64,000 nucleotides of DNA from Hymenobacter sedentarius (GTDB lineage Bacteria; Bacteroidota; Bacteroidia; Cytophagales; Hymenobacteraceae), in NCBI RefSeq assembly GCF_001507645.1, contig NZ_CP013909.1:4278001-4342000 (forward strand), written 5' to 3'. Below, in pieces: positions 1 through 64,000 of this stretch; the first letter of the stretch is position 1, and each line of letters opens with the position of its first letter. The notes beneath the pieces were generated by a model that made no database searches, was not told where the DNA came from, and saw only the letters and a list, made by a program, of their open reading frames with translations. The position numbers were made by a program, and so were the translations under genes.

Positions 1-667
1 CGTTTACCTGCCCGTGAGCACCCACCACGGCGAAACCATCACGGTACCCAAGGTGACGGGCATGAACGTGGCCGACCTGGAAAACTACCTCGACGAGCGC
101 AAACTGGCCTATTTCGTGGACGACTCCAGCTACAGCCCCAACATCCGGCCGTTTACGGTGCTGGTGCAGGACCCCGCGCCCGGCGAAAAAGTGAAGGAAG
201 GCCGCAAAATCTACCTGCAGGTGAGCATGAAGAACCCGCCGGTAATTAAGATGCCCAAGCTCACCGACGGTTCGATGAAAAACGCCCAGCTCATCCTCAA
301 CAGCTACGACCTGGTGGTGGGCCAAATCCAGCTGGTGCCCGACCTGGCGCAGAATGCCGTGCTCAAGCAATTGGTCAACGGCAAGGAAATAGCCCCCGGC
401 GCCCCCATTGCCAAAGGCACCCGGGTAGACTTGGTGGTGGGCGACGGTCAGGGCAACCAAACCTTCCCCGTGCCTAAACTGGTGGACATGCCCGAAGACG
501 AAGCCATTACCCTGCTCATTGGCCAGGGCCTGCAAAAAGGCGAAGTATTTGAGTTGCCCGCCGAGGCAGGCCAGACGCCCGGCACGGTGGTGCGCCAGCG
601 CCCCATTTACGGCCCCGACGCCACCATCCGCATGGGCCAGCTAGTGGATATCTGGGTGGCTAAATAA
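1..667 (+). CDS. PASTA-domain protein, 5' end outside window
   Basis: The reading frame is open from the window edge, so the gene starts upstream; the GTG at 14 is probably internal because codons 5' of it (V-Y-L-P) continue the fold. About 220 residues are visible, made of three tandem PASTA repeats (roughly 70 residues each) with repeated 'VP(K)(L/V)xxMxxxxA' starts such as VTGMNVADLE and LVDMPEDEAI. PASTA repeats bind muropeptides or act as extracytoplasmic spacers. In Bacteroidota such proteins usually have one N-terminal membrane anchor and no kinase domain; that part lies outside. The gene ends 91 bp before the next gene on the same strand. Confidence 0.85.
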   Translation, partial: VYLPVSTHHGETITVPKVTGMNVADLENYLDERKLAYFVDDSSYSPNIRPFTVLVQDPAPGEKVKEGRKIYLQVSMKNPPVIKMPKLTDGSMKNAQLILNSYDLVVGQIQLVPDLAQNAVLKQLVNGKEIAPGAPIAKGTRVDLVVGDGQGNQTFPVPKLVDMPEDEAITLLIGQGLQKGEVFELPAEAGQTPGTVVRQRPIYGPDATIRMGQLVDIWVAK

Positions 668-758
668 GCAGGCAACCCCGCGGCGCGGCCACTTGTATAG
701 CGTTGGAGATAAGCAATATTCTGCTGCGCCCGGCGTTGCCGGGCCTTAGGTTCTCTAT

Positions 759-2708
759 ATGACAACACTTTTCCGCAAGTATGGCTGCCGTCTGCTGCCG
801 GCGCTGCTTTTGGCTGCCGGAACGGCTTCGGCCCAGGTAGCCCCGGCCCTGCCCCTGGCCGCCGACCCCGCCCGGGCCGCTTACGCCCCTTCGGCCGCCG
901 AACGCCTGGCCCTGCGGCGCGGCACCACGGCCCTGGCCCTGCCTTTCTTCGACGACTTTACCTCGCCCCTCGAAGGCCGGCCCAAGGTGCAAAACTGGCT
1001 GCCCACCGGGGGCGCCCTGGTGAGCAACCGCCTGGCGGTGCAGCCCCTCACCCGCGGGGCCGCCACCCTCGACGGCCTCCGGGCCAACGGGCAGAGCTAC
1101 AGCGGCGTTATCAACAGCTCCTACGGCACCATCGACTCGCTGACGTCGCAACCCATTAACCTGGGCGGCCTCAGCACCAGCGACCAGGTGTACCTCAGCT
1201 TTGGCTGGCAAGCCGGCAGCATTGTGGGCGTGCCCAACGGCAACACCAGCAGCACGCCCGTGCGCCTGGAGCTCTTTCTGAAAACCAATACCGGCACCTG
1301 GGAATCGGCGTGGGTGTACCGCAGCGCCCGCCAGCGCACGCCTTTCAAGCAGCAGGTAATTGACCTGAACGCGGCTAAGTACCTGCACGGCGACTTCCAG
1401 TTTATGTTTATCGCCAGCGGCAATACGTCCGACAACAGCGACGGCTTCAGCGTGGACTACGTGGTGCTGGACCGCGGCCGCACGCGCGGCCTCGCCGACA
1501 CCACTTTCGTCGACATTGCCACCAGCGCGGGCCTGCGCGGCGGCAACCCCTCGGGGGGGCTGCGCAGCCCGTTGCGCCGGTTCGCGGCAATGCCGGTGTG
1601 GCAGTTCAACGCCGCCGCCCCGCCCACCAGCGAGCTCAACCCTCGCCTGGGCGTGAACATCAGCAACCTGAACGCGGGCTTGCTGCCCATTCCCATCAAT
1701 GTATTCGGCACCGTGCGGGAGCTGCCCGCAGGCGCGCCACTCGGCAACTGGCTGCAAGCCAGCCGCGCGTTGCCCGTCAACCCCCGCCAGGACAGCGTGA
1801 CGGGCCACGCCAACCGCGTAGCCGTGCCCACCTCCGGCACGCCCAAAACCCTGCGCTACACCCTGGCCCTCAACACGCAGGAAGGCAACCCGCGCACGCT
1901 GCCCAACGACACGATTTTTCGGGACGTGGAGCTGAATAATTATTACGCCTACGACGATGGCACGGCCGAAAACATCACCCAGCTCATTCCCTACTCCACG
2001 GGGCAGGCCTCGGCGTTTGCCTACCGCTTCGACCTCAACCAGCCCGACTACGTGCGTGCCCTGCGCCTGTACCCGGTGTTCACCGCCTCGGACCGCGCCA
2101 GCCGGTCGGTGACCGTGAGCGTGTGGGACGATGCCTCGGGCCAGCCCAACCCCGTGCCCCGCGCGGCCAAGACGGTGGTAATGCCCAACCCCCTGCCCAC
2201 GGGGTGGCAGTATTTTGAAGTCACCTTCGACCAGCCCGTTCGCGTGACGGGCAGCTTTTACGTGGGCTTCTCGCAGCCGTCGCAGGGCCGCGACCTGCAC
2301 TACGGCCTCGACCTGAACAGCACTTTCCCAGCCAAGCACCTCTGGCGCCGCGACAACACCGGTGCCTGGGACACCGCCAACTTTGTTCCCCGGGGCACAG
2401 CGCCGCGCGGCGCCCTGATGATGCGCCCCGTGATGACCAATAACGTGGCCACCGCCACCGCCGCGGCCCGCGAAGCGGCGGCCTACAGTCTCTACCCTAA
2501 CCCTGCGCACGGCACCGTCAGTATTGCCGGCCCGGCCTTTGCCCGCGCGGCCGTGCTCGATGCCGTGGGCCGCACCATTTGGGAGCAGCCCACCGCGCAG
2601 GCGGGCCAGCCCAAGCTCACCCTGCCCTTCTTGCCGGCCGGCGTTTACACCGTTCGGCTCACTTTGGCCGATGGCCGTACTGTTGGGCGGCGCCTCCTGC
2701 TGGAATGA
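759..2708 (+). CDS. Exported protein with T9SS C-terminal sorting domain
   Basis: A 649-residue protein with a signal peptide (LLPALLLAAGTASA, cleavage near residue 25) and a C-terminal type IX secretion sorting domain of about 75 residues that begins YSLYPNPAHGTVSI and ends in a basic-rich tail (VGRRLLLE). The T9SS carries such proteins over the outer membrane and attaches or releases them. The central 500 residues look like beta-sandwich segments (GTWESAWVYRS, SFYVGFSQPS) but I recognise no enzyme motif. A hairpin terminator follows within 30 bp. The substrate or role is unknown. Confidence 0.88.
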   Translation: MTTLFRKYGCRLLPALLLAAGTASAQVAPALPLAADPARAAYAPSAAERLALRRGTTALALPFFDDFTSPLEGRPKVQNWLPTGGALVSNRLAVQPLTRGAATLDGLRANGQSYSGVINSSYGTIDSLTSQPINLGGLSTSDQVYLSFGWQAGSIVGVPNGNTSSTPVRLELFLKTNTGTWESAWVYRSARQRTPFKQQVIDLNAAKYLHGDFQFMFIASGNTSDNSDGFSVDYVVLDRGRTRGLADTTFVDIATSAGLRGGNPSGGLRSPLRRFAAMPVWQFNAAAPPTSELNPRLGVNISNLNAGLLPIPINVFGTVRELPAGAPLGNWLQASRALPVNPRQDSVTGHANRVAVPTSGTPKTLRYTLALNTQEGNPRTLPNDTIFRDVELNNYYAYDDGTAENITQLIPYSTGQASAFAYRFDLNQPDYVRALRLYPVFTASDRASRSVTVSVWDDASGQPNPVPRAAKTVVMPNPLPTGWQYFEVTFDQPVRVTGSFYVGFSQPSQGRDLHYGLDLNSTFPAKHLWRRDNTGAWDTANFVPRGTAPRGALMMRPVMTNNVATATAAAREAAAYSLYPNPAHGTVSIAGPAFARAAVLDAVGRTIWEQPTAQAGQPKLTLPFLPAGVYTVRLTLADGRTVGRRLLLE

Positions 2709-2733
2709 CGCAACAGAAACCACCGCGCACAAA

Positions 2734-2762
2734 AAAGCCCGCCAGTTAATCTGGCGGGCTTT
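2734..2762. terminator. Bidirectional rho-independent terminator
   Basis: A perfect 9-bp stem (GCCCGCCAG/CTGGCGGGC) with loop TTAAT, flanked by AAA on the left and TTT on the right, so it can end transcription both ways. It sits between the convergent T9SS-protein and FAS1-protein genes. Confidence 0.85.
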
Positions 2763-2829
2763 CTTGTATTCTCACCATGAGGGAAGTACCCCTAAATTGG
2801 TTACTTCCTTTATGCTAATACCAGCTTAC

Positions 2830-3669
2830 TTATTTAGCTGGCATCAGCACAGTATCGATAACGTGGGTTACGCCGTTGCTGGAAATAACGTCGGGAATGG
2901 TCACGCGGGCCATGCCACCTTTGGCATCCTTAATCATTACCCCGTTGCCATTCTTCATCACAATCAGCTGCTCGCCTTCCACGGTGGTGAGCACCTGGCC
3001 GGGCGTAAGATTGCCGGCGGTGTAGCGGCCGGGCACTACGTGGTAGGTCAGGATTTTGGTGAGCGTGGGTTTCATCCCGGGGGTCACCAGCGAGTTCATG
3101 GTGCCGGCGGGCAGCTTGTCAAACGCGGCGTTGGTGGGGGCAAATACCGTGAAGGGGCCGGCGCCTTTCAGGGTTTCGGCCAGGCCGGCGGCTTTCACGG
3201 CAGCCACCAGCGTGGTGTGGTCGGAGCTACCCGCGGCATTGTCTACGATGTCTTTATCTGCGGTCATCATGGCGCCGCCCACCATCACGCCGCCCGTGCC
3301 GGTGCCCATGGCTCCGGCACCCGTGGCACCTGTGCCGGTAGCGCCGGTTCCAGTGGCACCCATTCCGGTGGCTCCGGCAGCCCCGGTTCCGGTGGCGCCC
3401 GTGCCCATATCGCCGGAGCTAGTGGCCGAGCCGCTCATCGTGCCATCGGCGCGAGGCTTGGTCTTCGCTTTCATTTTGTCGCCGGCATCCGATTTGCCTT
3501 TGACTTTCATCTTGCCATCGTCGGCCATTTTGGTTTTGGTCGTCGTCCCATCGACCTTCGTTTTGGTTTTTTCGGCGTCGCTCTTGGCTTTCACCACATC
3601 CTGGGCGAATGCAGGCGCGGCAATGGCTGCGCTCAGGGCTAGAGTAGCTAAGAAAGGTTTGAGGTTCAT
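2830..3669 (-). CDS. Secreted fasciclin (FAS1) domain protein with Gly/Thr-rich linker
   Basis: I chose the start at 3669 because it gives a clean signal peptide (MNLKPFLATLALSAAIAAPA, cut after AFA); the frame extends 30 codons further upstream without such a signal. The mature protein has a Lys/Asp-rich charged segment (KTKTKVDGTTTKTK), then a low-complexity Gly-Ala-Thr linker of about 45 residues, then one FAS1 domain (about residues 145-279). The FAS1 domain shows the H1 and H2 boxes (GPFTVFAPTNAAF; YHVVPGRYT) and the ending THVIDTVLMP. FAS1 domains mediate adhesion or matrix binding. Length is longer than the usual 180-190-residue bacterial FAS1 protein because of the linker. Confidence 0.9.
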   Translation of the reverse strand: MNLKPFLATLALSAAIAAPAFAQDVVKAKSDAEKTKTKVDGTTTKTKMADDGKMKVKGKSDAGDKMKAKTKPRADGTMSGSATSSGDMGTGATGTGAAGATGMGATGTGATGTGATGAGAMGTGTGGVMVGGAMMTADKDIVDNAAGSSDHTTLVAAVKAAGLAETLKGAGPFTVFAPTNAAFDKLPAGTMNSLVTPGMKPTLTKILTYHVVPGRYTAGNLTPGQVLTTVEGEQLIVMKNGNGVMIKDAKGGMARVTIPDVISSNGVTHVIDTVLMPAK

Positions 3670-4897
3670 GGCGTTGGGGTTGAGTGAAAGAAATGCGGTA
3701 AGCCATCTATACGTAATCAGCCACCACTTTGGATGTAACCCATTGAGGAGCTTAAACATAAATCAATGTCTATCTGACTAGAATTCGGCACCAAACCCGC
3801 CCTTTCCTCCAAGGCTTTGGTCAACTTAACCAAGCAGCCGAACCTCACTCATTCATTGCCCAATCTAGCTAGCAGCTAGACGGTTGTACCCTACCCTCCA
3901 GCTCCTGCCAAAAGACGTCCAGCCACGAGACTGAAACACCCTAAAGCCCGAACTGGTCTTCGACCAGTAGTATAGTATAAGCACTGACGCGACTACGAGG
4001 AGCCCACGGGTGCCCTCCCCGACGAAGCGCGACCGCGCCCGAATAGCCTCTAAGCACGAGTTACCGCAGGACATCAGCTACACTACCAACGAAGTGGAGC
4101 TTCTCCTGCCGGCCAGCCACATTCCCACTAAGGGCACCAAGACCTTCTACTCCCTTCTGACCCACACCCAGCGCCACGAAATGGCCCAAGAGCTCGAATG
4201 AACCCGAAGCCATCGAAATTGTGCCGATTCCACTGGTATAAGCCGAAGACCGGATGCCACGCGGCGAAATACGAGCGGCGCGCAATGACGCTTTGGCTGC
4301 TTACGCTTTGCAGTCTCCAGCAATAAGGCCGTTGATTGAGCTGTGGACAGCACAGGCTCATCACCCAATGGCATCCGGTCGGACTCAGCTGATATTATCC
4401 CTATCCTCGGATAATTCGCTGCATTTTATGCAGTTACTGACCTGGGCACACTTGTAGTGCCAGGGTTTTTCGCTGCAGCGCCTCGGTTCCCCGCAGTGGG
4501 GCGTGGAAGCGATGCCAATAGTTCCTGACGCAGCCGCAGCATCTGTGCCCGGCGCTCCTCTTGTTTGCGTGCGGCGTATGCTTCGTACGCCAAGTCTAAT
4601 GCTGTTTTCATGCCGAAATGTATGGATAAAATGTAATTAAATACAAAAAAAATATCTTTTTTATTTTTCTAAAGCTCAGCTTTTGCTGCTAAAGCCACAG
4701 CCTGCACCATCACGCAACATTCTGGAATTGTGGAAGCAATTTCTCACCACACAGCTAGCATGGAGTCGAGCCGATTTCAGCTCAATTTCTTCATGAGCTG
4801 CATAGCCTCACAGTCGCTTAACAAAGCCAAGCGGCCCTACCTACAGGAGCCACCTTTAGGGAGAAATGCCCACTCGTTGTGGATTATAATAAACAAA
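3670..4897. other. Gene-poor interval
   Basis: About 1.2 kb without a recognisable gene. Short open frames near 4010-4200 (+) and 4254-4457 (+) show no family signature; the segment could hold decayed coding DNA. Near 4612-4680 there is a run of A/T-rich sequence that could be a promoter for the small minus-strand frame listed separately. Confidence 0.5.
4426..4611 (-). CDS. Possible small 61-residue protein
   Basis: An ATG-started frame that follows an AT-rich stretch (4612-4680), as expected of a promoter. The N-terminal half is charged and helical (AYAARKQEERRAQMLRLRQ), the C-terminal half is Pro/Ala/Gly-rich and looks disordered. No family recognised; the call rests on composition and promoter context only. 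Confidence 0.35.
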   Translation of the reverse strand: MKTALDLAYEAYAARKQEERRAQMLRLRQELLASLPRPTAGNRGAAAKNPGTTSVPRSVTA

Positions 4898-4930
4898 AAA
4901 GGTCTCCCCGCTTTCGCGGGGAGACCTTTC
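4898..4930 (-). terminator. Rho-independent terminator of the IPT/TIG gene
   Basis: A perfect 11-bp stem (GGTCTCCCCGC/GCGGGGAGACC) with loop TTTC. Seven A's at 4894-4900 give a U-tract on the minus strand, so it ends the large gene that stops at 4961. Confidence 0.85.
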
Positions 4931-4960
4931 TAAACAGCCTGGTAGGCTAGGTAAACCTGA

Positions 4961-7900
4961 CTATTGCTTCTGGATGCGACGCACAGCGGTTACGTTGCCC
5001 TGCCGTACTTCGAGCAGGTACGAACCCGCAGCGAGTGAGCTAGGCAACAGCAATTGCTTGTCAGCTGCCAGGGCCGCCATGGGCACCACTACGCGGCCGG
5101 TGAGGTCACGCAGGGCGACCTGGGCAGCGCCCGAACCGGGCAGGGCCACCGTTACACGGTCCTGGAAGGGGTTGGGGTAAACCGACAGGCCGGGCAGGTT
5201 CTTGCTGGCCAGCGTGACCGAAACCAGGTTGAACGTAGCCGTGCTGGTAGCGGTGCCACCAGGCGTAACCACCGCGATGAAGCCGCTTACGCTGCCCGTG
5301 CCCGTGGGCAACACCAAGGTGATGCTCGTGGGCGAGTCTACCGTGAAGGAAGTAACCGCGAAGCTGCCAATCGTGACGGCAGTAGCACCCGTAAAGTTGG
5401 TGCCGGTGATGGTAACGGTAGTGGTGGGGCCGCCCGTGGTGGGCGTGAAGCTCGCAATGGTGGGCGCAGCAGCCGTTACCACAAACGTGAAACCAGCGGT
5501 GGTACCGCCGCCGGGGGCCGCGTTAGTTACCGTTACGAGGTAGCTGCCGGCGGTGGCGACGGCCGAAGCCGGTACCGCGGCCGTGAGCTGCGTGGCCGAT
5601 ACATACGTGGTAGTCAGAGCCACACCGTTAAACGTCACCGTCGAGCCGGTGATGAAGTTGGTGCCGTCCACGGTCAGGGTGAAGGCGGCGCTGCCGGCCA
5701 CGGTGGTGGCGGGGGCAATGCCCGAAATGGTGGGAACCGGATTGGGCACCAGCACCGTGAACGTAGTGGTGCTGGTGGCCGTGCCAGTAGGCGTGGTCAC
5801 TGCAATGGCGCCCGAGGTGGCTGCGGCTGGTACCGTGAAGGTCAGGCTGGTGGCGCTTACCACCGTGAAGCCGGTGATGGCGACCCCGTTCAGGGTAACA
5901 GCCGTCGCGCCGGTAAAATCGGTACCGGTTACGGTTACGAGCGTGCCGGGCAGGGCGCTGGCCGGCGTGAAGCTGGCGATGGTCGGAGCAGGCACGGTTA
6001 CGGTGAAGGTGGCAGCCGCCGAGGTGCCGCCGCCGGGAGCCGGGTTGGTCACCGTCACGTTGTAAGCACCGGCGGTGGTTAGGGCCGAAGCCGACAGGGC
6101 CGCGGTGAGCTGCGTAGCCGATACGTACGTGGTGGTCAGGGCCGCTCCATTAAAGTTCACCACCGAGGTGGCCAGGAAATTGGTGCCATTCACGGTGAGG
6201 GTTTGAGCTGCTGCGCCCGCGATGGCGGTAGCCGGTGCCAGGGTCGTGATGGTAGCCACCGGGTTGGGCGCAATTACCGTGAAGCTGGTGGTGCTGGTGG
6301 CAGTACCCGTGGGGGTAGTCACGGCGATAACGCCGGACGTAGCCGTAGCGGGCACGGCAAACGTGATGGTCTGCGCATCAACCACGGTGTAGCCGGTGAT
6401 GGCAACGCCATTCAGCGTAACGGCGGTAGCGCCGGTGAAGTCCGTGCCGGTGATGGTAACCGTGGCGGCGGCCAGGCCGCTGGTGGGCGTGAAGCTCGTG
6501 ATGGTAGGCGCCGGAACGGTAACGCTGAACGTGGCATTGGCCGAAGTGCCGCCGCCAGGAGCGGCATTCGTTACGCTAACGTTGAAAGTACCCGCCGTAG
6601 CAACGGCCGTAGCCGGAACCGCTGCGGTGAGCTGGGTGGCGGACACGTACGTGGTAGTCAGGGCCGTGCCGTTGAAGTTCACGACCGACCCGCTGATGAA
6701 GTTGGTGCCGTTAACGGTCAGAGTCAACGCGCCGCTGCCGGCTACGGCCGTGGCGGGCGTGATGCTCGCAATGGTCGGGGCCGGGTTGTCGGCGATGAAC
6801 GTCAACGTGCCGGTGCTGGTAGCCGTGCCGAAAGGCGTGGTAACGGCCAGGGTACCACTGGTAGCGCCAACCGGCACCACGAAGGTGAGGGTGGTGGCAT
6901 TAACCACGGTGAAGCCGGTGACGGCCACACCATTGAGCGTCAGAGCCGTGGCGCCGGTGAAATCCGTGCCCGTCACCGTAACCGTGGTGCCGGCTGCCGC
7001 CGAGGTAGGCGTGAAGCTGGCGATGGTAGGTGCTAATGCGAAGTTGGTGATGGAGATGTCATCAACGTTGATGCGGGGAAGGGTAGCGGGGGCAGTGACA
7101 GTGGTGGTGGTGTTGCTAATGCGGAAACGCACGTTGCCAACTTGGTTCACCGTGAAGGTATAGGGCGTGAGCGTAGCCGTGAGGGCCGCTGGAGCACCGG
7201 GGACCGTAGTGAAAGTAGCACCGCCATCGGTCGATTTTTCAAGGATGAAGCTAGTGGATGCGTCGTTGCCGTACAGGGCCGCATTTACGGTTACTACACC
7301 TGCGCCGGTCGGCTTGTCAAAGTCCATGCGGATGAAGCCAGCCCGGATACGGGCCGATTTCAGGCCGTTAAACCTATCAGCAAAGGAGGTGCCGATGAGA
7401 GCATCGGAGAAGGTCCAGATTCCACTAGCCAAGCCCACCGTGTCAACCGCGTAACCTCCTTTGGCACCCTTTTCAATATTCTCAAAGGCACCGGCTGTGC
7501 TGGGGTTACTCACAATGAAGGTGAGACTGTTTGAGGTGCCGCCTGCGCTCGTGACGGTAACCGGGAAACTGCCTGCAGTGGCCAAAGCCGTGGATGGGAT
7601 AGTTACAACCAGCGAAGTTGCCGTGCTGCTGGTCTGGGTGTAGCTTACCCCGTTAAAATCGACCGTCGAAGCAGGAGTAAAGTTCGTGCCCTTAATAGTC
7701 AGCGTAATATCGGGGCCTCCGGCTACCCGGGCATTAGGGGTGAGTCCCGACGATGTGGAAAGGGTAGGCGGCAGGTAGAAGATTCCAGTGCTAGTAGCTG
7801 TCCCGTCTGGAGTAGTGACGGAAATGGTGCCATTAGTAGCCGTGGCCGGTACAGTAAAGGTGATGGTTTGGGCATCCACTACAGCGAAGCTGGTAGCAGC

Positions 7901-8197
7901 CACCCCGTTGAGCTTCACAGCGGTTGCGCCCGTAAAGTCGGTGCCCGTAATGGTAACCAGCGTGCCGGTGCCTACTGCGCCGCCCGTTCCCGAAGTGGGG
8001 GTGAAGCTGGTGATGGTAGGCACCGCCGTTACGCCCCGCAACGCGGCCGCGTGAATGCTGGCCTTGGCGCAAGTAATGGAAGCCAGGTCCGCGGCTTGGG
8101 CTGAGGAAACAGCAACCATCAGCCCCAGTGCGGTGGCAAATTGATTGATTTTGTTTCCTAAACGCCCATGGGCATTAGAAAAGGAAAAGTGTTTCAT
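4961..8197 (-). CDS. Large nine-domain IPT/TIG adhesin-like protein with T9SS sorting domain
   Basis: A 1078-residue protein. I chose the start at 8197, which gives a signal peptide ending SSAQA; 42 upstream in-frame codons have no signal features. The body is an array of nine immunoglobulin-like IPT/TIG domains of about 80-90 residues. Two sequence types alternate: one begins APTIASFTP with TGTDFTGATAVTLNG, the other begins NPxPTIxxIxP with VNGTNFxxxSxVxFNG. Between domains two and three sits a different insert of about 155 residues (NIEKGAKGGYAVDTVGL to RINVDDISI) that resembles a beta-sandwich found in Bacteroidota secreted proteins. The C-terminus is a T9SS sorting domain (LSVYPNPFQDRVTV). 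It is likely a surface or secreted adhesin. Confidence 0.9.
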   Translation of the reverse strand: MKHFSFSNAHGRLGNKINQFATALGLMVAVSSAQAADLASITCAKASIHAAALRGVTAVPTITSFTPTSGTGGAVGTGTLVTITGTDFTGATAVKLNGVAATSFAVVDAQTITFTVPATATNGTISVTTPDGTATSTGIFYLPPTLSTSSGLTPNARVAGGPDITLTIKGTNFTPASTVDFNGVSYTQTSSTATSLVVTIPSTALATAGSFPVTVTSAGGTSNSLTFIVSNPSTAGAFENIEKGAKGGYAVDTVGLASGIWTFSDALIGTSFADRFNGLKSARIRAGFIRMDFDKPTGAGVVTVNAALYGNDASTSFILEKSTDGGATFTTVPGAPAALTATLTPYTFTVNQVGNVRFRISNTTTTVTAPATLPRINVDDISITNFALAPTIASFTPTSAAAGTTVTVTGTDFTGATALTLNGVAVTGFTVVNATTLTFVVPVGATSGTLAVTTPFGTATSTGTLTFIADNPAPTIASITPATAVAGSGALTLTVNGTNFISGSVVNFNGTALTTTYVSATQLTAAVPATAVATAGTFNVSVTNAAPGGGTSANATFSVTVPAPTITSFTPTSGLAAATVTITGTDFTGATAVTLNGVAITGYTVVDAQTITFAVPATATSGVIAVTTPTGTATSTTSFTVIAPNPVATITTLAPATAIAGAAAQTLTVNGTNFLATSVVNFNGAALTTTYVSATQLTAALSASALTTAGAYNVTVTNPAPGGGTSAAATFTVTVPAPTIASFTPASALPGTLVTVTGTDFTGATAVTLNGVAITGFTVVSATSLTFTVPAAATSGAIAVTTPTGTATSTTTFTVLVPNPVPTISGIAPATTVAGSAAFTLTVDGTNFITGSTVTFNGVALTTTYVSATQLTAAVPASAVATAGSYLVTVTNAAPGGGTTAGFTFVVTAAAPTIASFTPTTGGPTTTVTITGTNFTGATAVTIGSFAVTSFTVDSPTSITLVLPTGTGSVSGFIAVVTPGGTATSTATFNLVSVTLASKNLPGLSVYPNPFQDRVTVALPGSGAAQVALRDLTGRVVVPMAALAADKQLLLPSSLAAGSYLLEVRQGNVTAVRRIQKQ

Positions 8198-8697
8198 AGT
8201 CTTGAAAAAGTGAAAATAAATGGGTAGAATTAAAACGAAGATATAAGGAGAATATGGACATATAGCGCAATTGGACACACTTTGAACAAAAAAATAATAC
8301 TCAGTCTTAGAAGCTGAGTGCAATTCCCAAGCTGAGCACTGAGTTATTGCCTAATATCCAATAAGCTAGCCTTTCCGCCGGCGGCAAAATGCGGCCGCGT
8401 TCAGCTTTAACCCGAGAAAGCAAAATGCCCCGAGCGGCCGTACTGATGGGGGTTTATTGGGCAAAAAGCACCCAGCTACAGCGAGGTGCTCACGGCAGCA
8501 AATGTCAAAAGGCTTATGCCTGAGACTGCCTCGTCCCCTTATGATTACCTGATACTTAAGCGTGGCTAGTGGCCATGCGGCGGCGGCCAGGATGCCGTCC
8601 CGAGCGCAGAAGCCACGCGATTAGCCTGTTAAAAACTCCAAAGTTGAGCTAAACCCGGGGCACCTTTTCCTCCCACTCCCTTGGGAGTGCCTCCCTC
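8198..8697. other. Intergenic, nothing clear
   Basis: About 500 bp. The right end (8674-8689) has a short 7-bp hairpin (CACTCCC TT GGGAGTG) just beyond the stop of the cupredoxin gene, a weak terminator candidate. I see no gene. Confidence 0.4.
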
Positions 8698-9075
8698 CTA
8701 CTTCACCACGATGGCCCCGCGGAGCATGCCCATGCCGCAGGTAAACTCGAAGCGCCCGGCCTGCTGCGGCAACAGCTCCACCAGGGTTGTCTGGAAGGCG
8801 GGCAAGTCGCGCCGGATGCTGAAGTCGGGCATCAGCAATTCCTCGGAGCAGCTGTTCTCCTCGTCGCGGTAAAAGTTGAGCTGCACGGGCTTGCCGCGCT
8901 CCACCTCGATTACATTGGGCGAGTAGCCGCCTTTCACGGTAATGTCTACTTCCTGCACGCCGCTGGACGACGACACCGCACTGGCGGTTTGGTGGGGTGA
9001 AAAGAAGAAGTACCAGAGCACGAACCCCGCCAGGATCAGCCCAACAACGGTGACGATGATAGCAGCCGTATCCAT
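8698..9075 (-). CDS. Membrane-anchored cupredoxin-like protein
   Basis: A 125-residue protein with one N-terminal membrane helix (AAIIVTVVGLILAGFVLWYFF, truncated here) and a C-terminal cupredoxin fold (residues 42-125; Cupredoxin_1-type). The metal-site region reads NSCSEE ... FTCGMGM, so two Cys and one or two Met are available, but there is no histidine in the folded domain. Its stop is followed by a gap; on the 5' side it lies 58 bp downstream of the copA stop, same strand, so the two probably form a copper-handling operon in which this protein would trap or pass on Cu(I). Confidence 0.85.
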   Translation of the reverse strand: MDTAAIIVTVVGLILAGFVLWYFFFSPHQTASAVSSSSGVQEVDITVKGGYSPNVIEVERGKPVQLNFYRDEENSCSEELLMPDFSIRRDLPAFQTTLVELLPQQAGRFEFTCGMGMLRGAIVVK

Positions 9076-9132
9076 TTTACATGAGGAATGAAGCGTGAGA
9101 AATGAGGAATTACGGGGCTGAATTCTGCAGTC

Positions 9133-11415
9133 TTAATTCCTCATTGGAGCAAAGCACCTTAATCGCAGGGAGTTGGTGAGCACCGACACCGAGCTGAGGG
9201 CCATGGCGCCGGCCGCCAGCATGGGCGAGAGCAGCCACCCGAAGAACGGGTACAGCAGCCCCGCCGCGATGGGAATGCCGAGGGTGTTGTAGATGAAGGC
9301 GAAAAACAGGTTTTGCTTGATGGTGCGAATGGTATGCCGCGACAGCTCAATGGCCAGCACCACGCCGTTCAAATCCGAGCGCATGAGCGTGATGCCGGCT
9401 GCTTCCATGGCCACGTCGGTACCGGCGCCCATGGCCAGCCCAATATCGGCCTGGGCCAGGGCGGGCGCATCGTTGATGCCGTCGCCGACCATGGCCACCA
9501 CCCGGCCTTCGGCTTGCAGGGCCTTTACTTTGCCGGCCTTGTCGGCGGGCAGCACCTCGGCGAAAAAGCGCTTGATGCCGACCTGCCCGGCCACCTTGGC
9601 GGCCGTTTGCGGATTGTCGCCCGTCATCATCACCACCTCAATGCCCAGGGCCTGCAGCCGCTGAACGGCGGCCAAAGACGTATCGCGCACGGTGTCGGCC
9701 ACGCCCAGGATGGCCGCTGCCTGGCCCGCCACGGCCACATACAGCACCGTGTTGGCGTTATTCAACAGCAGCTCGGCCTGGCTGAGCAAGGCCGCCGGGA
9801 CGGCCACCCCCTCGTCTTCCAGCAAGCGCTGATTGCCGATGAGCACGGCCTGGCCATTTACCGTGGCCGCCGCGCCCTTGCCTTCCACGGCCCGGAAATT
9901 GGTAACGGGCAGCGGAGCGGTGCCCTGGGCCTCCGCGTAGCGCAGCACCGCGGCCGCGAGGGGGTGCTCGCTCTGCCGCTCCACGGCGGCTACCAGATGG
10001 AGCAGATGGGCGGCATCCTGGCCGGTGGCGGGCACAAAGGCCGTGACGGCGGGCTCGCCCCTGGTGATGGTGCCGGTTTTGTCCAGCAGCACCGTGTTCA
10101 CCTTGTAGGCTTTCTCCAACGCCTCGGCGTTGCGAATCAGCACGCCGTGTTCGGCGCCCTTGCCGGTGCTCACCATGATGGCCGTGGGCGTGGCCAGCCC
10201 CAGCGCGCAGGGGCAGGCAATGATGAGCACGGACACGAAGTTGACCAGGGCCAACGGCAGCCGGGTGGCCACCGGCGCCAGGTCGAACCAGAGCACGAAG
10301 GTGAGCAGGGCAATGACAACGACGGTGGGCACAAAAATGGCGCTGACCTTATCGGCCAGCCGCTGGATGGGCGCGCGGCTGCCCTGGGCGTCTTCCACCA
10401 GCTTTACTATCTGGGCGAGCATGGTATCGGCGCCCACCTTGGTCACCCGGAAGCGGAAGGCGCCGGTTTTGTTGAGCGTGGCCCCAAAAACCGGGTCGCC
10501 GGCCCGCTTTTCCACGGGCAGGCTTTCGCCGGTGAGCATGGCCTCGTCCACGGCCGAGTGGCCTTCGGTGATGATGCCGTCGGTGGCCACTTTCTCGCCC
10601 GGGCGCACCAGCACAATGTCCTGCAGCTGCACCTGCTCGATGGGCACGTCCACTTCCTGCCCGCCGGCCCGCACCACGCGGGCCGTCTTTGCTTGCAGGC
10701 CCATCAGCGTGCGGATGGCGGCCGAAGTCTGGGTTTTGGCCCGCATCTCCAGCACCTTGCCCAACAAAATCAGGGCAATGATGGTGGCGGTGGTGTCGTA
10801 GTAAACTTCGGGCATCAGCCCGTGGCGCATGAAGAAGCCCGGCGCTACCGTTGCGGCCAGGCTATACAGAAACGCGGCGCCCGTGCCCACGGCAATAAGT
10901 GTGTCCATATTGGCCGCGCGGTGCCGGAAGCTGTTCCAGGCCGAACTGTAAAACTCCCGGCCGCTGTAGAGCAGCACGGGCAGCGTGAGCATAAGCAGCA
11001 GGTAGTTGAGCCACTGCATGTTGACGCGCTGCGCCAGGGCCGGCCACAGCATGAGCATGCTCAGCGGCATGATGACCACCGCCAGCCCCACGGCCACCCA
11101 AAAGCGGCGCTTGAGCTTGCCATAGGCGGCGGCCTTCTGCCGGTCGATTTCGGCCTGGCGGTCGGCGGCGCTGGTATCCGGGGGGCGCTCCGTCACGCCG
11201 AAGCCGGCGTTTACCACGGCTTCCTTCAACGTCGCGGGGCTGGCCTGGCCGGGCACGTACTGCACGGTGGCTTTTTCGGTGGCAAAATTGACCAGGGCGC
11301 TCTGCACCCCCGGCGCGCGGCTGAGCGACTTTTCCACGGCCGAGGCGCACGAGGCACAGGTCATGCCTTCGATGTCGAGGGTGGCGGTTTCGGTTTTTTC
11401 GGTAGTGGGAGACAT
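9133..11415 (-). CDS. copA: Copper-translocating P1B-type ATPase
   Basis: A 760-residue heavy-metal ATPase that pumps Cu(I) out of the cytoplasm. In order: one N-terminal HMA domain with MTCASC (Cys20 and Cys23); eight predicted membrane helices; the actuator motif TGES; the ion-binding Cys-Pro-Cys at 401-403 ([14 protein letters not shown]); the phosphorylation site DKTGTIT with Asp445; the P1B His-Pro (SEHPLA); TGDN; and the hinge [16 protein letters not shown]. The CPC with a single HMA is the P1B-1 copper pattern. Start ATG at 11415 puts HMA at the very N-terminus. Followed by the cupredoxin gene. Confidence 0.96.
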
Positions 11416-12093
11416 AGCACGGGTGGCGCTAAAGCACCTGGAGTTTCTGCTTGCGCCCTTAAAAAAAGCTGGGCCCAGAACGACAGTACAAAGGAACGGC
11501 TACTTTCAGGCCGCGGTGGTACGGAATCCTGCGCCAGAGTTGCAGAATTTGCGGCTTTTGGTAGTTGACGCATCAGCACTAACATTTGGGGCCCCGGTTT
11601 GGCTCAATTCCGTATTACCCGAAAAAGCCACTCTAATAGCACGGCCAGAATCGATACCCCATCCGCCTCGGCGCGGTATCTTGGGCTGGGTGGGAAGGAA
11701 CCGCAAGCCACACTCCGCCATTATCACCGTTTTGCTAAACCCTTGGTTGGCGTTCTACTACCGTGGCGCCCGCCATAGGCGCCCACGGCCGGTTGGAAAC
11801 AGACGGAAGTAGGCGAGCCCAACGAGAGGGGCGCCCCCACACGCTTGCCTAGCGCGCCCGAAATTAGGAGCACGGAGCCGCGAAAGCGCTTTGCGGTGCG
11901 TTCGGCAACCGCCCCATACCCCATCCACCAAGCCCCTCGTTTCCTCGCCCAGCGGGCGTTGCGGGTGGAACGCCCTTTTGGGCGGTAGCCCCGCCGGCCA
12001 TTCCGCTAGAGTTCCACGCCCCGAGCGTGCTGGTAATGAGAGCGGCGCCGGATACCTTTACGTCACTACGCCACCGCTCTCGCTGTCCCCGGC
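11416..12093. other. Intergenic between divergent copA and peptidase genes
   Basis: About 680 bp with no recognisable gene in any frame. It must hold the promoters of copA (leftward) and of the S58 peptidase (rightward). I could not pick out a CsoR- or CueR-type operator with confidence. Confidence 0.4.
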
Positions 12094-13218
12094 ATGAAAC
12101 CACTCCTGCTCCTGTTGCTGCTCATGGGCCTGGCCTGTCCGGCTCGTAGCCAGGAGCGAAAGCGCGCCCGCGCGTACGGCATCCGCATCGGGGTGCTGCC
12201 GCCCGGCGCGCTCAACGCCATCACCGATGTCGCCGGCGTACGCGTCGGGCACACGACCCTGATAGAAGGCGCGGCCGTGCGCACGGGCGTGACGGCCATT
12301 GTGCCACACCCGGGCAACGTGTTTCAGCAGAAAGTGCCGGCCGCGGTCTACGTCGGCAACGGCTTCGGCAAGCTGTCGGGCAGCACACAGGTTCAGGAAC
12401 TGGGCGTGCTGGAAACGCCCATTGTGCTCACCAATACCCTGAGTGTGGGCACGGCCCTGAACGCCGTGGTCGATTATGTGCTGCGCCAACCCGGCAACGA
12501 AACGGTGCAGTCGGTGAACGCGCTGGTCGGGGAAACCAACGACGGGGTGCTCAACGACATCCGCGGCCGGCACGTGACGGCGGCGCACGTGCTGGCCGCC
12601 ATTGAGCAGGCCCAGGCCGGGCCGGTCGCCGAGGGCAACGTCGGCGCCGGCACGGGCACGGTGTGCTTTGGCTTTAAGGGCGGGATTGGCACGGCATCGC
12701 GCGTCGTGCCGGCGGCGCTGGGCGGGTACACCGTGGGCGTGCTGGTGCAAACGAATTTTGGCGGCGTGCTCCAAATCAACGGGGCTCCGGTTGGCCGGGA
12801 GCTGAAGCAGTTTTACTTGAGCCAGCAGCTGCCCGACCCCGCCGACGGCTCTTGCATGATTGTGGTCGCCACCGATGCCCCCCTCGAGGCCCGCAACCTG
12901 GAGCGGCTGGCCAAACGCGCGATGCTCGGCTTGGCCAAAACGGGCGGCATTGCCGCCAACGGCAGCGGCGATTACGTCGTCGCCTTTTCCACCCACCCCG
13001 GCGGCCGCGTGCCGTACGCACCGACGGCGGCGAGCCAGACGGCAACCACGCTGACCAACGAGGCGGTATCGCCGCTGTTTCTGGCCGTCATCGAGGCCAC
13101 GGAGGAAGCTATCCTTAACTCCTTGTTCCAAGCCGAAACCATGCAAGGCAAGCAACGCATCGAGGCCCTGCCCCTGGAGAAAGTGCTCAAGATTTTATCG
13201 CGTCATCATGCCCGCTAA
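12094..13218 (+). CDS. P1 family (S58, DmpA/BapA-like) aminopeptidase, exported
   Basis: A 374-residue protein with a signal peptide (LLLLLLLMGLACPARS). The rest fits peptidase family S58, self-cleaving Ntn-type enzymes such as L-aminopeptidase D-Ala-esterase DmpA and beta-peptidyl aminopeptidases. The autoproteolysis site is visible as Gly252-Ser253 in DGSCMIVVATDAPL; Ser253 would become the N-terminal nucleophile of the small subunit. Other family signatures: ITDVAGVRVGHTT, GVTAIVPH, GAGTGTVCFGFKGGIGTASR, GSGDYVVAFST. The last 11 bases overlap the aminotransferase start, so the two are translationally coupled; substrates may be D- or beta-amino-acid peptides. Confidence 0.93.
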   Translation: MKPLLLLLLLMGLACPARSQERKRARAYGIRIGVLPPGALNAITDVAGVRVGHTTLIEGAAVRTGVTAIVPHPGNVFQQKVPAAVYVGNGFGKLSGSTQVQELGVLETPIVLTNTLSVGTALNAVVDYVLRQPGNETVQSVNALVGETNDGVLNDIRGRHVTAAHVLAAIEQAQAGPVAEGNVGAGTGTVCFGFKGGIGTASRVVPAALGGYTVGVLVQTNFGGVLQINGAPVGRELKQFYLSQQLPDPADGSCMIVVATDAPLEARNLERLAKRAMLGLAKTGGIAANGSGDYVVAFSTHPGGRVPYAPTAASQTATTLTNEAVSPLFLAVIEATEEAILNSLFQAETMQGKQRIEALPLEKVLKILSRHHAR

Positions 13219-14074
13219 CTCGTCCCTCTACGCCTACCTGCACGGCCAATTCACCCCCTTGGACCGGGCGTTTCTCCACGTCAGCGACCTGGCCGTGCAG
13301 CGCGGCTACGGCGTGTTCGATTTCTTCAAGGTGCACGCCGGGCAGCCGCTGTTTCTCGAGGCCTACCTCGACCGCTTCTACCGCTCGGCGCAGCTGCTGG
13401 AACTGGCCGTGCCCTTGGCGCGGCCGGCGCTTCGGGCGGTGATTGAGGAACTGATTGAGCGCAACCGCCTGCCACTGTCCGGCGTCAAGCTCCTGCTCAC
13501 CGGCGGCTACTCCGCCAACGGCTACGAGCCGGGCGCGCCCAACCTGGTGGTTACCGAGCAGCCGCTGGCGCTGCCCACGCCGGCGCAGGTAGCGGCGGGC
13601 ATCAGGCTCATCACCTACGACTACGTGCGCGAGCTCCCGGCGGCCAAGTCCATCAACTACGTGACGGGCATCCGGCTCCTGCAGCAGCTCAAGGCCCGGG
13701 GGGCCGGCGAGGTGCTCTACCACCACCAAGGGGTGATAACGGAGTCCCCGCGCGCCAATTTTTTCATCGTGAAGCACGACCACACGGTCGTGACGCCCGC
13801 CACCGACGTGCTGGCGGGTATCACGCGCCAGAACCTGCTGAGCCTGCCCGAGTCGCCCTATCGTCTTACCGAAGGCCTTGTCACCCTGGCTGAGGTGTAC
13901 CAGGCCAAGGAAGCTTTTCTGACCAGCACCACCAAGCGCGTGCTGCCGGTGGTGCAGATTGACGACGTGGTCTTGGGCACGGGCCAGCCCGGGCCCGTAA
14001 CCCGGGCTTTGCTACAGGCGCTGCTGGGGTTAGAAGCGCACCAGAGCCGCCCGGCCGCCGCGCCGGTCGGGTAA
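13208..14074 (+). CDS. Class IV PLP aminotransferase (D-amino-acid/branched-chain type)
   Basis: A 288-residue fold-type IV aminotransferase. The PLP-binding lysine is Lys147 in PAAKSINYVTG, and Glu179 (TESPRANFF) fits the residue that binds the pyridine nitrogen. The N-terminal DRAFLHVSDLAVQRGYGVFD and the C-terminal KEAFLTSTTKRVLPV are typical. Its start overlaps the stop of the S58 peptidase by 11 bases. Together they could release and then deaminate amino acids from unusual peptides; whether it acts on D-Ala, branched-chain acids or aminodeoxychorismate cannot be read from sequence alone. Confidence 0.9.
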   Translation: MPANSSLYAYLHGQFTPLDRAFLHVSDLAVQRGYGVFDFFKVHAGQPLFLEAYLDRFYRSAQLLELAVPLARPALRAVIEELIERNRLPLSGVKLLLTGGYSANGYEPGAPNLVVTEQPLALPTPAQVAAGIRLITYDYVRELPAAKSINYVTGIRLLQQLKARGAGEVLYHHQGVITESPRANFFIVKHDHTVVTPATDVLAGITRQNLLSLPESPYRLTEGLVTLAEVYQAKEAFLTSTTKRVLPVVQIDDVVLGTGQPGPVTRALLQALLGLEAHQSRPAAAPVG

Positions 14075-14195
14075 GCGTTGAGACGAGCATCTAAAATTGT
14101 CATTTTCTGGTTTTTGTCGCCTTAGTTCGCCGTAAATCACCCCCAGCGCGGAAGTCCTAAACACGCTCACCTTTACCTTCCCAAACCATCATGTC

Positions 14196-16079
14196 ATGAA
14201 AATTCTCTTCTTTGCACTGCTGGCGCAACTCGTCTTTTCGTTGCCCGGTCTCGCCCAACAGACCCAGAAACCTCCGCTGCACGGCAAGCACTGGATGGCC
14301 ATTACGGGCAAACCCTTGGCGGCGACGGCCGGGGCCATAACATTCCAAAAAGGCGGGAACGCGGTCGACGCGGCCTGCGCCATGCTGGCCGCTACCTGCA
14401 CCATGTGGGACGTATTGAGCTGGGGCGGGGAAACCCAGGCGCTGATTTATAACCCGAACACCAAAAAGGTCATCGCCCTCAATGCCATGGGCGTGGCGCC
14501 GACCGGGGCGACGGCCGATTTCTTTAAACGCAAAGGGTATAATTTTCCGCCGGAAAACGGCCCCTTGGCTGCCACCACGCCCGGCACCCCGGGCGGCCTG
14601 ATGCACATGCTGGCCAATTACGGCACCCTGAGCCTGGAGCAGGTGCTGGCCCCGGCCATGGAAATGGCCGCCGGCTACCCCATCGAAGCGCAGACGGCCA
14701 ACAGCATCGAGAAAAACAAAGCGCTGCTCAAACAATGGCCGTACAGCAAAAAGCTGTTTTTGACGCACCCCGGCCAGGAGCGGGAAGCGCCGGAAGCCGG
14801 CGAAATCTTTGTGCAGCAAGACCTGCTGCAAACGCTGACCAAACTGGTAGAGGCAGAAAAAACGGCCCTGAAGCAAGGTAAAAGCCGGAAAGAGGCCATT
14901 ATGGCGGCCTACGCCCGCTTCTATACCGGCGACATTGCCCAGGAATTTGTCCGGGGCTCAACCGAACAGGGCGGCCTGATTACCCTGCAAGACCTGGCCC
15001 GCTGGAAACCCTTGGAAGAGGAGCCGCTCACGGTTAACTACAAAGGCGTGGACGTGTACAAATTGCAGCAATGGACCCAGGGACCCGCCATGCTGCAGGG
15101 GCTCAACATCCTGGAAAACTTTGACCTGAAGGCAATGGGCTACAACAGCGCCAAGTACATCCACACGGTGTACCAGGCCATGAACCTCTCGTTTGCCGAC
15201 CGCGACTTTTACTACGGCGACTCGCATGCCGCCCCAGAAGAACCCATCAAGGGATTGCTCAGCAAGGCCTACGCCAAGCAGCGGGCCCGCCTGATTCAAT
15301 ACCAGAGAAACGACCCCCGCATCGGCCCCGGTGACCCGTACCCATTCGAAGGAAAGAAGAACCCGTACCTGAAGCTGCTCAAAGCCAGAGGCTACGAGAT
15401 GGACACCACCAAACGGAACTTTGCCCCGAAGCACGACCTGGGCAACCACTCGGCGCCTGCCGAGTACCAGGACCGCCTGTGGCGGGGCACCACCACCGTG
15501 GAAGCCGCCGACCAGGAAGGATGGGTGGTGTCGGTTACGCCCAGCGGCGGGTGGCTGCCGGCCTGCGTTGCGGGCAACACCGGGGTGGGCATGAGCCAGC
15601 GCATGCAAAGCTTTGTGCTGGACCCCGCCCTGAACCCGTTTAACGTGGTGGCCCCCGGCAAACGGCCCCGCGTCACCTTAACGCCCTCTATGGCGCTTAA
15701 AGACGGCAAGCCCTTCCTCTCCTTTGGCGTGCAGGGCGGCGACACCCAGGACCAGAACCTGCTGCAGTTTTTCCTGAACGTAGTGGAGTTCGGCATGACC
15801 GTCCAGCAAGCCTCCGAGGCCGCCAACTTCAACACCAACCAGTTGTGGCTCTCGCTGGGCGGCTCCAAAACCGACGACCGCAAACCCAAACCCGGCCAGA
15901 TTCTGCTCAACCAAAACACCCCGGAACGGGTGCGGGAAGAACTTAAAAAGTTGGGCTACACCTTAAGCTTTGGCGACCGCACCAGCGGGCCCATCAATGC
16001 CATTTACTTTGACTGGAAACACGGCAGCCTCTGGGGGGGCTCCAGCAACCACGGCGAAGATTACGGCATCGGCTGGTAG
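14196..16079 (+). CDS. Gamma-glutamyltransferase family protein, exported
   Basis: A 627-residue member of the gamma-glutamyltranspeptidase Ntn-hydrolase family. Signal peptide ILFFALLAQLVFSLPGLA. The large-subunit region has GGNAVDAACAMLAATC and TTPGTPGGLMHML. The self-cleavage site is at Gly-Thr432 in RGTTTVEAAD, followed by small-subunit signatures VSVTPSGGWLPA, NTGVGMSQRMQSF and TLTPSMALKDGKP. It acts in the periplasm on gamma-glutamyl peptides such as glutathione, or on related amides. It follows the aminotransferase by 121 bp and a hairpin lies just after its stop, so it may be its own transcription unit. Confidence 0.92.
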   Translation: MKILFFALLAQLVFSLPGLAQQTQKPPLHGKHWMAITGKPLAATAGAITFQKGGNAVDAACAMLAATCTMWDVLSWGGETQALIYNPNTKKVIALNAMGVAPTGATADFFKRKGYNFPPENGPLAATTPGTPGGLMHMLANYGTLSLEQVLAPAMEMAAGYPIEAQTANSIEKNKALLKQWPYSKKLFLTHPGQEREAPEAGEIFVQQDLLQTLTKLVEAEKTALKQGKSRKEAIMAAYARFYTGDIAQEFVRGSTEQGGLITLQDLARWKPLEEEPLTVNYKGVDVYKLQQWTQGPAMLQGLNILENFDLKAMGYNSAKYIHTVYQAMNLSFADRDFYYGDSHAAPEEPIKGLLSKAYAKQRARLIQYQRNDPRIGPGDPYPFEGKKNPYLKLLKARGYEMDTTKRNFAPKHDLGNHSAPAEYQDRLWRGTTTVEAADQEGWVVSVTPSGGWLPACVAGNTGVGMSQRMQSFVLDPALNPFNVVAPGKRPRVTLTPSMALKDGKPFLSFGVQGGDTQDQNLLQFFLNVVEFGMTVQQASEAANFNTNQLWLSLGGSKTDDRKPKPGQILLNQNTPERVREELKKLGYTLSFGDRTSGPINAIYFDWKHGSLWGGSSNHGEDYGIGW

Positions 16080-16105
16080 GAGCAGGAAAAACCCAGGTTA
16101 AGGAT

Positions 16106-16142
16106 GACGCCAAAGCACGTTAAAACGTCGTGCTTTGGCGTC
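16106..16142 (+). terminator. Hairpin after the gamma-glutamyltransferase gene
   Basis: A perfect 14-bp stem (GACGCCAAAGCACG/CGTGCTTTGGCGTC) with a 9-base loop, starting 27 bp after the stop codon. There is no T-run after it, so termination is inferred from position and stem strength. Confidence 0.6.
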
Positions 16143-16757
16143 TACTGGTCGAAGTAGGACCGGAAGGCAACCCCCTCACCAGCGGGGGCAGCCGCCCTTT
16201 TACTACGGGTGAATTCTCCCGTGCAAGCAATTATTTAGTAGTCCTTAAACTATTATTTAATAATTATTCGATGACGGAGAGCATCCGATTCGACCAGCTA
16301 ATGGGCTGCTTCGGCCCCATGGAACCTCTTTTTCGGCTGGCATTTACTCCCGCGCTTCGTATGCCCAAAAGGCGTGGAGAACTGAACCCGAGGGCAGCTC
16401 CGCGAGGCTGTCTACTTGCTTTTTGGCGGTCAGACAGCTTTACCATCACACGGGCAGGATTATTAGCAGTTTGATTGGCGATGTAAAGATTCGTGTTTTT
16501 ATTGGCATTTATGATGTATATTGAGTGCCATTGCATTGTTAGGAGCTTATTGGGCCATGTCAGCATCAGAATTTATACCCATGCAGCGTACCCGTGTTGC
16601 CTCTCGACGACCTTGCCCTTTAAAAAAACAAGGAGCGTAATCCCGCCCCATATGGTGCGGATTACGCTCTACCTAGTAGCATACCATCGTCGGATGGCCG
16701 CAACTAGCAACGGCGCAGCGTAGCGGCTATCCGAATGCAGGCGGCAACCTTAAAACT
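16143..16757. other. Intergenic with one hairpin
   Basis: No gene recognised. A perfect 11-bp inverted repeat (GAGCGTAATCC/GGATTACGCTC) at 16633-16643 and 16659-16669 is preceded by a run of A's (16622-16628), so it would act as a terminator on the minus strand. The composition becomes AT-richer towards the membrane gene that follows. Confidence 0.45.
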
Positions 16758-16763
16758 GTGGAT

Positions 16764-17495
16764 ATGAAAAGTTTTAATGCTCTAAAAAATCACTTAAAGA
16801 TATTTGTAGTTGTCAATTTTGCGACAGGCATTATCATGATTTTGTCTTCCCTAATTGGACATTACTTAACACCCTATAAATTAATCCCATCATCTATTAT
16901 TGGTGGGACTGTTGGGCTATTATCTGGGGTTTACCTTTGTTTCAGATTAAACTATATAGACAAAAGGGATTTTTTTCCTGTATTGCTTTCAAGCCTTATC
17001 TATTTCGGTGCGATATCGTTTGAAGCTGTTTTTAATTTAAATAACCCCACTTTAATTCTAGGGGGTTTCTCTTTAATAGGGTTAATTACAATGATTAGCA
17101 ATAATTATTTTGTAAATCATCATTACATCTCGGCAAACAAAATATATGGGATACTTGGACTTGTGTTTGCCTTTCCCGCTTTATATTTCGTTGTTGCCTC
17201 TATTTTAAAATTCCAGTTTGGACATGCCTTTTTATTTGGCTTTGTCGAAGAATTACTAAGAAGAACTAATGGACAAGAAAACTTTAACGCCATCACACCT
17301 TTTCTATTTGGAGGTGGGCTTATGCTAGCTTTTTGGTTAAATGTATTTACTCAAATTGAAAACATTCGAACCATAAACAACTTTAACTATAAAAGTATAA
17401 TACTTAAAGTCAAGACGTTAAATCTCATAGTTGTAATTTTAACAAGTTCAACAGGGCTTGCCATTCTTTCGTATTTAGCTGTTGAAAATTTCTGA
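16764..17495 (+). CDS. AT-rich multi-pass membrane protein of unknown function
   Basis: About 243 residues from ATG 16764 (a GTG two codons upstream is the alternative). Six to seven hydrophobic segments are visible, for example FVVVNFATGIIMILSSLIGH, and loops rich in Asn, Lys and Ile. The base composition is about one-third GC by eye, in sharp contrast with the 60-65% of all neighbours, and codons end mostly in A or T. That points to recent acquisition. A transposase remnant lies about 100 bp downstream. I recognise no family. Confidence 0.75.
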   Translation: MKSFNALKNHLKIFVVVNFATGIIMILSSLIGHYLTPYKLIPSSIIGGTVGLLSGVYLCFRLNYIDKRDFFPVLLSSLIYFGAISFEAVFNLNNPTLILGGFSLIGLITMISNNYFVNHHYISANKIYGILGLVFAFPALYFVVASILKFQFGHAFLFGFVEELLRRTNGQENFNAITPFLFGGGLMLAFWLNVFTQIENIRTINNFNYKSIILKVKTLNLIVVILTSSTGLAILSYLAVENF

Positions 17496-17600
17496 TGAAA
17501 AGTCAGTTGCTAACAGAAGTATTGGCCTTCTTAATAGCAGCAAGGAAATAAACTTGTTTAAAGCAATTTGCAGTTGAGCCCAAAACCAATAATTTATTGG

Positions 17601-17820
17601 CGCATGCGGCGGGTCCGCCAGGGCACGGTCGAACCTAGTTTTGGGAATCTGATGCACCACTTCGGTCTGCGCCGGCTGAGCGTGCGCGGCCACGCGGGAG
17701 CGCACAAAACCATGCTGCTGGCGGCCGTGGCCTACAATCTCAAAAAGCTGCTGAAATACCAGTCCCAACGGCAGGTGAGCCTGGCGGCCTTGCCCCGGCC
17801 ACTGCTGCCCACAACTACCT
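17601..17820 (+). pseudogene. C-terminal remnant of a DDE transposase (IS1182/IS5-like)
   Basis: About 70 residues match the end of IS1182-type transposases: the block RRVRQGTVEPSFGNLMHHFG contains the family's catalytic-Glu region (TVEPxFG), followed by LRRLSVRGHAGAHKT and AAVAYNLKKLLKYQ. No N-terminal two-thirds, no start and no terminal repeats are present nearby. It is a dead insertion-sequence scar next to the AT-rich gene. Confidence 0.8.
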
Positions 17821-17944
17821 GCTCTGGCCGACGAAACAGACGCCCCGAAGCGCTAACTGAGGCACTCGCGAAGCGGCAACTCCGCAATAGAACCATCTAG
17901 AGCGAGGTCTGCAACAGCCACGAGCATTCAGTGAATGAGGCAGG

Positions 17945-19726
17945 TTAAAGGGTCATGGTCTGGGCTATTTTCTCGATGTTGAGGCTGCGGGCCGAGGCGT
18001 CGAAAATGCGGCGGTAGGCCCCGTCGTGCTCGTACAGCTGCCGGTGGGTGCCGCTTTCTACCACCTGGCCTTGCTGCAGCACATAGGCGAAGTCCGCATC
18101 CACGATTTGGGACAGGCTGTGCGAGATGATGACCACCGTGCGGCCCCGCTTCAGGGCATCGATGCTCGCTTTGATTTGCTCGGTCGTGACGGCGTCGAGC
18201 GAGGCAGTCGGCTCGTCGAGGAAGATGATAGGCGGGTTTTTGAGGAAGAGCCGCGCAATGGCGATGCGCTGCTGCTGCCCACCGGAGAGCTGCTGGGCAT
18301 CGGTTTCGTATCCCTCCGGCAGCTGCAGGATTTGCTCGTGCAGGAAGGCTTTGGCCGCGGCCTGCTGCACCTCTTCCCGGCTGGCCTCCATCAGGCCATA
18401 GCGGATGTTTTCCTCCACGGTGCCTTTAAAAATGTGGTTTTTCTGCAGCACCAGCCCAATGTTCTGGCGCAGAGCGTGGGTGTTGTATTCGGCGAGGGGA
18501 ATGCCGTCGAGCAGCAGCTCGCCGTGCTGGGGCTGATACAACTTGCAGAGCAGGTTGATGACGGTGCTTTTGCCGGCGCCGCTCAGCCCCACCAGGGCCG
18601 TGGTTTTGCCGGCGGCGATGGTGAGGCCCACATCGTGCAGGGCCTGGGTGCCGCTGGGGTAGGTGAAGTCGATGTGGCGCAGCTCGAACGTGCCGCGCAG
18701 GTGCGTGGGCAGCACCGGGCCGCTGGGCTCCACGGCATCGGGGGCGTCCAGCATCTCAAAGAAGGCTTCGGAGTAGGTGTGCACCTCGTTCAGCTCGTCG
18801 TACATGCGGTGGAGCTGGCGGATGGGGGCCGACACGTTGTGAAAGAGCATGATGTGAAACATGATGGCCCCGAGCGACATGCGCCCGGCCAGCACCAGGT
18901 AGGCCGTGAGCACCACGATGAACACCACCCCCAGCTGCTCCACGAAGGACTTGAGCCCATCGAACAGGAAGTTGGTTTTGCGCATGTGCAGCTGGGCCCG
19001 CCGGAGCTGCTGCTGCAGGAAGTTTTGCTTTTGCTCCTCGTAGTCTTCCCGCACGAAGCTCTTGATGACCACGGCCGAATCGATGAGATTGAGCAGCCCG
19101 TGGTTTTTGTCTTCGCGCAGCTTGCGCATCTGGCGGCGCACCGCACTGAGCCGGTACGCCTGCCAGTAGCTCAACCCAAAGTAGACCGGCAGCACCGCCA
19201 GCGCCACCAGGCCCAGCTCCCAGCTGGCCGCGAACATGATGCCCAGGGCCACCACGGCGTTGGCCAGCAGCGGTAGAATGTCGATAAACATGTCCTGCAC
19301 CAGCTTCATGAGGCTGTCCACGCCCTTGTCGAGGCGGGTTTGCAGCCGGCCGGTTTGGTTGCCCAGCTCCGCGTAGAAGCCCAGGCGGTAGGAAAGAATG
19401 CGCCGCACCGCATCCTGCGACAAGGCGCTGGAGACGTAGATGCGGATTTCTTCGCCGAAAAACTTCTGGCCGAATTCCAGGGCGATGTTAATCAGCTCCT
19501 TGGTGAGCAGGATGAGGCTTATCAGCAGCAGCAGCGGCATACCGGCGCGCAGCCCCTTGCCTTCGGCCAGCAGCCGCTGCACCGAATCCACGGTGTAGCG
19601 CAGCACGAAGGGGTTGACCTGTGCCGTGATGGCCCCAATCAGGGTGAGCAAGAGCGTGGCTGCCACCAAGCTGCGGTAGGGCCGCACGTAGGGAACCAAG
19701 CGCCGTATAATCTGCCACAAATTCAT
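17945..19726 (-). CDS. ABC exporter half-transporter (permease-ATPase fusion)
   Basis: A 593-residue type IV ABC half-transporter that works as a dimer. I use the ATG at 19726; a TTG one codon upstream is the alternative. The first 320 residues form six membrane helices (SLVAATLLLTLIGAITAQV and others). The ATPase domain has Walker A GLSGAGKST, Q-loop GLVLQKN, signature LSGGQQQRIAIARLF, Walker B IIFLDEPTASLD and switch His in IISHSLSQI. It resembles lipid or multidrug exporters (MsbA-like); the cargo is unknown. It stands alone, separated by about 75 bp from the Usp gene upstream on the left-reading strand. Confidence 0.93.
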   Translation of the reverse strand: MNLWQIIRRLVPYVRPYRSLVAATLLLTLIGAITAQVNPFVLRYTVDSVQRLLAEGKGLRAGMPLLLLISLILLTKELINIALEFGQKFFGEEIRIYVSSALSQDAVRRILSYRLGFYAELGNQTGRLQTRLDKGVDSLMKLVQDMFIDILPLLANAVVALGIMFAASWELGLVALAVLPVYFGLSYWQAYRLSAVRRQMRKLREDKNHGLLNLIDSAVVIKSFVREDYEEQKQNFLQQQLRRAQLHMRKTNFLFDGLKSFVEQLGVVFIVVLTAYLVLAGRMSLGAIMFHIMLFHNVSAPIRQLHRMYDELNEVHTYSEAFFEMLDAPDAVEPSGPVLPTHLRGTFELRHIDFTYPSGTQALHDVGLTIAAGKTTALVGLSGAGKSTVINLLCKLYQPQHGELLLDGIPLAEYNTHALRQNIGLVLQKNHIFKGTVEENIRYGLMEASREEVQQAAAKAFLHEQILQLPEGYETDAQQLSGGQQQRIAIARLFLKNPPIIFLDEPTASLDAVTTEQIKASIDALKRGRTVVIISHSLSQIVDADFAYVLQQGQVVESGTHRQLYEHDGAYRRIFDASARSLNIEKIAQTMTL

Positions 19727-19801
19727 CAAACAACCAGCTTATATGCTGTTTAACTAGTTCTTCACAATTTCAGCGACGTGGTTTTCCGCTCAGCAATCAG
19801 C

Positions 19802-20596
19802 TCAAGCCTCGGTAATGGGCAGCACGAGGACGGGGATGGGGCTGCGGCGGAGCAGCTCGGCCGTGACGGAACGGTGGAACACGCCGCCGAGCAGCGTGTG
19901 CGGCCGGGCCGGCACGACCAGCAGCTCGGCCCCGAGCTCGGCGCAGGCCCGCAGCACGCCCGGGGCCGGCGCCTCCTCCGGCACCTCGTACACGTCGCTG
20001 CCCGTCAGCCCCCCGAACAGCCCGGTGCGCCCCACCGCCAGCAGGGCCGCGTCCAGCGGGGCCGGCCCGCGGCCCGGGCTGGCGTGCACGAGCGTGGTCT
20101 TGGCCTGCAGGGCCTGCAGCAGCGGGGCCAGGGCCAGCGCCGGGGGCGTGAGCCCGAAGCTTTGCTCGTCGGCGGCCACCACCACGCGCCGGGGCAGGCC
20201 GGCGCCGGTCCAGGTTTCGGGCACGAGCAGCAGCGGGTAGCGGGCCTGGCTGGCCACCGCCGTGTGCGGCGCCTCGCGCCACGCCGCCAGCAGCAGTGGG
20301 TGGTACCGCAAAATCATGTGCTGGACCGCGACCTCCAGCGAATCGTCGGAAAGCTCGATTAGGGCCGGAACCCCCAGCTGCTGGGTGCGCTTTGCCATAT
20401 TCGCCATTATCTCCTGGCGGCTGGCCACTTGCACGGTGGCCGGCACGAGGGATACTTCCAGTTCCAGGAGCGGGTCCAGGTAAACGTGCAGCAACACCAC
20501 GCGCCCGTTGACGTGCCTGGCCAGTTGGGTCGTATACAGCAATGCCGCTTCGGCGGAAGACGACAAATCGGTGAGCACGACAAAAGCAGGTTCCAT
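19802..20596 (-). CDS. Universal stress protein, double UspA domain (Usp1)
   Basis: 264 residues holding two UspA folds: domain one starts EPAFVVLTDLSSSAEAAL and domain two starts PRRVVVAADEQSF. I chose the start at 20596 because the Usp strand begins three residues later; 32 in-frame codons upstream are Pro/Arg-rich and unlike Usp. The canonical ATP loop (G-2x-G-9x-G) is degenerate, reading ARPHTLLGGVFHRSVTAEL. From nucleotide 19817 to 20250 the gene is nearly identical to Usp6 (56483-56916) while the N-terminal part is much more diverged and lacks about 11 residues near 'EAPHTAV'. A tandem Crp/Fnr-like operator pair lies 143 bp upstream. Confidence 0.93.
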   Translation of the reverse strand: MEPAFVVLTDLSSSAEAALLYTTQLARHVNGRVVLLHVYLDPLLELEVSLVPATVQVASRQEIMANMAKRTQQLGVPALIELSDDSLEVAVQHMILRYHPLLLAAWREAPHTAVASQARYPLLLVPETWTGAGLPRRVVVAADEQSFGLTPPALALAPLLQALQAKTTLVHASPGRGPAPLDAALLAVGRTGLFGGLTGSDVYEVPEEAPAPGVLRACAELGAELLVVPARPHTLLGGVFHRSVTAELLRRSPIPVLVLPITEA

Positions 20597-20707
20597 AGAA
20601 AGGAGTAACGGGGCCATCATCGGGAACCAGGGCGGGCGCGGGCCGATGCGCTGCATGCTGCTGGAGCGCCCGGGCTTAAAATCCCGCCGCAACCAGTAAA
20701 CGCTGCC

Positions 20708-20772
20708 CTAAATTCGCCTAAACACTCACCCGATACCATGACGATTATCAAGCCTGGACTTGATGCATGTTA
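20708..20772 (-). promoter_or_regulatory. Crp/Fnr-like tandem operator and promoter for Usp1
   Basis: TGACGATTATCA at 20739-20750 and the degenerate TGATGCATGTTA at 20761-20772, starting 22 bp apart. A weak -7-like box GAATTTAG (minus strand, 20715-20708) sits where the other promoters of this set have a TTTG-ending box. This is the weakest of the six pairs, since both the outer site and the box are imperfect. Confidence 0.6.
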
Positions 20773-20891
20773 GGGCAATGGCTCGGGTGGCAGCTCCGCA
20801 GCTCAACTTCTCTGGCCTGGGCGCCGTAGCTCCCGCCAACGGCAGGACAGCACACTTTAACCCTTACTATTGCCCAAGAGTCCAGCTCCAT

Positions 20892-23576
20892 TCAGGTCGC
20901 TTTAGGCCAGCGGGGGCTGTGTCCGGCGCCTGCGCTACCAGATGGTTTTTTACGCCATTTACTCAGGAGCAAGCCCAGTAAGTGGCCCACTATCAGGACG
21001 GCTACGGCCGGAATGAGAATCAGAAGCAGGGCCGTGAGGGTGAGCGGCTGGATGTCTAATAGCCGGTGAAAAAGCGGTTGGTAATAACTCAGCAGCAGCA
21101 GGCCGGTGCAGAGGGCCAGGGCCAGCCACACGTAGGGGTTGCGGAGCACGTCGTTTTGCCGCACCGGCGTGCCGATGCTTACCATGTTGAACACGTGCAG
21201 GAGCTGGGTAGCGCCCAGGCCATAGAACAGCACCGCATTGGCCTCTTCGTCGGAGAGGCCGTATTGGTGGCGGGCGAGGTGGTCGCTGGTCAGCAGGGCG
21301 GCCGTCATCAGGGCGGCATAGGCTACCGCCAGGCGCCAGTCGCCGGGTCGCATCACGGGGCCTTGCGGGTGGCGGGGCCGATGGTTCATCACGGTAGGAC
21401 TGCCCTTCCCTACCCCCAATGCCAGCGCCGGAAACACGTCGGTGAGCAGGTTTAAAAACAGGATTTGTAGCGGCAGCAGCCCCGAACCGGTGGCCAGCAA
21501 ACTGGTGGCCGTTACCACCAGGATTTCGCTCAGGTTGCACGACACCAGGTACAGCACGAAGCGGCGGATATTCAAGAAAATGATGCGGCCCTGCTCCACA
21601 GCCGCCACAATGGAAGCGAAAGAATCGTCGCGCAGCACCAGCGCCGCCGCTTCGCTGGCTACCTGGGTGCCGCGCTTGCCCATGGCCACCCCAATGTCGG
21701 CTTTTTTGAGGGCGGGCGCATCGTTTACGCCGTCGCCGGTCATGGCCACCACGTGGCCGCGCTCCTGGTACAGGCGGATTAGGTCCAGCTTCTGGGCCGG
21801 GCTCACGCGCGCAAACACGCGGGCTTGCCAAAACCGTTGGTCGGTTTCGTCGGTGTTTGCCAACAAATCCCGCAGCTCGGCTCCTGTTAGCACAGCGGCT
21901 TCCTCCCCGGCCACCATGTGCACCTGCCGGGCCACGGTGAGGGCGGTGGCGGGGTGGTCGCCGGTGGCCATCAGCACGAGGATGCCGGCCCGCTGGCAGG
22001 CATTGAGGGCGGGTATCACCTCGGGGCGGGGCGGGTCGAGAAAGGCCACCAGCCCCAACCAGGTCAGCTCTTCGGCCCATTCTTTTTCGTCCTCATAGGG
22101 CAGCACCCGGTACGCCAGGGCCAACACGCGCAGGCCGGTTTGGGCCATTTGCTCGGCGTGCAGCAGCCATTCGGCCCGCTGCGGCTCGGATAAGGGCTGG
22201 GCGCCCTCGGCGGTGTGCTGCTGGGTGCAGTGCTGGAGCACTTCTTCGGCGGCGCCTTTCACGGCCACCCAGACCTGGCCGGCCACGTGCCGGTGCAGGG
22301 TGGCCATGAGGCGCGTTTCGGAGTTGAAGGGCCGCTCGGCAAGGCGGTCGGCGGTGCCCAGCGCGCCGGGCACGTCGAAGCCGCCCTCGTGGGCCAAGGC
22401 CAGCAGCGCCACTTCCAGCGGGTCGCCCAGGGCGGCGTCGGCCTGGGTGGGCGAGTACGAGGCGTTGTTGCACAGCACGGCCACCCGCAGCAGCAGCTGG
22501 TACGACTCCCCCGCCAGGGCCACATGCCCGGCATCGACGGGAAAATGCAGGCGCGTTTCGGGCAGCCAGACGGTATCAACCGCCATCTGGTTCTGGGTGA
22601 GGGTGCCGGTTTTGTCTGTAAAGATGACGTCGGTGCCGCCCAGGGTTTCCACCGCGGCCAGCCGCTTCACCAGCACGTTGCGCTTGGCCAGCCGCAGCAT
22701 GCCATACGCCAGGGCCAGCGTGGCCACGATGGAGAGGCCTTCGGGAATGGCGGCCACGGCGAGCACAATGGCCGTTTTCAGCAATAAATAAGCGGATTTG
22801 CCTTCAAACAGCCCGATTATCACAAACAAAGCCGCCAGCCCAATGGTGATGAAAACCAGCTGGCGAGCCAGGTGATTGAGCTTGGCTTCGAGGGGCGTGG
22901 CCGCGCGCTCGGCCTGCTGCACCATTTGGGTAATGGCGCCCAGCTGGGTGCCGCTGCCCACCTGCGTCACCACGGCGCGGCCCGTGCCATTGACCACGGC
23001 CGTGCCCTTGAAAAGCCGCTGCAGCTGCTCGGCCAGCGGGGCATCGGGCGGGGCGCCGGCCAGGCTTTTTTCCACCGGCATGGATTCGCCGGTCAGGGCC
23101 GACTCGTTCACCTGCAGCTGCTGGGCGTGGAAGAGGTCGGCGTCGGCGGCCACCACTTCGCCGGCCTCCACCAGCAGCACGTCGCCGATGGTCAGCTGGT
23201 CGGCGGGAACGGCCCGCACCTGGCCTTCGCGCATTACCCGTGCCGTGGTGAGGCCCATGCGGCGCAGGGCCGTCATGGACGCCTGGGCGTTCCATTCCAG
23301 CCCAAACCCGATGGCGGCGTTGATGAAAATGACGGCCAGGATGGCATAGGCCTCGGCGTAGTCGTGAAAAATAAAGGAGAACAGCGCTGCCCCGCCCAGC
23401 ACCACCACTATCACGCTGCGGAACTGGCGCAGCAGGATTATAGCCCAACTTTCGGGCGGTGCGGCTTCTACCGAATTGGGCCCGTATTGCCGTAGCCGCT
23501 CCCGTGCTTCGGCTTCGGTGAGGCCCGTAGCATGCAGGGGCTCGGTAGCGGCTGGGGTTTCAACTTGGGCAGCCAT
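20892..23576 (-). CDS. P2-type cation-transporting ATPase (Ca2+-ATPase-like)
   Basis: 894 residues. N-terminal cation-ATPase domain (GLTEAEARERLRQYGPNSVE), actuator motif ALTGESMPVEK, membrane helix 4 ion site AVAAIPEGLSIVAT, phosphorylation site DKTGTLTQN with Asp321, hinge TGDGVNDAPALKKADIG, and a six-helix C-terminal region ending in a basic tail. The PEGL motif is typical of P2A/P2B pumps for Ca2+ or of Na+/K+-type relatives. It lies between Usp2 and Usp1 on the same strand, 189 bp after Usp2's neighbour gap begins, inside the stress island. The ion is not certain. Confidence 0.9.
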   Translation of the reverse strand: MAAQVETPAATEPLHATGLTEAEARERLRQYGPNSVEAAPPESWAIILLRQFRSVIVVVLGGAALFSFIFHDYAEAYAILAVIFINAAIGFGLEWNAQASMTALRRMGLTTARVMREGQVRAVPADQLTIGDVLLVEAGEVVAADADLFHAQQLQVNESALTGESMPVEKSLAGAPPDAPLAEQLQRLFKGTAVVNGTGRAVVTQVGSGTQLGAITQMVQQAERAATPLEAKLNHLARQLVFITIGLAALFVIIGLFEGKSAYLLLKTAIVLAVAAIPEGLSIVATLALAYGMLRLAKRNVLVKRLAAVETLGGTDVIFTDKTGTLTQNQMAVDTVWLPETRLHFPVDAGHVALAGESYQLLLRVAVLCNNASYSPTQADAALGDPLEVALLALAHEGGFDVPGALGTADRLAERPFNSETRLMATLHRHVAGQVWVAVKGAAEEVLQHCTQQHTAEGAQPLSEPQRAEWLLHAEQMAQTGLRVLALAYRVLPYEDEKEWAEELTWLGLVAFLDPPRPEVIPALNACQRAGILVLMATGDHPATALTVARQVHMVAGEEAAVLTGAELRDLLANTDETDQRFWQARVFARVSPAQKLDLIRLYQERGHVVAMTGDGVNDAPALKKADIGVAMGKRGTQVASEAAALVLRDDSFASIVAAVEQGRIIFLNIRRFVLYLVSCNLSEILVVTATSLLATGSGLLPLQILFLNLLTDVFPALALGVGKGSPTVMNHRPRHPQGPVMRPGDWRLAVAYAALMTAALLTSDHLARHQYGLSDEEANAVLFYGLGATQLLHVFNMVSIGTPVRQNDVLRNPYVWLALALCTGLLLLSYYQPLFHRLLDIQPLTLTALLLILIPAVAVLIVGHLLGLLLSKWRKKPSGSAGAGHSPRWPKAT

Positions 23577-23765
23577 AATAGGAAGGGCAACGTGAAAGCT
23601 ACTTGCCCCGCAAACACGGGGCGCGCAGCTTTAAATCCATAGCAACTTCACCCTCAAGCCATAAGCGGAATGTAAGCCACTCCATTTTGAGCAAGCTGCC
23701 TGGCGCTAAAGTAGCTGGATGGTAGCCCTGCGGAGCTTGGCCTGACCCCGCCTGCACCGGGCGGG

Positions 23766-24665
23766 CTAGGATATTCCGGGCCAGGGCACGGTGTATTTGT
23801 CTTGCGGCTGCGGCAGCTTGCCATCGGTACCGTGCGGTTGGGCCGCGGGCACCACCAGCACGGGCACCGGGCTCTGGTGCATTACTTCAGCGGTTACGCT
23901 CTTGTGAAACAGCTCGCCGAGGTAGCTGCGGGGCCGGGCCACCACCACTACCAGGTCGGCCTGCGTACTTCTGATGGCTTCCAATATGCCGCTGATGGGG
24001 TGCTGGAACTGAAAGCCCTGCAGGTCCACATCGGCCAGCCCGGTAAGGAGGCCGCTGTCCTGCACGGCTTTCAAGGCGCGGGCGCAAGCATCGTCGTCTT
24101 CCAGCGGCGACACGTGGGCCACCGTCACGCGGGCCCCTAGGCTGCTGAGCAGCTGCTGGACGCCAGCCGCCGGCCCGGCCACGCCAAAAGCCTCCCCGTC
24201 GGCCGCCACCAGCACCCGCTGGGGCGGGTCGGCAGCGGGCGTGCCGTGCGGCACCAGCAGCACGGGCATGTGCGCGGCCCGCAGAATATCCAGCACAATG
24301 GGCGTGAGTCGTTCGGGGCCGGCCGCGTCGGGGTCCGGGCGGCCGATTATAAAAAGGGCCGGGTGGTGGCGGGAAATCAGGTCCTCGGCCAGTTCGGGCA
24401 TCAGGTCGGTAGCCATTTCTACCGTGGATGGCGACCGGAGCCGGGCGGCCTGCTGAGCCAGGAGGACTTCCACCTCTTCGTCGCGCTCCAGCTCCTGCCG
24501 CCGCCAGCTTTCCCCGGCAAAGGCGTATTGGTCCAGAATGGTGACCCGATTGGCGTGCAGCAACACCACATGGCCTCCCACGGCACAGCCCAACGCATCG
24601 GCATAGGCAACTGCCTGCTGCGCCGCCGGATAGAAACTGGTCAATACAATTAGCGCGAGGCTCAT
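23766..24665 (-). CDS. Universal stress protein, double UspA domain (Usp2)
   Basis: 299 residues. Domain one starts LALIVLTSFYPAAQQAVAYA; domain two starts PQRVLVAADGEAFG. The second ATP-loop region reads ARPRSYLGELFHKSVTAEV, so the glycine-rich loop is altered. It ends in a Pro/Asp-rich tail. It is the paralogue of Usp7 (58759-59661), sharing the opening 'VLTSFYPA.QQA..YADAL' and 'HVTPLEDD/HVSPLEDD' blocks. A strong terminator lies upstream, between it and Usp3, so it may have its own promoter in 24666-24740. Confidence 0.92.
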   Translation of the reverse strand: MSLALIVLTSFYPAAQQAVAYADALGCAVGGHVVLLHANRVTILDQYAFAGESWRRQELERDEEVEVLLAQQAARLRSPSTVEMATDLMPELAEDLISRHHPALFIIGRPDPDAAGPERLTPIVLDILRAAHMPVLLVPHGTPAADPPQRVLVAADGEAFGVAGPAAGVQQLLSSLGARVTVAHVSPLEDDDACARALKAVQDSGLLTGLADVDLQGFQFQHPISGILEAIRSTQADLVVVVARPRSYLGELFHKSVTAEVMHQSPVPVLVVPAAQPHGTDGKLPQPQDKYTVPWPGIS

Positions 24666-24743
24666 GGCAAGCAGATTAAAGCGTGGAGTTAATCAATTGA
24701 GCTAAAAGCGAACCGAGGGATGTCCCGGTCTCCGGGGCTCAAA

Positions 24744-24786
24744 GCCAGCACTGCCCGCCGGCCCGGATGCGGCGGGCAGTGCTGGC
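24744..24786 (-). terminator. Strong hairpin terminator after Usp3
   Basis: A perfect 16-bp stem (GCCAGCACTGCCCGCC/GGCGGGCAGTGCTGGC) with an 11-base loop, followed on the minus strand by TTTGAG. It begins 10 bp past the Usp3 stop codon. Confidence 0.8.
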
Positions 24787-24795
24787 TCAATTTGG

Positions 24796-25629
24796 TTAGT
24801 CCTGCGCCGGCAGCAGCAAGAGCGGAATGGCGCTTTCGCTGATAAGTTGAGCCGTGACGCTGCGGTGAAACAGGCTGCCCAACAAGCTGTGGCGGCGGGC
24901 CACCACCACCAACAGGTCGGCATTGAGCTCGGTGGCGCCCAGCAAAATGCCGTCCTTGGCGTGGGTGTGGTACACCATGTGCGGGGCCCTCCCCTGCGTG
25001 AGTTCTTCGAGGCCACTTTTGTGAATGGCGTGCCGAATGCGGTGCCCGGCCGCTGCCCCTGGGTCTTTCTGATTGGTAACGTACAGCACCGTCAGCGTCG
25101 CGTTTAAGGCCGACAGCAGCTGCGCCATAATGCCCTGGTTATCAAACAGGGTAAACTCGTCGCCATCGACGGCAAGCACCAGCTTGCGCGGCGGAAAGTC
25201 GCCCCAGCCCACGGTGGGCACAATCAGAAGCGGGTAGGGCACGGCCCGCAGCAAATCCATGGCGGCGCCGGTCACGACTTCCATGGGCGCTACCGCCGTG
25301 CCGGGGCGGCCCAGCACCAGCAGCTGGGGCTGGTGGTGGCGCACGGCCTCCGCTACGGCCTCGGGCAGGAAGTCTTCGGATATCTCTACTTCGGCAGGCA
25401 CGGGCTGGCTGCTGGCCAGCTTGTTAAGCTCCTGCTGCAGTTGCTTTTCGTCGCGCCGGGCAGCTTTGTGCGAATACTCTTCGGGCGACAGCAGGCCGTC
25501 GTGCCGGACGTGCAGCAACACCAGGTGCGCCTTGAGCGGCACGGCCAACCCGGCCGCATACGAAAGGGCCCGGTTGGCGAGAGCAAAAAAATCGGTCAGT
25601 ACTACGATGGCAGGTGTCATGGGAGTCAT
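24796..25629 (-). CDS. Universal stress protein, double UspA domain (Usp3)
   Basis: 277 residues (ATG at 25629; a second ATG at 25620 is equally possible). Domain one starts PAIVVLTDFFALANRALSYA; domain two starts PRKLVLAVDGDEFTL. The loop near the end reads ARRHSLLGSLFHRSVTAQL. It is the paralogue of Usp8 (59750-60580), with which it shares whole blocks such as SYAAGLAVPLKA and LLHVRHD. It follows the BON gene by 55 bp on the same strand and is followed by a strong hairpin, so the BON-Usp3 pair is probably one operon started at about 27427. Confidence 0.93.
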   Translation of the reverse strand: MTPMTPAIVVLTDFFALANRALSYAAGLAVPLKAHLVLLHVRHDGLLSPEEYSHKAARRDEKQLQQELNKLASSQPVPAEVEISEDFLPEAVAEAVRHHQPQLLVLGRPGTAVAPMEVVTGAAMDLLRAVPYPLLIVPTVGWGDFPPRKLVLAVDGDEFTLFDNQGIMAQLLSALNATLTVLYVTNQKDPGAAAGHRIRHAIHKSGLEELTQGRAPHMVYHTHAKDGILLGATELNADLLVVVARRHSLLGSLFHRSVTAQLISESAIPLLLLPAQD

Positions 25630-25684
25630 AATAAGCTACGTGTAAGATTGAAAAGGGCCCGCGTAACCGGTTGGCATGCTGGGG

Positions 25685-27154
25685 TTAGGCGGTCGGCACG
25701 GGCCCGGTTGGGCTGGCCATCAGGTGGAGGTGGTTGTTCACGTCGCGGGCGCCGCACTCCAGGGCTTCGGCCGCGGCGCGGCGGCGCTCCAGCCACGTTT
25801 CCACGGTGCCGGTGAGGGTCACCCGGCCTTCACGCACCGCAATTTTGATGTCCTGGTCGTGGAGCAGCGCCGACCAGTAATAGCGGTGGCGCAGGCGCTG
25901 CGCCAGCACATGGTCGGGCACGGGCCCCGAAGCCGTAGGCACCGGAGTTTCGTCCGTTTCCGTTGCGGCCAAAGCCAGCTCGGCTGGTTCCTCATTGGCC
26001 GCCGCCAGCTCCAGGCAGTTCACCAACTCCACCACGCCGCTGGAGCTGGCCACGATTTCCTGCGCCCGCTCCAGCTCGAAGTGCGACGCGACGGTGCCGT
26101 AGAGCTGGGCCTTGCCGTTGTACACGTTCACCGTGAAGCTGTACTGGCTTAAAAACGAATCGGAAGCCAGGGCATCCTTAATCTGCTGCTGAATGCGGCC
26201 ATCGGGCGAGGGAAACTGCCCCCGCACCTGCAGCAAGTCGTTCACGCCCCACACGCCCACCACGTTGGCGGCGTCTTGTTCGGCGGCGTGGCGGGCGCGC
26301 AGGTTGCCCACGGTGCCCAGCAGCGTCACCACGCCATCGCGCACGTGCACCTGGGGCTCAAAGGCCTGCACGCGCGGGTCAAGCCGCAGGGTGTCGCGCA
26401 CGGCCTCGGCCACGGCTTCGTCGGCCTTGGGCGCAAACTTCTGCCGCCGCAGCTCCTTGTCGAGGGCCCAGTAGGCCACCACCAGGTCGCGGGCATCTAC
26501 GCGGTGGGCACCGGCCATGTGGGCCGTGGCCACCGCCTGCTCGTGCTCGGCGGCCGTGCCTACCGTGCCGGAGAGGTGCACCACGCCCTGCTCAGTGCGA
26601 ATGTCGACCAAGGGACTCTTCACGCGGATGTCCCAGTCAAGTAGCTCGCGCACTTGCTTGGTAATGTCTTCGTCGGAGATTTTCACGCCGCCATCCTGCA
26701 CGGTGAGGTGGTTGTCTACCTGCCGCACCCCGGGCACGCCGGTGAGCACGCGCAGCACCAGCTGCGATTCGGCCCAGGTTTTCACGGTGCCTTCCAGCCG
26801 CACGTGGCCGTTGTGGGCGTAGCACTGCACCGGGTAGTCGCCGGCGGCCGGGTCCAGCTGCAGGGCCTGCTCCGCCCGCTGCTTGAGTTCGGCGTCGGGC
26901 ACATCGGGCGTGCGAATGCCAATGTCGGCGATGACGCCGCGCACGCCGCGCACCGCTTTGGCAATGGCCACGGCGCGCTCGCGCGAAAGCAGGCTGTCGG
27001 TGAAGCCCACCAGCTCCACAATGCCCGCCCGGCACTGGGTATGGAGTAGGCTCGAACACACCCCTTTTTTGAGCAAAAGCAGCTCCACCGCCGCCATGAT
27101 GTCGGCGTCGGCCAGGCGTTCTTCCCGGGCCTCCGAAGAAGGGAGCGTAGTCAT
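25685..27154 (-). CDS. Cytoplasmic protein of six BON domains (BON-a)
   Basis: 489 residues composed of six BON domains of about 65-70 residues, each with the pattern 'alpha - xVxVxxGxVxLxGTV - alpha - GVxxVxNxLxV', for example GHVRLEGTVKTW, GVVTLLGTVGNL and GRVTLTGTVETW. I chose ATG 27154 over a GTG ten codons upstream because domain one begins right after it. There is no signal peptide or membrane helix, unlike OsmY. BON domains bind phospholipid or oligomerise. Two paralogues are in this window (42472, 49393). It is second in an operon behind the 36-residue membrane protein and before Usp3. Confidence 0.9.
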   Translation of the reverse strand: MTTLPSSEAREERLADADIMAAVELLLLKKGVCSSLLHTQCRAGIVELVGFTDSLLSRERAVAIAKAVRGVRGVIADIGIRTPDVPDAELKQRAEQALQLDPAAGDYPVQCYAHNGHVRLEGTVKTWAESQLVLRVLTGVPGVRQVDNHLTVQDGGVKISDEDITKQVRELLDWDIRVKSPLVDIRTEQGVVHLSGTVGTAAEHEQAVATAHMAGAHRVDARDLVVAYWALDKELRRQKFAPKADEAVAEAVRDTLRLDPRVQAFEPQVHVRDGVVTLLGTVGNLRARHAAEQDAANVVGVWGVNDLLQVRGQFPSPDGRIQQQIKDALASDSFLSQYSFTVNVYNGKAQLYGTVASHFELERAQEIVASSSGVVELVNCLELAAANEEPAELALAATETDETPVPTASGPVPDHVLAQRLRHRYYWSALLHDQDIKIAVREGRVTLTGTVETWLERRRAAAEALECGARDVNNHLHLMASPTGPVPTA

Positions 27155-27249
27155 CACGATACAAGCAATTAGAGTATGGGCCACTGCCTGCTAGCAGCGG
27201 CTTCGCGGCCCAGGGCCTTGCCGCCCGGGCGGTATCAGGCCGTGCGGCC

Positions 27250-27360
27250 TTACTGGTGGGCGGTGCTGCGCACCCGGGTCCCGAGCATGGCCAGCGAAGC
27301 CACGGCCAGGTACATGAGCGCCAAGGGCAGCAGCGCCAGCCAAAACGGAATAGCAACCAT
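27250..27360 (-). CDS. 36-residue single-pass membrane protein
   Basis: A very short gene with start MVAIPFWLALLPLA, one long hydrophobic helix, and a basic tail (GTRVRSTAHQ), so the C-terminus should be cytoplasmic. It has a close paralogue at 61067-61180 whose helix, tail and 5' leader are conserved, which supports real translation. In both places it is the first gene after a tandem Crp/Fnr-like promoter, with the ATG about 67 nt after the predicted start point. Function unknown. Confidence 0.75.
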   Translation of the reverse strand: MVAIPFWLALLPLALMYLAVASLAMLGTRVRSTAHQ

Positions 27361-27430
27361 GACGAGTGACGAAGAAGGTGATACCAGAACCGCTGGCTCG
27401 GCCGGTGAAGGAGTTAGAATCAGAACTTGA

Positions 27431-27495
27431 CAAAAATGCTTTCTCAGCCCATCAATTGCCTTGACCACTATCATGCGCCCCCTTGATTTTCCTCA
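27431..27495 (-). promoter_or_regulatory. Crp/Fnr-like tandem operator and promoter
   Basis: Perfect TGA-N6-TCA sites at 27462-27473 (TGACCACTATCA) and 27484-27495 (TGATTTTCCTCA), starting 22 bp apart. On the minus strand the box CATTTTTG (27438-27431) ends 31 bp beyond the inner site, putting that site near -41, the usual class II activator position. Drives the 36-residue protein, BON-a and Usp3. The whole block is repeated at 61251-61315. Confidence 0.8.
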
Positions 27496-27543
27496 TCCCT
27501 ACCCCATGGCCACTGCCGGCCCCTGGCGCCGGGGGGGGCGCAA

Positions 27544-29052
27544 CTACATGGCCGGCAGCGTAATACAAAACTCCGCGTACTCGCCGCTCTGCGAAGTTGC
27601 CGAGATGGCTCCCCCGTGGCCGCTGGTGATGATATCATGGCTTATCGACAACCCCAGGCCGGTGCCTTCGCCCGGCGGCTTGGTGGTAAAAAAAGGCTGA
27701 AACAGCTTCTGGAGCACCTCTTTGCTCATGCCAGCGCCATTGTCGCGCACCCGGATTTCGACGCCCTTGCCCCGGCGCTTGGTGGCCACCTTCACCTGGG
27801 GCGTGAAGGCCGCGCCCAGCCGCTGCTTTTTGTGCGACACCGAGTAGAACGCATTGCCCAGCAGGTTGAGCAGCACGCGCTGAATGTCGGTGGAGGCCAC
27901 GGAAACCAGGCCCACGTGCGGGTCAAAATCGGTGGCGAGGTTGGCCGTGAAGGCCGGTTCCTGGAGTTGGCGGTTGTGGTAGCTCAGGCGCAGGGCTTCC
28001 TCGGCCAGGCGGTTGAGGTCGGTGGGCTGGCGGTTGCCGCCGGTACTGCGCGAGTGCTCCAGCATGCCTTTCACGATGGCATCGGCCCGCTGGCTGTGCT
28101 GGCCTATCTTCTGCTGCATGTTGCCCAGGTCGCGCAGCAGCGCCTGCACCGTGGCGGTGCCGGGTTCGGTCAGGTGCTCGTTGGCCAGCGACTGCTGCAT
28201 CTCCTCCAGCATCTCCCGGCTCACCTCGGCAAAGTTCTTGACGAAGTTTAAGGGGTTCTGGATTTCGTGGGCCACCCCGGCCGTGAGCTCGCCCAGCGCA
28301 GCCATTTTTTCGCGCTGCACCAGCTGGGCCTGCGTATCCTTCAGCACGCCAATGGTTTCGGCCAGCTGCTGGGCTTGCACTGTTATTTCTTCGCGCTGCA
28401 GGTTGGAGGTGTTCTTTTCGGCTTCGATGGTTTTCCACTGCAGGAAACCAATGCGGCTGTCAACCTCAAAAATGTAGCCCGTTAAGGAAGCCACAAAGTA
28501 GGCGGCCAGCAGAAAAACGGTGTTGTTGACAATCAGATGGCGGTCGACGGCCAGGTGGCGGGCGTGCGAGACGAGGATGAAGTAGGCGCCAATGATGACG
28601 GTGTGGGCCGCCAAGGCATGCCAAAACCGCAGCCGCACCCACGAGCCCGTAAACATCATGATGATTATCACGCCCACATAGTAATGGTCGTAGGCCAGCT
28701 CGGTGGGCTGGCTTTGCCGCACGATGAGCACCAGCGCCAGGCCCGCCACGATGCACATCACGGTCATCACCACTTGCAAAAGCCCCCGCAGGGGCGTGAT
28801 GTAGCTGAACAGCAGGGCAATAAAGATGGCCGGGCACCCCACGCTAAAGCGGTAGAACCAGGCCGTCGAAGTCGTGACGGGAAGGGAATTCAAGTCCAGC
28901 AGCCCAAACGCGGCGTAGAGGATGACACCCACGGCCAGGGATATCCGGATGGCATTGATGGTCGTAACGTTATAGTAATCAATAAACTCCCGCTCGGTCG
29001 CATCCGGAAACCGAAGACGCCAAGCTGCCGGTACTAGCTGTAAATAGTCCAT
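27544..29052 (-). CDS. Membrane sensor histidine kinase
   Basis: 502 residues. The first 200 residues hold about six membrane helices (AIRISLAVGVILYAAFGLL, then others), so sensing is probably in or at the membrane. A coiled linker (residues 205-250) leads to the dimerisation domain with phospho-acceptor His262 in GVAHEIQNPLNFVKNF, then N-box LLNLLGNAFYSV, G1 VRDNGAGM, F-box FQPFFTTK and G2 GEGTGLGLSIS. No receiver domain and no response regulator is adjacent. It lies 32 bp after the HTH gene on the same strand, so the two are co-transcribed. Confidence 0.93.
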   Translation of the reverse strand: MDYLQLVPAAWRLRFPDATEREFIDYYNVTTINAIRISLAVGVILYAAFGLLDLNSLPVTTSTAWFYRFSVGCPAIFIALLFSYITPLRGLLQVVMTVMCIVAGLALVLIVRQSQPTELAYDHYYVGVIIIMMFTGSWVRLRFWHALAAHTVIIGAYFILVSHARHLAVDRHLIVNNTVFLLAAYFVASLTGYIFEVDSRIGFLQWKTIEAEKNTSNLQREEITVQAQQLAETIGVLKDTQAQLVQREKMAALGELTAGVAHEIQNPLNFVKNFAEVSREMLEEMQQSLANEHLTEPGTATVQALLRDLGNMQQKIGQHSQRADAIVKGMLEHSRSTGGNRQPTDLNRLAEEALRLSYHNRQLQEPAFTANLATDFDPHVGLVSVASTDIQRVLLNLLGNAFYSVSHKKQRLGAAFTPQVKVATKRRGKGVEIRVRDNGAGMSKEVLQKLFQPFFTTKPPGEGTGLGLSISHDIITSGHGGAISATSQSGEYAEFCITLPAM

Positions 29053-29084
29053 GCTCGAAGGGCGTTTAGGCGCAGGGCCGGGGG

Positions 29085-30086
29085 CTAGCGGAGGGCCAGG
29101 GTTTGGGCGTGCAGTCGGTGGCGGAGGGTGTTGAAAAACTGGGTGCGCTCCTTTTCGCCACTGCCGCTGATGAGGGTAGACTTCTTCATCAGATTGTCGA
29201 GGTTGGCAAACATGAAGTTGTTGAAGCCTTCGTCGCGGGTGCCCACGAAGTAGAGCACGCTGTGGTTGAGAAAAGTGATGCGGCCTTTGCCCAGTTCGGC
29301 CGCCAAGGTGTTGTCGCCCAGTATCAACTCGTTGATGAACAGCTGGTAGGCGGGGCCATCGGGCCGGGGCGCCTGGCCGCTGGTGAACTTGGTGCCGCCC
29401 TCGGCCTGGGCTTCCAGGTAGTTGAGCAGCTCGCCTAGTCTGGCGTACAGCAGGTGCAGGTCGTCTTCGGAGTCGAAGGCCTCAAATTCCTTGTAAAAGT
29501 TGATTTGGCGCAGGGTGCTATTCAGGCTCTCCGCATTCCAGATTTCGGTGGTCGCAACGCGGTTGTAGAGCCCCACCAGGCGTTGGCAGGCCTCGTGCAG
29601 GGGGCGGTAACGCGCATCCCCGATTTTGAATTTTACCCCGCGCAGCTTGTCGTCGTGGAGGATGGACTTCATCCAGAAGTAGAACTTGAACTCCGTGAGC
29701 TCCGGAAACTGGAAGTGGTAGAAAACCGGTATGTCCTTAACGATAAAGTAGATGTGCGCATTGGCATAGCCATTAATCAGCTCAAGCTGCCGTTCCATAT
29801 CCTGCAGCCAGTGCTCGAGGGAAGGCGCTTCCTGCAGCGGCTGCCGCCCCGTGAAGAGGATGGCCTCGGTTTGGGGAAACAAAAACTGGTCGATGGAAAC
29901 CCGAAAGTGCAGCCCAACCTTTTGCACCTCGTTCAAGTCCATGCATTTTTCGCCCCGAATGCGCCGGTAGGCACTATCGGTACTGAGCCCCAGGAGGTCG
30001 GCTACTTCCTCCACCAACGACTGATGCGGGAGCAGCTGGGCTTTGATGTGCTGGAAAAATCGCACCTGTGCATGGGGCAGCTTCAT
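29085..30086 (-). CDS. HTH-domain regulator with large C-terminal domain
   Basis: 333 residues from ATG 30086 (a TTG nine codons upstream is less likely). Residues 15-65 form a helix-turn-helix of XRE-like type (VEEVADLLGLSTDSAYRRIR). The remaining 260 residues are a helical and aromatic-rich domain (IYFIVKDIPVFYHFQF, KFYFWMKSIL) seen in other Bacteroidota HTH proteins of unknown ligand. First gene of a two-gene operon with the histidine kinase. Confidence 0.75.
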   Translation of the reverse strand: MKLPHAQVRFFQHIKAQLLPHQSLVEEVADLLGLSTDSAYRRIRGEKCMDLNEVQKVGLHFRVSIDQFLFPQTEAILFTGRQPLQEAPSLEHWLQDMERQLELINGYANAHIYFIVKDIPVFYHFQFPELTEFKFYFWMKSILHDDKLRGVKFKIGDARYRPLHEACQRLVGLYNRVATTEIWNAESLNSTLRQINFYKEFEAFDSEDDLHLLYARLGELLNYLEAQAEGGTKFTSGQAPRPDGPAYQLFINELILGDNTLAAELGKGRITFLNHSVLYFVGTRDEGFNNFMFANLDNLMKKSTLISGSGEKERTQFFNTLRHRLHAQTLALR

Positions 30087-30442
30087 GGGTAGCCCGCTGG
30101 GTGGAAATTGCAATAATAATCGAATAAGTTAGTAAATATTGAGCCAAAAACAAAGCAGGCCTGGCCGATTTGCACCAGCTGCCGAACAAAACCGGGCCGT
30201 AGCCGAAACGGAGCAGGAGTAGCGGAAATTAAAAAATGAAGTCTTAGCCCTCAATTAGGGTTCAGCCTACTGAGATGGTAACTTTCTGGTGCCGTGCAAA
30301 GCCCATCCGTCAGCTCGAGCGGTTCGTGGTTCACGCTGCGTTTTGCTCGCCCTTGCAGGCCGCGGCCGCTGTGCTGCATCACCTTAGCCGGGTGGTACAC
30401 GCCGGTACCGGGCAGCATTGACCACCTTTAGCCACCACCGCC
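30087..30442. other. Divergent intergenic region
   Basis: About 355 bp between the HTH gene (leftward) and the desaturase-like gene (rightward). The first 120 bp are AT-rich and should hold the HTH-kinase promoter. I see no gene and no clear operator. Confidence 0.4.
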
Positions 30443-31342
30443 ATGAACACAGCCCACTTTCAGCCCGACCCGGTGCGGAGGTTGTGTCAGGCGCTTGAGC
30501 ACCGCCTGAATGCATATTTCGAACAGCAGGGCCTGAGCGAGTACACCACCCCCTTGGCCGTTGGAAAAACGGTACTGTTCAGCGTCCTTTTTGGCGCCAC
30601 CTACGGCCTGCTGCTGCTCGTGGCAATGCCGCTGGGCATGTTTTTGCTGCTGTGGTTTTTGATGGGCGCGTTCCTGCTGCGGGCCGCCATCAGCATTGTG
30701 CAGGACGCCGCCCGCGGGATTCTGTTCTCCACGCGCCCCTGGATGAAGTCCTTTCTAACGCACTACAAGCGCCTGCTCAGCAGCAACGGCTACCGCTACA
30801 AAACCAGGCCCCCCGGGCCCACTCCGGCCCAACGCAGCCCGCAGGAAGCGCCCAACGAAGTTTCGGACTATACGCTGGTGTACGTGACCCCCTTTACCAC
30901 CACCCGGGCGGGGCACGTGTACCGGCGCCGGTACCTGCGGCTGCTCTATCCATTCTTCCTTCTGTTTTGGGCGCTGTTCCGCCATTTTCAGTACTATCAG
31001 CGCGAGAAACTGGAAAAGTCGGACCGCGTGTGGGCCCAAAACCCGCTGGCGCGCTGGGTTTCGGCCTTTGTGAGCAAGGCCTACTATTTATTCTACCTGC
31101 TGGTGGTGCCCGCCCAGGTGCTGCCCGTGGCATTCTGGCAAGTAGCGCTGGGCTTTGTGTGCATGCACCTGGGCTCCGGCGTGATGGCGATGTTCGCCGT
31201 GTCGGCACACATTGCGGAAAACGACCCGGTGTTTGTGGTACCCAATGCCGACGGGTCAATGAATTTTAGCTGGGGCGCCGACCACCTGCGCACTACCCCC
31301 AACCAGCGGCCCCGGCTGGCGCAGCGCGAGCTTACCTACTGA
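30443..31342 (+). CDS. Fatty-acid desaturase homologue lacking its histidine boxes
   Basis: 299 residues that align in order with membrane acyl-CoA desaturases of Bacteroidota: the early helices, then ISIVQDAARGILFS where active enzymes have a 'xxHDxxHGSxS' box, then VYRRRYLRLLYPFFLLFWAL in place of 'YHRFQHLYxWxxYxL', KAYYLFYLLVVP, and SAHIAENDPVF plus ADHLRTTPN in place of 'AHVxExxxFP ... VHQLETTxN'. The first HDxxHG has become QDAARG, the second WxxxHNxxHH region is replaced by a Pro-rich segment, and the protein stops before the last QxxHH. No di-iron site is possible, so this is a pseudoenzyme or a decaying gene that keeps an open frame. Confidence 0.7.
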   Translation: MNTAHFQPDPVRRLCQALEHRLNAYFEQQGLSEYTTPLAVGKTVLFSVLFGATYGLLLLVAMPLGMFLLLWFLMGAFLLRAAISIVQDAARGILFSTRPWMKSFLTHYKRLLSSNGYRYKTRPPGPTPAQRSPQEAPNEVSDYTLVYVTPFTTTRAGHVYRRRYLRLLYPFFLLFWALFRHFQYYQREKLEKSDRVWAQNPLARWVSAFVSKAYYLFYLLVVPAQVLPVAFWQVALGFVCMHLGSGVMAMFAVSAHIAENDPVFVVPNADGSMNFSWGADHLRTTPNQRPRLAQRELTY

Positions 31343-31490
31343 GCCATACTACAAGAGAATACCGAACGGGCAGCCTGGATTTTAACGCATCGACACCCAT
31401 CGTTGTGCTTTGAAGCGGCGTGTGAAATCGCGACCTTAGAAATAAGGGCCAGCCGATAACAACTGCTGGTGGCTCCAAACGCACTTCGTT

Positions 31491-33368
31491 ATGTCCGACG
31501 AACCTACCTCATCCTCGTTTGCTACCCGCTACGCTGCAGAAATTGCCGAACTGCTGGCCGAGCTAACGGCATTGCGCCAGGAAATGGTACAGGCGGCCGC
31601 GCAGGCCGGCAGCCGCGTGGCAGCCGTTAGCCCGGTCTTTCGCGCCAGCGCCTTCAACCTCCTGCACTACCTGGCGTTGCGCCGCCGCGACCTGCGCCCC
31701 CTGCAAAGCCGCCTGGCCGTGCTCGGTCTCTCCTCGTTGGGCCGTGCCGAGGCCCACGCCCTGGCCAGCGTGGAGGCGGTACTGGCCGTTTTACACGAGC
31801 TGACCCAGCCGGGCACACCCAACCTGCTGCTCCCCAGCGAGGACGCGCCGGCTTTCGCCAGTGGGGCGGGGCTGCTGGCTCAGCACAGCGATGCCGTACT
31901 GGGCCCCGTTCCGGCCAGCCGCGGCGTCCGCATCATGGTTACCCTGCCCAGCGAGGCCGCGGCCGACTACGCCCTAGTCCGGGACCTGCTGCGCCAGGGC
32001 ATGGACTGCGCGCGCATCAACTGCGCGCACGACAACGTGGCCGCCTGGCAAAAGATGATTGAGCACCTGCGCCACGCCGAGCAGGAATTGGGCAGGAGCT
32101 GCTGAATCAGCATGGACCTGGCCGGGGCCAAGCTCCGCACCGCCGGCCTGCCGCCGGGCCCTTCCATATTGCGAATCAACCCGTTTCGCGACGATTCTGG
32201 CCGGGTGCTGATGCCCGCCTCTGTGTGGCTGACGCCGCAGGAGCAGCCCCAACCAGCCCCCGCCAATTCCGCTAGCACGCTGGTCAGCCTGGCGCTGCCG
32301 GCGGCGTGGCTCCGCGGCTTGCAGGCCAATAACCCCGTTCGGTTCCGGGACCGGCGCGGCCGCAAGCGCAAGCTACGCGTGCTGAGCATCAGCGAGCAGG
32401 GCTGTTGGGCTGAGCTGCGCAAAACCGCCTATCTGGCCCCCGACACCCTTTTTTGGAGTCCCGCCGGAGAGGCGATGCTGCAGCGGATTCCCCGGCTCGA
32501 AGCGTTTCTGCTCCTGCGCCCCGGCGATGTGCTGCAGCTCAACCGGTACCCCGGGGCGCTGGACTCCACCGGTACCCAGGCAGCTATCGGCTGCACCATG
32601 CCGGAGCTGCTCGACCATGTAAAGCTGGGCGAGCGGGTCTGGTTCGACGATGGCAAGATTGGCGGCGTGGTGGAGCAAGTGGAGCCAGATGCATTGCTCG
32701 TGCGCATCACCCAGGCCCGGGCAAAGGGCGAGAAACTGCGCAACGACAAAGGCATCAATCTGCCCGACAGCCTGCTGCCCCTGCCCGCCTTGACTCCGAA
32801 AGACCAAGAGGACCTGGCTTTCATTGCACAGCACGCGGACATGGTCGGCCTTTCCTTTGCCAGCCGGCCACAAGATGTGGAGTTGCTCCAGCAGCGGCTG
32901 GCCCAACTCACGGAGCGGCCCATTCCCTTCATTATCAAAGTAGAAACGCAGCGGGGCTTCGAGCAGCTGCCGGCCATTTTGCTCACTGCAATGCGGGCCC
33001 CTGGCTTTGGGGTGATGATAGCGCGCGGGGACCTGGCCGTGGAGTGCGGCTTCGAGCGCCTGGCCGAGGTGCAGGAAGAAATCCTGTGGCTGTGCGAAGC
33101 GGCGCATGTGCCGGTTATCTGGGCTACGCAGGTGCTGGAAAGCCTGGCCAGCGGCGGCCTGCCCTCGCGGGCCGAAATCACGGATGCGGCCATGGGCAAC
33201 CGGGCCGAATGCGTCATGCTCAACAAAGGGCCGCGGGTGGTGCAGGCCGTCGAAACCCTTGATGGTATTTTCCGACGCATGCAGGGCCACCAGCACAAGA
33301 AAAGCGCCATGCTGCGGAGCCTGCACGTGGCCCAGATGCTGCCGGAGCCCGAAAGCACCCCGCTATAA
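31491..33368 (+). pseudogene. Pyruvate-kinase-like gene interrupted by an in-frame TGA
   Basis: Two frames in the same phase join into one pyruvate-kinase-like protein of about 625 residues. The first (31491-32102) has a helical N-terminus and the barrel start RIMVTLPSEAAADYALVRD and ARINCAHD. TGA at 32103-32105 follows GRSC; the next codons (I-S-M-D-L-A-G-A-K-L-R-T) continue the PK strand 'RxxMDLxGxKLRT', so a CGA (Arg) to TGA change explains the stop. The second part (restart ATG 32112) keeps the active-site strand FIIKVETQRGFEQL, GVMIARGDLAVECG and WATQVLESLASGGLPSRAE. It could be a null allele, two polypeptides, or a sequencing error. Confidence 0.8.
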
Positions 33369-33388
33369 GCCAGCCCCTGCTTGTTTTA

Positions 33389-33508
33389 TTACCAGCGATG
33401 GATGACCCCACACTTTTCCAGCACCGTGAGCAGCCCCACCAGCGCCGCCAGGATGGCCGCCTTGGGCAGAACCTCTCGAAAAAAATTGACTTTGGATAAA
33501 TACCCCAT
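33389..33508 (-). CDS. Possible 39-residue membrane protein
   Basis: ATG at 33508 opens a 39-codon frame starting MGYLSKVNFFREVLPKAA with one hydrophobic helix (AAILAALVGLLTVLE) and a short tail. Just upstream on the minus strand is GAAATTTG (33520-33513), the same -7-like box as at 58621. No homologue recognised; the call rests on the composition and promoter box. It runs convergent to the pyruvate-kinase-like gene. Confidence 0.45.
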   Translation of the reverse strand: MGYLSKVNFFREVLPKAAILAALVGLLTVLEKCGVIHRW

Positions 33509-33771
33509 GGCGCAAATTTCGGCATATAGCACTGGATATTCGCAATTCCACCGTTTGCGGCTGGCACTGCGGAGCTTACGATTGGGCTGGTATTTTCCTT
33601 GTCTCCGGCTTGGCGCAATTTGGAAGAAAATTGCTTAGCTTGGTGAAAGGCCCGCGTAGCGCAAGCGGAACTTCATGCGCTTGGATGCCCTTACATTAGC
33701 GGGAGTCTCTGCGGACAAGAAGTTCGGCACAAGCTGCCTCTGCTTTTTCACCCCAATTTTTCCTTTTGCCC

Positions 33772-33936
33772 TTGCAACCGCCCGCCACCGTCGACCTCAC
33801 CCGCATCAACCTGCAGTCTACCATCGCCGTGAACTATTGGTGCCAGGTGATGCACTGCTCCGAAACCCAGCTGCGCAATGCCATCCTGGCCGTCGGCACG
33901 CTGCCCGCCGACGTTCAGGCTTACCTGAGCCGCTAA
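33772..33936 (+). CDS. DUF3606 small protein
   Basis: About 54 residues with the DUF3606 pattern: DLTRINLQSTIAVNYWCQVM, then SETQLRNAILAVGT and VQAYLSR (usual form 'RINVxxxYEVxYWxxxFGVSxEQLxxAVxxVG'). No ATG is available; TTG at 33772 or at 33766 must be the start. DUF3606 proteins are small, of unknown role, and common in Bacteroidota and Proteobacteria. Confidence 0.6.
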   Translation: MQPPATVDLTRINLQSTIAVNYWCQVMHCSETQLRNAILAVGTLPADVQAYLSR

Positions 33937-34129
33937 AGCGCGCGTTTACAGCACTTCTTGCCGCTGCCCGGACAACTTCGGTTGCGTCTGTGAATAGTAT
34001 GGCGCTTAGTCCTAGCCCCGCTTGGTCCGTATGCCGGACCTGAGCTGGAACCCTCCCGGCTTTCTGCTTTTTCGCTTGTGAAGCAATTAAATCACCCAAA
34101 TAAGGGGGGTTTAAAACCATTGCCAATTA

Positions 34130-34183
34130 TTAAACGTTTGTTTAAAACATAATTTTAAACCTCGAGTAATTGGGCTAACTTTG
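34130..34183 (+). promoter_or_regulatory. Promoter and palindromic operators of the TetR-efflux operon
   Basis: A perfect Bacteroidota -7 box TAACTTTG at 34176-34183. Just upstream are two overlapping palindromes: TTAAAC-GTTT-GTTTAA (34130-34145) and GTTTAAAA-CATAA-TTTTAAAC (34140-34160). They cover the -33 region and are the likely binding sites of the TetR-family product encoded next. Confidence 0.7.
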
Positions 34184-34254
34184 CGAATGAAGTTCACAGC
34201 TTGAAGCCCAAATCAAGCTAGCCTTCATCGATTCAGCACCAGACAGTTTCTGCC

Positions 34255-34881
34255 ATGAAAAAACCCGCCTCTGACGCGCTGGATACGAGCACTGAAGAAC
34301 GCATTAAGGAAGCGGCACGCAAAGTGTTTTTGCAGAAAGGCTACGCGGCTACGCGGGTGAAGGACATTGCCCAAGAAGCGGGACTCAACATTGCCCTGCT
34401 CAACTATTACTTCCGAAGCAAGGAAAAGCTATTTGACCTGGTGATGCTGGAAAAGCTGCAGCAGTTTGCCGGCGAGCTGCAGCGCATCATGTTGGACGAA
34501 GCCACTTCCCTGCGCGAAAAAGTGGAGCTGATTGCTGCTTTCTATGTCGACTTGCTGCTGGCCCAGCCCGAGCTGCCCGTCTTTATTTTTAGTGAGCTAA
34601 AAGCCAATCCGGCGAAGCTAGCGGGCATTATGGGCGCCCAAAAGGTGCTGCTCCACTCCCGCTTTGCCCAGCAGCTGCGGGAGGAGCTGGGCGCCCGGCA
34701 CAGCGCAAGCTACCCTTTACAACTGCTGATGAGCTTGCTGGGCATGGCTGTGTTTCCGTTTGTGGCGCGGCCGGTGCTGCAGCTGGCCGCCGAGCAGGAT
34801 GATGCCGCTTTTGCGGCCCTCATGCAGGAGCGCAAGCGACTGCTGCCGCAGTGGTTTGAGACCCTGTTGCAGTCGGCGTAG
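34255..34881 (+). CDS. TetR/AcrR-family repressor
   Basis: 208 residues. The N-terminal HTH is clear: ERIKEAARKVFLQKGYAATR, then VKDIAQEAGLNIALLNYYFRSKEKLF (residues 14-62, quoted in parts). The C-terminal ligand domain is helical (YVDLLLAQPELPVFIFSELK), as in the CecR/YbiH type that goes with YbhGFSR pumps. First gene of the efflux operon, 58 bp before the TolC gene; likely autoregulated through the palindromes at 34130-34160. Confidence 0.92.
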   Translation: MKKPASDALDTSTEERIKEAARKVFLQKGYAATRVKDIAQEAGLNIALLNYYFRSKEKLFDLVMLEKLQQFAGELQRIMLDEATSLREKVELIAAFYVDLLLAQPELPVFIFSELKANPAKLAGIMGAQKVLLHSRFAQQLREELGARHSASYPLQLLMSLLGMAVFPFVARPVLQLAAEQDDAAFAALMQERKRLLPQWFETLLQSA

Positions 34882-34939
34882 CCTTTTGCCGGTTAGTTAA
34901 ATGGTTTTTTAAAGTGCGCTTTCAACCCTTGGTTCGCTC

Positions 34940-36223
34940 ATGAAAAAAACAGTGGCACTTATTGGGTGGCTGGCCCTGGCCGGCACCAGCTGGGCGCAGT
35001 CGGGCCAGCCGGCGCTGACGCTCGCCGACTGCCAGGCGCGGGCGCAGCAAACCTACCCGCTAACTCGGCAGCGCGAGCTGATAGAGAAAACCCGCGACTA
35101 CTCGGTGGCCAACGCCGCCAAGGGCTACCTGCCGCAGCTCAGTTTCTCCGGCCAGGCCACGTACCAGAGCGAAACCATCAACTTTGCCAAAGAGCTGCCC
35201 GCCGGGTCTCCGCTGGCCGCCGCGCTGGCCACCATCAGCAAGGACCAGTACAAGGTGACTGGGCAGCTCGACCAGGTGCTGTATGATGGCGGCGGCATCC
35301 GCTACACCCAGCAGGCGCGCCGGGCCGAGGCTGACGTGCAGGCAAAGAACATGGAAGTCAACCTTTACGCCCTACGCGAGCGGGTTAATCAACTGTTTTT
35401 CGGGGTGCTGCTCGTGGATGCGAAGCTCAAGCAAACGGCCCTTCGCCGGGCCGACCTGCAAAACGGCGTGCAGAAAACCGAGGCCCAGCTAGCCAACGGC
35501 GTGGCCTTCCGCAGCAGCCTCAACGAGCTAAAGGCCGAGCTGCTGGGCGTGGACCAAGGCTTGACCCAGCTGCGCGCTACCCGCCGGGCGTATCTGGCCA
35601 TGCTCGGACTCTTCATCAATCAAACCCTGGACGAGCAAACGCCACTGGCCCTGCCCGCCCCAGTGGGCCTCACACAGTCGGTCAACCGCCCCGAGCTGAG
35701 CTTGTATGAGGCGCAGAAGCGCACCTACGATACCCAGGAAAACCTGTTGCGGGCCGCCTACCGGCCCCGGCTCGGCGCCTTCTTTCAGCAGAACTACGGC
35801 CGGCCCACGTTCAACTTCATCAGCAACGACTTCGGCTTTTTCTGGCTCGGCGGCGTGCGCCTGAGCTGGAACCCGAGCAGCCTCTACACCACCCGCCGCC
35901 ACGACGTGCAGCTCCTCGGCCTGAGCCGCCAAAACGTGGACCTGCAGCGCGAAACCTTCCTGTTCAACACCAACCTGGCCCTGAGCCAGCAGCGCGCCGA
36001 TGTGCAGCGCTACCAAGAGCTGCTGGCCCAGGACGAGCAGCTGGTGGCGCTGCGGGCCTCCGTGAAGACTTCCGCCCAGGCCCAGCTGCAAAACGGCGTC
36101 ATCACCTCACACGAGTACATCACGAAGGTCAACGCCGAAGACGCGGCCCGCCAGGCCCAGGTGCTGCACCAGATTCAGCTGCTGCAGGCGCAGTACGCTT
36201 ACCAAACCACGTCCGGCAATTAG
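34940..36223 (+). CDS. TolC-family outer-membrane efflux protein
   Basis: 427 residues with a signal peptide (VALIGWLALAGTSWA). Two tandem outer-membrane-efflux repeats: the first begins LTLADCQARAQQTYPLT and the second lies near LSLYEAQKRTYDTQENLL. The helical barrel segments are rich in Gln, Leu and Ala. It would form the outer-membrane exit duct for the HlyD-ABC pump encoded next. Followed by the HlyD gene after 16 bp. Confidence 0.92.
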   Translation: MKKTVALIGWLALAGTSWAQSGQPALTLADCQARAQQTYPLTRQRELIEKTRDYSVANAAKGYLPQLSFSGQATYQSETINFAKELPAGSPLAAALATISKDQYKVTGQLDQVLYDGGGIRYTQQARRAEADVQAKNMEVNLYALRERVNQLFFGVLLVDAKLKQTALRRADLQNGVQKTEAQLANGVAFRSSLNELKAELLGVDQGLTQLRATRRAYLAMLGLFINQTLDEQTPLALPAPVGLTQSVNRPELSLYEAQKRTYDTQENLLRAAYRPRLGAFFQQNYGRPTFNFISNDFGFFWLGGVRLSWNPSSLYTTRRHDVQLLGLSRQNVDLQRETFLFNTNLALSQQRADVQRYQELLAQDEQLVALRASVKTSAQAQLQNGVITSHEYITKVNAEDAARQAQVLHQIQLLQAQYAYQTTSGN

Positions 36224-36239
36224 CCCGCCCGTTTCCCGC

Positions 36240-37202
36240 ATGAAATTCATCACCTCCCTTTCGCTGGCGGCCACCGTGCTGGCCCTCCAGGCCGGCTGCC
36301 AAAAGCACGGGCCCGACTTTGATGCGTCCGGCAATTTCGAGGCCGATGAAATCATCGTTTCGGCGCAGCAAAACGGGCAGATACTTTCCTTTCCCGTGCA
36401 GGAGGGTGAGGTGCTGAAGGCCGGCGCCACCGTGGGCCAGTTGGATGTGACCACCGCCCGGCTGCAGCAAGAGCAGGCCCAGGCCACCGTGGCCGCCCTG
36501 CGCGAGCAAACCGCCAGCGCTGCCCCGCAGGTGGAGCTCACGCGCCGGCAGCTGGCCGTGCAGCAGGCCCAGCTGCAACAGCTGCTGCGCGAGCGCACCC
36601 GCACCCAAAACCTCATCCGGGCCGATGCCGCCACGCAAAAGCAGCTCGATGACCTCAACGCTCAAATCACCCAAGCCCAGGCCCAGCTGGCCGTCACGCG
36701 CCAGCAAATCCGGGTGGCGGAGAGCAACACGGCCACCCAAAACCGCGCCGTGCTCAGCCACCGCGCTGCCCTGAGCAAAACCGCCGCGCAGTTTGAGGAG
36801 CAGGTGCGCAAAGGCCAGATTGTGAACCCCGTGACGGGTACCGTGCTCACCAAATATGCCTTTGCCGGCGAGATGGCCACGGTGGGCAAGCCGCTCTACC
36901 GCATCGCCAACACCGATACGCTCACGCTGCGGGCCTATTTCACCGGCACGCAATTGCCGCGGCTGAAGTTGGGCCAACCCGTGACCGTGCGCATCGACAA
37001 CGGTGACAAACGCTTCAAAAACTACCCCGGCACCATCACCTGGATTTCGAGCAAGTCGGAGTTTACGCCCAAGACCATTCAGACCCAGGACGAGCGCGCC
37101 AACCTGGTGTACGCAGCCAACATCCGGGTAAAAAACGACGGCTACCTGAAAATCGGGATGTACGGCGAGGTACTGCTACCCGACCACGCCACTACTCACT
37201 AA
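36240..37202 (+). CDS. HlyD-family membrane-fusion lipoprotein
   Basis: 320 residues. The N-terminus is a lipoprotein signal with a lipobox at LQAGC, so it is probably anchored at Cys21 to the inner membrane. Biotinyl-lipoyl halves surround a long alpha hairpin rich in Gln and Ala (RQLAVQQAQLQQLLRERTRT). The closing half reads GTVLTKYAFAGEMATVGKPL. It corresponds to YbhG, linking the inner-membrane ABC pump to TolC. Confidence 0.92.
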   Translation: MKFITSLSLAATVLALQAGCQKHGPDFDASGNFEADEIIVSAQQNGQILSFPVQEGEVLKAGATVGQLDVTTARLQQEQAQATVAALREQTASAAPQVELTRRQLAVQQAQLQQLLRERTRTQNLIRADAATQKQLDDLNAQITQAQAQLAVTRQQIRVAESNTATQNRAVLSHRAALSKTAAQFEEQVRKGQIVNPVTGTVLTKYAFAGEMATVGKPLYRIANTDTLTLRAYFTGTQLPRLKLGQPVTVRIDNGDKRFKNYPGTITWISSKSEFTPKTIQTQDERANLVYAANIRVKNDGYLKIGMYGEVLLPDHATTH

Positions 37203-37214
37203 CCGGCTGGACTC

Positions 37215-38156
37215 ATGGACGCTGTCACGCTAGAGCACATCACCAAGACCTACGAGAAGGGCACCGTGCGGGCTGTCGAGGACGTATCGTTTGCGGTAAA
37301 GCCGGGCGAGCTGTTTGGGCTGATTGGGCCGGATGGGGCGGGCAAAACCAGCATTTTCCGCATCCTGACTACGCTGTTGCTCGCCGACTCGGGCACGGCC
37401 ACGGTGGCCGCACACGACGTGCGCACCGACTATCAGGCTATCCGCAACACGGTGGGCTACATGCCGGGCCGGTTCTCACTCTACCAGGACCTAACGGTGC
37501 AGGAAAACCTGAACTTCTTCGCCACGCTGTTCGACACGACCATCGCGGCCAACTACGCGCTGATTAAGGACATCTATGAGCAGATTGAGCCGTTTCGGGA
37601 CCGGCGGGCGGGCAAGCTCTCGGGCGGCATGAAGCAGAAGCTGGCCTTGTGCTGCGCCCTGATTCACAAGCCCACCGTCCTGTTTTTAGACGAGCCCACC
37701 ACGGGCGTCGATGCGGTGTCGCGCAAGGAATTCTGGGCTATGCTCGGGCAGCTCCGGCAGCAGAGCATCACCATCCTGGTTTCGACGCCCTACATGGACG
37801 AAGCCACGCTATGCGAGCGGATTGCGCTGCTGCAGGGCGGCAAAATCCTGTCCATCGACACGCCTGATAACATCGTCCGGGCGTATCCGCACCCCCTTTA
37901 CGCGGTGAAAACCGATGCCGTGCATTCCCTGCTCCACGACCTGCGGGCCTACGCGCCGGTGCTCAGCAGCTACGCGTTTGGGGAGTTTGTGCACGTGGCG
38001 TTCCGGCAAAATCAGCCCAATAACGACGCGGCGCTGCGCGACTACCTCCGCGCCCGGCAGCACACGGGCATCGTGGTAAAGCCGATTGAGCCCACCATCG
38101 AAGACCGATTTATTGAGCTGATGACGGCCAACCCCACCGCTGCGCATGGAAACTAA
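37215..38156 (+). CDS. ABC transporter ATPase (YbhF N-half equivalent)
   Basis: 313 residues. Walker A GPDGAGKT, Q-loop region VGYMPGRFSLYQDLTV, signature LSGGMKQKLALCCALI, Walker B VLFLDEPTTGVD, switch region STPYMDEA. The C-terminal 90 residues fit the extension seen in drug-type ABC-2 ATPases. In E. coli the two ATPase units of this pump are fused in YbhF; here they are two genes that overlap by 11 bases. Confidence 0.93.
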   Translation: MDAVTLEHITKTYEKGTVRAVEDVSFAVKPGELFGLIGPDGAGKTSIFRILTTLLLADSGTATVAAHDVRTDYQAIRNTVGYMPGRFSLYQDLTVQENLNFFATLFDTTIAANYALIKDIYEQIEPFRDRRAGKLSGGMKQKLALCCALIHKPTVLFLDEPTTGVDAVSRKEFWAMLGQLRQQSITILVSTPYMDEATLCERIALLQGGKILSIDTPDNIVRAYPHPLYAVKTDAVHSLLHDLRAYAPVLSSYAFGEFVHVAFRQNQPNNDAALRDYLRARQHTGIVVKPIEPTIEDRFIELMTANPTAAHGN

Positions 38157-38895
38157 CCCTGGCCCGGCCATCAGCTGCCACGAGCTGAGCAAGCATTTCG
38201 ACGGCTTTCGGGCCGTGGACAGGATTTCGTTTGAGGTCGCACCGGGTGAAATATTCGGCTTTCTGGGGGCAAACGGGGCGGGCAAAACCACGGCCATGCG
38301 CATGCTCTGTGGCCTCTCCTACCCTACTTCGGGCCAGGCCACGGTGGCGGGGTTCGACGTATACCGGCAGCAGGAGCAAATCAAGCAGAACATCGGCTAC
38401 ATGAGCCAGAAGTTCTCGCTTTATGAGGACCTGACAGTGCTGGAAAACATCGAGTTTTTCGGCGGCATCTACGGCCTCCCCGACCAGCAGCTGCGCACCA
38501 AAAGCGAGGAGCTGGTAACGACGCTGGGGCTGCAAAGCGAAGCCAAAAAGCTGGTCCGCGACCTGCCGTTGGGCTGGAAGCAGAAGCTGGCTTTCTCGGT
38601 AGCCATCCTCCACGACCCCAAAATCGTGTTTCTCGACGAGCCCACCGGCGGCGTGGACCCCGTCACGCGCCGGCAGTTCTGGGAGCTCATCTACGCCGCG
38701 GCCGACCGGGGTATCACCGCCTTCGTGACCACTCACTACATGGACGAGGCCGAGTATTGCTCGCGCGTTTGCATCATGGTCGACGGCCGCGTGGAAGCCC
38801 TGAACTCGCCCGCCCACCTGAAGCAGCAGTTCCACACCGACACCATGGACGACGTGTTTTACCAATTGGCGCGGGGCGCGCAGCGGGGAGAATAG
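38146..38895 (+). CDS. ABC transporter ATPase (YbhF C-half equivalent)
   Basis: 249 residues. Walker A GANGAGKT, Walker B IVFLDEPTGGVDP, switch TTHYMDEAEYC. The signature motif is altered: DLPLGWKQKLAFSVAIL in place of LSGGQ, a change also found in the second half of YbhF. So one composite ATP site should be canonical and the other degenerate. Starts inside the last codons of the first ATPase gene. Confidence 0.92.
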   Translation: METNPGPAISCHELSKHFDGFRAVDRISFEVAPGEIFGFLGANGAGKTTAMRMLCGLSYPTSGQATVAGFDVYRQQEQIKQNIGYMSQKFSLYEDLTVLENIEFFGGIYGLPDQQLRTKSEELVTTLGLQSEAKKLVRDLPLGWKQKLAFSVAILHDPKIVFLDEPTGGVDPVTRRQFWELIYAAADRGITAFVTTHYMDEAEYCSRVCIMVDGRVEALNSPAHLKQQFHTDTMDDVFYQLARGAQRGE

Positions 38896-38918
38896 GGCTA
38901 GTCACAATAAAGAAGAAC

Positions 38919-39069
38919 GTCATGCTGAGCTTGTCGAAGCATCTCTACCACGCAAGTAACCCCAATCGCCTGCCCGTTAATCGCCTGTCATGCTGACGCA
39001 GGAAGCATCTTATCAAGTCAGCACAAATCGTTCCGCGGCGATAAGATGCTTCGCTGCGCTCTGCATGAC
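38919..39069. repeat. REP-like palindromic repeat unit inside the efflux operon
   Basis: The unit GTCATGCTGAGCTTGTCGAA continues with GCATCTCT (38919-38946). It is followed by a related hairpin at 38987-39069 with ends GTCATGCTGACGCAGGAAGC and GCTTCGCTGCGCTCTGCATG. The same unit recurs at 50891-50980. It separates the two ATPase genes from the two permease genes by 241 bp. Confidence 0.8.
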
Positions 39070-39136
39070 AGACGATTGAGTCACTATCCTAAGCGAGTTG
39101 CCTAGCACCGCTCAGCCGGAAGCCCTGATTTAACCC

Positions 39137-40246
39137 ATGAAACAGCTGCTCGTCTTCATTCGCAAGGAGTTTTACCACGTCTTCCGGGACCGGCGCACCT
39201 TGCTCATTCTCTTCGGCTTGCCCACGGCGCAGATTCTGCTCTTCGGCTTTGCCCTGAGCAGCGAGGTGAAGAACATCAACCTGGCCGCAGTGGACTTTGC
39301 CCACGACCAGGCGTCGCAGCAGATTATTGGCAAGCTGCAGGCCAGCCGCTACTTCCACCTGCAGCAGGCGCCGTTGAGCTACGCGGCCATGGAAACGGCT
39401 TTCCGGCAGGGCAAAATCAAGGCCGCGCTGGTGTTCCCGGCCCATTTCAGCGCCGACCTGGGGCACACTGGGCGCGGCCAGCTGCAAATCGTGGCCGACG
39501 GCTCCGACCCCAACACGGCCTCCACCATTACCACTTACCTCACGGCCATTGTGGGCGACTACCAGCGCCAGCTCAACCAGGCCGCGGGCGCCCTGCCCTT
39601 CCAGATTGTGCCCGAAACGCGCCTGCTCTACAACCCCGAAATGAACGGCTCGCTCAACTTCATTCCGGGCGTGCTGGCGCTGGTGCTCATGATAGTCTGC
39701 ACCACGCTCACGTCGGTGTCTATTGTGCGCGAAAAAGAGCGGGGCACCATGGAAGTGCTGCTCGTGTCGCCCTTCCGCCCGCTGCTGGTGCTCATCGCCA
39801 AGGCCGTGCCTTACCTGGTGCTTTCCCTGCTCGATTTCACCCTGATTATGCTGCTGTCGGTGTTTGTGCTGGACGTGGAAATCCGCGGCAGCGTGGTGCT
39901 GCTTTATGGCGTGAGCACGGTATTTATCGTCGCCTGCCTGTCGCTGGGGCTGCTGATTTCCAACATCACGGCCTCGCAGCAGGTGGCCATGCTGGTCTCG
40001 ATGATGGGCATGATGCTGCCCACGCTGCTGTTCACCGGCTTCATGTTTCCCCTCGAAAACTTACCCTGCCCGCTGCGCCTCGTGCCCAACCTGCTGCCCT
40101 CGCACTGGTACTACCTCATCGTGAAAGCCGTGATGCTGAAGGGGCTGGGCTTTGGGGCCGTATGGCGGGAAACCGTGATTCTGCTGGGCATGTCGGTGGC
40201 CCTACTGGGCATCAGTTTGCGCAACTTTAACATCCGTCTGGCATGA
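39137..40246 (+). CDS. ABC-2 type permease 1 (YbhS/YbhR-like)
   Basis: 369 residues with the ABC-2 layout: one N-terminal helix after KEFYHVFRDRRTLLILFGLP, a 130-residue periplasmic domain, then five helices containing IVREKERGTMEVLLVSPFRP, the conserved coupling segment. It pairs with the next gene, overlapping it by four bases, to form the membrane channel of the efflux pump. Confidence 0.93.
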   Translation: MKQLLVFIRKEFYHVFRDRRTLLILFGLPTAQILLFGFALSSEVKNINLAAVDFAHDQASQQIIGKLQASRYFHLQQAPLSYAAMETAFRQGKIKAALVFPAHFSADLGHTGRGQLQIVADGSDPNTASTITTYLTAIVGDYQRQLNQAAGALPFQIVPETRLLYNPEMNGSLNFIPGVLALVLMIVCTTLTSVSIVREKERGTMEVLLVSPFRPLLVLIAKAVPYLVLSLLDFTLIMLLSVFVLDVEIRGSVVLLYGVSTVFIVACLSLGLLISNITASQQVAMLVSMMGMMLPTLLFTGFMFPLENLPCPLRLVPNLLPSHWYYLIVKAVMLKGLGFGAVWRETVILLGMSVALLGISLRNFNIRLA

Positions 40247-41361
40247 GAATCCTGCTGTTTCTGCTGCGCAAGGAGTTCCGCCAGATGTTCCGCGACCGGA
40301 GCATCCTGGCCCTGATTTTCCTGATGCCCACTGTGCAGCTCCTCATCCTGCCCCAGGCCGCCAACTACGACGTCAAGAACATCAACCTGGCCCTCGTCGA
40401 CCACGACCACAGCAGCTACTCCCGCGAGCTGACGCGCAACATCACGTCCTCGGGCTACTTCCGCCTGGTCGGGGCCAGCGCCTCATACCAGGAAGCCTTG
40501 CACCTTATTGAGGACAGCCAGGCCGACATCGTGCTGGAAATCCCGCGCGGCTTCGAGCGCAACCTCGTGCGCGAAGGCACGCAGCAGGTGGCCGTGGCCG
40601 TCGATGCCATCAACGGCACCCGGGCCGCGCTGGGCGGCGCCTACCTCACGCGCATTATCTCCGACTACAATAGCGATGTGCGCCTGCAGTGGCTCGGGCC
40701 GGGGCCCGCGCGCGGCGCGACGGTTATCGACGTGGCTGCTATTAACTGGTACAATCCGTTGGGGCGCTACTACGTGTTTATGGTGCCGGCCATCCTGGTG
40801 CTGCTGCTCACGCTGGTGGGCGGCTTCCTGTCGGCCCTCAACATTGTGCGGGAAAAGGAGCTCGGCACCATCGAGCAGCTCAACGTGTCGCCCATCAAAA
40901 AATGGCAGTTCATTTTGGGCAAGATGATTCCGTTCTGGCTGCTGGGGCTGCTGGTGTTCACCATCGGGCTGCTCATTGCGCGCGGGGTCTACGGCATCGT
41001 ACCGGTGGGCAGCCTGGGCACGCTCTACCTGTTTGCCGCGGTGTACCTGGTGGCGATTTTGGGCTTTGGCCTGCTGATTTCCACCTACAGCGAAAACCAG
41101 CTGCAGGCCATGTTCGTGGCCTTCTTCTTCATCATGATTTTCACGTTGATGAGCGGCCTGTTCACTTCCCTCGACAGCATGCCCGCCTGGGCCCGCGTCC
41201 TGGCCAACCTCATCCCCCTCACCCACTTCATCGAAGTAGTCCGCCTGATTATCCTGAAGGGCAGCGGCCTGGCGGAGGTATCGCGCCAGCTGGGCTACGA
41301 AGCCCTTTTCGCCGTTGTGCTCAACACCTGGGCCATCCTGAACTACCGCAAAACCACCTAG
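40243..41361 (+). CDS. ABC-2 type permease 2 (YbhS/YbhR-like)
   Basis: 372 residues, same layout as the preceding permease: KEFRQMFRDRSILALIFLMP at the N-terminus, periplasmic domain, and NIVREKELGTIEQLNVSPIK before the last helices. Start ATG overlaps the previous stop (ATGA). Last gene of the efflux operon; the next gene is convergent 26 bp away. Confidence 0.93.
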   Translation: MRILLFLLRKEFRQMFRDRSILALIFLMPTVQLLILPQAANYDVKNINLALVDHDHSSYSRELTRNITSSGYFRLVGASASYQEALHLIEDSQADIVLEIPRGFERNLVREGTQQVAVAVDAINGTRAALGGAYLTRIISDYNSDVRLQWLGPGPARGATVIDVAAINWYNPLGRYYVFMVPAILVLLLTLVGGFLSALNIVREKELGTIEQLNVSPIKKWQFILGKMIPFWLLGLLVFTIGLLIARGVYGIVPVGSLGTLYLFAAVYLVAILGFGLLISTYSENQLQAMFVAFFFIMIFTLMSGLFTSLDSMPAWARVLANLIPLTHFIEVVRLIILKGSGLAEVSRQLGYEALFAVVLNTWAILNYRKTT

Positions 41362-41387
41362 CTGCCGCTGCGCTACCGCAAACCCAC

Positions 41388-42131
41388 CTAACGGTTCTTG
41401 GCAAGCGGCGTCGCAATGGTGAGTAGAAAGACCGATTCTTCCCGGGCCGTGACACTGTGCGGAATACCGGCATGCAGCGACACCATCTGGCCCTCGGTTA
41501 GCTCGGCTGTTTGCTGCTCGGTGTGGAAGGTGACGTGCCCTTCCACCACCTGCACGGAAATGGGGCCCGGGGCGGTGTGCTCCTTGAGCTGCGCGCCGGG
41601 CTGCAAGGCGAGGAGCAGGATGCGCAGGCCTTCGCTTTTGAGCAGCGTGATGGAGTTGCGGTCGCTGGTGTGCCAGGCCGGCTCCTCCTTTATCTGTTTG
41701 CGCAGGGCCAGCAGGTCCATCGTCACCATGGGCGCATCCAGGTAGCGCGTGCCTTCGGGGCGTTGCGGCGTGGCCACGTTGACCTTTTCGGCCGTTGCGG
41801 TGTCGCGGCCTTGCGTGGCACTTCGCTGGGCTTTTTCTGCCAGGGTTCGCACCATGGCATCGGCCATTTCCTCGCTGTAGATGCCGTAGCCATTCACCAG
41901 TGTGCCCTTGACGCCGTGCTTGGGGGAGGAAATAGCGTACACAATGGCTTCGTCGCCGGGGTCCGACGTGCCTTCGAAGCGGTAGTGATGGTCAACTTCG
42001 AACTCGTCGGGGTGCACGCGCAGGTCGTTGTTGGGGTCTACCAGGTAGCCTTCGGCGAGATTGAAGTCGACGGTGTAGCCTTTGCTTTTCAGATGGTTGA
42101 GTACCTCCGAAACGGTATTCATGGGGTCCAT
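41388..42131 (-). CDS. Fusion of a small Bacteroidota domain with a cupin
   Basis: 247 residues in two parts. Residues 4-100 match a short protein often (mis)named phosphoribosylpyrophosphate synthetase in Bacteroidota, with LKSKGYTVDFNL, HPDEFEVDHHYRFEG and AIVYAISSPKHGVKGTLVNGYGIYSE (quoted in parts). Residues 140-245 are a single cupin domain (LQPGAQLKEHTAPGPISVQV, HAGIPHSVTA). It faces the six-BON gene and shares the bidirectional Crp/Fnr-like promoter at 42215-42310; the predicted leader is about 80 nt. Role unknown, possibly redox or metal sensing by the cupin. Confidence 0.75.
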   Translation of the reverse strand: MDPMNTVSEVLNHLKSKGYTVDFNLAEGYLVDPNNDLRVHPDEFEVDHHYRFEGTSDPGDEAIVYAISSPKHGVKGTLVNGYGIYSEEMADAMVRTLAEKAQRSATQGRDTATAEKVNVATPQRPEGTRYLDAPMVTMDLLALRKQIKEEPAWHTSDRNSITLLKSEGLRILLLALQPGAQLKEHTAPGPISVQVVEGHVTFHTEQQTAELTEGQMVSLHAGIPHSVTAREESVFLLTIATPLAKNR

Positions 42132-42214
42132 GGCAATTTGGAATAGGGGCTCTAGCGGCAGTTAGCCCAACATTTTAGAAAAGCGAGGTTCGCCTGGCAC
42201 CGGCAATGAAGGAT

Positions 42215-42310
42215 CAAAGGTGGGCTTTTGTTGGTGCCGCGGCCATGACAGAAATCAAGCGCCCCCGTGATTGGTATCATTACTTAAAAAGCCGGAAAAG
42301 CACACTTTTG
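42215..42310. promoter_or_regulatory. Bidirectional Crp/Fnr-like tandem-operator promoter
   Basis: Perfect TGA-N6-TCA sites at 42246-42257 (TGACAGAAATCA) and 42268-42279 (TGATTGGTATCA), 22 bp apart. On the plus side CACTTTTG ends at 42310, 31 bp beyond the right site. On the minus side CACCTTTG ends at 42215, 31 bp beyond the left site. The symmetry means the same pair can activate BON-b to the right and the cupin fusion to the left. Confidence 0.82.
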
Positions 42311-42471
42311 AGGCGATAAATAAGCTCATTTGGCAGTTGATTTATACCCTTGTCAATCAATGGCTTATTTATGATAATTTTCCTATTCAGTTCAAGCCGG
42401 GTTTCTCATTGGGCCACGGCCGGGCACTCGGCATTGCTGGCCCTATCTGCTCGCTTTATTGCTCCCTTACC

Positions 42472-43920
42472 ATGCGTACGCAACCTGCTCCCCTGGCTGT
42501 GGAAGAACGGCTGGCCGACCACGACATCAAGCAGGCCGTTGAGCGGCTGTTCAAGCTGAAGAAAGGCGTGCAGGCCAACCTGCTGGAAGTCGCCTGCAGG
42601 GAAGGCATTGTGGAACTGACCGGGCTAACCGACAGCCTGCTCTCGCGCCAGCGGGCCGAAGATTTGGCCAAAGCCGTGCGCGGGGTGCGGGGCGTAATCA
42701 ATGAAATCAGCGTGCACACCGCCGACTTACCCAACGCCGAGCTACTGTGCCGGGTCGAAATTGCCCTGATGCAGGACCCGGCCACGCGCGGCTACAAAGT
42801 GTGCTGCCACACCCACGACGGCCAGGTGACGGTGGAAGGCACGCTGCAATCCTGGGCCGAAGAGCAGCTGGTGCTGCAAGTGCTCAAGGGCGTGCCGGGC
42901 GTGCGCCAGCTCAACAACCGCCTCACTGTGCGCGGGGCCAGCCTGCCGAAATCGGACCAGGACATCACCGCCCTCATTCAGGAGCTGCTGGAATGGGACA
43001 TCCGGGTGAAGAGCGACCTGGTGCACGTGCGCACCACCAAAGGCGAGGTGCACCTCTCCGGCACGGTGGGCACCGCCGCCGAGCACGACCAGGCCGTGGC
43101 CACCGCCTACGTGGCCGGCGCCACCCGCGTAGACGCCACCGAGCTGCAAGTGGCCAGCTGGGCCCTGGACAAAGAGCTGCGCAGCGAGAAAAACCAGCCC
43201 AAGGCCGACGCGGATGTTGCCCAGGCCATCCTGGACGCGCTGCGCTTTGACCCGCGCGTGGACGAGCAGCCGCTGGAAGTGCACGTGCACAACGGCGTGG
43301 CCACGCTGCTGGGCACCATCGGCAACCTGCGTGCCCGCGACGCCGCCGGGCAGGACGCCGCCAACGTGGTGGGCGTGGGCACCGTGCACAACCTGCTGCA
43401 GGTGCAGCACCTGCACCCTTCCCCCGATTCCATCATCCAGGAGCACGCCCAGGCGGCCCTGGCCCACGATGCCTACCTCGGCCGCTACGCCTTCACCCTG
43501 GCCGTGAAGGAGGGCAAAGTGGAGCTCTACGGCACCGTGGGCTCGCACTATGAGCAGGAGCGGGCGGCAGAAGTAGTGGCCGGCGTAAACCACGTAGCCG
43601 AAGTAGTGAACCACGTGGTGCTCTACGACGCCGAGAACGAGGTGCCGGAGTCCCCGCTCCCATCCGACACCGTGGTGACGGCGCCCGAGTCGCTGGGCCA
43701 CCTGGAGCCCGACGACGTGCTGAAGGACCGCATTCGCACCCACTTTTATTGGTCGGCGCAGCTGCACGACCAAGACATCAGCGTGAGCGTGCACGATGGC
43801 CGCGTCACGCTCACCGGCACCGTAGATTCGGCCCTGGAGCGCCGCCAGGCCGCCGCCGAAGCCCACGCCTGCGGGGCCGTGGAAGTGAACAACCACCTGA
43901 ACGTGCGGCCGGCCGCGTAG
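42472..43920 (+). CDS. Cytoplasmic protein of six BON domains (BON-b)
   Basis: 482 residues with six BON domains in the same order and with the same linkers as BON-a, for example GQVTVEGTLQSW, GEVHLSGTVGTA, GVATLLGTIGNL, GRVTLTGTVDSA. I chose ATG 42472 (MRTQPAPLAVEERLADHDI) rather than any start nearer the operators because the domain match begins there; this leaves a leader of about 155 nt. No signal peptide. Closest paralogue is BON-a (shared VGTAAEH.QAVATA and GNLRAR.AA.QDAANVVGV). Confidence 0.9.
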   Translation: MRTQPAPLAVEERLADHDIKQAVERLFKLKKGVQANLLEVACREGIVELTGLTDSLLSRQRAEDLAKAVRGVRGVINEISVHTADLPNAELLCRVEIALMQDPATRGYKVCCHTHDGQVTVEGTLQSWAEEQLVLQVLKGVPGVRQLNNRLTVRGASLPKSDQDITALIQELLEWDIRVKSDLVHVRTTKGEVHLSGTVGTAAEHDQAVATAYVAGATRVDATELQVASWALDKELRSEKNQPKADADVAQAILDALRFDPRVDEQPLEVHVHNGVATLLGTIGNLRARDAAGQDAANVVGVGTVHNLLQVQHLHPSPDSIIQEHAQAALAHDAYLGRYAFTLAVKEGKVELYGTVGSHYEQERAAEVVAGVNHVAEVVNHVVLYDAENEVPESPLPSDTVVTAPESLGHLEPDDVLKDRIRTHFYWSAQLHDQDISVSVHDGRVTLTGTVDSALERRQAAAEAHACGAVEVNNHLNVRPAA

Positions 43921-43984
43921 GGCCCCACGAAACAGAAGCGGTTGAAAAAAAAAGAAATTGGGCTAATTGAGCTGGGCCAACGGC

Positions 43985-44974
<990 letters not shown>

Positions 44975-44989
44975 AGCAAGGGGGCTGAA

Positions 44990-45715
44990 TTAGGCTCGAA
45001 CGCGGTTTTTTTCAATCCGGGCCATGATGTCGTTCATCATTTCAACCTGAATGCGCTGGATTTCCAACAAATCCTGCTGCTGGTGCATAATCAGGTGGTC
45101 CAGCTTCTCGTGCAGCATGCGGATTTCCAGCTCCGACTTCAGGTTTATCATGTAGTCTTTTTTGGCCCGCTGGCGGTCTTTGTCTTCCTGCCGGTTCTGG
45201 CTCATCATGATTACCGGGGCCTGCAGGGCCGCAATGCACGAAAGCACCAGGTTGAGCAAAATGAACGGGTACGGGTCGAACGCCCGGTGGGCCAGCACGA
45301 GCGTGTTGGACACAATCCAGAGCATGAGCACGCCAAAAAACAGGCTGATGAACGTCCAGCTGCCGCCAAAGTCCGCTATCTGGTCGGCCAGGCGCTGCCC
45401 CAGCGTGAGGGACTCCTGCTCCTCCTCGAGCTTATCGGTGAGGGTGTGGTCGTTCTGCAGGTGGTCGAGCACGGTCTGCTCGAGCTCGTTGAGCTCGCCC
45501 ACTTCGCGCAGCAGGTAGCTCTGAATGTACTTGCGGCGGTACTGGTTGAGCTCCGACATCGCCAGCGAGCCGTCCGCCGTGAACTTGGGATTGTCCTGCT
45601 GAATGAGCTGGAGCAACGCCGGCCGCAGCGTGCGGGCGCTCACCCGCTCGCTCACCGGAAACTCCTGCCCGGAGCAGCTGCTGATGAAGGTGGGGGACAG
45701 CAGGCGTTCAGACAT
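44990..45715 (-). CDS. DUF1003 membrane protein
   Basis: 241 residues. N-terminal half soluble and charged (ELEQTVLDHLQNDHTLTDKL), then two membrane helices with the DUF1003 signatures DFGGSWTFISLFFGVLMLWI and DPYPFILLNLVLSCIAALQA, then SQNRQEDKDRQRAKKDY and a C-terminal coiled coil (ELEIRMLHEKLDHLIMHQQQ). The role of DUF1003 is unknown. It is co-transcribed with ldhA and divergent from Usp4-ppsA. Confidence 0.9.
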   Translation of the reverse strand: MSERLLSPTFISSCSGQEFPVSERVSARTLRPALLQLIQQDNPKFTADGSLAMSELNQYRRKYIQSYLLREVGELNELEQTVLDHLQNDHTLTDKLEEEQESLTLGQRLADQIADFGGSWTFISLFFGVLMLWIVSNTLVLAHRAFDPYPFILLNLVLSCIAALQAPVIMMSQNRQEDKDRQRAKKDYMINLKSELEIRMLHEKLDHLIMHQQQDLLEIQRIQVEMMNDIMARIEKNRVRA

Positions 45716-45895
45716 TATATTGAAGTAAGCACTTCATGATGCCATAGTTAACGCAGCATATGAGCTGGGCAGCAACCGTAGCGCAGGGACTTTCGCACCG
45801 TGCGGCGGGCATGGGGCGGCAGCATGGAAATTGGGCGGAAATCTGAGCGAAAAAAGGCAACAATGGCCCGCGAGACGCCACGGCCGTCAGCGTGG

Positions 45896-45992
45896 CAAAG
45901 GTGGGCCAATTGGGGATGTCAACGGCATGATACAAATCAATTGACGCTTTGATTTTTCGCATGGGGCCCGGCCCTAAAACAGTAGAAATTGC
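45896..45992. promoter_or_regulatory. Divergent Crp/Fnr-like tandem-operator promoter
   Basis: TGATACAAATCA (45928-45939, perfect) and TGATTTTTCGCA (45950-45961, right half GCA instead of TCA), 22 bp apart. Minus side: CACCTTTG (45903-45896) ends 32 bp beyond the left site, towards DUF1003-ldhA. Plus side: GAAATTGC (45985-45992) ends 31 bp beyond the right site, towards Usp4-ppsA, and its start point near 45998 argues for the Usp4 ATG at 46023. Confidence 0.7.
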
Positions 45993-46022
45993 AGCTGCAT
46001 GCAAACCCTCACGGCATCCCGT

Positions 46023-46841
46023 ATGACTCCCTCGCTGCTGGTCCTGACGGACTTTTTCCAGGCCGCCAACCGCGCCCTGGACTACGCCACCAACTTAGCC
46101 GAGCCGCTGGGCGCGCGCCTGGTGCTGCTGCACGTGCGGCGCGACTCCATCCTCGACCCGGAACTGTTCACCGGCCGGCTCTCGAACCTGAGCAAGGAAG
46201 CCATTGGCCTGGCCCTCAACAGTGTCACTCGCGGGCTGGCCGTGCCCGTGGTGGCCGAAGTGGGCCACGGCCGTGTGGCCGTGGCCGCCTCCGACGCCGC
46301 CGCGCGCCACCACCCCACCCTAATCGTGCTTGGGCGGCCCGACTACTCCGACGAGCCCGACGAGCTGGTGCACACCACCTGCCTCGACATCCTGCGGATA
46401 GCCCCCTACCCCATGCTGGTGGTGCCCCACGGCGTGGTGAGCACCGCGCCGCCCCGCCGGGTGCTGCTGGCGGAAGACGGGGAGCCGTTTGCCCTGGGCA
46501 AATTCAGCGGCCCCATCCATGCCATGTTCAAAACCCTGAGGGCCGAAATCACGGTGCTGCATGTGCAGTCCGAAGCCAACAGCGAGGACTTTGCCCCGCT
46601 GGCGCTGGAGGCGGTGCGGCGCGCGGGCCTGGCCGAAGGCCTGCCGCCCATGCAAAGCCTCACGGTGGTGAATTCCAACCCCGCCGAGGGTATTCTAGCC
46701 GCCGTTCAGCCCGGCGACTACGACCTAGTGGTGCTCATTGCCCGGCCCCGAAGCTTCCTGAGCCAGCTTTTCCACCAAAGCACCACGGCCAAAGTGCTAA
46801 TACACAGCGCCCTGCCCGTACTCATCATGCCGGCGCAATGA
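46023..46841 (+). CDS. Universal stress protein, double UspA domain (Usp4)
   Basis: 272 residues from ATG 46023; an ATG at 45999 would leave almost no leader after the promoter box. Domain one starts PSLLVLTDFFQAANRALDYA; domain two starts PRRVLLAEDGEPFAL. The end reads ARPRSFLSQLFHQSTTAKV, the same altered loop as the other Usps here. It lies 62 bp before ppsA on the same strand, forming a Usp-PEP synthase operon. Confidence 0.93.
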   Translation: MTPSLLVLTDFFQAANRALDYATNLAEPLGARLVLLHVRRDSILDPELFTGRLSNLSKEAIGLALNSVTRGLAVPVVAEVGHGRVAVAASDAAARHHPTLIVLGRPDYSDEPDELVHTTCLDILRIAPYPMLVVPHGVVSTAPPRRVLLAEDGEPFALGKFSGPIHAMFKTLRAEITVLHVQSEANSEDFAPLALEAVRRAGLAEGLPPMQSLTVVNSNPAEGILAAVQPGDYDLVVLIARPRSFLSQLFHQSTTAKVLIHSALPVLIMPAQ

Positions 46842-46903
46842 GGCAGCTCACCTCGCAAACGACGCCTGCGCATTGGCGCTAATCCAACTTAACTCATCCC
46901 GTC

Positions 46904-49345
46904 ATGTCACGTGAAGCTTATACCCTATTCTTCCGCGAACTGTCCAATGACAAAGTTGCCCTGATTGGCGGAAAAAATGCTTCCCTGGGAGAGCTGTTCA
47001 ACCGCTTGAGCGCGCAAGGCATCAACGTGCCCGATGGGTTTGCCACCACGGCCGCCGCGTACTGGCTGTTTCTGGACGAAAACCACCTGCGCGAGCCCCT
47101 CACGGCCCTGCTCGCCACCGTGGACGAGCAGGAATTCAGCAATCTGCACGAAGTGGGCGCCCAGGCGCGGGCCATGCTGCGGGCTGCCAGGCTGCCCCAG
47201 GTAGTGGCCGACGAAGTGGCCGAGGCCTACCGGCAACTGTGCCACGAATACACCCACGAAATTCAGGTGGCCGTGCGCAGCAGCGCCACCGCCGAGGACC
47301 TGCCCACCGCCAGCTTTGCCGGCCAGCACGACTCCTTTCTGAACGTGCGGGGCGTGGACGCCGTGCTGCACGCCTGCCAGGAGTGCCTGGTGTCGCTCTT
47401 CAACGACCGGGCCATCAAGTACCGCATCCAGAACGGCTTCAACCACTTGCAGGTGGCCCTGTCGGTGGGCGTGCAAACGATGGTGCGCTCGGACCTGGCT
47501 TCGGCTGGCGTGGCCTTCACCATCGAGCCCGAAACCGGGCACGAAAACCTGATATATGTGACCGGCAGCTGGGGCCTGGGCGAAAACGTGGTGCAGGGTG
47601 CCGTGAACCCCGACGAGTTCTACCTCTTCAAGCCCGCGCTGCGCCAAGGCAAACGGGCGCTGGTGACCCGCAAGCTCGGCGACAAGGCCAAAACCATGCA
47701 CTATGCGCACTCCGACACCCAGGTGGCGGGCATCAAAAACACCGACACCCCGCAGGAGCGCCGCGAAACCTTTGTGCTCACCAATGCCGAAGCCGAGCTG
47801 CTGGGGCTCTGGTGCCTGCGCATTGAGGAGCACTACGGCATGCCCATGGACATAGAATGGGCCAAAGACGGGCTGAACAACGAGCTGTACATCGTGCAGG
47901 CCCGGCCCGAAACCATTCACCACGGCCGCCGCACCCTGCTGCTGCACGAGTACCACCTCACCCAGAAAGGCAAGGTGCTGGCCAAGGGCAAGGCCGTGGG
48001 CAACCAGATTGCCACCGGCGTGGCCCGCATCCTCGACTCGCCCGCCGACGGCCACCGCCTGCAGCAAGGCGACATCCTCGTCACCGACATTACCAGCCCC
48101 GACTGGAACACGGTGCTGCGCAAAGCCGCCGTAATAGTAACCAACAAAGGCGGGCGCACCAGCCACGCAGCCATTGTGGCGCGGGAGCTGGGCCTCTCGG
48201 CCGTGGTGGGCACGCTCGATGCCACCGAAAAAATCCAAGACGGGCAGCTCATCACCGTGTCGTGCGCCGAGGGCGACGAAGGCCAGATTTACGACGGCGC
48301 GCTGCCCTGGCAGGTGACGGACATCGACCTGGAGCACGTAGCAGTGCCGCATACCAAGCCCCTGCTCATCCTGGCCGACCCCGACCGGGCGCTGCACCTG
48401 GCGCGCTACCCCAGCCAGGGCGTGGGGCTGATGCGCATGGAGTTCGTCATCAACAACGCCATTCGCATTCACCCCATGGCGCTGGTGGCCTTCGACCAGC
48501 TCACCGACCAGAAAGCACGCGAAACCATCACGGCCCTCACCGCCCGCTACGACACCAAGCCCGAGTACTTCATCGACCAGCTCTCGCAGGCCATTGGGTT
48601 TGTGGCGGCGGCCTTCTACCCGCGCGAGGTGATAGTGCGGCTGAGCGACTTCAAAACCAACGAGTACGCCAACCTGATTGGGGGGCGGCAATTTGAGCCC
48701 GACGAGGAAAACCCCATGCTGGGCTTCCGGGGGGCCTCCCGCTACTACAGCCCGCAGTACCGCGAGGGCTTCCGGCTGGAGTGCGAGGCCCTGAAGCGCG
48801 TGCGCCTGAGCATGGGCCTGACCAACGTGAAGGTGATGGTGCCCTTCTGCCGCACCGTGGCCGAGGGCCAGCAGGTGGTGGCCCTGATGGACGAGTTTGG
48901 CCTGAAGCGCGGCGAGCAGGGCCTGGAAGTGTACGTGATGGCCGAAATCCCCAGCAACGTCATCCTGGCCCAGGAGTTTGCCGAGGTGTTCGATGGCTTC
49001 TCCATTGGCTCCAACGACCTCACGCAGCTCACCCTGGGGCTCGACCGGGACTCGGCCATCGTGAGCGGCTTGTTCGACGAGCGCAACGAGGCCGTCACGC
49101 GGCTGCTGGCGCAGGTAATCAGCACGGCCAGAGCCTGCGGCCGGCCCATTGGGCTGTGCGGCCAGGCCCCGAGCGACTACCCGGAATTTGCCCGCTTCCT
49201 GGTGGAGCAGGGCATCAACAGCATTTCTTTCACCGCCGATGCCCTGCTCAGCGGCATGGCCAACATGGTGGCGGCCGAGCAGGCCCTGGCCGGCCCGCCC
49301 CAGGAGCGAGAACCCGCGGAGAGCCAAAAGGCGGTGTCGGTGTAA
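46904..49345 (+). CDS. ppsA: Phosphoenolpyruvate synthase
   Basis: 813 residues; makes PEP from pyruvate and ATP (with release of AMP and phosphate). N-terminal ATP-binding domain (NDKVALIGGKNASLGELFNR), the phospho-His swivel domain with catalytic His421 in GGRTSHAAIVARELG, and the C-terminal barrel with EIPSNV, FSIGSNDLTQL and catalytic Cys752 in IGLCGQAPSD. Lengths and positions match E. coli PpsA (His421). Sits between Usp4 and BON-c. Under the predicted control it would let the cell save carbon when respiration is limited. Confidence 0.96.
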   Translation: MSREAYTLFFRELSNDKVALIGGKNASLGELFNRLSAQGINVPDGFATTAAAYWLFLDENHLREPLTALLATVDEQEFSNLHEVGAQARAMLRAARLPQVVADEVAEAYRQLCHEYTHEIQVAVRSSATAEDLPTASFAGQHDSFLNVRGVDAVLHACQECLVSLFNDRAIKYRIQNGFNHLQVALSVGVQTMVRSDLASAGVAFTIEPETGHENLIYVTGSWGLGENVVQGAVNPDEFYLFKPALRQGKRALVTRKLGDKAKTMHYAHSDTQVAGIKNTDTPQERRETFVLTNAEAELLGLWCLRIEEHYGMPMDIEWAKDGLNNELYIVQARPETIHHGRRTLLLHEYHLTQKGKVLAKGKAVGNQIATGVARILDSPADGHRLQQGDILVTDITSPDWNTVLRKAAVIVTNKGGRTSHAAIVARELGLSAVVGTLDATEKIQDGQLITVSCAEGDEGQIYDGALPWQVTDIDLEHVAVPHTKPLLILADPDRALHLARYPSQGVGLMRMEFVINNAIRIHPMALVAFDQLTDQKARETITALTARYDTKPEYFIDQLSQAIGFVAAAFYPREVIVRLSDFKTNEYANLIGGRQFEPDEENPMLGFRGASRYYSPQYREGFRLECEALKRVRLSMGLTNVKVMVPFCRTVAEGQQVVALMDEFGLKRGEQGLEVYVMAEIPSNVILAQEFAEVFDGFSIGSNDLTQLTLGLDRDSAIVSGLFDERNEAVTRLLAQVISTARACGRPIGLCGQAPSDYPEFARFLVEQGINSISFTADALLSGMANMVAAEQALAGPPQEREPAESQKAVSV

Positions 49346-49392
49346 CGCGTGGGCCTCAAGGCCCTGCCGTAACCAATTGTCTGACAATTCCC

Positions 49393-50856
49393 ATGGCCAT
49401 GAACTCGCAAGAAACCCACTTGGAAACAGAAAGGGCCCTGTCTGACAGCGACATTTCGGCCGCTGTGGAATTTTTGCTGGCCCGCAAGCAGGGCGTCGCC
49501 CCCCACCTCATCGATGTGGCCACGCACGAGGGCACGGTCATGCTCACGGGCCACGTCGACTGCCTGCACATGCGCGAGCGCGCCGAGGAAATTGCAAGCA
49601 CCGTGCGCGGCGTGTGCGACGTGGTGAACTCCCTCTCAGTGTGCGGCAGCGAGGTGCCCGATGCCGCCCTGCGCCGCGACGTGGAAGAAGCCCTGCTGCG
49701 CAATGCCGTGGCCCACCCGTCCGAAATCAGCTGCACGGCGCGCGATGGCAAGGTCATGCTGCTGGGCCAGGTGCGCTCCTGGGCCGAAAAACAGCAGGTG
49801 CTCCGCGTGGCCAAGGGCGTGCGCGGCGTGTGCGACGTGGAAGACCGCCTGAGCTACCCGGCTGGCGAGCGGCACCCGGCCAAGTCCGCGGCCGAGCTCA
49901 CGGCCGCCGTTGAGCACCTGCTGGCCTGGGACCACCGCATCCGGCACGCCCTGATTCAGGTGACCGCCCAGGAAACTGGCGTGGTGGAGCTGCGCGGCAA
50001 GGTGGGCAGCGCGGCCGAGCGCCGGCGGGCCATTGCCACGGCCTGGCTGGCGGGCGCCGCGCGGGTCGAGGCCAAGGACCTGGCGGTAGCGCACGACGCC
50101 AGCTGCCACGACCTGCATCAGGACAAGTACACCGCCAAGACCGACGCAGCCATTCAGCAGGCCATCGAGACCCGCCTGGGCTACAACCCGCGCCTGCACG
50201 CCGACAAGGTGGACGTGCAGGTGAGCGGCGGCCGGGTCACGCTCCAGGGCCTGGTGAGCAGCCTGGCCGGCCGGCGGGCCGCCGAGCACGACGCCCGCGG
50301 CGTGGTGGGCGTTCGGCACGTTCACAACGCCCTGCGCGTGCGGCCCAACATCCACGTGGAAGACCCCAAGCTGCAGCAAAGCATCGAGGAGGCGCTGCTG
50401 CGCGACCCGTATCTGAAGCAGGCGCCGGTGGCAGTTGCGGTTACCAATCGCCGGGTTATCCTGCGCGGCAAGCTGGATTCGCATTTCGAGAAAACGCACG
50501 CCGAGGAAGTGGCGTCCAACATCGAAGGCATTGTGGCGATTGAAAACCGCCTGGGCATCCTCGCCACCGCCACCACCGACCGCGACCACTACGGCAGCCT
50601 GATTGCCAGCGGCGAGGCCGCCACGTTCGGCTCGCCTTCCGATGCCGACATCGAGCACCGCATTCAGCAGCAGCTCAACTGGTCGGCCCACCTGCACAGC
50701 CAGGACGTGGAGGTGCGCGTGGACAAAGGCGTGGCCACCCTCACCGGCACCGTGGCCACCGAGCTGGACCGCGAAAACGCCGCCCTGAGCGCCTACGAAG
50801 GAGGCGCCACCGCCATCGACAATCAACTTTTAACTCAGTTCGGGCCGCCGCATTAA
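49393..50856 (+). CDS. Cytoplasmic protein of six BON domains (BON-c)
   Basis: 487 residues from ATG 49393 (a second ATG at 49399 also fits). Six BON domains, more diverged than BON-a and BON-b: GTVMLTGHVDCL, GKVMLLGQVRSW, GVVELRGKVGSA, GRVTLQGLVSSL, RRVILRGKLDSH, GVATLTGTVATE. No export signal. It follows ppsA by 47 bp, so Usp4-ppsA-BON-c is probably one operon, closed by the REP-like hairpin at 50891. Confidence 0.88.
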   Translation: MAMNSQETHLETERALSDSDISAAVEFLLARKQGVAPHLIDVATHEGTVMLTGHVDCLHMRERAEEIASTVRGVCDVVNSLSVCGSEVPDAALRRDVEEALLRNAVAHPSEISCTARDGKVMLLGQVRSWAEKQQVLRVAKGVRGVCDVEDRLSYPAGERHPAKSAAELTAAVEHLLAWDHRIRHALIQVTAQETGVVELRGKVGSAAERRRAIATAWLAGAARVEAKDLAVAHDASCHDLHQDKYTAKTDAAIQQAIETRLGYNPRLHADKVDVQVSGGRVTLQGLVSSLAGRRAAEHDARGVVGVRHVHNALRVRPNIHVEDPKLQQSIEEALLRDPYLKQAPVAVAVTNRRVILRGKLDSHFEKTHAEEVASNIEGIVAIENRLGILATATTDRDHYGSLIASGEAATFGSPSDADIEHRIQQQLNWSAHLHSQDVEVRVDKGVATLTGTVATELDRENAALSAYEGGATAIDNQLLTQFGPPH

Positions 50857-50890
50857 AGCATGTTTGGGATTTTATAAAAAGACCGTTTCC

Positions 50891-50980
50891 GTCATGCTGA
50901 GCTTGTCGAAGCATCTCTCCCGCTTCGTTAAAAAAGCTCCAAACGAAGCGGGAGAGATGCTTCGACAAGCTCAGCATGAC
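50891..50980. repeat. REP-like perfect inverted repeat
   Basis: Two 39-bp arms that are exact reverse complements (50891-50929 and 50942-50980) around a 12-base A-rich loop. The arm starts GTCATGCTGAGCTTGTCGAA, the same unit as at 38919. It lies 34 bp after the BON-c stop and could also end transcription. Confidence 0.85.
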
Positions 50981-51209
50981 CCGAAAATCAAATTTCCAAA
51001 CACGCTCTTAGCCTGGTGCCAACGCCCTTTTATACCAAAATGTCAAACGCCTTCGCTGGCTGAAACCAGCTCAATATTGGAAGCAACCGGAGCAGCTGAT
51101 ATGGCGCGCCGCCTCCGCAAAAGTATTATTGCTCAATTCGTTAAATTAGGCAGTCGCAAGCGTAATTCCAGCCGGGCGCCTTGGCGCACCTGCCTTTTCC
51201 GCCTCCGTT

Positions 51210-52109
51210 ATGAAACCGACTTTTATCGTGCTCACGGATTTGTCGCCGGCGGCCCACCGGGCCGCGCACCTGGCCGCGCTGTTGGCCGCTCCGGTGGGCG
51301 GCCAGCTCCATTTGCTGTACCTGGAGCAGGAGCCCGTGTTCACGCCGGAGATGGGCATGGTGGTGATTCCGGAAGACTTTTACACCCAGGAAAAGCTGGA
51401 AGCCGACGCGGCCCTCGCCGAGCTGGCGCGCACGCTCCCGGTCCCGGCCACCGCGTCGGCCTGCCGCGGCAGTCTGCACGACGTGCTGGGGGAGCTAATC
51501 AGCGAGCGGCAGCCGCAGCTCCTGGTGATGGCCCTGTACGAGGAGCACGACCTGCTCGACGCCCTGCTGCTCGACCAGGCCCTGCCGGTGCTGCGTGACT
51601 CCGGCCTGCCCGTGCTGCTTGTGCCCGAGTGCGCCGCGCAGAACCCCGGCCTGCCCGCCCTGGTAGCCGTGGCGGCCGACGGCGAAGGCTTCCGGCTCAA
51701 TGCGGCGTCCCAGGCGCTGGGGCCGCTGCTGCGCAGCTGGCCCGCCACCTACTGCGTGGTGCACGTGGCCCCGCCCGATGGCCCTGACGGCCCCGACGGC
51801 AACGGCCTGGCGCGGGCCCAAGCGGCGGTGTGCCACACCGAACTACTGCCGGCTCTGAACTACACCACCTACGAGGTGAAGCGCGAGCCGCCCAGCTTGG
51901 GCCTCGTGCAGGCCGCCCTGGATTTGCAGGCCGACCTCGTCATTCTCTTTGCCCGGCCCCGCACGTTTGTGTGCAGCGTGTTCAACTGCGGCGTGATTGC
52001 GCACGTGGCCCACGCGTGCCCGGTGCCGATGCTGCTATTGCCCACCCAGGAATTAACGGCTTCAGAAGCGGAAGCCACCACCCAATATGTGGGCCAGGTG
52101 GCGTCCTAG
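51210..52109 (+). CDS. Universal stress protein, double UspA domain (Usp5, divergent)
   Basis: 299 residues. Domain one starts PTFIVLTDLSPAAHRAAHLA; domain two starts PALVAVAADGEGFRL. The final loop is more changed than in the other Usps (ARPRTFVCSVFNCGVIAHV, no SVTA). It lies 38 bp before mlaE on the same strand, so it heads the Mla operon. No TGA-N6-TCA pair was seen in the 230 bp upstream. Confidence 0.88.
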   Translation: MKPTFIVLTDLSPAAHRAAHLAALLAAPVGGQLHLLYLEQEPVFTPEMGMVVIPEDFYTQEKLEADAALAELARTLPVPATASACRGSLHDVLGELISERQPQLLVMALYEEHDLLDALLLDQALPVLRDSGLPVLLVPECAAQNPGLPALVAVAADGEGFRLNAASQALGPLLRSWPATYCVVHVAPPDGPDGPDGNGLARAQAAVCHTELLPALNYTTYEVKREPPSLGLVQAALDLQADLVILFARPRTFVCSVFNCGVIAHVAHACPVPMLLLPTQELTASEAEATTQYVGQVAS

Positions 52110-52147
52110 GGTTCCGCGGCCCGGCCCACACGTTCTTTTTTCATCCC

Positions 52148-52906
52148 ATGAGTAACTCTGCTCTGCTTGACGAAACCGGCGCGATGACGCGCTTTGCGGG
52201 CCGCTTTTTCAGCGAGGGATTCCGGCCGCGCTACGAAATCCACGAACTGCTGCGGCAGTGCTACATCATTGGCTACCAGTCGCTGCCGCTGGTGGGCATC
52301 ACGGGCTTCATCATGGGCATGGTGCTCACGCTGCAAAGCCGGCCCACCATGGCTCAGTTCGGGGCCGAATCCTGGATTCCCACCATGGTGGGGCTCACCA
52401 TCATCCGGGAGATGGGGCCCATCATCACGGCCCTGATTTTTGCCGGCAAAATCGGCTCCAGCATCGGGGCCGAGCTGGGCTCCATGCGCGTCACCGAGCA
52501 GATTGACGCCATGGAGGTTTCGGGCACCAACCCCTTCAAGTACCTGGTGGCCACGCGCGTCATCGCCACCACGCTCATGCTGCCGGTGCTCACCGTGATG
52601 GCCGATGCCATTGCCCTCTTCGCCTCCTACCTCGGCATCAACCTCAAAGGCGTGACCACCATGGCTTTGTTCACCAACAACATCCTCACGGGCTTGGCCT
52701 TTGGCGACGTGGTGCCGGCCGTCATCAAAACCTTCTTCTTTGGCTTCGCCATCGGCGTAATTGGCTGCTACAAAGGCTATAATTCTGAAAAAGGCACCGA
52801 AGGCGTGGGGCAGGCGGCCAACTCTGCGGTGGTGGTCTCGTCCTTGGTTATCTTCATACTCGACTTGCTGGCCGTGCAAATCACCGGCCTGCTCGGCCTG
52901 AACTAA
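52148..52906 (+). CDS. mlaE: Mla-type lipid ABC transporter permease
   Basis: 252 residues of the MlaE family (DUF140-type permease). Typical blocks: LPLVGITGFIMGMVLTLQS, IIREMGPIITALIFAGKIGS, AELGSMRVTEQIDAMEVSG and NPFKYLVATRVIAT. I chose ATG 52148; the open frame reaches further upstream but in the Usp5 gene. With MlaF and MlaD it moves phospholipids between inner and outer membranes. Confidence 0.94.
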   Translation: MSNSALLDETGAMTRFAGRFFSEGFRPRYEIHELLRQCYIIGYQSLPLVGITGFIMGMVLTLQSRPTMAQFGAESWIPTMVGLTIIREMGPIITALIFAGKIGSSIGAELGSMRVTEQIDAMEVSGTNPFKYLVATRVIATTLMLPVLTVMADAIALFASYLGINLKGVTTMALFTNNILTGLAFGDVVPAVIKTFFFGFAIGVIGCYKGYNSEKGTEGVGQAANSAVVVSSLVIFILDLLAVQITGLLGLN

Positions 52907-52917
52907 CTGCCCAGGTT

Positions 52918-53703
52918 ATGACCCCAGAACCTACCCTGCAGCCCGCTCCTGCCCCCCCCGCGCCCGGCAAGCCCGGCGAAGTGGTGATGACGGTGGACCA
53001 CGTGAGCAAATCCTTCGGCGACAACCACGTGCTGCGCGACTTCTCGCTCACGCTGGGCCGGGGCGAAAACGTGGTGGTGCTCGGCAAATCCGGCTCGGGC
53101 AAGTCCGTGCTCATCAAGTGCATTATTGGGCTGCTGCCCTACGACGAGGGCACCATCACGGTGCTGGGCCAGGACGTGGCCTCGCTGGACCACGCGGCCA
53201 TGGACCAGCTGCGGGCCCGGGTGGGCTTTCTGTTCCAAAGCAATGCGCTCTACGACTCGATGACGGTGCGCGAAAACTTGTTGTTTCCGCTGCGGCGGCA
53301 CTGGCTGGAGCACAGCGCGGGCGAGGAAGACGACATGGTGCGCCAGGCCCTGGAGGACGTGGGGCTGGCCAACACTGCCAATATGATGCCCGTGGAGCTG
53401 TCGGGCGGCATGCGCAAGCGCATCGCGCTGGCCCGCACGCTCATCCTGCGGCCCGAAATCATTCTCTACGACGAGCCCACCACCGGCCTCGACCCCATTA
53501 CGGCCCGCGAAATCGACCAGCTCATCCGGGAAGTGCAGCACAAGTACAACACCTCTTCGCTGATAATCTCGCACGACATGAACTGCGTGCGCCTCACCGC
53601 CGACCGGGTGGCCCTGCTGGTAGACGGCCGCTGCTACGCCGAGGGCACCTACGCCGAGCTGGAGCAGCGCGACGACCCCAAAATCCACGAGTTTTTTGCC
53701 TGA
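52918..53703 (+). CDS. mlaF: Mla-type lipid ABC transporter ATPase
   Basis: 261 residues. A Pro-rich N-terminus of 20 residues, then Walker A GKSGSGKS, Q-loop FLFQSNALYDSMTV, signature LSGGMRKRIALARTLIL, Walker B IILYDEPTTGLDP and switch ISHDMNCV. Starts 12 bp after mlaE. Energises lipid transport together with MlaE. Confidence 0.95.
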   Translation: MTPEPTLQPAPAPPAPGKPGEVVMTVDHVSKSFGDNHVLRDFSLTLGRGENVVVLGKSGSGKSVLIKCIIGLLPYDEGTITVLGQDVASLDHAAMDQLRARVGFLFQSNALYDSMTVRENLLFPLRRHWLEHSAGEEDDMVRQALEDVGLANTANMMPVELSGGMRKRIALARTLILRPEIILYDEPTTGLDPITAREIDQLIREVQHKYNTSSLIISHDMNCVRLTADRVALLVDGRCYAEGTYAELEQRDDPKIHEFFA

Positions 53704-53747
53704 GCCCGGCCGGCTTCCGGCTTTGCTCGCCCTCATTTTCCCTGGCC

Positions 53748-54767
53748 ATGACCGAATCCACCGCCGCTAATAATTTCCGCCTGGGCTTGTTTGTGCTGGT
53801 TGGGCTGGCCTGCCTGGTCATCACGCTCTTTCTGCTCGGGCGCAAGCAGAACTTGTTCAGCTCGTCGCTGCAGGTGCAGGCCGACTTCCGCAACGTGTCG
53901 GGCCTGCTCACCGGCAACAACGTGCGCCTGGCCGGCATCAACGTGGGCACCGTGCGGCGCATCCGCATCCTCAACGACAGCACCGTGCGCGTGGCCATGG
54001 ACCTGAACCGCGACGTGCGCCCCTACGTGAAGAAAAACGCCATTGCTTCCATCGGCACCGACGGCTTGGTGGGCAACACCATCATCAACCTGAACGCCTC
54101 GCCCGAACCGGCCCCGCCCGTAGTAGCCGGCGACATCCTGCGCACCAAATCTCCGCTGGGTATCGACGCCATGCTGGGCACGCTCAACGTGTCGAACAAA
54201 AACCTGGTGGGCATCACCAAAGATTTGCGCGCGATGACCCAGCGGCTCAACCGCAGCAAAGCCCTCTGGAGCTTGCTCGAAGACGAGCAGCTGGCCCGTA
54301 ATTTCAGCCACAGCATGAGCCACGTGGCCGCCACCACCGACCTGCTGATGGCCTCGGCCCGCGACGTGCAGCGGCTGACGCGGGGCGTCCGGCAGGGGCG
54401 CGGCGCGGCGGGCTACCTGTTCACCGACACAGCTTTTGCCGGCCAGATGCACCACGCCACCCGCCGGCTGGCCCAGACCTCCGACACCCTGGCCAGCACC
54501 GTGGCCAGCCTGAAACGGCAGGTGAGCAACCCCAAGGGCCCGCTCAACACCCTGCTGACCGATTCCACGGTGAGCCGGCAGCTCAAGCAAAGCGTGCAAA
54601 ACGTGGCACAGGGCACGGCCGGCTTCAGCCAAAGCATGGAGGCGCTGCAGCACAACTTCCTGCTGCGCGGCTACTTCCGCCGCCAAAAGAAGAAGCAAGC
54701 CAAGCAGCAGCAAGCGGCCGAAAAGCAGCCTACTCCCGACAAACAAGCCCAGGCCGCTAAGCAGTAG
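53748..54767 (+). CDS. mlaD: MCE-domain lipid-transport protein (MlaD)
   Basis: 339 residues. One N-terminal membrane helix (LGLFVLVGLACLVITLFLLG), an MCE domain (residues 40-130: VRLAGINVGTVRRIRI, KKNAIASIGTDGLVGNTIIN), then about 150 residues of helical coil (RQVSNPKGPLNTLLTDSTVS) and a Lys/Gln-rich tail. Longer than E. coli MlaD (183 residues), as usual in Bacteroidota. It forms the substrate-carrying hexamer of the Mla complex. No MlaC or MlaB gene is adjacent. Confidence 0.92.
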   Translation: MTESTAANNFRLGLFVLVGLACLVITLFLLGRKQNLFSSSLQVQADFRNVSGLLTGNNVRLAGINVGTVRRIRILNDSTVRVAMDLNRDVRPYVKKNAIASIGTDGLVGNTIINLNASPEPAPPVVAGDILRTKSPLGIDAMLGTLNVSNKNLVGITKDLRAMTQRLNRSKALWSLLEDEQLARNFSHSMSHVAATTDLLMASARDVQRLTRGVRQGRGAAGYLFTDTAFAGQMHHATRRLAQTSDTLASTVASLKRQVSNPKGPLNTLLTDSTVSRQLKQSVQNVAQGTAGFSQSMEALQHNFLLRGYFRRQKKKQAKQQQAAEKQPTPDKQAQAAKQ

Positions 54768-54799
54768 CCCCCACCTGTCCTGCCCATCCGCCCCCGTAT

Positions 54800-55837
54800 A
54801 TGTCCGAAAACATTTACTCGCCCCAGCAGCAGCACCTGCTGCTGCTCTCATGCCTGCTGGGGCTGGCGGGGCTGATTTTGTTTGGGCTGGGCGGCTACGT
54901 AACGGGGTTCTTGGGGGCCGGCATTCTGTTTGTGGTGCTGCGGCCGTGGTTTGAGGCGCTGGTGCACCGCCGCGGCTGGAACCGCCAGCTCGTGACGCTG
55001 GCCCTGCTCACGTTTGCGCTGGTGGTCATCATCCTGCCTTTCACTGCCCTCACGCTGCTGCTCGTAAACCGCATCCGGCACTACGCCCAAGATACCAGCC
55101 AGATAATGGGCCTGCTGCACGCCATCGAGCACCGCACGGGCTACACCTTCACCAACGAGCAAAGCATCCGGGGCATCGTGCAGCAGGGCGTGGCCTGGCT
55201 CAGCCGGCAGCTGCCGGTGCTGGCCACCGGCCTGCTCGACTTTACGGTGGTCATTGGGCTGATGCTCTTCACCTTGTACTTCATGTTCATGGGCGAAGAG
55301 CGGTTTTTGCGGGGCCTGCGCCGCTACCTGCCCTTCCGCGACGGCACCGTGGAGGAGCTGGGCGAATCGCTGCGCAACAACGTGAACGCCAACGTAATAG
55401 GCTCAGCCGTAATTTCACTGGTGCAGGCGGTGCTCACCGGCCTCACCCTCTGGATTTTTAGCGTGCCCGATGCCGTTTTTTGGGGCGTGGTAGCTTTTTT
55501 TATGGCCTTCGTGCCGGTGCTGGGCACGCCGCTGGTGTGGGGGCCGGCCGCGCTGTTCAAGTTTACGCAGGGCGCCATCAGCCAGGGCGTGGGCATTCTG
55601 CTCGTCGGCGTCATCGTCGTGATGAACATCGACAACCTCCTGCGCATGGTGCTGGCCAAGCGCATCGGCGACATTCACCCGCTGGTGACGCTGGCCGGCG
55701 TGGTGCTGGGGGTGGAGATTTTCGGCATCATGGGGCTGGTGCTCGGGCCCCTGCTCCTCTCCTACTTCCTGGTGTTGATGAAGGTGTTTGAGCGCGAAAA
55801 CCGCTCCCGTCATCCGGCCGGCCCCCTGGATTTGTGA
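54800..55837 (+). CDS. AI-2E family transporter
   Basis: 345 residues with about eight membrane helices and the AI-2E-family layout: N-terminal hairpins (LLGLAGLILFGLGGYVTGFL), a soluble loop with WLSRQLPVLATGLLDF, ISLVQAVLTGLTLWIF, and the C-terminal IGDIHPLVTLAGVVLGVEIF and GIMGLVLGPLLLSYF. Relatives transport small signals or ions (e.g. Na+/H+). Last gene of the Usp5-Mla run, 32 bp after mlaD. Confidence 0.92.
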   Translation: MSENIYSPQQQHLLLLSCLLGLAGLILFGLGGYVTGFLGAGILFVVLRPWFEALVHRRGWNRQLVTLALLTFALVVIILPFTALTLLLVNRIRHYAQDTSQIMGLLHAIEHRTGYTFTNEQSIRGIVQQGVAWLSRQLPVLATGLLDFTVVIGLMLFTLYFMFMGEERFLRGLRRYLPFRDGTVEELGESLRNNVNANVIGSAVISLVQAVLTGLTLWIFSVPDAVFWGVVAFFMAFVPVLGTPLVWGPAALFKFTQGAISQGVGILLVGVIVVMNIDNLLRMVLAKRIGDIHPLVTLAGVVLGVEIFGIMGLVLGPLLLSYFLVLMKVFERENRSRHPAGPLDL

Positions 55838-55915
55838 GGCTGCAATTGAGCTGAGCAACCGGTGGAGGCGCTGCTGGCCAAACCCGGTCAGCTCACCCAG
55901 CAGCGCCCCAAACAG

Positions 55916-56323
55916 TTACTCGCTTACATCACCTACCCAGTTGGCATTATCAATCCGCCGGCTTGCCCGCATCCGCGGCATGCTGCGCATCAGCATGTAA
56001 GCGACCAGGCCGCTCACGGCCACCAGCGGCACCACCGAGCTGCGGATTGGCCGAAAGTTCGTGCGCCCGTCTTTCATTTCAATATAGCCCACGGGGTTTA
56101 TGGTAGCGCCGCCGCCCCCGCCCGTGCCGGCCTCGGATTTGGCATTGGTGCCGCTGCCGCCGCCAAAGCCATAATAGGCCCGGGCCACGGGAATGACCGT
56201 GACGCCGTTCCGCTCCACGGGCGTGCCATACACGGCTTCGGTCCGGACGGAATGGCTGAGCACTTGCGCCAGGCGCTCGGCAAGCGAGGGCGCACCTGTG
56301 GTGGTTATTTCATTAGGATTCAT
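55916..56323 (-). CDS. GerW/YtfJ-family protein
   Basis: 135 residues from ATG 56323 (16 further upstream codons are unlike the family). YtfJ blocks: VRTEAVYGTPVERNGVTVIP, VARAYYGFGGGSG, GGGGGATINPVGYIEM. A C-terminal segment (SSVVPLVAVSGLVAYMLM) could be a membrane helix. Best known as a spore germination factor in Firmicutes; in non-sporing bacteria its role is unknown. Last gene of the left-reading stress run, after a strong hairpin. Confidence 0.88.
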   Translation of the reverse strand: MNPNEITTTGAPSLAERLAQVLSHSVRTEAVYGTPVERNGVTVIPVARAYYGFGGGSGTNAKSEAGTGGGGGATINPVGYIEMKDGRTNFRPIRSSVVPLVAVSGLVAYMLMRSMPRMRASRRIDNANWVGDVSE

Positions 56324-56362
56324 AACAATAGAGCAATAAAGATTGAGGGTATAAATAGCACA

Positions 56363-56407
56363 CGGCCGCATAGCCCGGCAGCGGGTTGCTACCGGGCTAT
56401 GCGGCCG
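56363..56407 (-). terminator. Hairpin between Usp6 and the GerW gene
   Basis: A perfect 16-bp stem (CGGCCGCATAGCCCGG/CCGGGCTATGCGGCCG) with a 13-base loop, starting 64 bp after the Usp6 stop. No T-run is present, so it may end or only reduce transcription into the GerW gene. Confidence 0.55.
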
Positions 56408-56470
56408 CCTATCTGGGCAAAATGGTATCGAGGCTGAATTGAGCCATTTCGGAACGCACCGCCGCCCAAA

Positions 56471-57295
56471 TCAGGGCATGGTGGGCAGCACGAGGACGGG
56501 GATGGGGCTGCGGCGGAGCAGCTCGGCCGTGACGGAGCGGTGGAACACGCCGCCGAGCAGCGTGTGCGGCCGGGCCGGCACGACCAGCAGCTCGGCCCCG
56601 AGCTCGGCGCAGGCCCGCAGCACGCCCGGGGCCGGCGCCTCCTCGGGCACCTCGTACACGTCGCTGCCCGTCAGCCCCCCGAACAGGCCCGTGCGCCCCA
56701 CCGCCAGCAGGGCCGCGTCGAGCGGGGCCGGCCCGCGGCCCGGGCTGGCGTGCACGAGCGTGGTCTTGGCCTGCAGGGCCTGCAGCAGCGGGGCCAGGGC
56801 CAGCGACGGGGCCGTGAGCCAGAAGCTCTGCTCGTCGGCGGCCACCACCACGCGCCGGGGCAGGCCGGCGCCGGTCCAGGTTTCGGGCACGAGCAGCAGC
56901 GGGTAGCGGGCCTGGCGCAGCGCGGGCAGGGCCAGGTTGGCCACCAGCCGGTCCAGGGCCGTGTGCGGCGCCTCGCGCCCCGCTGCCAGCAGCAGCGGGT
57001 GGTACTGGGATATTACCTGCTGCAGGGCCACCTCCAGCGTTTCCTCCGACATTTCGGCCTTGCCCGGCACCGGCAGCTGCTGGGCCCGCTGCACGAGCTC
57101 GGACATGGCCTGCTGGCGGTTGGCCTCGAGGGCGGGCACGGCCATCATGGCCGCTTCCGGCTCCAGCAAGGGGTCGTGGTAGACGTGCAGCAGCACCACC
57201 TGCCCGCCCATCAGGGTGGCCAGGCGCGCGGTGTAGGTTGAGGCCGCTTCGGCAGCGGCCGACAAATCGGTCAGCACTACAAAGGTCGGTTCCAT
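56471..57295 (-). CDS. Universal stress protein, double UspA domain (Usp6)
   Basis: 274 residues. Domain one starts EPTFVVLTDLSAAAEAASTY; domain two starts PRRVVVAADEQSFW. The C-terminal region matches Usp1 almost residue for residue because of a 434-bp near-identical DNA tract (56483-56916). The N-terminal part is diverged, and Usp6 has an 11-residue stretch (LVANLALPALR) missing from Usp1. It lies 110 bp after the Hsp20 gene. Confidence 0.93.
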   Translation of the reverse strand: MEPTFVVLTDLSAAAEAASTYTARLATLMGGQVVLLHVYHDPLLEPEAAMMAVPALEANRQQAMSELVQRAQQLPVPGKAEMSEETLEVALQQVISQYHPLLLAAGREAPHTALDRLVANLALPALRQARYPLLLVPETWTGAGLPRRVVVAADEQSFWLTAPSLALAPLLQALQAKTTLVHASPGRGPAPLDAALLAVGRTGLFGGLTGSDVYEVPEEAPAPGVLRACAELGAELLVVPARPHTLLGGVFHRSVTAELLRRSPIPVLVLPTMP

Positions 57296-57405
57296 ACAAA
57301 AGAAGGTTGTCCGGACTTGCCCGGCCCTGGTGATGAAAAATCTTGCATACTCACGCCCCAGGCGCGGCGCGTCCCGATGATTCGAATGCAGCAGTTGGCC
57401 GATGG

Positions 57406-57864
57406 CTATTTGTTTTTCGACCCGCTTTTGATGGGAATTTGATGCTGCGACGGCCTGCGCCCATCCTTGGGCACCTCCACGTGCAGCACCCCGTTGTCGA
57501 AAGTCGCCTGGATTTTGTTGGCGTCCCCAGCGTTTGGCAACTGGAAAGTGCGCATAAACGAGCCATAGCCGTTTTCCACTACGTGGTACTGGTGCTCGTT
57601 GCGCTCATTCTCAAACTTGCGCTCGCCCGAAATTGTGAGCACGCCTTGGTCAAAGTCAACCTTGATGTCTTCCTGCTTGAGGCCAGGCAGGGCGGCGTCA
57701 ATGTTGTAGCTTTTCTCCGTTTCGTAGGTGTCGACCTTGGGCGAGAACGTGACGCCCATTCCCAAAGTGGGCCCATTTTCGAAAAAGAAACGGTCGAGCA
57801 TGGTGCCGAGGCGGGTTGGCATCACGTCAAAAAACGAGTTTTGATAACGCTGAATGTTGCTCAT
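57406..57864 (-). CDS. Small heat-shock protein, Hsp20/alpha-crystallin family
   Basis: 152 residues. The N-terminal arm is Phe/Met-rich (NSFFDVMPTRLGTMLDRFFF), the alpha-crystallin domain spans about 45-140 (YNIDAALPGLKQEDIKVDFD, GVLTISGERKFE, AFxLP-type FMRTFQLPNAGDANKI), and GVLHVEVPKDGR is the conserved 'GVLxVxxPK' end. Cytoplasmic holdase chaperone. Third gene behind the promoter at 58621-58685. Confidence 0.95.
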   Translation of the reverse strand: MSNIQRYQNSFFDVMPTRLGTMLDRFFFENGPTLGMGVTFSPKVDTYETEKSYNIDAALPGLKQEDIKVDFDQGVLTISGERKFENERNEHQYHVVENGYGSFMRTFQLPNAGDANKIQATFDNGVLHVEVPKDGRRPSQHQIPIKSGSKNK

Positions 57865-57919
57865 GGCGCTGAAAGAAAAAAGGATGGAAGGACTCGGATA
57901 GGAAATAAAAATTATAAGA

Positions 57920-58228
57920 TTAGGCCTTGGGCTTTTCCAGCAAGTGGTCGGGCTGCATGGAGAGGTCGCCGCCGCGCGAGGCTCCCGCGGGCCGCCCCTG
58001 CTGCGAGCGGCCCGGCCCCATCAGCGGCTGCGTCATGGTGCGCAGACGGTTAGCCAGCTTGCTGCGCGTTTGTTGGCCCGGGGAGGGCGCCCAGAGTACC
58101 CCCGCCAGTATGCCGGCAGCCGAAGCGGCCCCAAATGCGAGCAGCGCCGACACCGATAGTTTGTTGGCGGATAGTCGGTCGGCGGCTTTCCGGGAGGTGT
58201 TCCGGGAGTTGTTTTTTGAGGTGTTCAT
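57920..58228 (-). CDS. YtxH-domain protein
   Basis: 102 residues from ATG 58228. A Ser/Asn/Arg-rich start (NTSKNNSRNTSRKAADRL), one hydrophobic helix with small residues (SALLAFGAASAAGILAGVLW), then APSPGQQTRSKL, the YtxH signature (usual 'LFAPKSGxETRxKL'). General-stress membrane protein of unknown action. Part of the DUF2892-YtxH-Hsp20-Usp6 run. Confidence 0.8.
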   Translation of the reverse strand: MNTSKNNSRNTSRKAADRLSANKLSVSALLAFGAASAAGILAGVLWAPSPGQQTRSKLANRLRTMTQPLMGPGRSQQGRPAGASRGGDLSMQPDHLLEKPKA

Positions 58229-58374
58229 GGCTCGTGAAGAAAGAAAAGGGCGAAATGTGAAAGTGAGAAGTGCATAAGCCAGCCTTGGCCCCAACGCGGC
58301 AAGGCCCTGACTTACAAATTGATGTTGAGCAAGCACTATTAAGAAAACCGCACCCGGCCAGCCGGGCAGGCCGT

Positions 58375-58587
58375 TTATTTCTGCAAAGGCGGGTGGTGCG
58401 TGCTCAGTCCCAGCACGGCATAAATGGGGCTAAACCCCGTGGCCCCCGTAAGCAGCAGCACGAGGGGTGCCACCATCCAAGCCAGCAGCACCGGGCCGCT
58501 GAATCCCCGCGTGAGCAGCACACTCGCCACCACGGCCGCCAGCAGTATGCGTAGCAGCCGGTCATTAAATCCCACATTCTGAGGCAT
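58375..58587 (-). CDS. DUF2892 (YgaP-like) inner-membrane protein
   Basis: 70 residues from ATG 58587 (12 in-frame codons upstream lie in the leader). Two helices with the DUF2892 pattern: NVGFNDRLLRILLAAVV at the start and LTGATGFSPIYAVLGLST at the end (usual 'LTGxxGxCPLYxLLGxST'). First gene after the tandem Crp/Fnr-like promoter at 58621-58685, with a predicted leader of about 30 nt. Confidence 0.88.
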   Translation of the reverse strand: MPQNVGFNDRLLRILLAAVVASVLLTRGFSGPVLLAWMVAPLVLLLTGATGFSPIYAVLGLSTHHPPLQK

Positions 58588-58620
58588 CACTGGCAAGTAG
58601 TTGAGAAGTTGATGACGTAT

Positions 58621-58685
58621 CAAATTTCTTATTTACAAGTCACTAATTCCATGATGATTATCAAGCCCCAAGATGACTTGTCTCA
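58621..58685 (-). promoter_or_regulatory. Crp/Fnr-like tandem operator and promoter
   Basis: Perfect sites TGATGATTATCA (58652-58663) and TGACTTGTCTCA (58674-58685), 22 bp apart; minus-strand box GAAATTTG (58628-58621) ends 31 bp beyond the inner site. Resembles the Usp1 promoter at 20739, with which it shares CCATGAyGATTATCAAGCC. Drives DUF2892-YtxH-Hsp20-Usp6. Confidence 0.8.
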
Positions 58686-58758
58686 TGGAATACAAGCGAT
58701 AATCAGCCGCTTATTAAGGGGGAGCTCAGCGGTAAAATACCATTTGGTTCAGCTTGGC

Positions 58759-59661
58759 CTACACCGTGGGCCAGAGCCGAATGTCGTCGGAACCGTGCTG
58801 GGTCCCCACCCGCTGCTGGGGCGCGGGGGCCGGCGCTTTGGCGGGCACCACCAGCACCGGCACGGGGCTGTGCTTGATTACCTGCGCCGTCACGCTCTTG
58901 TGAAACAGCTCGCCGAGGTAGCTGCGGGTGCGGGCCAATACCACCACCAGGTCGGCCTTGGTGTCCCGAACGGCGGCGAGCACGCCCTCGGCCGGCAGCT
59001 CGGCCTGGTAGCCGCGCAGGGTGGGCACGGGCAGGCCGCTGGTAAGGCCGCTGTGCTGCACGGCGTGCAGGGCGCGGGCGCAGCTGGCGTCGTCCTCCAG
59101 GGGCGTTACGTGGGCCACGGTGAGCTCGGCCCGGAGGCCGGTGAGCAGCCGGTGCACCGCGTCGTGGGTATCGCCCAGCGCAAAATCTTCGTCGTCGGCC
59201 GCGATGAGCACGCGCTGGGGCACCGCCGGCACTGGCGCCCCCAGCGGCACCAGCAGCATGGGCAGCTGCACCACGCGCAGCAGCTCCATGGCCACGGGGC
59301 TGAGGTGCTCGAAGCTGATTTTTTCGGGGCCGGGCCGGCCCAACACGAACAGGGCCGGCTGGTGCTTCTTGGCCAGGTCGCGGGCCAGGTCCGGCAGCAG
59401 GTCGGTGACCATCTCCAGGGTGGCCGGCGAGTGGAGCTGCTGCACCCGGCGGTCGAGCAGGGCTTTGGTGTCGACTTCCTGCTTAAGCTCCTGCTGGTGC
59501 CAGGCTTCGCCCGCAAAGATGTAGGGGTCAAAAAACGAGACCCGTTTGGCGTGCAGCAGCAGCAGCCGGCCGTGCACGGCGTGGCTCAGCGCATCGGCAT
59601 ACTCCAGCGCCTGCTGCGATGCCGGGTAAAAGCTGGTCAGGACGACGAACGTAAGTTTCAT
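58759..59661 (-). CDS. Universal stress protein, double UspA domain (Usp7)
   Basis: 300 residues. Domain one starts LTFVVLTSFYPASQQALEYA; domain two starts PQRVLIAADDEDFAL. The end reads ARTRSYLGELFHKSVTAQV. Paralogue of Usp2, in the same relative place: second Usp after the operator at 61282 as Usp2 is after the one at 27462. Its stop lies about 70 bp from the next operator pair. Confidence 0.93.
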   Translation of the reverse strand: MKLTFVVLTSFYPASQQALEYADALSHAVHGRLLLLHAKRVSFFDPYIFAGEAWHQQELKQEVDTKALLDRRVQQLHSPATLEMVTDLLPDLARDLAKKHQPALFVLGRPGPEKISFEHLSPVAMELLRVVQLPMLLVPLGAPVPAVPQRVLIAADDEDFALGDTHDAVHRLLTGLRAELTVAHVTPLEDDASCARALHAVQHSGLTSGLPVPTLRGYQAELPAEGVLAAVRDTKADLVVVLARTRSYLGELFHKSVTAQVIKHSPVPVLVVPAKAPAPAPQQRVGTQHGSDDIRLWPTV

Positions 59662-59749
59662 AACGAGAAGAAAGGAAGTGAGGCTGGCAAGAAGCCGAAC
59701 ACCCGCGCCAGGAGGCGAAGTCGGCTCTCGTGGTAAGAGCGTTGGGCTT

Positions 59750-60580
59750 TTAGTCCAGGGCGGGCATCAGGAGCACTGGCAGGGGGCTGTCGCTGATGAG
59801 CTGGGCCGTGGTGCTGTGGTGAAACAGCCGGCCCAGCAAGCTGTGCCGCCGGGCAATGACCACCAGCAGGTCGGCTTCCACTTCGGCGGCGCCCTGCAGA
59901 ATCCCGTCCGGAATGCTGGGGCTGGACACGACGTGCGGCTGTCCGGCCATGGCCTGGCTGGGTACCAGGCCGCTCATGCGCACCGACTCCCGGGCCCGCG
60001 GCCCGGCCATGGCCCCCGTATCGGGCTGGCTCGTGACGGTGAGCAGGGTGAGCGAGGCCTGCAAGCCGCTGAGCAGGTGCTGCACGATACTGTGGGCTTC
60101 GTAGAGCGTGAAGTCATCGCCATCGACGGCCAGCGCCAGTTTGCGCGGCGGAAACGCGCCCCCTACGGTGGGCACCACCAGCAGCGGGAAGGGCACGTGG
60201 TGCAGCAGGTCGCGCGCGGCGGCGCGCACCACGTCGGCGGGGGTAGTGGCCGCGCCGGGGCGGCCCAGTACCACCAGCTGCGGGTGGTAGTGCCGCACGG
60301 CGTCGGCCACGGCTTCGGGCAGGATTTCTTCCGATACCTCCACTTCGGTGGGTACGGGTTGACTGTCGGCCAGCTTGTGGAGCCCGGCCAGGGTTTCCCG
60401 CTCGCCGCTGAGCGTGTAGCGGTTGGCGTATTCCTCGGGCGAGAGTAGCTCGTCGTGCCGCACGTGCAGAAGCACCAGCGGCGCCTTGAGCGGCACAGCC
60501 AGCCCCGCCGCATACGAGAGGGCCCGGTTGGTGACCGCAAAGAAGTCGGTCAGGACGACGAAGGCGGGGCTCAGGCTCAT
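59750..60580 (-). CDS. Universal stress protein, double UspA domain (Usp8)
   Basis: 276 residues. Domain one starts PAFVVLTDFFAVTNRALSYA; domain two starts PRKLALAVDGDDFTL. The end reads ARRHSLLGRLFHHSTTAQL. Paralogue of Usp3 with long shared blocks (SYAAGLAVPLKA, LLHVRHD.LLSPEEY). It follows the 74-residue protein by 20 bp and precedes Usp7 by 88 bp on the same strand. Confidence 0.93.
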   Translation of the reverse strand: MSLSPAFVVLTDFFAVTNRALSYAAGLAVPLKAPLVLLHVRHDELLSPEEYANRYTLSGERETLAGLHKLADSQPVPTEVEVSEEILPEAVADAVRHYHPQLVVLGRPGAATTPADVVRAAARDLLHHVPFPLLVVPTVGGAFPPRKLALAVDGDDFTLYEAHSIVQHLLSGLQASLTLLTVTSQPDTGAMAGPRARESVRMSGLVPSQAMAGQPHVVSSPSIPDGILQGAAEVEADLLVVIARRHSLLGRLFHHSTTAQLISDSPLPVLLMPALD

Positions 60581-60600
60581 GGCAAGGGAGAAAAAGGGAT

Positions 60601-60825
60601 TTAGAACGACCCGGCGTAGGTATCCATCTCCACCGGGGTGCGGGCCAGGCCGGCCGCTTCGGTGAGCGTATCACCGAGCAGGGCACTTGCTTCCGTCTTG
60701 AGTTGGGCCACCGCGTAGCCGGACGGCCGTTCTCGCCGGCTCAAGCGGAGCGTAGGCCACGTGGTGCGCGCCGCGGGCCGCTGGGAGGAAGGAAAGGAAT
60801 TGCTTTTAAACACTGGGCTATTCAT
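60601..60825 (-). CDS. Small 74-residue protein upstream of Usp8
   Basis: ATG at 60825; a basic N-terminal half (RLSRRERPSGYAVAQLK) and an acidic-helical end (EASALLGDTLTEAAGLARTP, then VEMDTYAGSF). The last segment looks like a real conserved tail. It takes the place that BON-a holds in the sister island. No family recognised. Confidence 0.5.
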   Translation of the reverse strand: MNSPVFKSNSFPSSQRPAARTTWPTLRLSRRERPSGYAVAQLKTEASALLGDTLTEAAGLARTPVEMDTYAGSF

Positions 60826-61066
60826 AATGAAACTGTTACGGTCCTGTTTAAAGGGTATTCAGGACTTATTAAGATTTGTGAGAAACCCAGGGCCGGCGCC
60901 ACGCACCGGCCTCGGGCGTTGGGCGGGTCATCGGTCAGAGGTGGGCGGGCAGCAGGGCGCAGGGCGCTGCTAATCAGCACCGAGGCGCCAGCCATCCCCC
61001 GGTTTACAGGCTCCCGAAGGGTGAAGAGTTTGCTGAGCCATCCAAACTTGGGGTACCCGCGCCCAA

Positions 61067-61180
61067 CTAGCTTGGGTGGGAAGTGCTGCGCACCCGCGCC
61101 CCCAGCATGGCCAGGGAAACCACGGCCAGGTACACAAGGGCCAGCGGTACCAGCGCCAGCCAAAACGATGTAGTAACCAT
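61067..61180 (-). CDS. 37-residue single-pass membrane protein
   Basis: Starts MVTTSFWLALVPLALVYLA, continues through one hydrophobic helix and ends GARVRSTSHPS. About two-thirds of residues are shared with the 36-residue protein at 27250-27360, and differences are mostly conservative or synonymous, which supports selection on the protein. First gene behind the promoter at 61251-61315, leader about 67 nt as in the paralogue. Confidence 0.75.
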   Translation of the reverse strand: MVTTSFWLALVPLALVYLAVVSLAMLGARVRSTSHPS

Positions 61181-61250
61181 GACGAGTAAGCGAATAAGTG
61201 ATGCCAGAACCGCTGACTCGGCAAGTAATTAATTCAGGATTTTACACATA

Positions 61251-61347
61251 CAAAAATGCATTTTGAACCTGTTCCCTGCCTTGACTACTATCATCCCCCG
61301 CCTTGATTTTTCTCATCCTCCGCCCGCGTATGCCCCGCCGGTCTTTG
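61251..61347. promoter_or_regulatory. Crp/Fnr-like tandem operator, probably bidirectional
   Basis: Perfect sites TGACTACTATCA (61282-61293) and TGATTTTTCTCA (61304-61315), 22 bp apart. Minus side: CATTTTTG (61258-61251) ends 31 bp beyond the inner site, towards the 37-residue protein, Usp8 and Usp7. Plus side: GGTCTTTG (61340-61347) ends 32 bp beyond the outer site, towards the ATPase pseudogene at 61434. Confidence 0.75.
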
Positions 61348-61433
61348 TGTGGCGCACTTGCGCGCCCGAGGCCGCCCGGCCAGCAGCCCGCTTCCGAAGC
61401 CGGAACGCGGGCTTGGCTCCTGAACTCCGCGCC

Positions 61434-62259
61434 ATGTCTCCTTCGCTCCCCGAACCGCTGCCCTTGCCAGTCCTGAGCGTTGGGCTCAGCGCCGCCGAAG
61501 TCTAGCAGCAGCGCGCCCGCTACGGCCCCAATATCCTAACCCCAGCCAACCAGCACCGGCTGCTGACCATCATCCGCAGCATCGTGGTCGAGCCCATGTT
61601 TGTGGTGCTGGTCCTCACGGCGGGCGTCTATTTCAAAATTGGGAGCTACACCGAAGCGTGGGTGCTGCTGGGCCGGTGCACGTCATTTCCCTCGAGCTGC
61701 TCATGGGCCCCACCTGCTCCATCGTCTTTGAGAATAAGACCATCGAGGCGGGCACCATGCAGCGCCCGCCCCGCCCGGCCACTACTTCCTTTCTGCAGCT
61801 TAAAGAGTTGGCCCTGAGCATTGGCCAGGGGCTGGTTGTAGCGGCCGGCGTGCTGGGCATGGCCGGCTACGCCCTGGCGCAGGGCTATTCCGAGCCCCTG
61901 ACGCGCGCCCTGACCTTCACCACCCTTGTGCTGGCCAATGTGCTGCTTACCCTGGTCAGCCGGTCCCGGCAGCACACGCTGCTTACCACCCTGCGCTACC
62001 ACAACCCGCTGCTGCCCGCCATGGTGGGCCTCACCCTGCTGCTACTGGCCCTGTACCTTTACGTGCCCGCGTTGCAGCATCTATTTCAGCTGCAGCCGCT
62101 CACCTGGCCGCAGCTGGCGGCCTGCGCCGGGGTGGCGGCCCTGAGGACGGGGTGGCGGCCCTGAGGACGGGGTGGTTTGAAGGATACAAAGCGCTGACCC
62201 GAAGCGCCATGGCCCGAAACCCTGCGCCGGCGCGCGGGGTGACGGTTGGTATTGGCTGA
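61434..62259 (+). pseudogene. Decayed P-type cation ATPase
   Basis: Remnants of both ends of a P2-type ATPase of about 850 residues. N-terminus: LSVGLSAAEV, then TAG at 61503-61505, then in frame QQRARYGPNILTPANQHRLL and VEPMFVVLVLTAGVYF (first helices). Around 61660-61680 the frame changes and jumps to the C-terminal helices: VHVISLELLMGPTCSIVFEN, TMQRPPRP, and LTFTTLVLANVLLTLVSRS. Some 550-600 residues, including the phosphorylation Asp and ATP site, are gone. Near the end a 20-bp tandem duplication (62131-62170) shifts the frame again; without it the frame runs to TGA 62257. It is a different subfamily from the intact ATPase at 20892. Confidence 0.88.
62131..62170. repeat. 20-bp exact tandem duplication
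   Basis: GGTGGCGGCCCTGAGGACGG occurs twice, back to back (62131-62150 and 62151-62170). One copy is in frame with the ATPase C-terminus (VAALRTGWFEGYKAL); two copies cause a frameshift and early stop. Confidence 0.92.
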
Positions 62260-62309
62260 ATGCCCAGTTCGGGGCAAAAACCTTGATTTTTTAGCTCAAT
62301 TTCAAACCC

Positions 62310-62693
62310 TTACATCGGCGAACCGGCTTTTGCTGGAGCCGGAAACAGGGCCCGGCGCAGGGTCGCGTCGCAGCCATACGGGTCCGCATAGAATTTTAGC
62401 GCTCCCGCCTCGGCTCCGCAGGTGGCGTAGCGTACGTACAGCGGCATGGGGTGGCGCAGGATGTAGTCTTTGAATGGCAGCTGCCCCCGCAAAGGCGTCC
62501 TCACTGGGCAGCCGCACCGGGCGCCCGTCGCGCCGCAGGAGGTACTTGGCCAGCTGCAGGGGCCTTTCCAGCCGGATGCAGCCGTGGCTGCTCAGCGCCC
62601 GGCCGGGCTGCGTAAAGAGCTCCCGATAGGGCGTGTCGTGCAGGTAGATGGAGTATGGGTAATCGAACCGAAAAACGATGTTGCCGGCACCCG
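62310..62693 (-). pseudogene. L,D-transpeptidase (YkuD) remnant
   Basis: The C-terminal third of an L,D-transpeptidase: NIVFRFDYPYSIYLHDTP, the catalytic motif ALSSHGCIRLE with its Cys, and LAKYLLRRDGRP. The N-terminal part is missing, cut at the end of the Usp9 gene near 62693. Around 62500 the frame changes; the family's tail (DYILRHPMPLYVRYATC) continues in another frame to 62310. So it is both truncated and frameshifted. A second gene of the same family enters from the right window edge. Confidence 0.8.
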
Positions 62694-62695
62694 GC

Positions 62696-63583
62696 CTACA
62701 GCGTCTCCATGGAAACGTCTGCCATTCTATTTTCAACGGCCAGCTTTAAACTGCATTCCGCCCAATTGGCCTCGGTGGGCCGGGTCCAGGTGGGGAGCAG
62801 CAGCACCGGAATGCACAGGTGGTAGGGATTGGCCCGGGTGGCGTTGGGGTTGAAAAACTGGTGCAACAGCTCGCCGGCCGAGCTGGCTATTACCAGCAGC
62901 TCGGCTGAATGCTGCGAGCAATACCCGCTGATGCCCTCCAAGGCGTCTTCCTGGGGCAGCATGTGCACGGCGGCGCTGGGCAGGTGGGCGTGGGCATTCA
63001 GCAGCGCTTTTTTCAACGACCCGAGGCACATGCTGTCGTCGGGCTGAAACTGCACCAGGTCGAAGTGCGCGCTGGTGGTGCGGGCCAGGCAGGGCAGCCA
63101 GGCCAGCCGCTGCCCCTGGAAGTGCGCAAAATTGCCGGCTACCACCACGTAGGTGGGCAGCTCGTGGTGGCCGGGCGGCACGATGAGCACGGGGCAGCTC
63201 AATTGGTCGGGCAGCAGCGTCACGGCGTCGCCGGCGGCAGTGGAGGCGGTGCCTTTGGTCAGGTTCAGGCCGGTCACCAGCAGGTCGGCCTTGTAGCCGG
63301 TCACCAGCGCCTCCAGGGCATCGGGAATGGGGCCGGTGGCCAAGTGGTACCAGTAATTGATGCGCCGGCCGCTCTGGCGGGCCAGCTGCTGGTAGCGCAG
63401 GCGCTCGGCCAGCGCTTCGAGGCGGCGCAGGCGGGCCGCGCGCAGCTCAGGCGGCGGTTCGTCGGCCGAGCCATTGTCTACCAGCACGATTCTGGCGGGC
63501 AGGCGCGCGGCCAGGCTGTTGGCATACACCAAGGCATTTTCGGACGGCTCCGTGAAGTCGATGGGAACGAGAATGGTTTTCAT
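62696..63583 (-). CDS. Universal stress protein, double UspA domain (Usp9, divergent)
   Basis: 295 residues. Domain one starts MKTILVPIDFTEPSENALVY, the classic UspA opening, and has TGLNLTKGTASTAAGDAVT in the ATP-loop place (G-x-N-x-x-x-G..), closer to the canonical motif than the other Usps here. Domain two has VLIVPPGHHELPTYVVVAG and LLVIASSAGELLHQFFNPNA. No tandem operator was seen upstream. Not part of the paralogous pairs. Confidence 0.88.
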   Translation of the reverse strand: MKTILVPIDFTEPSENALVYANSLAARLPARIVLVDNGSADEPPPELRAARLRRLEALAERLRYQQLARQSGRRINYWYHLATGPIPDALEALVTGYKADLLVTGLNLTKGTASTAAGDAVTLLPDQLSCPVLIVPPGHHELPTYVVVAGNFAHFQGQRLAWLPCLARTTSAHFDLVQFQPDDSMCLGSLKKALLNAHAHLPSAAVHMLPQEDALEGISGYCSQHSAELLVIASSAGELLHQFFNPNATRANPYHLCIPVLLLPTWTRPTEANWAECSLKLAVENRMADVSMETL

Positions 63584-63805
63584 GGTGGCGGAAAAGCAGG
63601 AAGAGCGTTCAATGAGGACAGGGCGTTGGAGTGAAGGGCCGCAAAGGCGCGGAAGCTTAGCAGCTGGCCGGCCACCACGGGACTACGGCAGAGCGGTTTG
63701 CGAATGGAGCCGAAGCGGCCGGACGGCCCGCCCGGGGCCGGCTTACCCACAAAAGGTCAGTGGTTCGGCTGTCCAATAATTGCTGCCAGGGGCAGCCTCC
63801 CGGCC

Positions 63806-64000
63806 CTATGCCTCGGGGTAGAGCCGAGGCTGGCCAGCAGCCACCGCACAGGTGGCATAGCGCACGTGCAAGGGCATAGAATGCCTCAGGTGTAAACTGC
63901 GGAATTCGGGGGCTGGTTCACCCTTGGCTATAGCGGGCATGGTAGCCTGCGCACTGTCGGGCCTTAGCAGCAACGCTGCCAGGCGCATGGGGCGCTGCTG
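63806..64000 (-). CDS. L,D-transpeptidase, C-terminal end only
   Basis: The frame is open to the right window edge; 64 residues are visible. It reads RPMRLAALLLRPDSAQ and ends LHLRHSMPLHVRYATC followed by RLYPEA, which matches the tail of the YkuD remnant at 62310. The catalytic SHGC motif would lie outside. These enzymes cross-link peptidoglycan or attach proteins to it. Confidence 0.65.
   Translation of the reverse strand, partial: QQRPMRLAALLLRPDSAQATMPAIAKGEPAPEFRSLHLRHSMPLHVRYATCAVAAGQPRLYPEA

Follow-up and report, generated by a model that had tools for sequence, protein, structure and literature searches.

A mirror-symmetric pair of Crp/Fnr-type operators in Hymenobacter sedentarius, predicted to be a shared activator site for two divergent class II promoters

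The intergenic region described here separates a cupin gene from a divergent BON-domain protein gene of Hymenobacter sedentarius, within a stretch of 64,000 nucleotides that was analysed as a whole and is called the window. Two operators and two promoter boxes occupy positions 42215-42310 between the genes (Table 1). Direct reading of the sequence gives TGACAGAAATCA for operator 1 and TGATTGGTATCA for operator 2, both of them 12-bp palindromes of the TGA-N6-TCA type, with centres at 42251.5 and 42273.5 and hence 22 bp from centre to centre. On the cupin side the pair is flanked by the minus-strand box CACCTTTG and on the BON side by the plus-strand box CACTTTTG, with 23 bp of bare DNA between operator and box on either side. 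The operator pair and the box pair have a common midpoint at 42262.5. An earlier note on this DNA had described the boxes as mirror-symmetric around the operator pair, and this holds to the base, with the correct coordinates; the 31 bp that it gave for each side is right as the distance from the operator edge to the outer box edge (23 + 8). The BON-domain gene lies in a longer reading frame that starts at 42271 and contains six BON stretches. Its preferred ATG was picked by eye, on the resemblance of the resulting N-terminus to the other two BON genes. An Rfam scan of 41000-43600 found no family at the gathering threshold.

Table 1 Features of the divergent promoter region and other tandem operator pairs in the window (window coordinates; promoter assignments and starts are predictions)
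Feature	Position	Strand	Remark
Operator 1, TGACAGAAATCA	42246..42257		predicted -41.5 site for the cupin direction, -63.5 for the BON direction
Operator 2, TGATTGGTATCA	42268..42279		predicted -41.5 site for the BON direction, -63.5 for the cupin direction
-7 type box CACTTTTG, BON-domain gene	42303..42310	+	gap 23, as in the box-blind sample
-7 type box CACCTTTG, cupin gene	42215..42222	-	gap 23
Predicted transcription start	42315	+	inferred: last G of box + 5, box position from PMC9723704 (accessible part)
Predicted transcription start	42210	-	inferred by the same last-G + 5 rule, PMC9723704 (accessible part)
BON-domain protein gene	42472..43920	+	preferred ATG 42472
Cupin gene, C-terminal Cupin_2 domain, 247 aa	41388..42131	-	domain search
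Tandem operator pair, same set	20739..20772		degenerate box GAATTTAG on the minus side
Tandem operator pair	27462..27495		minus-strand box CATTTTTG, gap 23
Tandem operator pair, between DUF1003 (-) and Usp (+) genes	45928..45961		
Tandem operator pair	58652..58685		minus-strand box GAAATTTG, gap 23
Tandem operator pair	61282..61315		minus-strand box CATTTTTG, gap 23

The surrounding island (window 19802-63583) contains nine universal stress protein genes and three BON genes, together with genes for PEP synthase, Hsp20 and a D-2-hydroxyacid (lactate-type) dehydrogenase. The operator pair at 27462-27495 lies upstream of the second BON gene (25685-27154, minus strand), and the one at 58652-58685 precedes a small gene, whose YtxH match is below threshold, and an Hsp20 gene. 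Another divergent tandem pair of the window lies at 45928-45961. Its boxes, with positions read by eye, are displaced by one base from the mirror position: CACCTTTG on the minus strand at gap 24, and on the plus strand at gap 22 the imperfect box AGAAATTG. Shortly after the promoter at 61282 there is a 37-codon frame, MVTTSFWLALVPLALVYLAVVSLAMLGARVRSTSHPS (61067-61180, minus strand), which is absent from the gene calls and likely encodes a small membrane protein.

Promoters of Bacteroidota carry a -7 box, TAnnTTTG, and Crp/Fnr activators of class II promoters are centred at -41.5. Judged by their letters, CACTTTTG and CACCTTTG are both shaped like the -7 box. Mapped starts in Flavobacterium psychrophilum put the box at -12 to -5, according to the accessible part of the source (PMC9723704). 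If the boxes of H. sedentarius occupy the same position, transcription would start at the sites predicted in Table 1 and the operators would be at -41.5 and -63.5 in both directions. The class II criterion, a site centred near -41.5, is then met on both strands, with starts that are themselves inferred. The predicted minus-strand start falls within the range of 42208-42212 named in the earlier note. The first letter of the box is T in only 14 of the 43 genus cases with a gap-23 box (first sample), and we infer that this rarity is the expectation for promoters that need an activator.

The window has 8 copies of the motif TGAYNNNNRTCA where 1.38 are expected, and none of 100 shuffles reaches 8; spacers of 5 and 6 in place of 4 showed no enrichment in the window. 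The window has six tandem pairs (12 rows, each pair being found on both strands), while 20 first-order random sequences gave 0-3 rows. An operator followed after 23 bp by CANNTTTG has four exact matches in the genome of 4.87 Mb, all of them in the window, and two of these are the two halves of the 42215-42310 site. Allowing one mismatch adds three more, one in the window, one 976 bases past its end and one elsewhere. Operator pairs with up to one mismatch number eight genome-wide, and six of the eight are found within one 44-kb stretch (4298739-4342987), in the window or 1 kb beyond it. In the intergenic DNA of the window NANNTTTG occurs at a rate of ~0.0009 per position, so that a second box at the exact mirror position would arise by chance in about 1 of 1000 cases.

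In an operon that starts about 1.1 kb beyond the window, a kinase gene is followed by a gene for a receiver-Crp fusion. Pfam assigns PAS, HisKA and HATPase_c domains to the kinase. The fusion regulator (C1:4344653-4345708, ~2.7 kb past the window, 352 aa) combines Response_reg, cNMP_binding and HTH_Crp_2 in one protein. Just upstream of the kinase's preferred start the operon has an exact paired operator of its own (4342954-4342987), with an imperfect box, CACGATTG. The best PDB match of the kinase PAS domain is a FixL structure in which the haem histidine is aligned, and FixL is the name of 7 of the 10 matches listed. The haem-ligand column contains histidine in all 21 PAS sequences compared, which come from the H. 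sedentarius genome, 3 genus relatives and the 17 of 20 class relatives with a PAS match; no PAS match was found beside the regulator gene in 3 of these 20. The distal arginine of FixL is aligned in the H. sedentarius kinase and kept in 15 of the 21 sequences overall, and an IIGIGRE stretch is present in five class PAS sequences. In its domain make-up, a PAS domain with a haem-ligating histidine plus HisKA/HATPase, the kinase conforms to the FixL family. In the fusion protein, residues D9, D52 and K104 of the receiver and E317 and R321 of the recognition helix are invariant in all 52 aligned rows, which represent 51 loci because the H. sedentarius protein was entered twice. A conserved cysteine at position 51, next to receiver D52, is the only cysteine of the H. 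sedentarius fusion protein. None of the best 25 of 101 NCBIfam models matching this protein reaches its cut-off, the FixK model scoring 69.9 bits against a cut-off of 300 and the Fnr model 91.5 bits against 228.

The layout recurs throughout the genus, for which we used a sample of 101 genomes. Pairs spaced by 22 bp, with boxes ignored, number 214 in 85 of the 101 genomes, and the reversed control was found in a single genome. A control spacing of 23 bp gave 67 pairs in 42 of the 101 genomes, which makes 22 bp a preference, and the notion of an absolute spacing was dropped. Gaps were counted in all 75 listed of the 214 pairs; removal of 7 near-duplicates left 68 pairs with 136 sides. On these sides NANNTTTG stands 47 times at gap 23, 6 times at gap 24 and 7 times at the remaining gaps taken together. 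The box is present on at least one side in 47 of the 68 pairs, of which 41 are one-sided and 6 strictly two-sided. With about 10 two-sided pairs expected if sides were independent, there is no excess of two-sidedness in the 68 genus pairs, and we no longer regard it as a separately selected trait. The symmetry looks instead like a consequence of divergent genes sharing one pair. When the second site was ignored, an operator site with its box was present in 95 of the 101 genomes; the reversed control also gave scattered matches here, 1 to 3 in a minority of genomes. In a distal-blind sample of 30 such loci, one per genome, a second site with at least 5 of 6 letters lies at -22 in 15 loci, and no other spacing between 13 and 59 has one in more than a single locus. 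At -22, two more loci match in 4 of 6 letters; in one locus the site is at -23, and 12 have none. Most of these 12 follow the apparent end of a Crp gene (ETLSRLR; by eye), which implies that a second set (L140-L169) exists in which an operator and a gap-23 box occur without a second site.

The complete mirror pattern (24 letters, up to 3 mismatches) was found in 49 of the 101 genus genomes, with 0 matches of the reversed control in all 101. In the sample of 395 genomes of the class Bacteroidia, mirror promoters (22 letters, up to 1 mismatch) are present in 63 genomes and in 37 of 196 genera, again with 0 in the reversed control. By these counts the mirror layout is not a chance arrangement. 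The earlier proposal, in which the site proximal to one promoter is the distal site of the opposite one and vice versa, has the support of three tests at the sequence level, transcription being unmeasured: the gap-23 boxes beside pairs chosen blind to boxes, the second site at -22 in the distal-blind sample, and the recurrence of the two-sided form in the class. One class locus (L198:1280-1335) has three operators with a 22-bp period, the third matching 5 of 6 letters, and gap-23 -7 boxes on both outer sides; it is a divergent promoter that shares only the middle site.

Gene names in the genus contexts of the mirror, beyond the window proteins, were read by eye from translations. Partners that face each other across the mirror include a CcoI/FixI-like P-type ATPase and a truncated-globin neighbourhood, the kinase-regulator operon and a small gene, a lactate-dehydrogenase-like gene and either Usp/BON or a P-type ATPase, and BON and an ABC transporter; a HemA-like gene is also among the contexts. 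The counterpart of the small gene in the H. sedentarius genome has no Pfam or NCBIfam match. Across the class, a kinase match lies within ~1.5 kb of the mirror in 9 of 28 examined loci and is followed by the fusion regulator in 6 of the 9. Such varied contexts mean that the architecture recurs in unrelated gene pairs.

Comparison with the closest relative found, Hymenobacter sp. BT770, bears on whether both directions are used at the H. sedentarius locus. The two genomes are 85% identical over 417 bases of the stretch, 97% identical in the regulator and 96% in the cupin ortholog. In BT770 operator 1 is identical, operator 2 has one A-to-G change that remains within the consensus, and the BON-side box is kept, as CACCTTTG. 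The core of the cupin-side box is broken (CAACTTCG), which speaks against the idea, now abandoned, that the cupin side is equally constrained. The whole cupin protein was found in one relative only (BT770) by a genome scan that reaches close relatives only; two genus loci show ~50% identity over 109-120 residues of it. It is conceivable, although we think it unlikely, that only the BON direction is regulated and that the site is a one-sided tandem class II promoter with an incidental or decayed box on the cupin side. The retention of the operators and the BON-side box in BT770 alongside CAACTTCG would fit such a promoter, as would the predominance of one-sided over two-sided pairs in the genus (41/68 versus 6/68). 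The cupin-side box of H. sedentarius is, however, a full match at the exact gap, a coincidence of ~1 in 1000, and the two-sided form recurs in 63/395 class genomes with none in the reversed control.

The presence of the fusion regulator and that of the sites are statistically associated. For the genus, presence was scored as a best match below 1e-100; one of the 78 positive genomes has a split gene, and one fragment genome was set aside. The mirror occurs in 47 of the 78 genomes with the fusion and in 2 of the 22 without (p = 1.8e-5), and the number of pairs per genome is 2.51 with and 0.82 without it (p = 1.3e-6). For the class, where a match at E <= 1e-45 assigned the fusion to 197 of 395 genomes, the mirror is present in 56/197 genomes with the fusion versus 7/198 without (p = 1.9e-12). 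The co-occurrence and pair-count statistics ignore phylogeny, and nine mirror genomes, 2 in the genus and 7 in the class, lack the regulator at the thresholds used. In 15 of 20 class genomes the mirror and the fusion gene are within 2.8 kb of each other, and in the other five they are 7-17 kb apart. These 20 have both on one contig among the matches listed, with one mirror each, and are not an unbiased sample. Outside the genus, a search of 335,725 bases around 20 regulator genes, drawn from 52 non-genus genomes, gave 15 exact pairs with the 22-bp spacing, while every other spacing from 13 to 40 had no more than 1; with one mismatch the numbers are 34 versus 0-7.

A single Crp/Fnr gene in the genome, as suggested by the one protein found with PF13545, was an assumption that we dropped, since PF00027 reveals six cNMP proteins. 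One further protein among these, encoded by a stand-alone gene (C1:2156002), has a Crp-like helix. That the sites are bound by this stand-alone protein, or by both proteins, and not by the receiver fusion appears quite unlikely to us. Its C-terminal helix, GITPESLSRVRR, also has the E..SR pattern and is a similar ...PESLSRVRR helix, and in other genomes single sites of the same sequence type serve as promoters after apparent Crp gene ends, the gene ends being recognised by eye. The pairs and mirrors nevertheless track the fusion gene, cluster around it and include its own operon, whereas the stand-alone gene is ~2.2 Mb away and its HTH goes undetected by PF13545.

We consider it probable that the operator pair is an activator site shared between two divergent class II (Fnr/FixK-like) promoters, with the fusion regulator as the likely activator. 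The sites, their spacing and recurrence, the domain make-up of the regulator and its co-occurrence with the sites can be read from the DNA and protein sequences alone. Two Crp/Fnr-type activator dimers would bind the operators as neighbours, facing much the same side of the double helix. The dimer nearest each -7 box, at -41.5, would contact RNA polymerase, and the other dimer, at -63.5, could hold the C-terminal domain of the polymerase alpha subunit; polymerase contact and activation of transcription are inferred in the absence of transcription and binding data. Since the pair is centred between the two boxes, the roles of the dimers would swap for the opposite direction. Two polymerases could then stand back to back with starts ~105 bp apart, and activity in both directions is likewise an inference. 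The activator would most likely be the receiver-cNMP-HTH_Crp fusion, which we infer to bind this DNA and to be phosphorylated by the adjacent FixL-like PAS kinase. By analogy with FixL, low oxygen would switch the regulator on, an expectation that presupposes oxygen sensing, haem binding and inhibition of the kinase by oxygen, all of them inferred. Predicted targets to be induced are stress-protein, BON, cupin and metabolic genes in H. sedentarius and CcoI-like, truncated-globin-like and HemA-like genes in relatives.

An arrangement in which one site represses, so that the distal dimer blocks or exchanges the polymerase of the other direction and the locus is a toggle and not a site of co-activation, is one to which we give little credence. 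It has a precedent in bidirectional promoters of E. coli, where, according to the accessible part of PMC12825309, activating one direction tends to repress the other. Those promoters share one -10, whereas here the boxes are separate and the starts would be ~105 bp apart, from which we infer that the presence of one polymerase need not shut out the other. Chance resemblance in AT-rich intergenic DNA has only the shortness of the motifs in its favour and can be set aside with near certainty in view of the shuffles, the genome matches, the recurrence in genus and class and the box-blind and distal-blind tests.

FixJ consists of a receiver with a LuxR-type output and turns on fixK. The best reading of the present system is a shortened FixL-FixJ-FixK pathway made up of a kinase, a receiver-Crp fusion and tandem operator pairs. 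In the FixL-FixJ-FixK system the sites are TTGA-type palindromes, and the targets include cco genes, genes of haem synthesis and the operon of the regulator itself (PMC4999443, accessible part). In common with that system of Alphaproteobacteria there is a haem-PAS type kinase, a Crp/Fnr regulator without an Fe-S cysteine motif, sites that are TTGA-type palindromes, and cco, haem-synthesis and own-operon targets, as far as the genes of relatives can be assigned by eye. In contrast to it, receiver and FixK-like part are joined in a single protein, with one cascade step missing, and the Hymenobacter operators are often tandem pairs with a preferred spacing. The fusion protein falls outside the definition of FixK (cNMP plus HTH_Crp and no other domain) by its N-terminal receiver, outside that of Fnr (4Fe-4S cysteines) by having one cysteine only, and outside that of FixJ (receiver plus LuxR-type HTH) by its cNMP_binding and HTH_Crp_2 output. 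On this reading the system works in the manner of FixK/Fnr class II activation, but by definition the protein belongs to none of FixK, Fnr and FixJ.

Class II Crp/Fnr promoters of E. coli have an activator at about -41.5 and a second dimer upstream, as predicted here. The Hymenobacter promoters differ from them in that the Bacteroidota -7 box takes the place of -10/-35, a spacing of 22 bp is preferred for the second site, and the same operator pair can serve two divergent genes. In E. coli bidirectional promoters the starts share one -10, with common distances of 18, 10 and 23 bp (PMC12825309, accessible part). One pseudo-symmetric element serves both directions there and in our proposal, but here the symmetric element is an activator site and not a -10, and the predicted starts are ~105 bp apart; the shared -10 criterion is not met, as there are two separate boxes. 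In F. psychrophilum, cbb3 oxidase and haem synthesis are raised under oxygen limitation, according to the accessible part of PMC9723704, in whose main text the terms 'Fnr', 'Crp' and 'FixL' do not appear. Searches of open-licence literature, judged by titles and abstract beginnings, yielded nothing on a receiver-Crp fusion with FixL in Bacteroidota or on mirror operators of this kind.

A broader proposal remains tentative, and we regard it as possible but not yet probable: that this is an undescribed oxygen-response system of the whole class Bacteroidia, with a FixJ-FixK fusion as the substrate of a FixL-type kinase. Phosphorylated receivers on two adjacent Crp-type dimers would pair, so that activation would need the tandem operator of 22-23 bp; this geometry would let the pair be used from either end, and divergent genes would use it as a two-way switch. 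The analysis provides a testable cis code and a candidate oxygen-response regulator across a large class, with a fusion match in 197 of 395 genomes. Confirmation would show that a cascade was shortened by gene fusion and that two divergent genes can depend on one activator pair with no conflict between polymerases.

Two minor variants were seen in the genus. Tandem pairs with an AT-rich spacer and a box at gap 24 occur at three loci (L083, L098 and L108), one of them (L098) in a genome that lacks the fusion regulator (G024). Additional copies of the fusion gene, apparently broken by a stop codon or present as fragments, are found at G043:C9:96788, G066:C1:8948-9947 and G052:C1:6013925, and the genomes concerned also hold intact ones.
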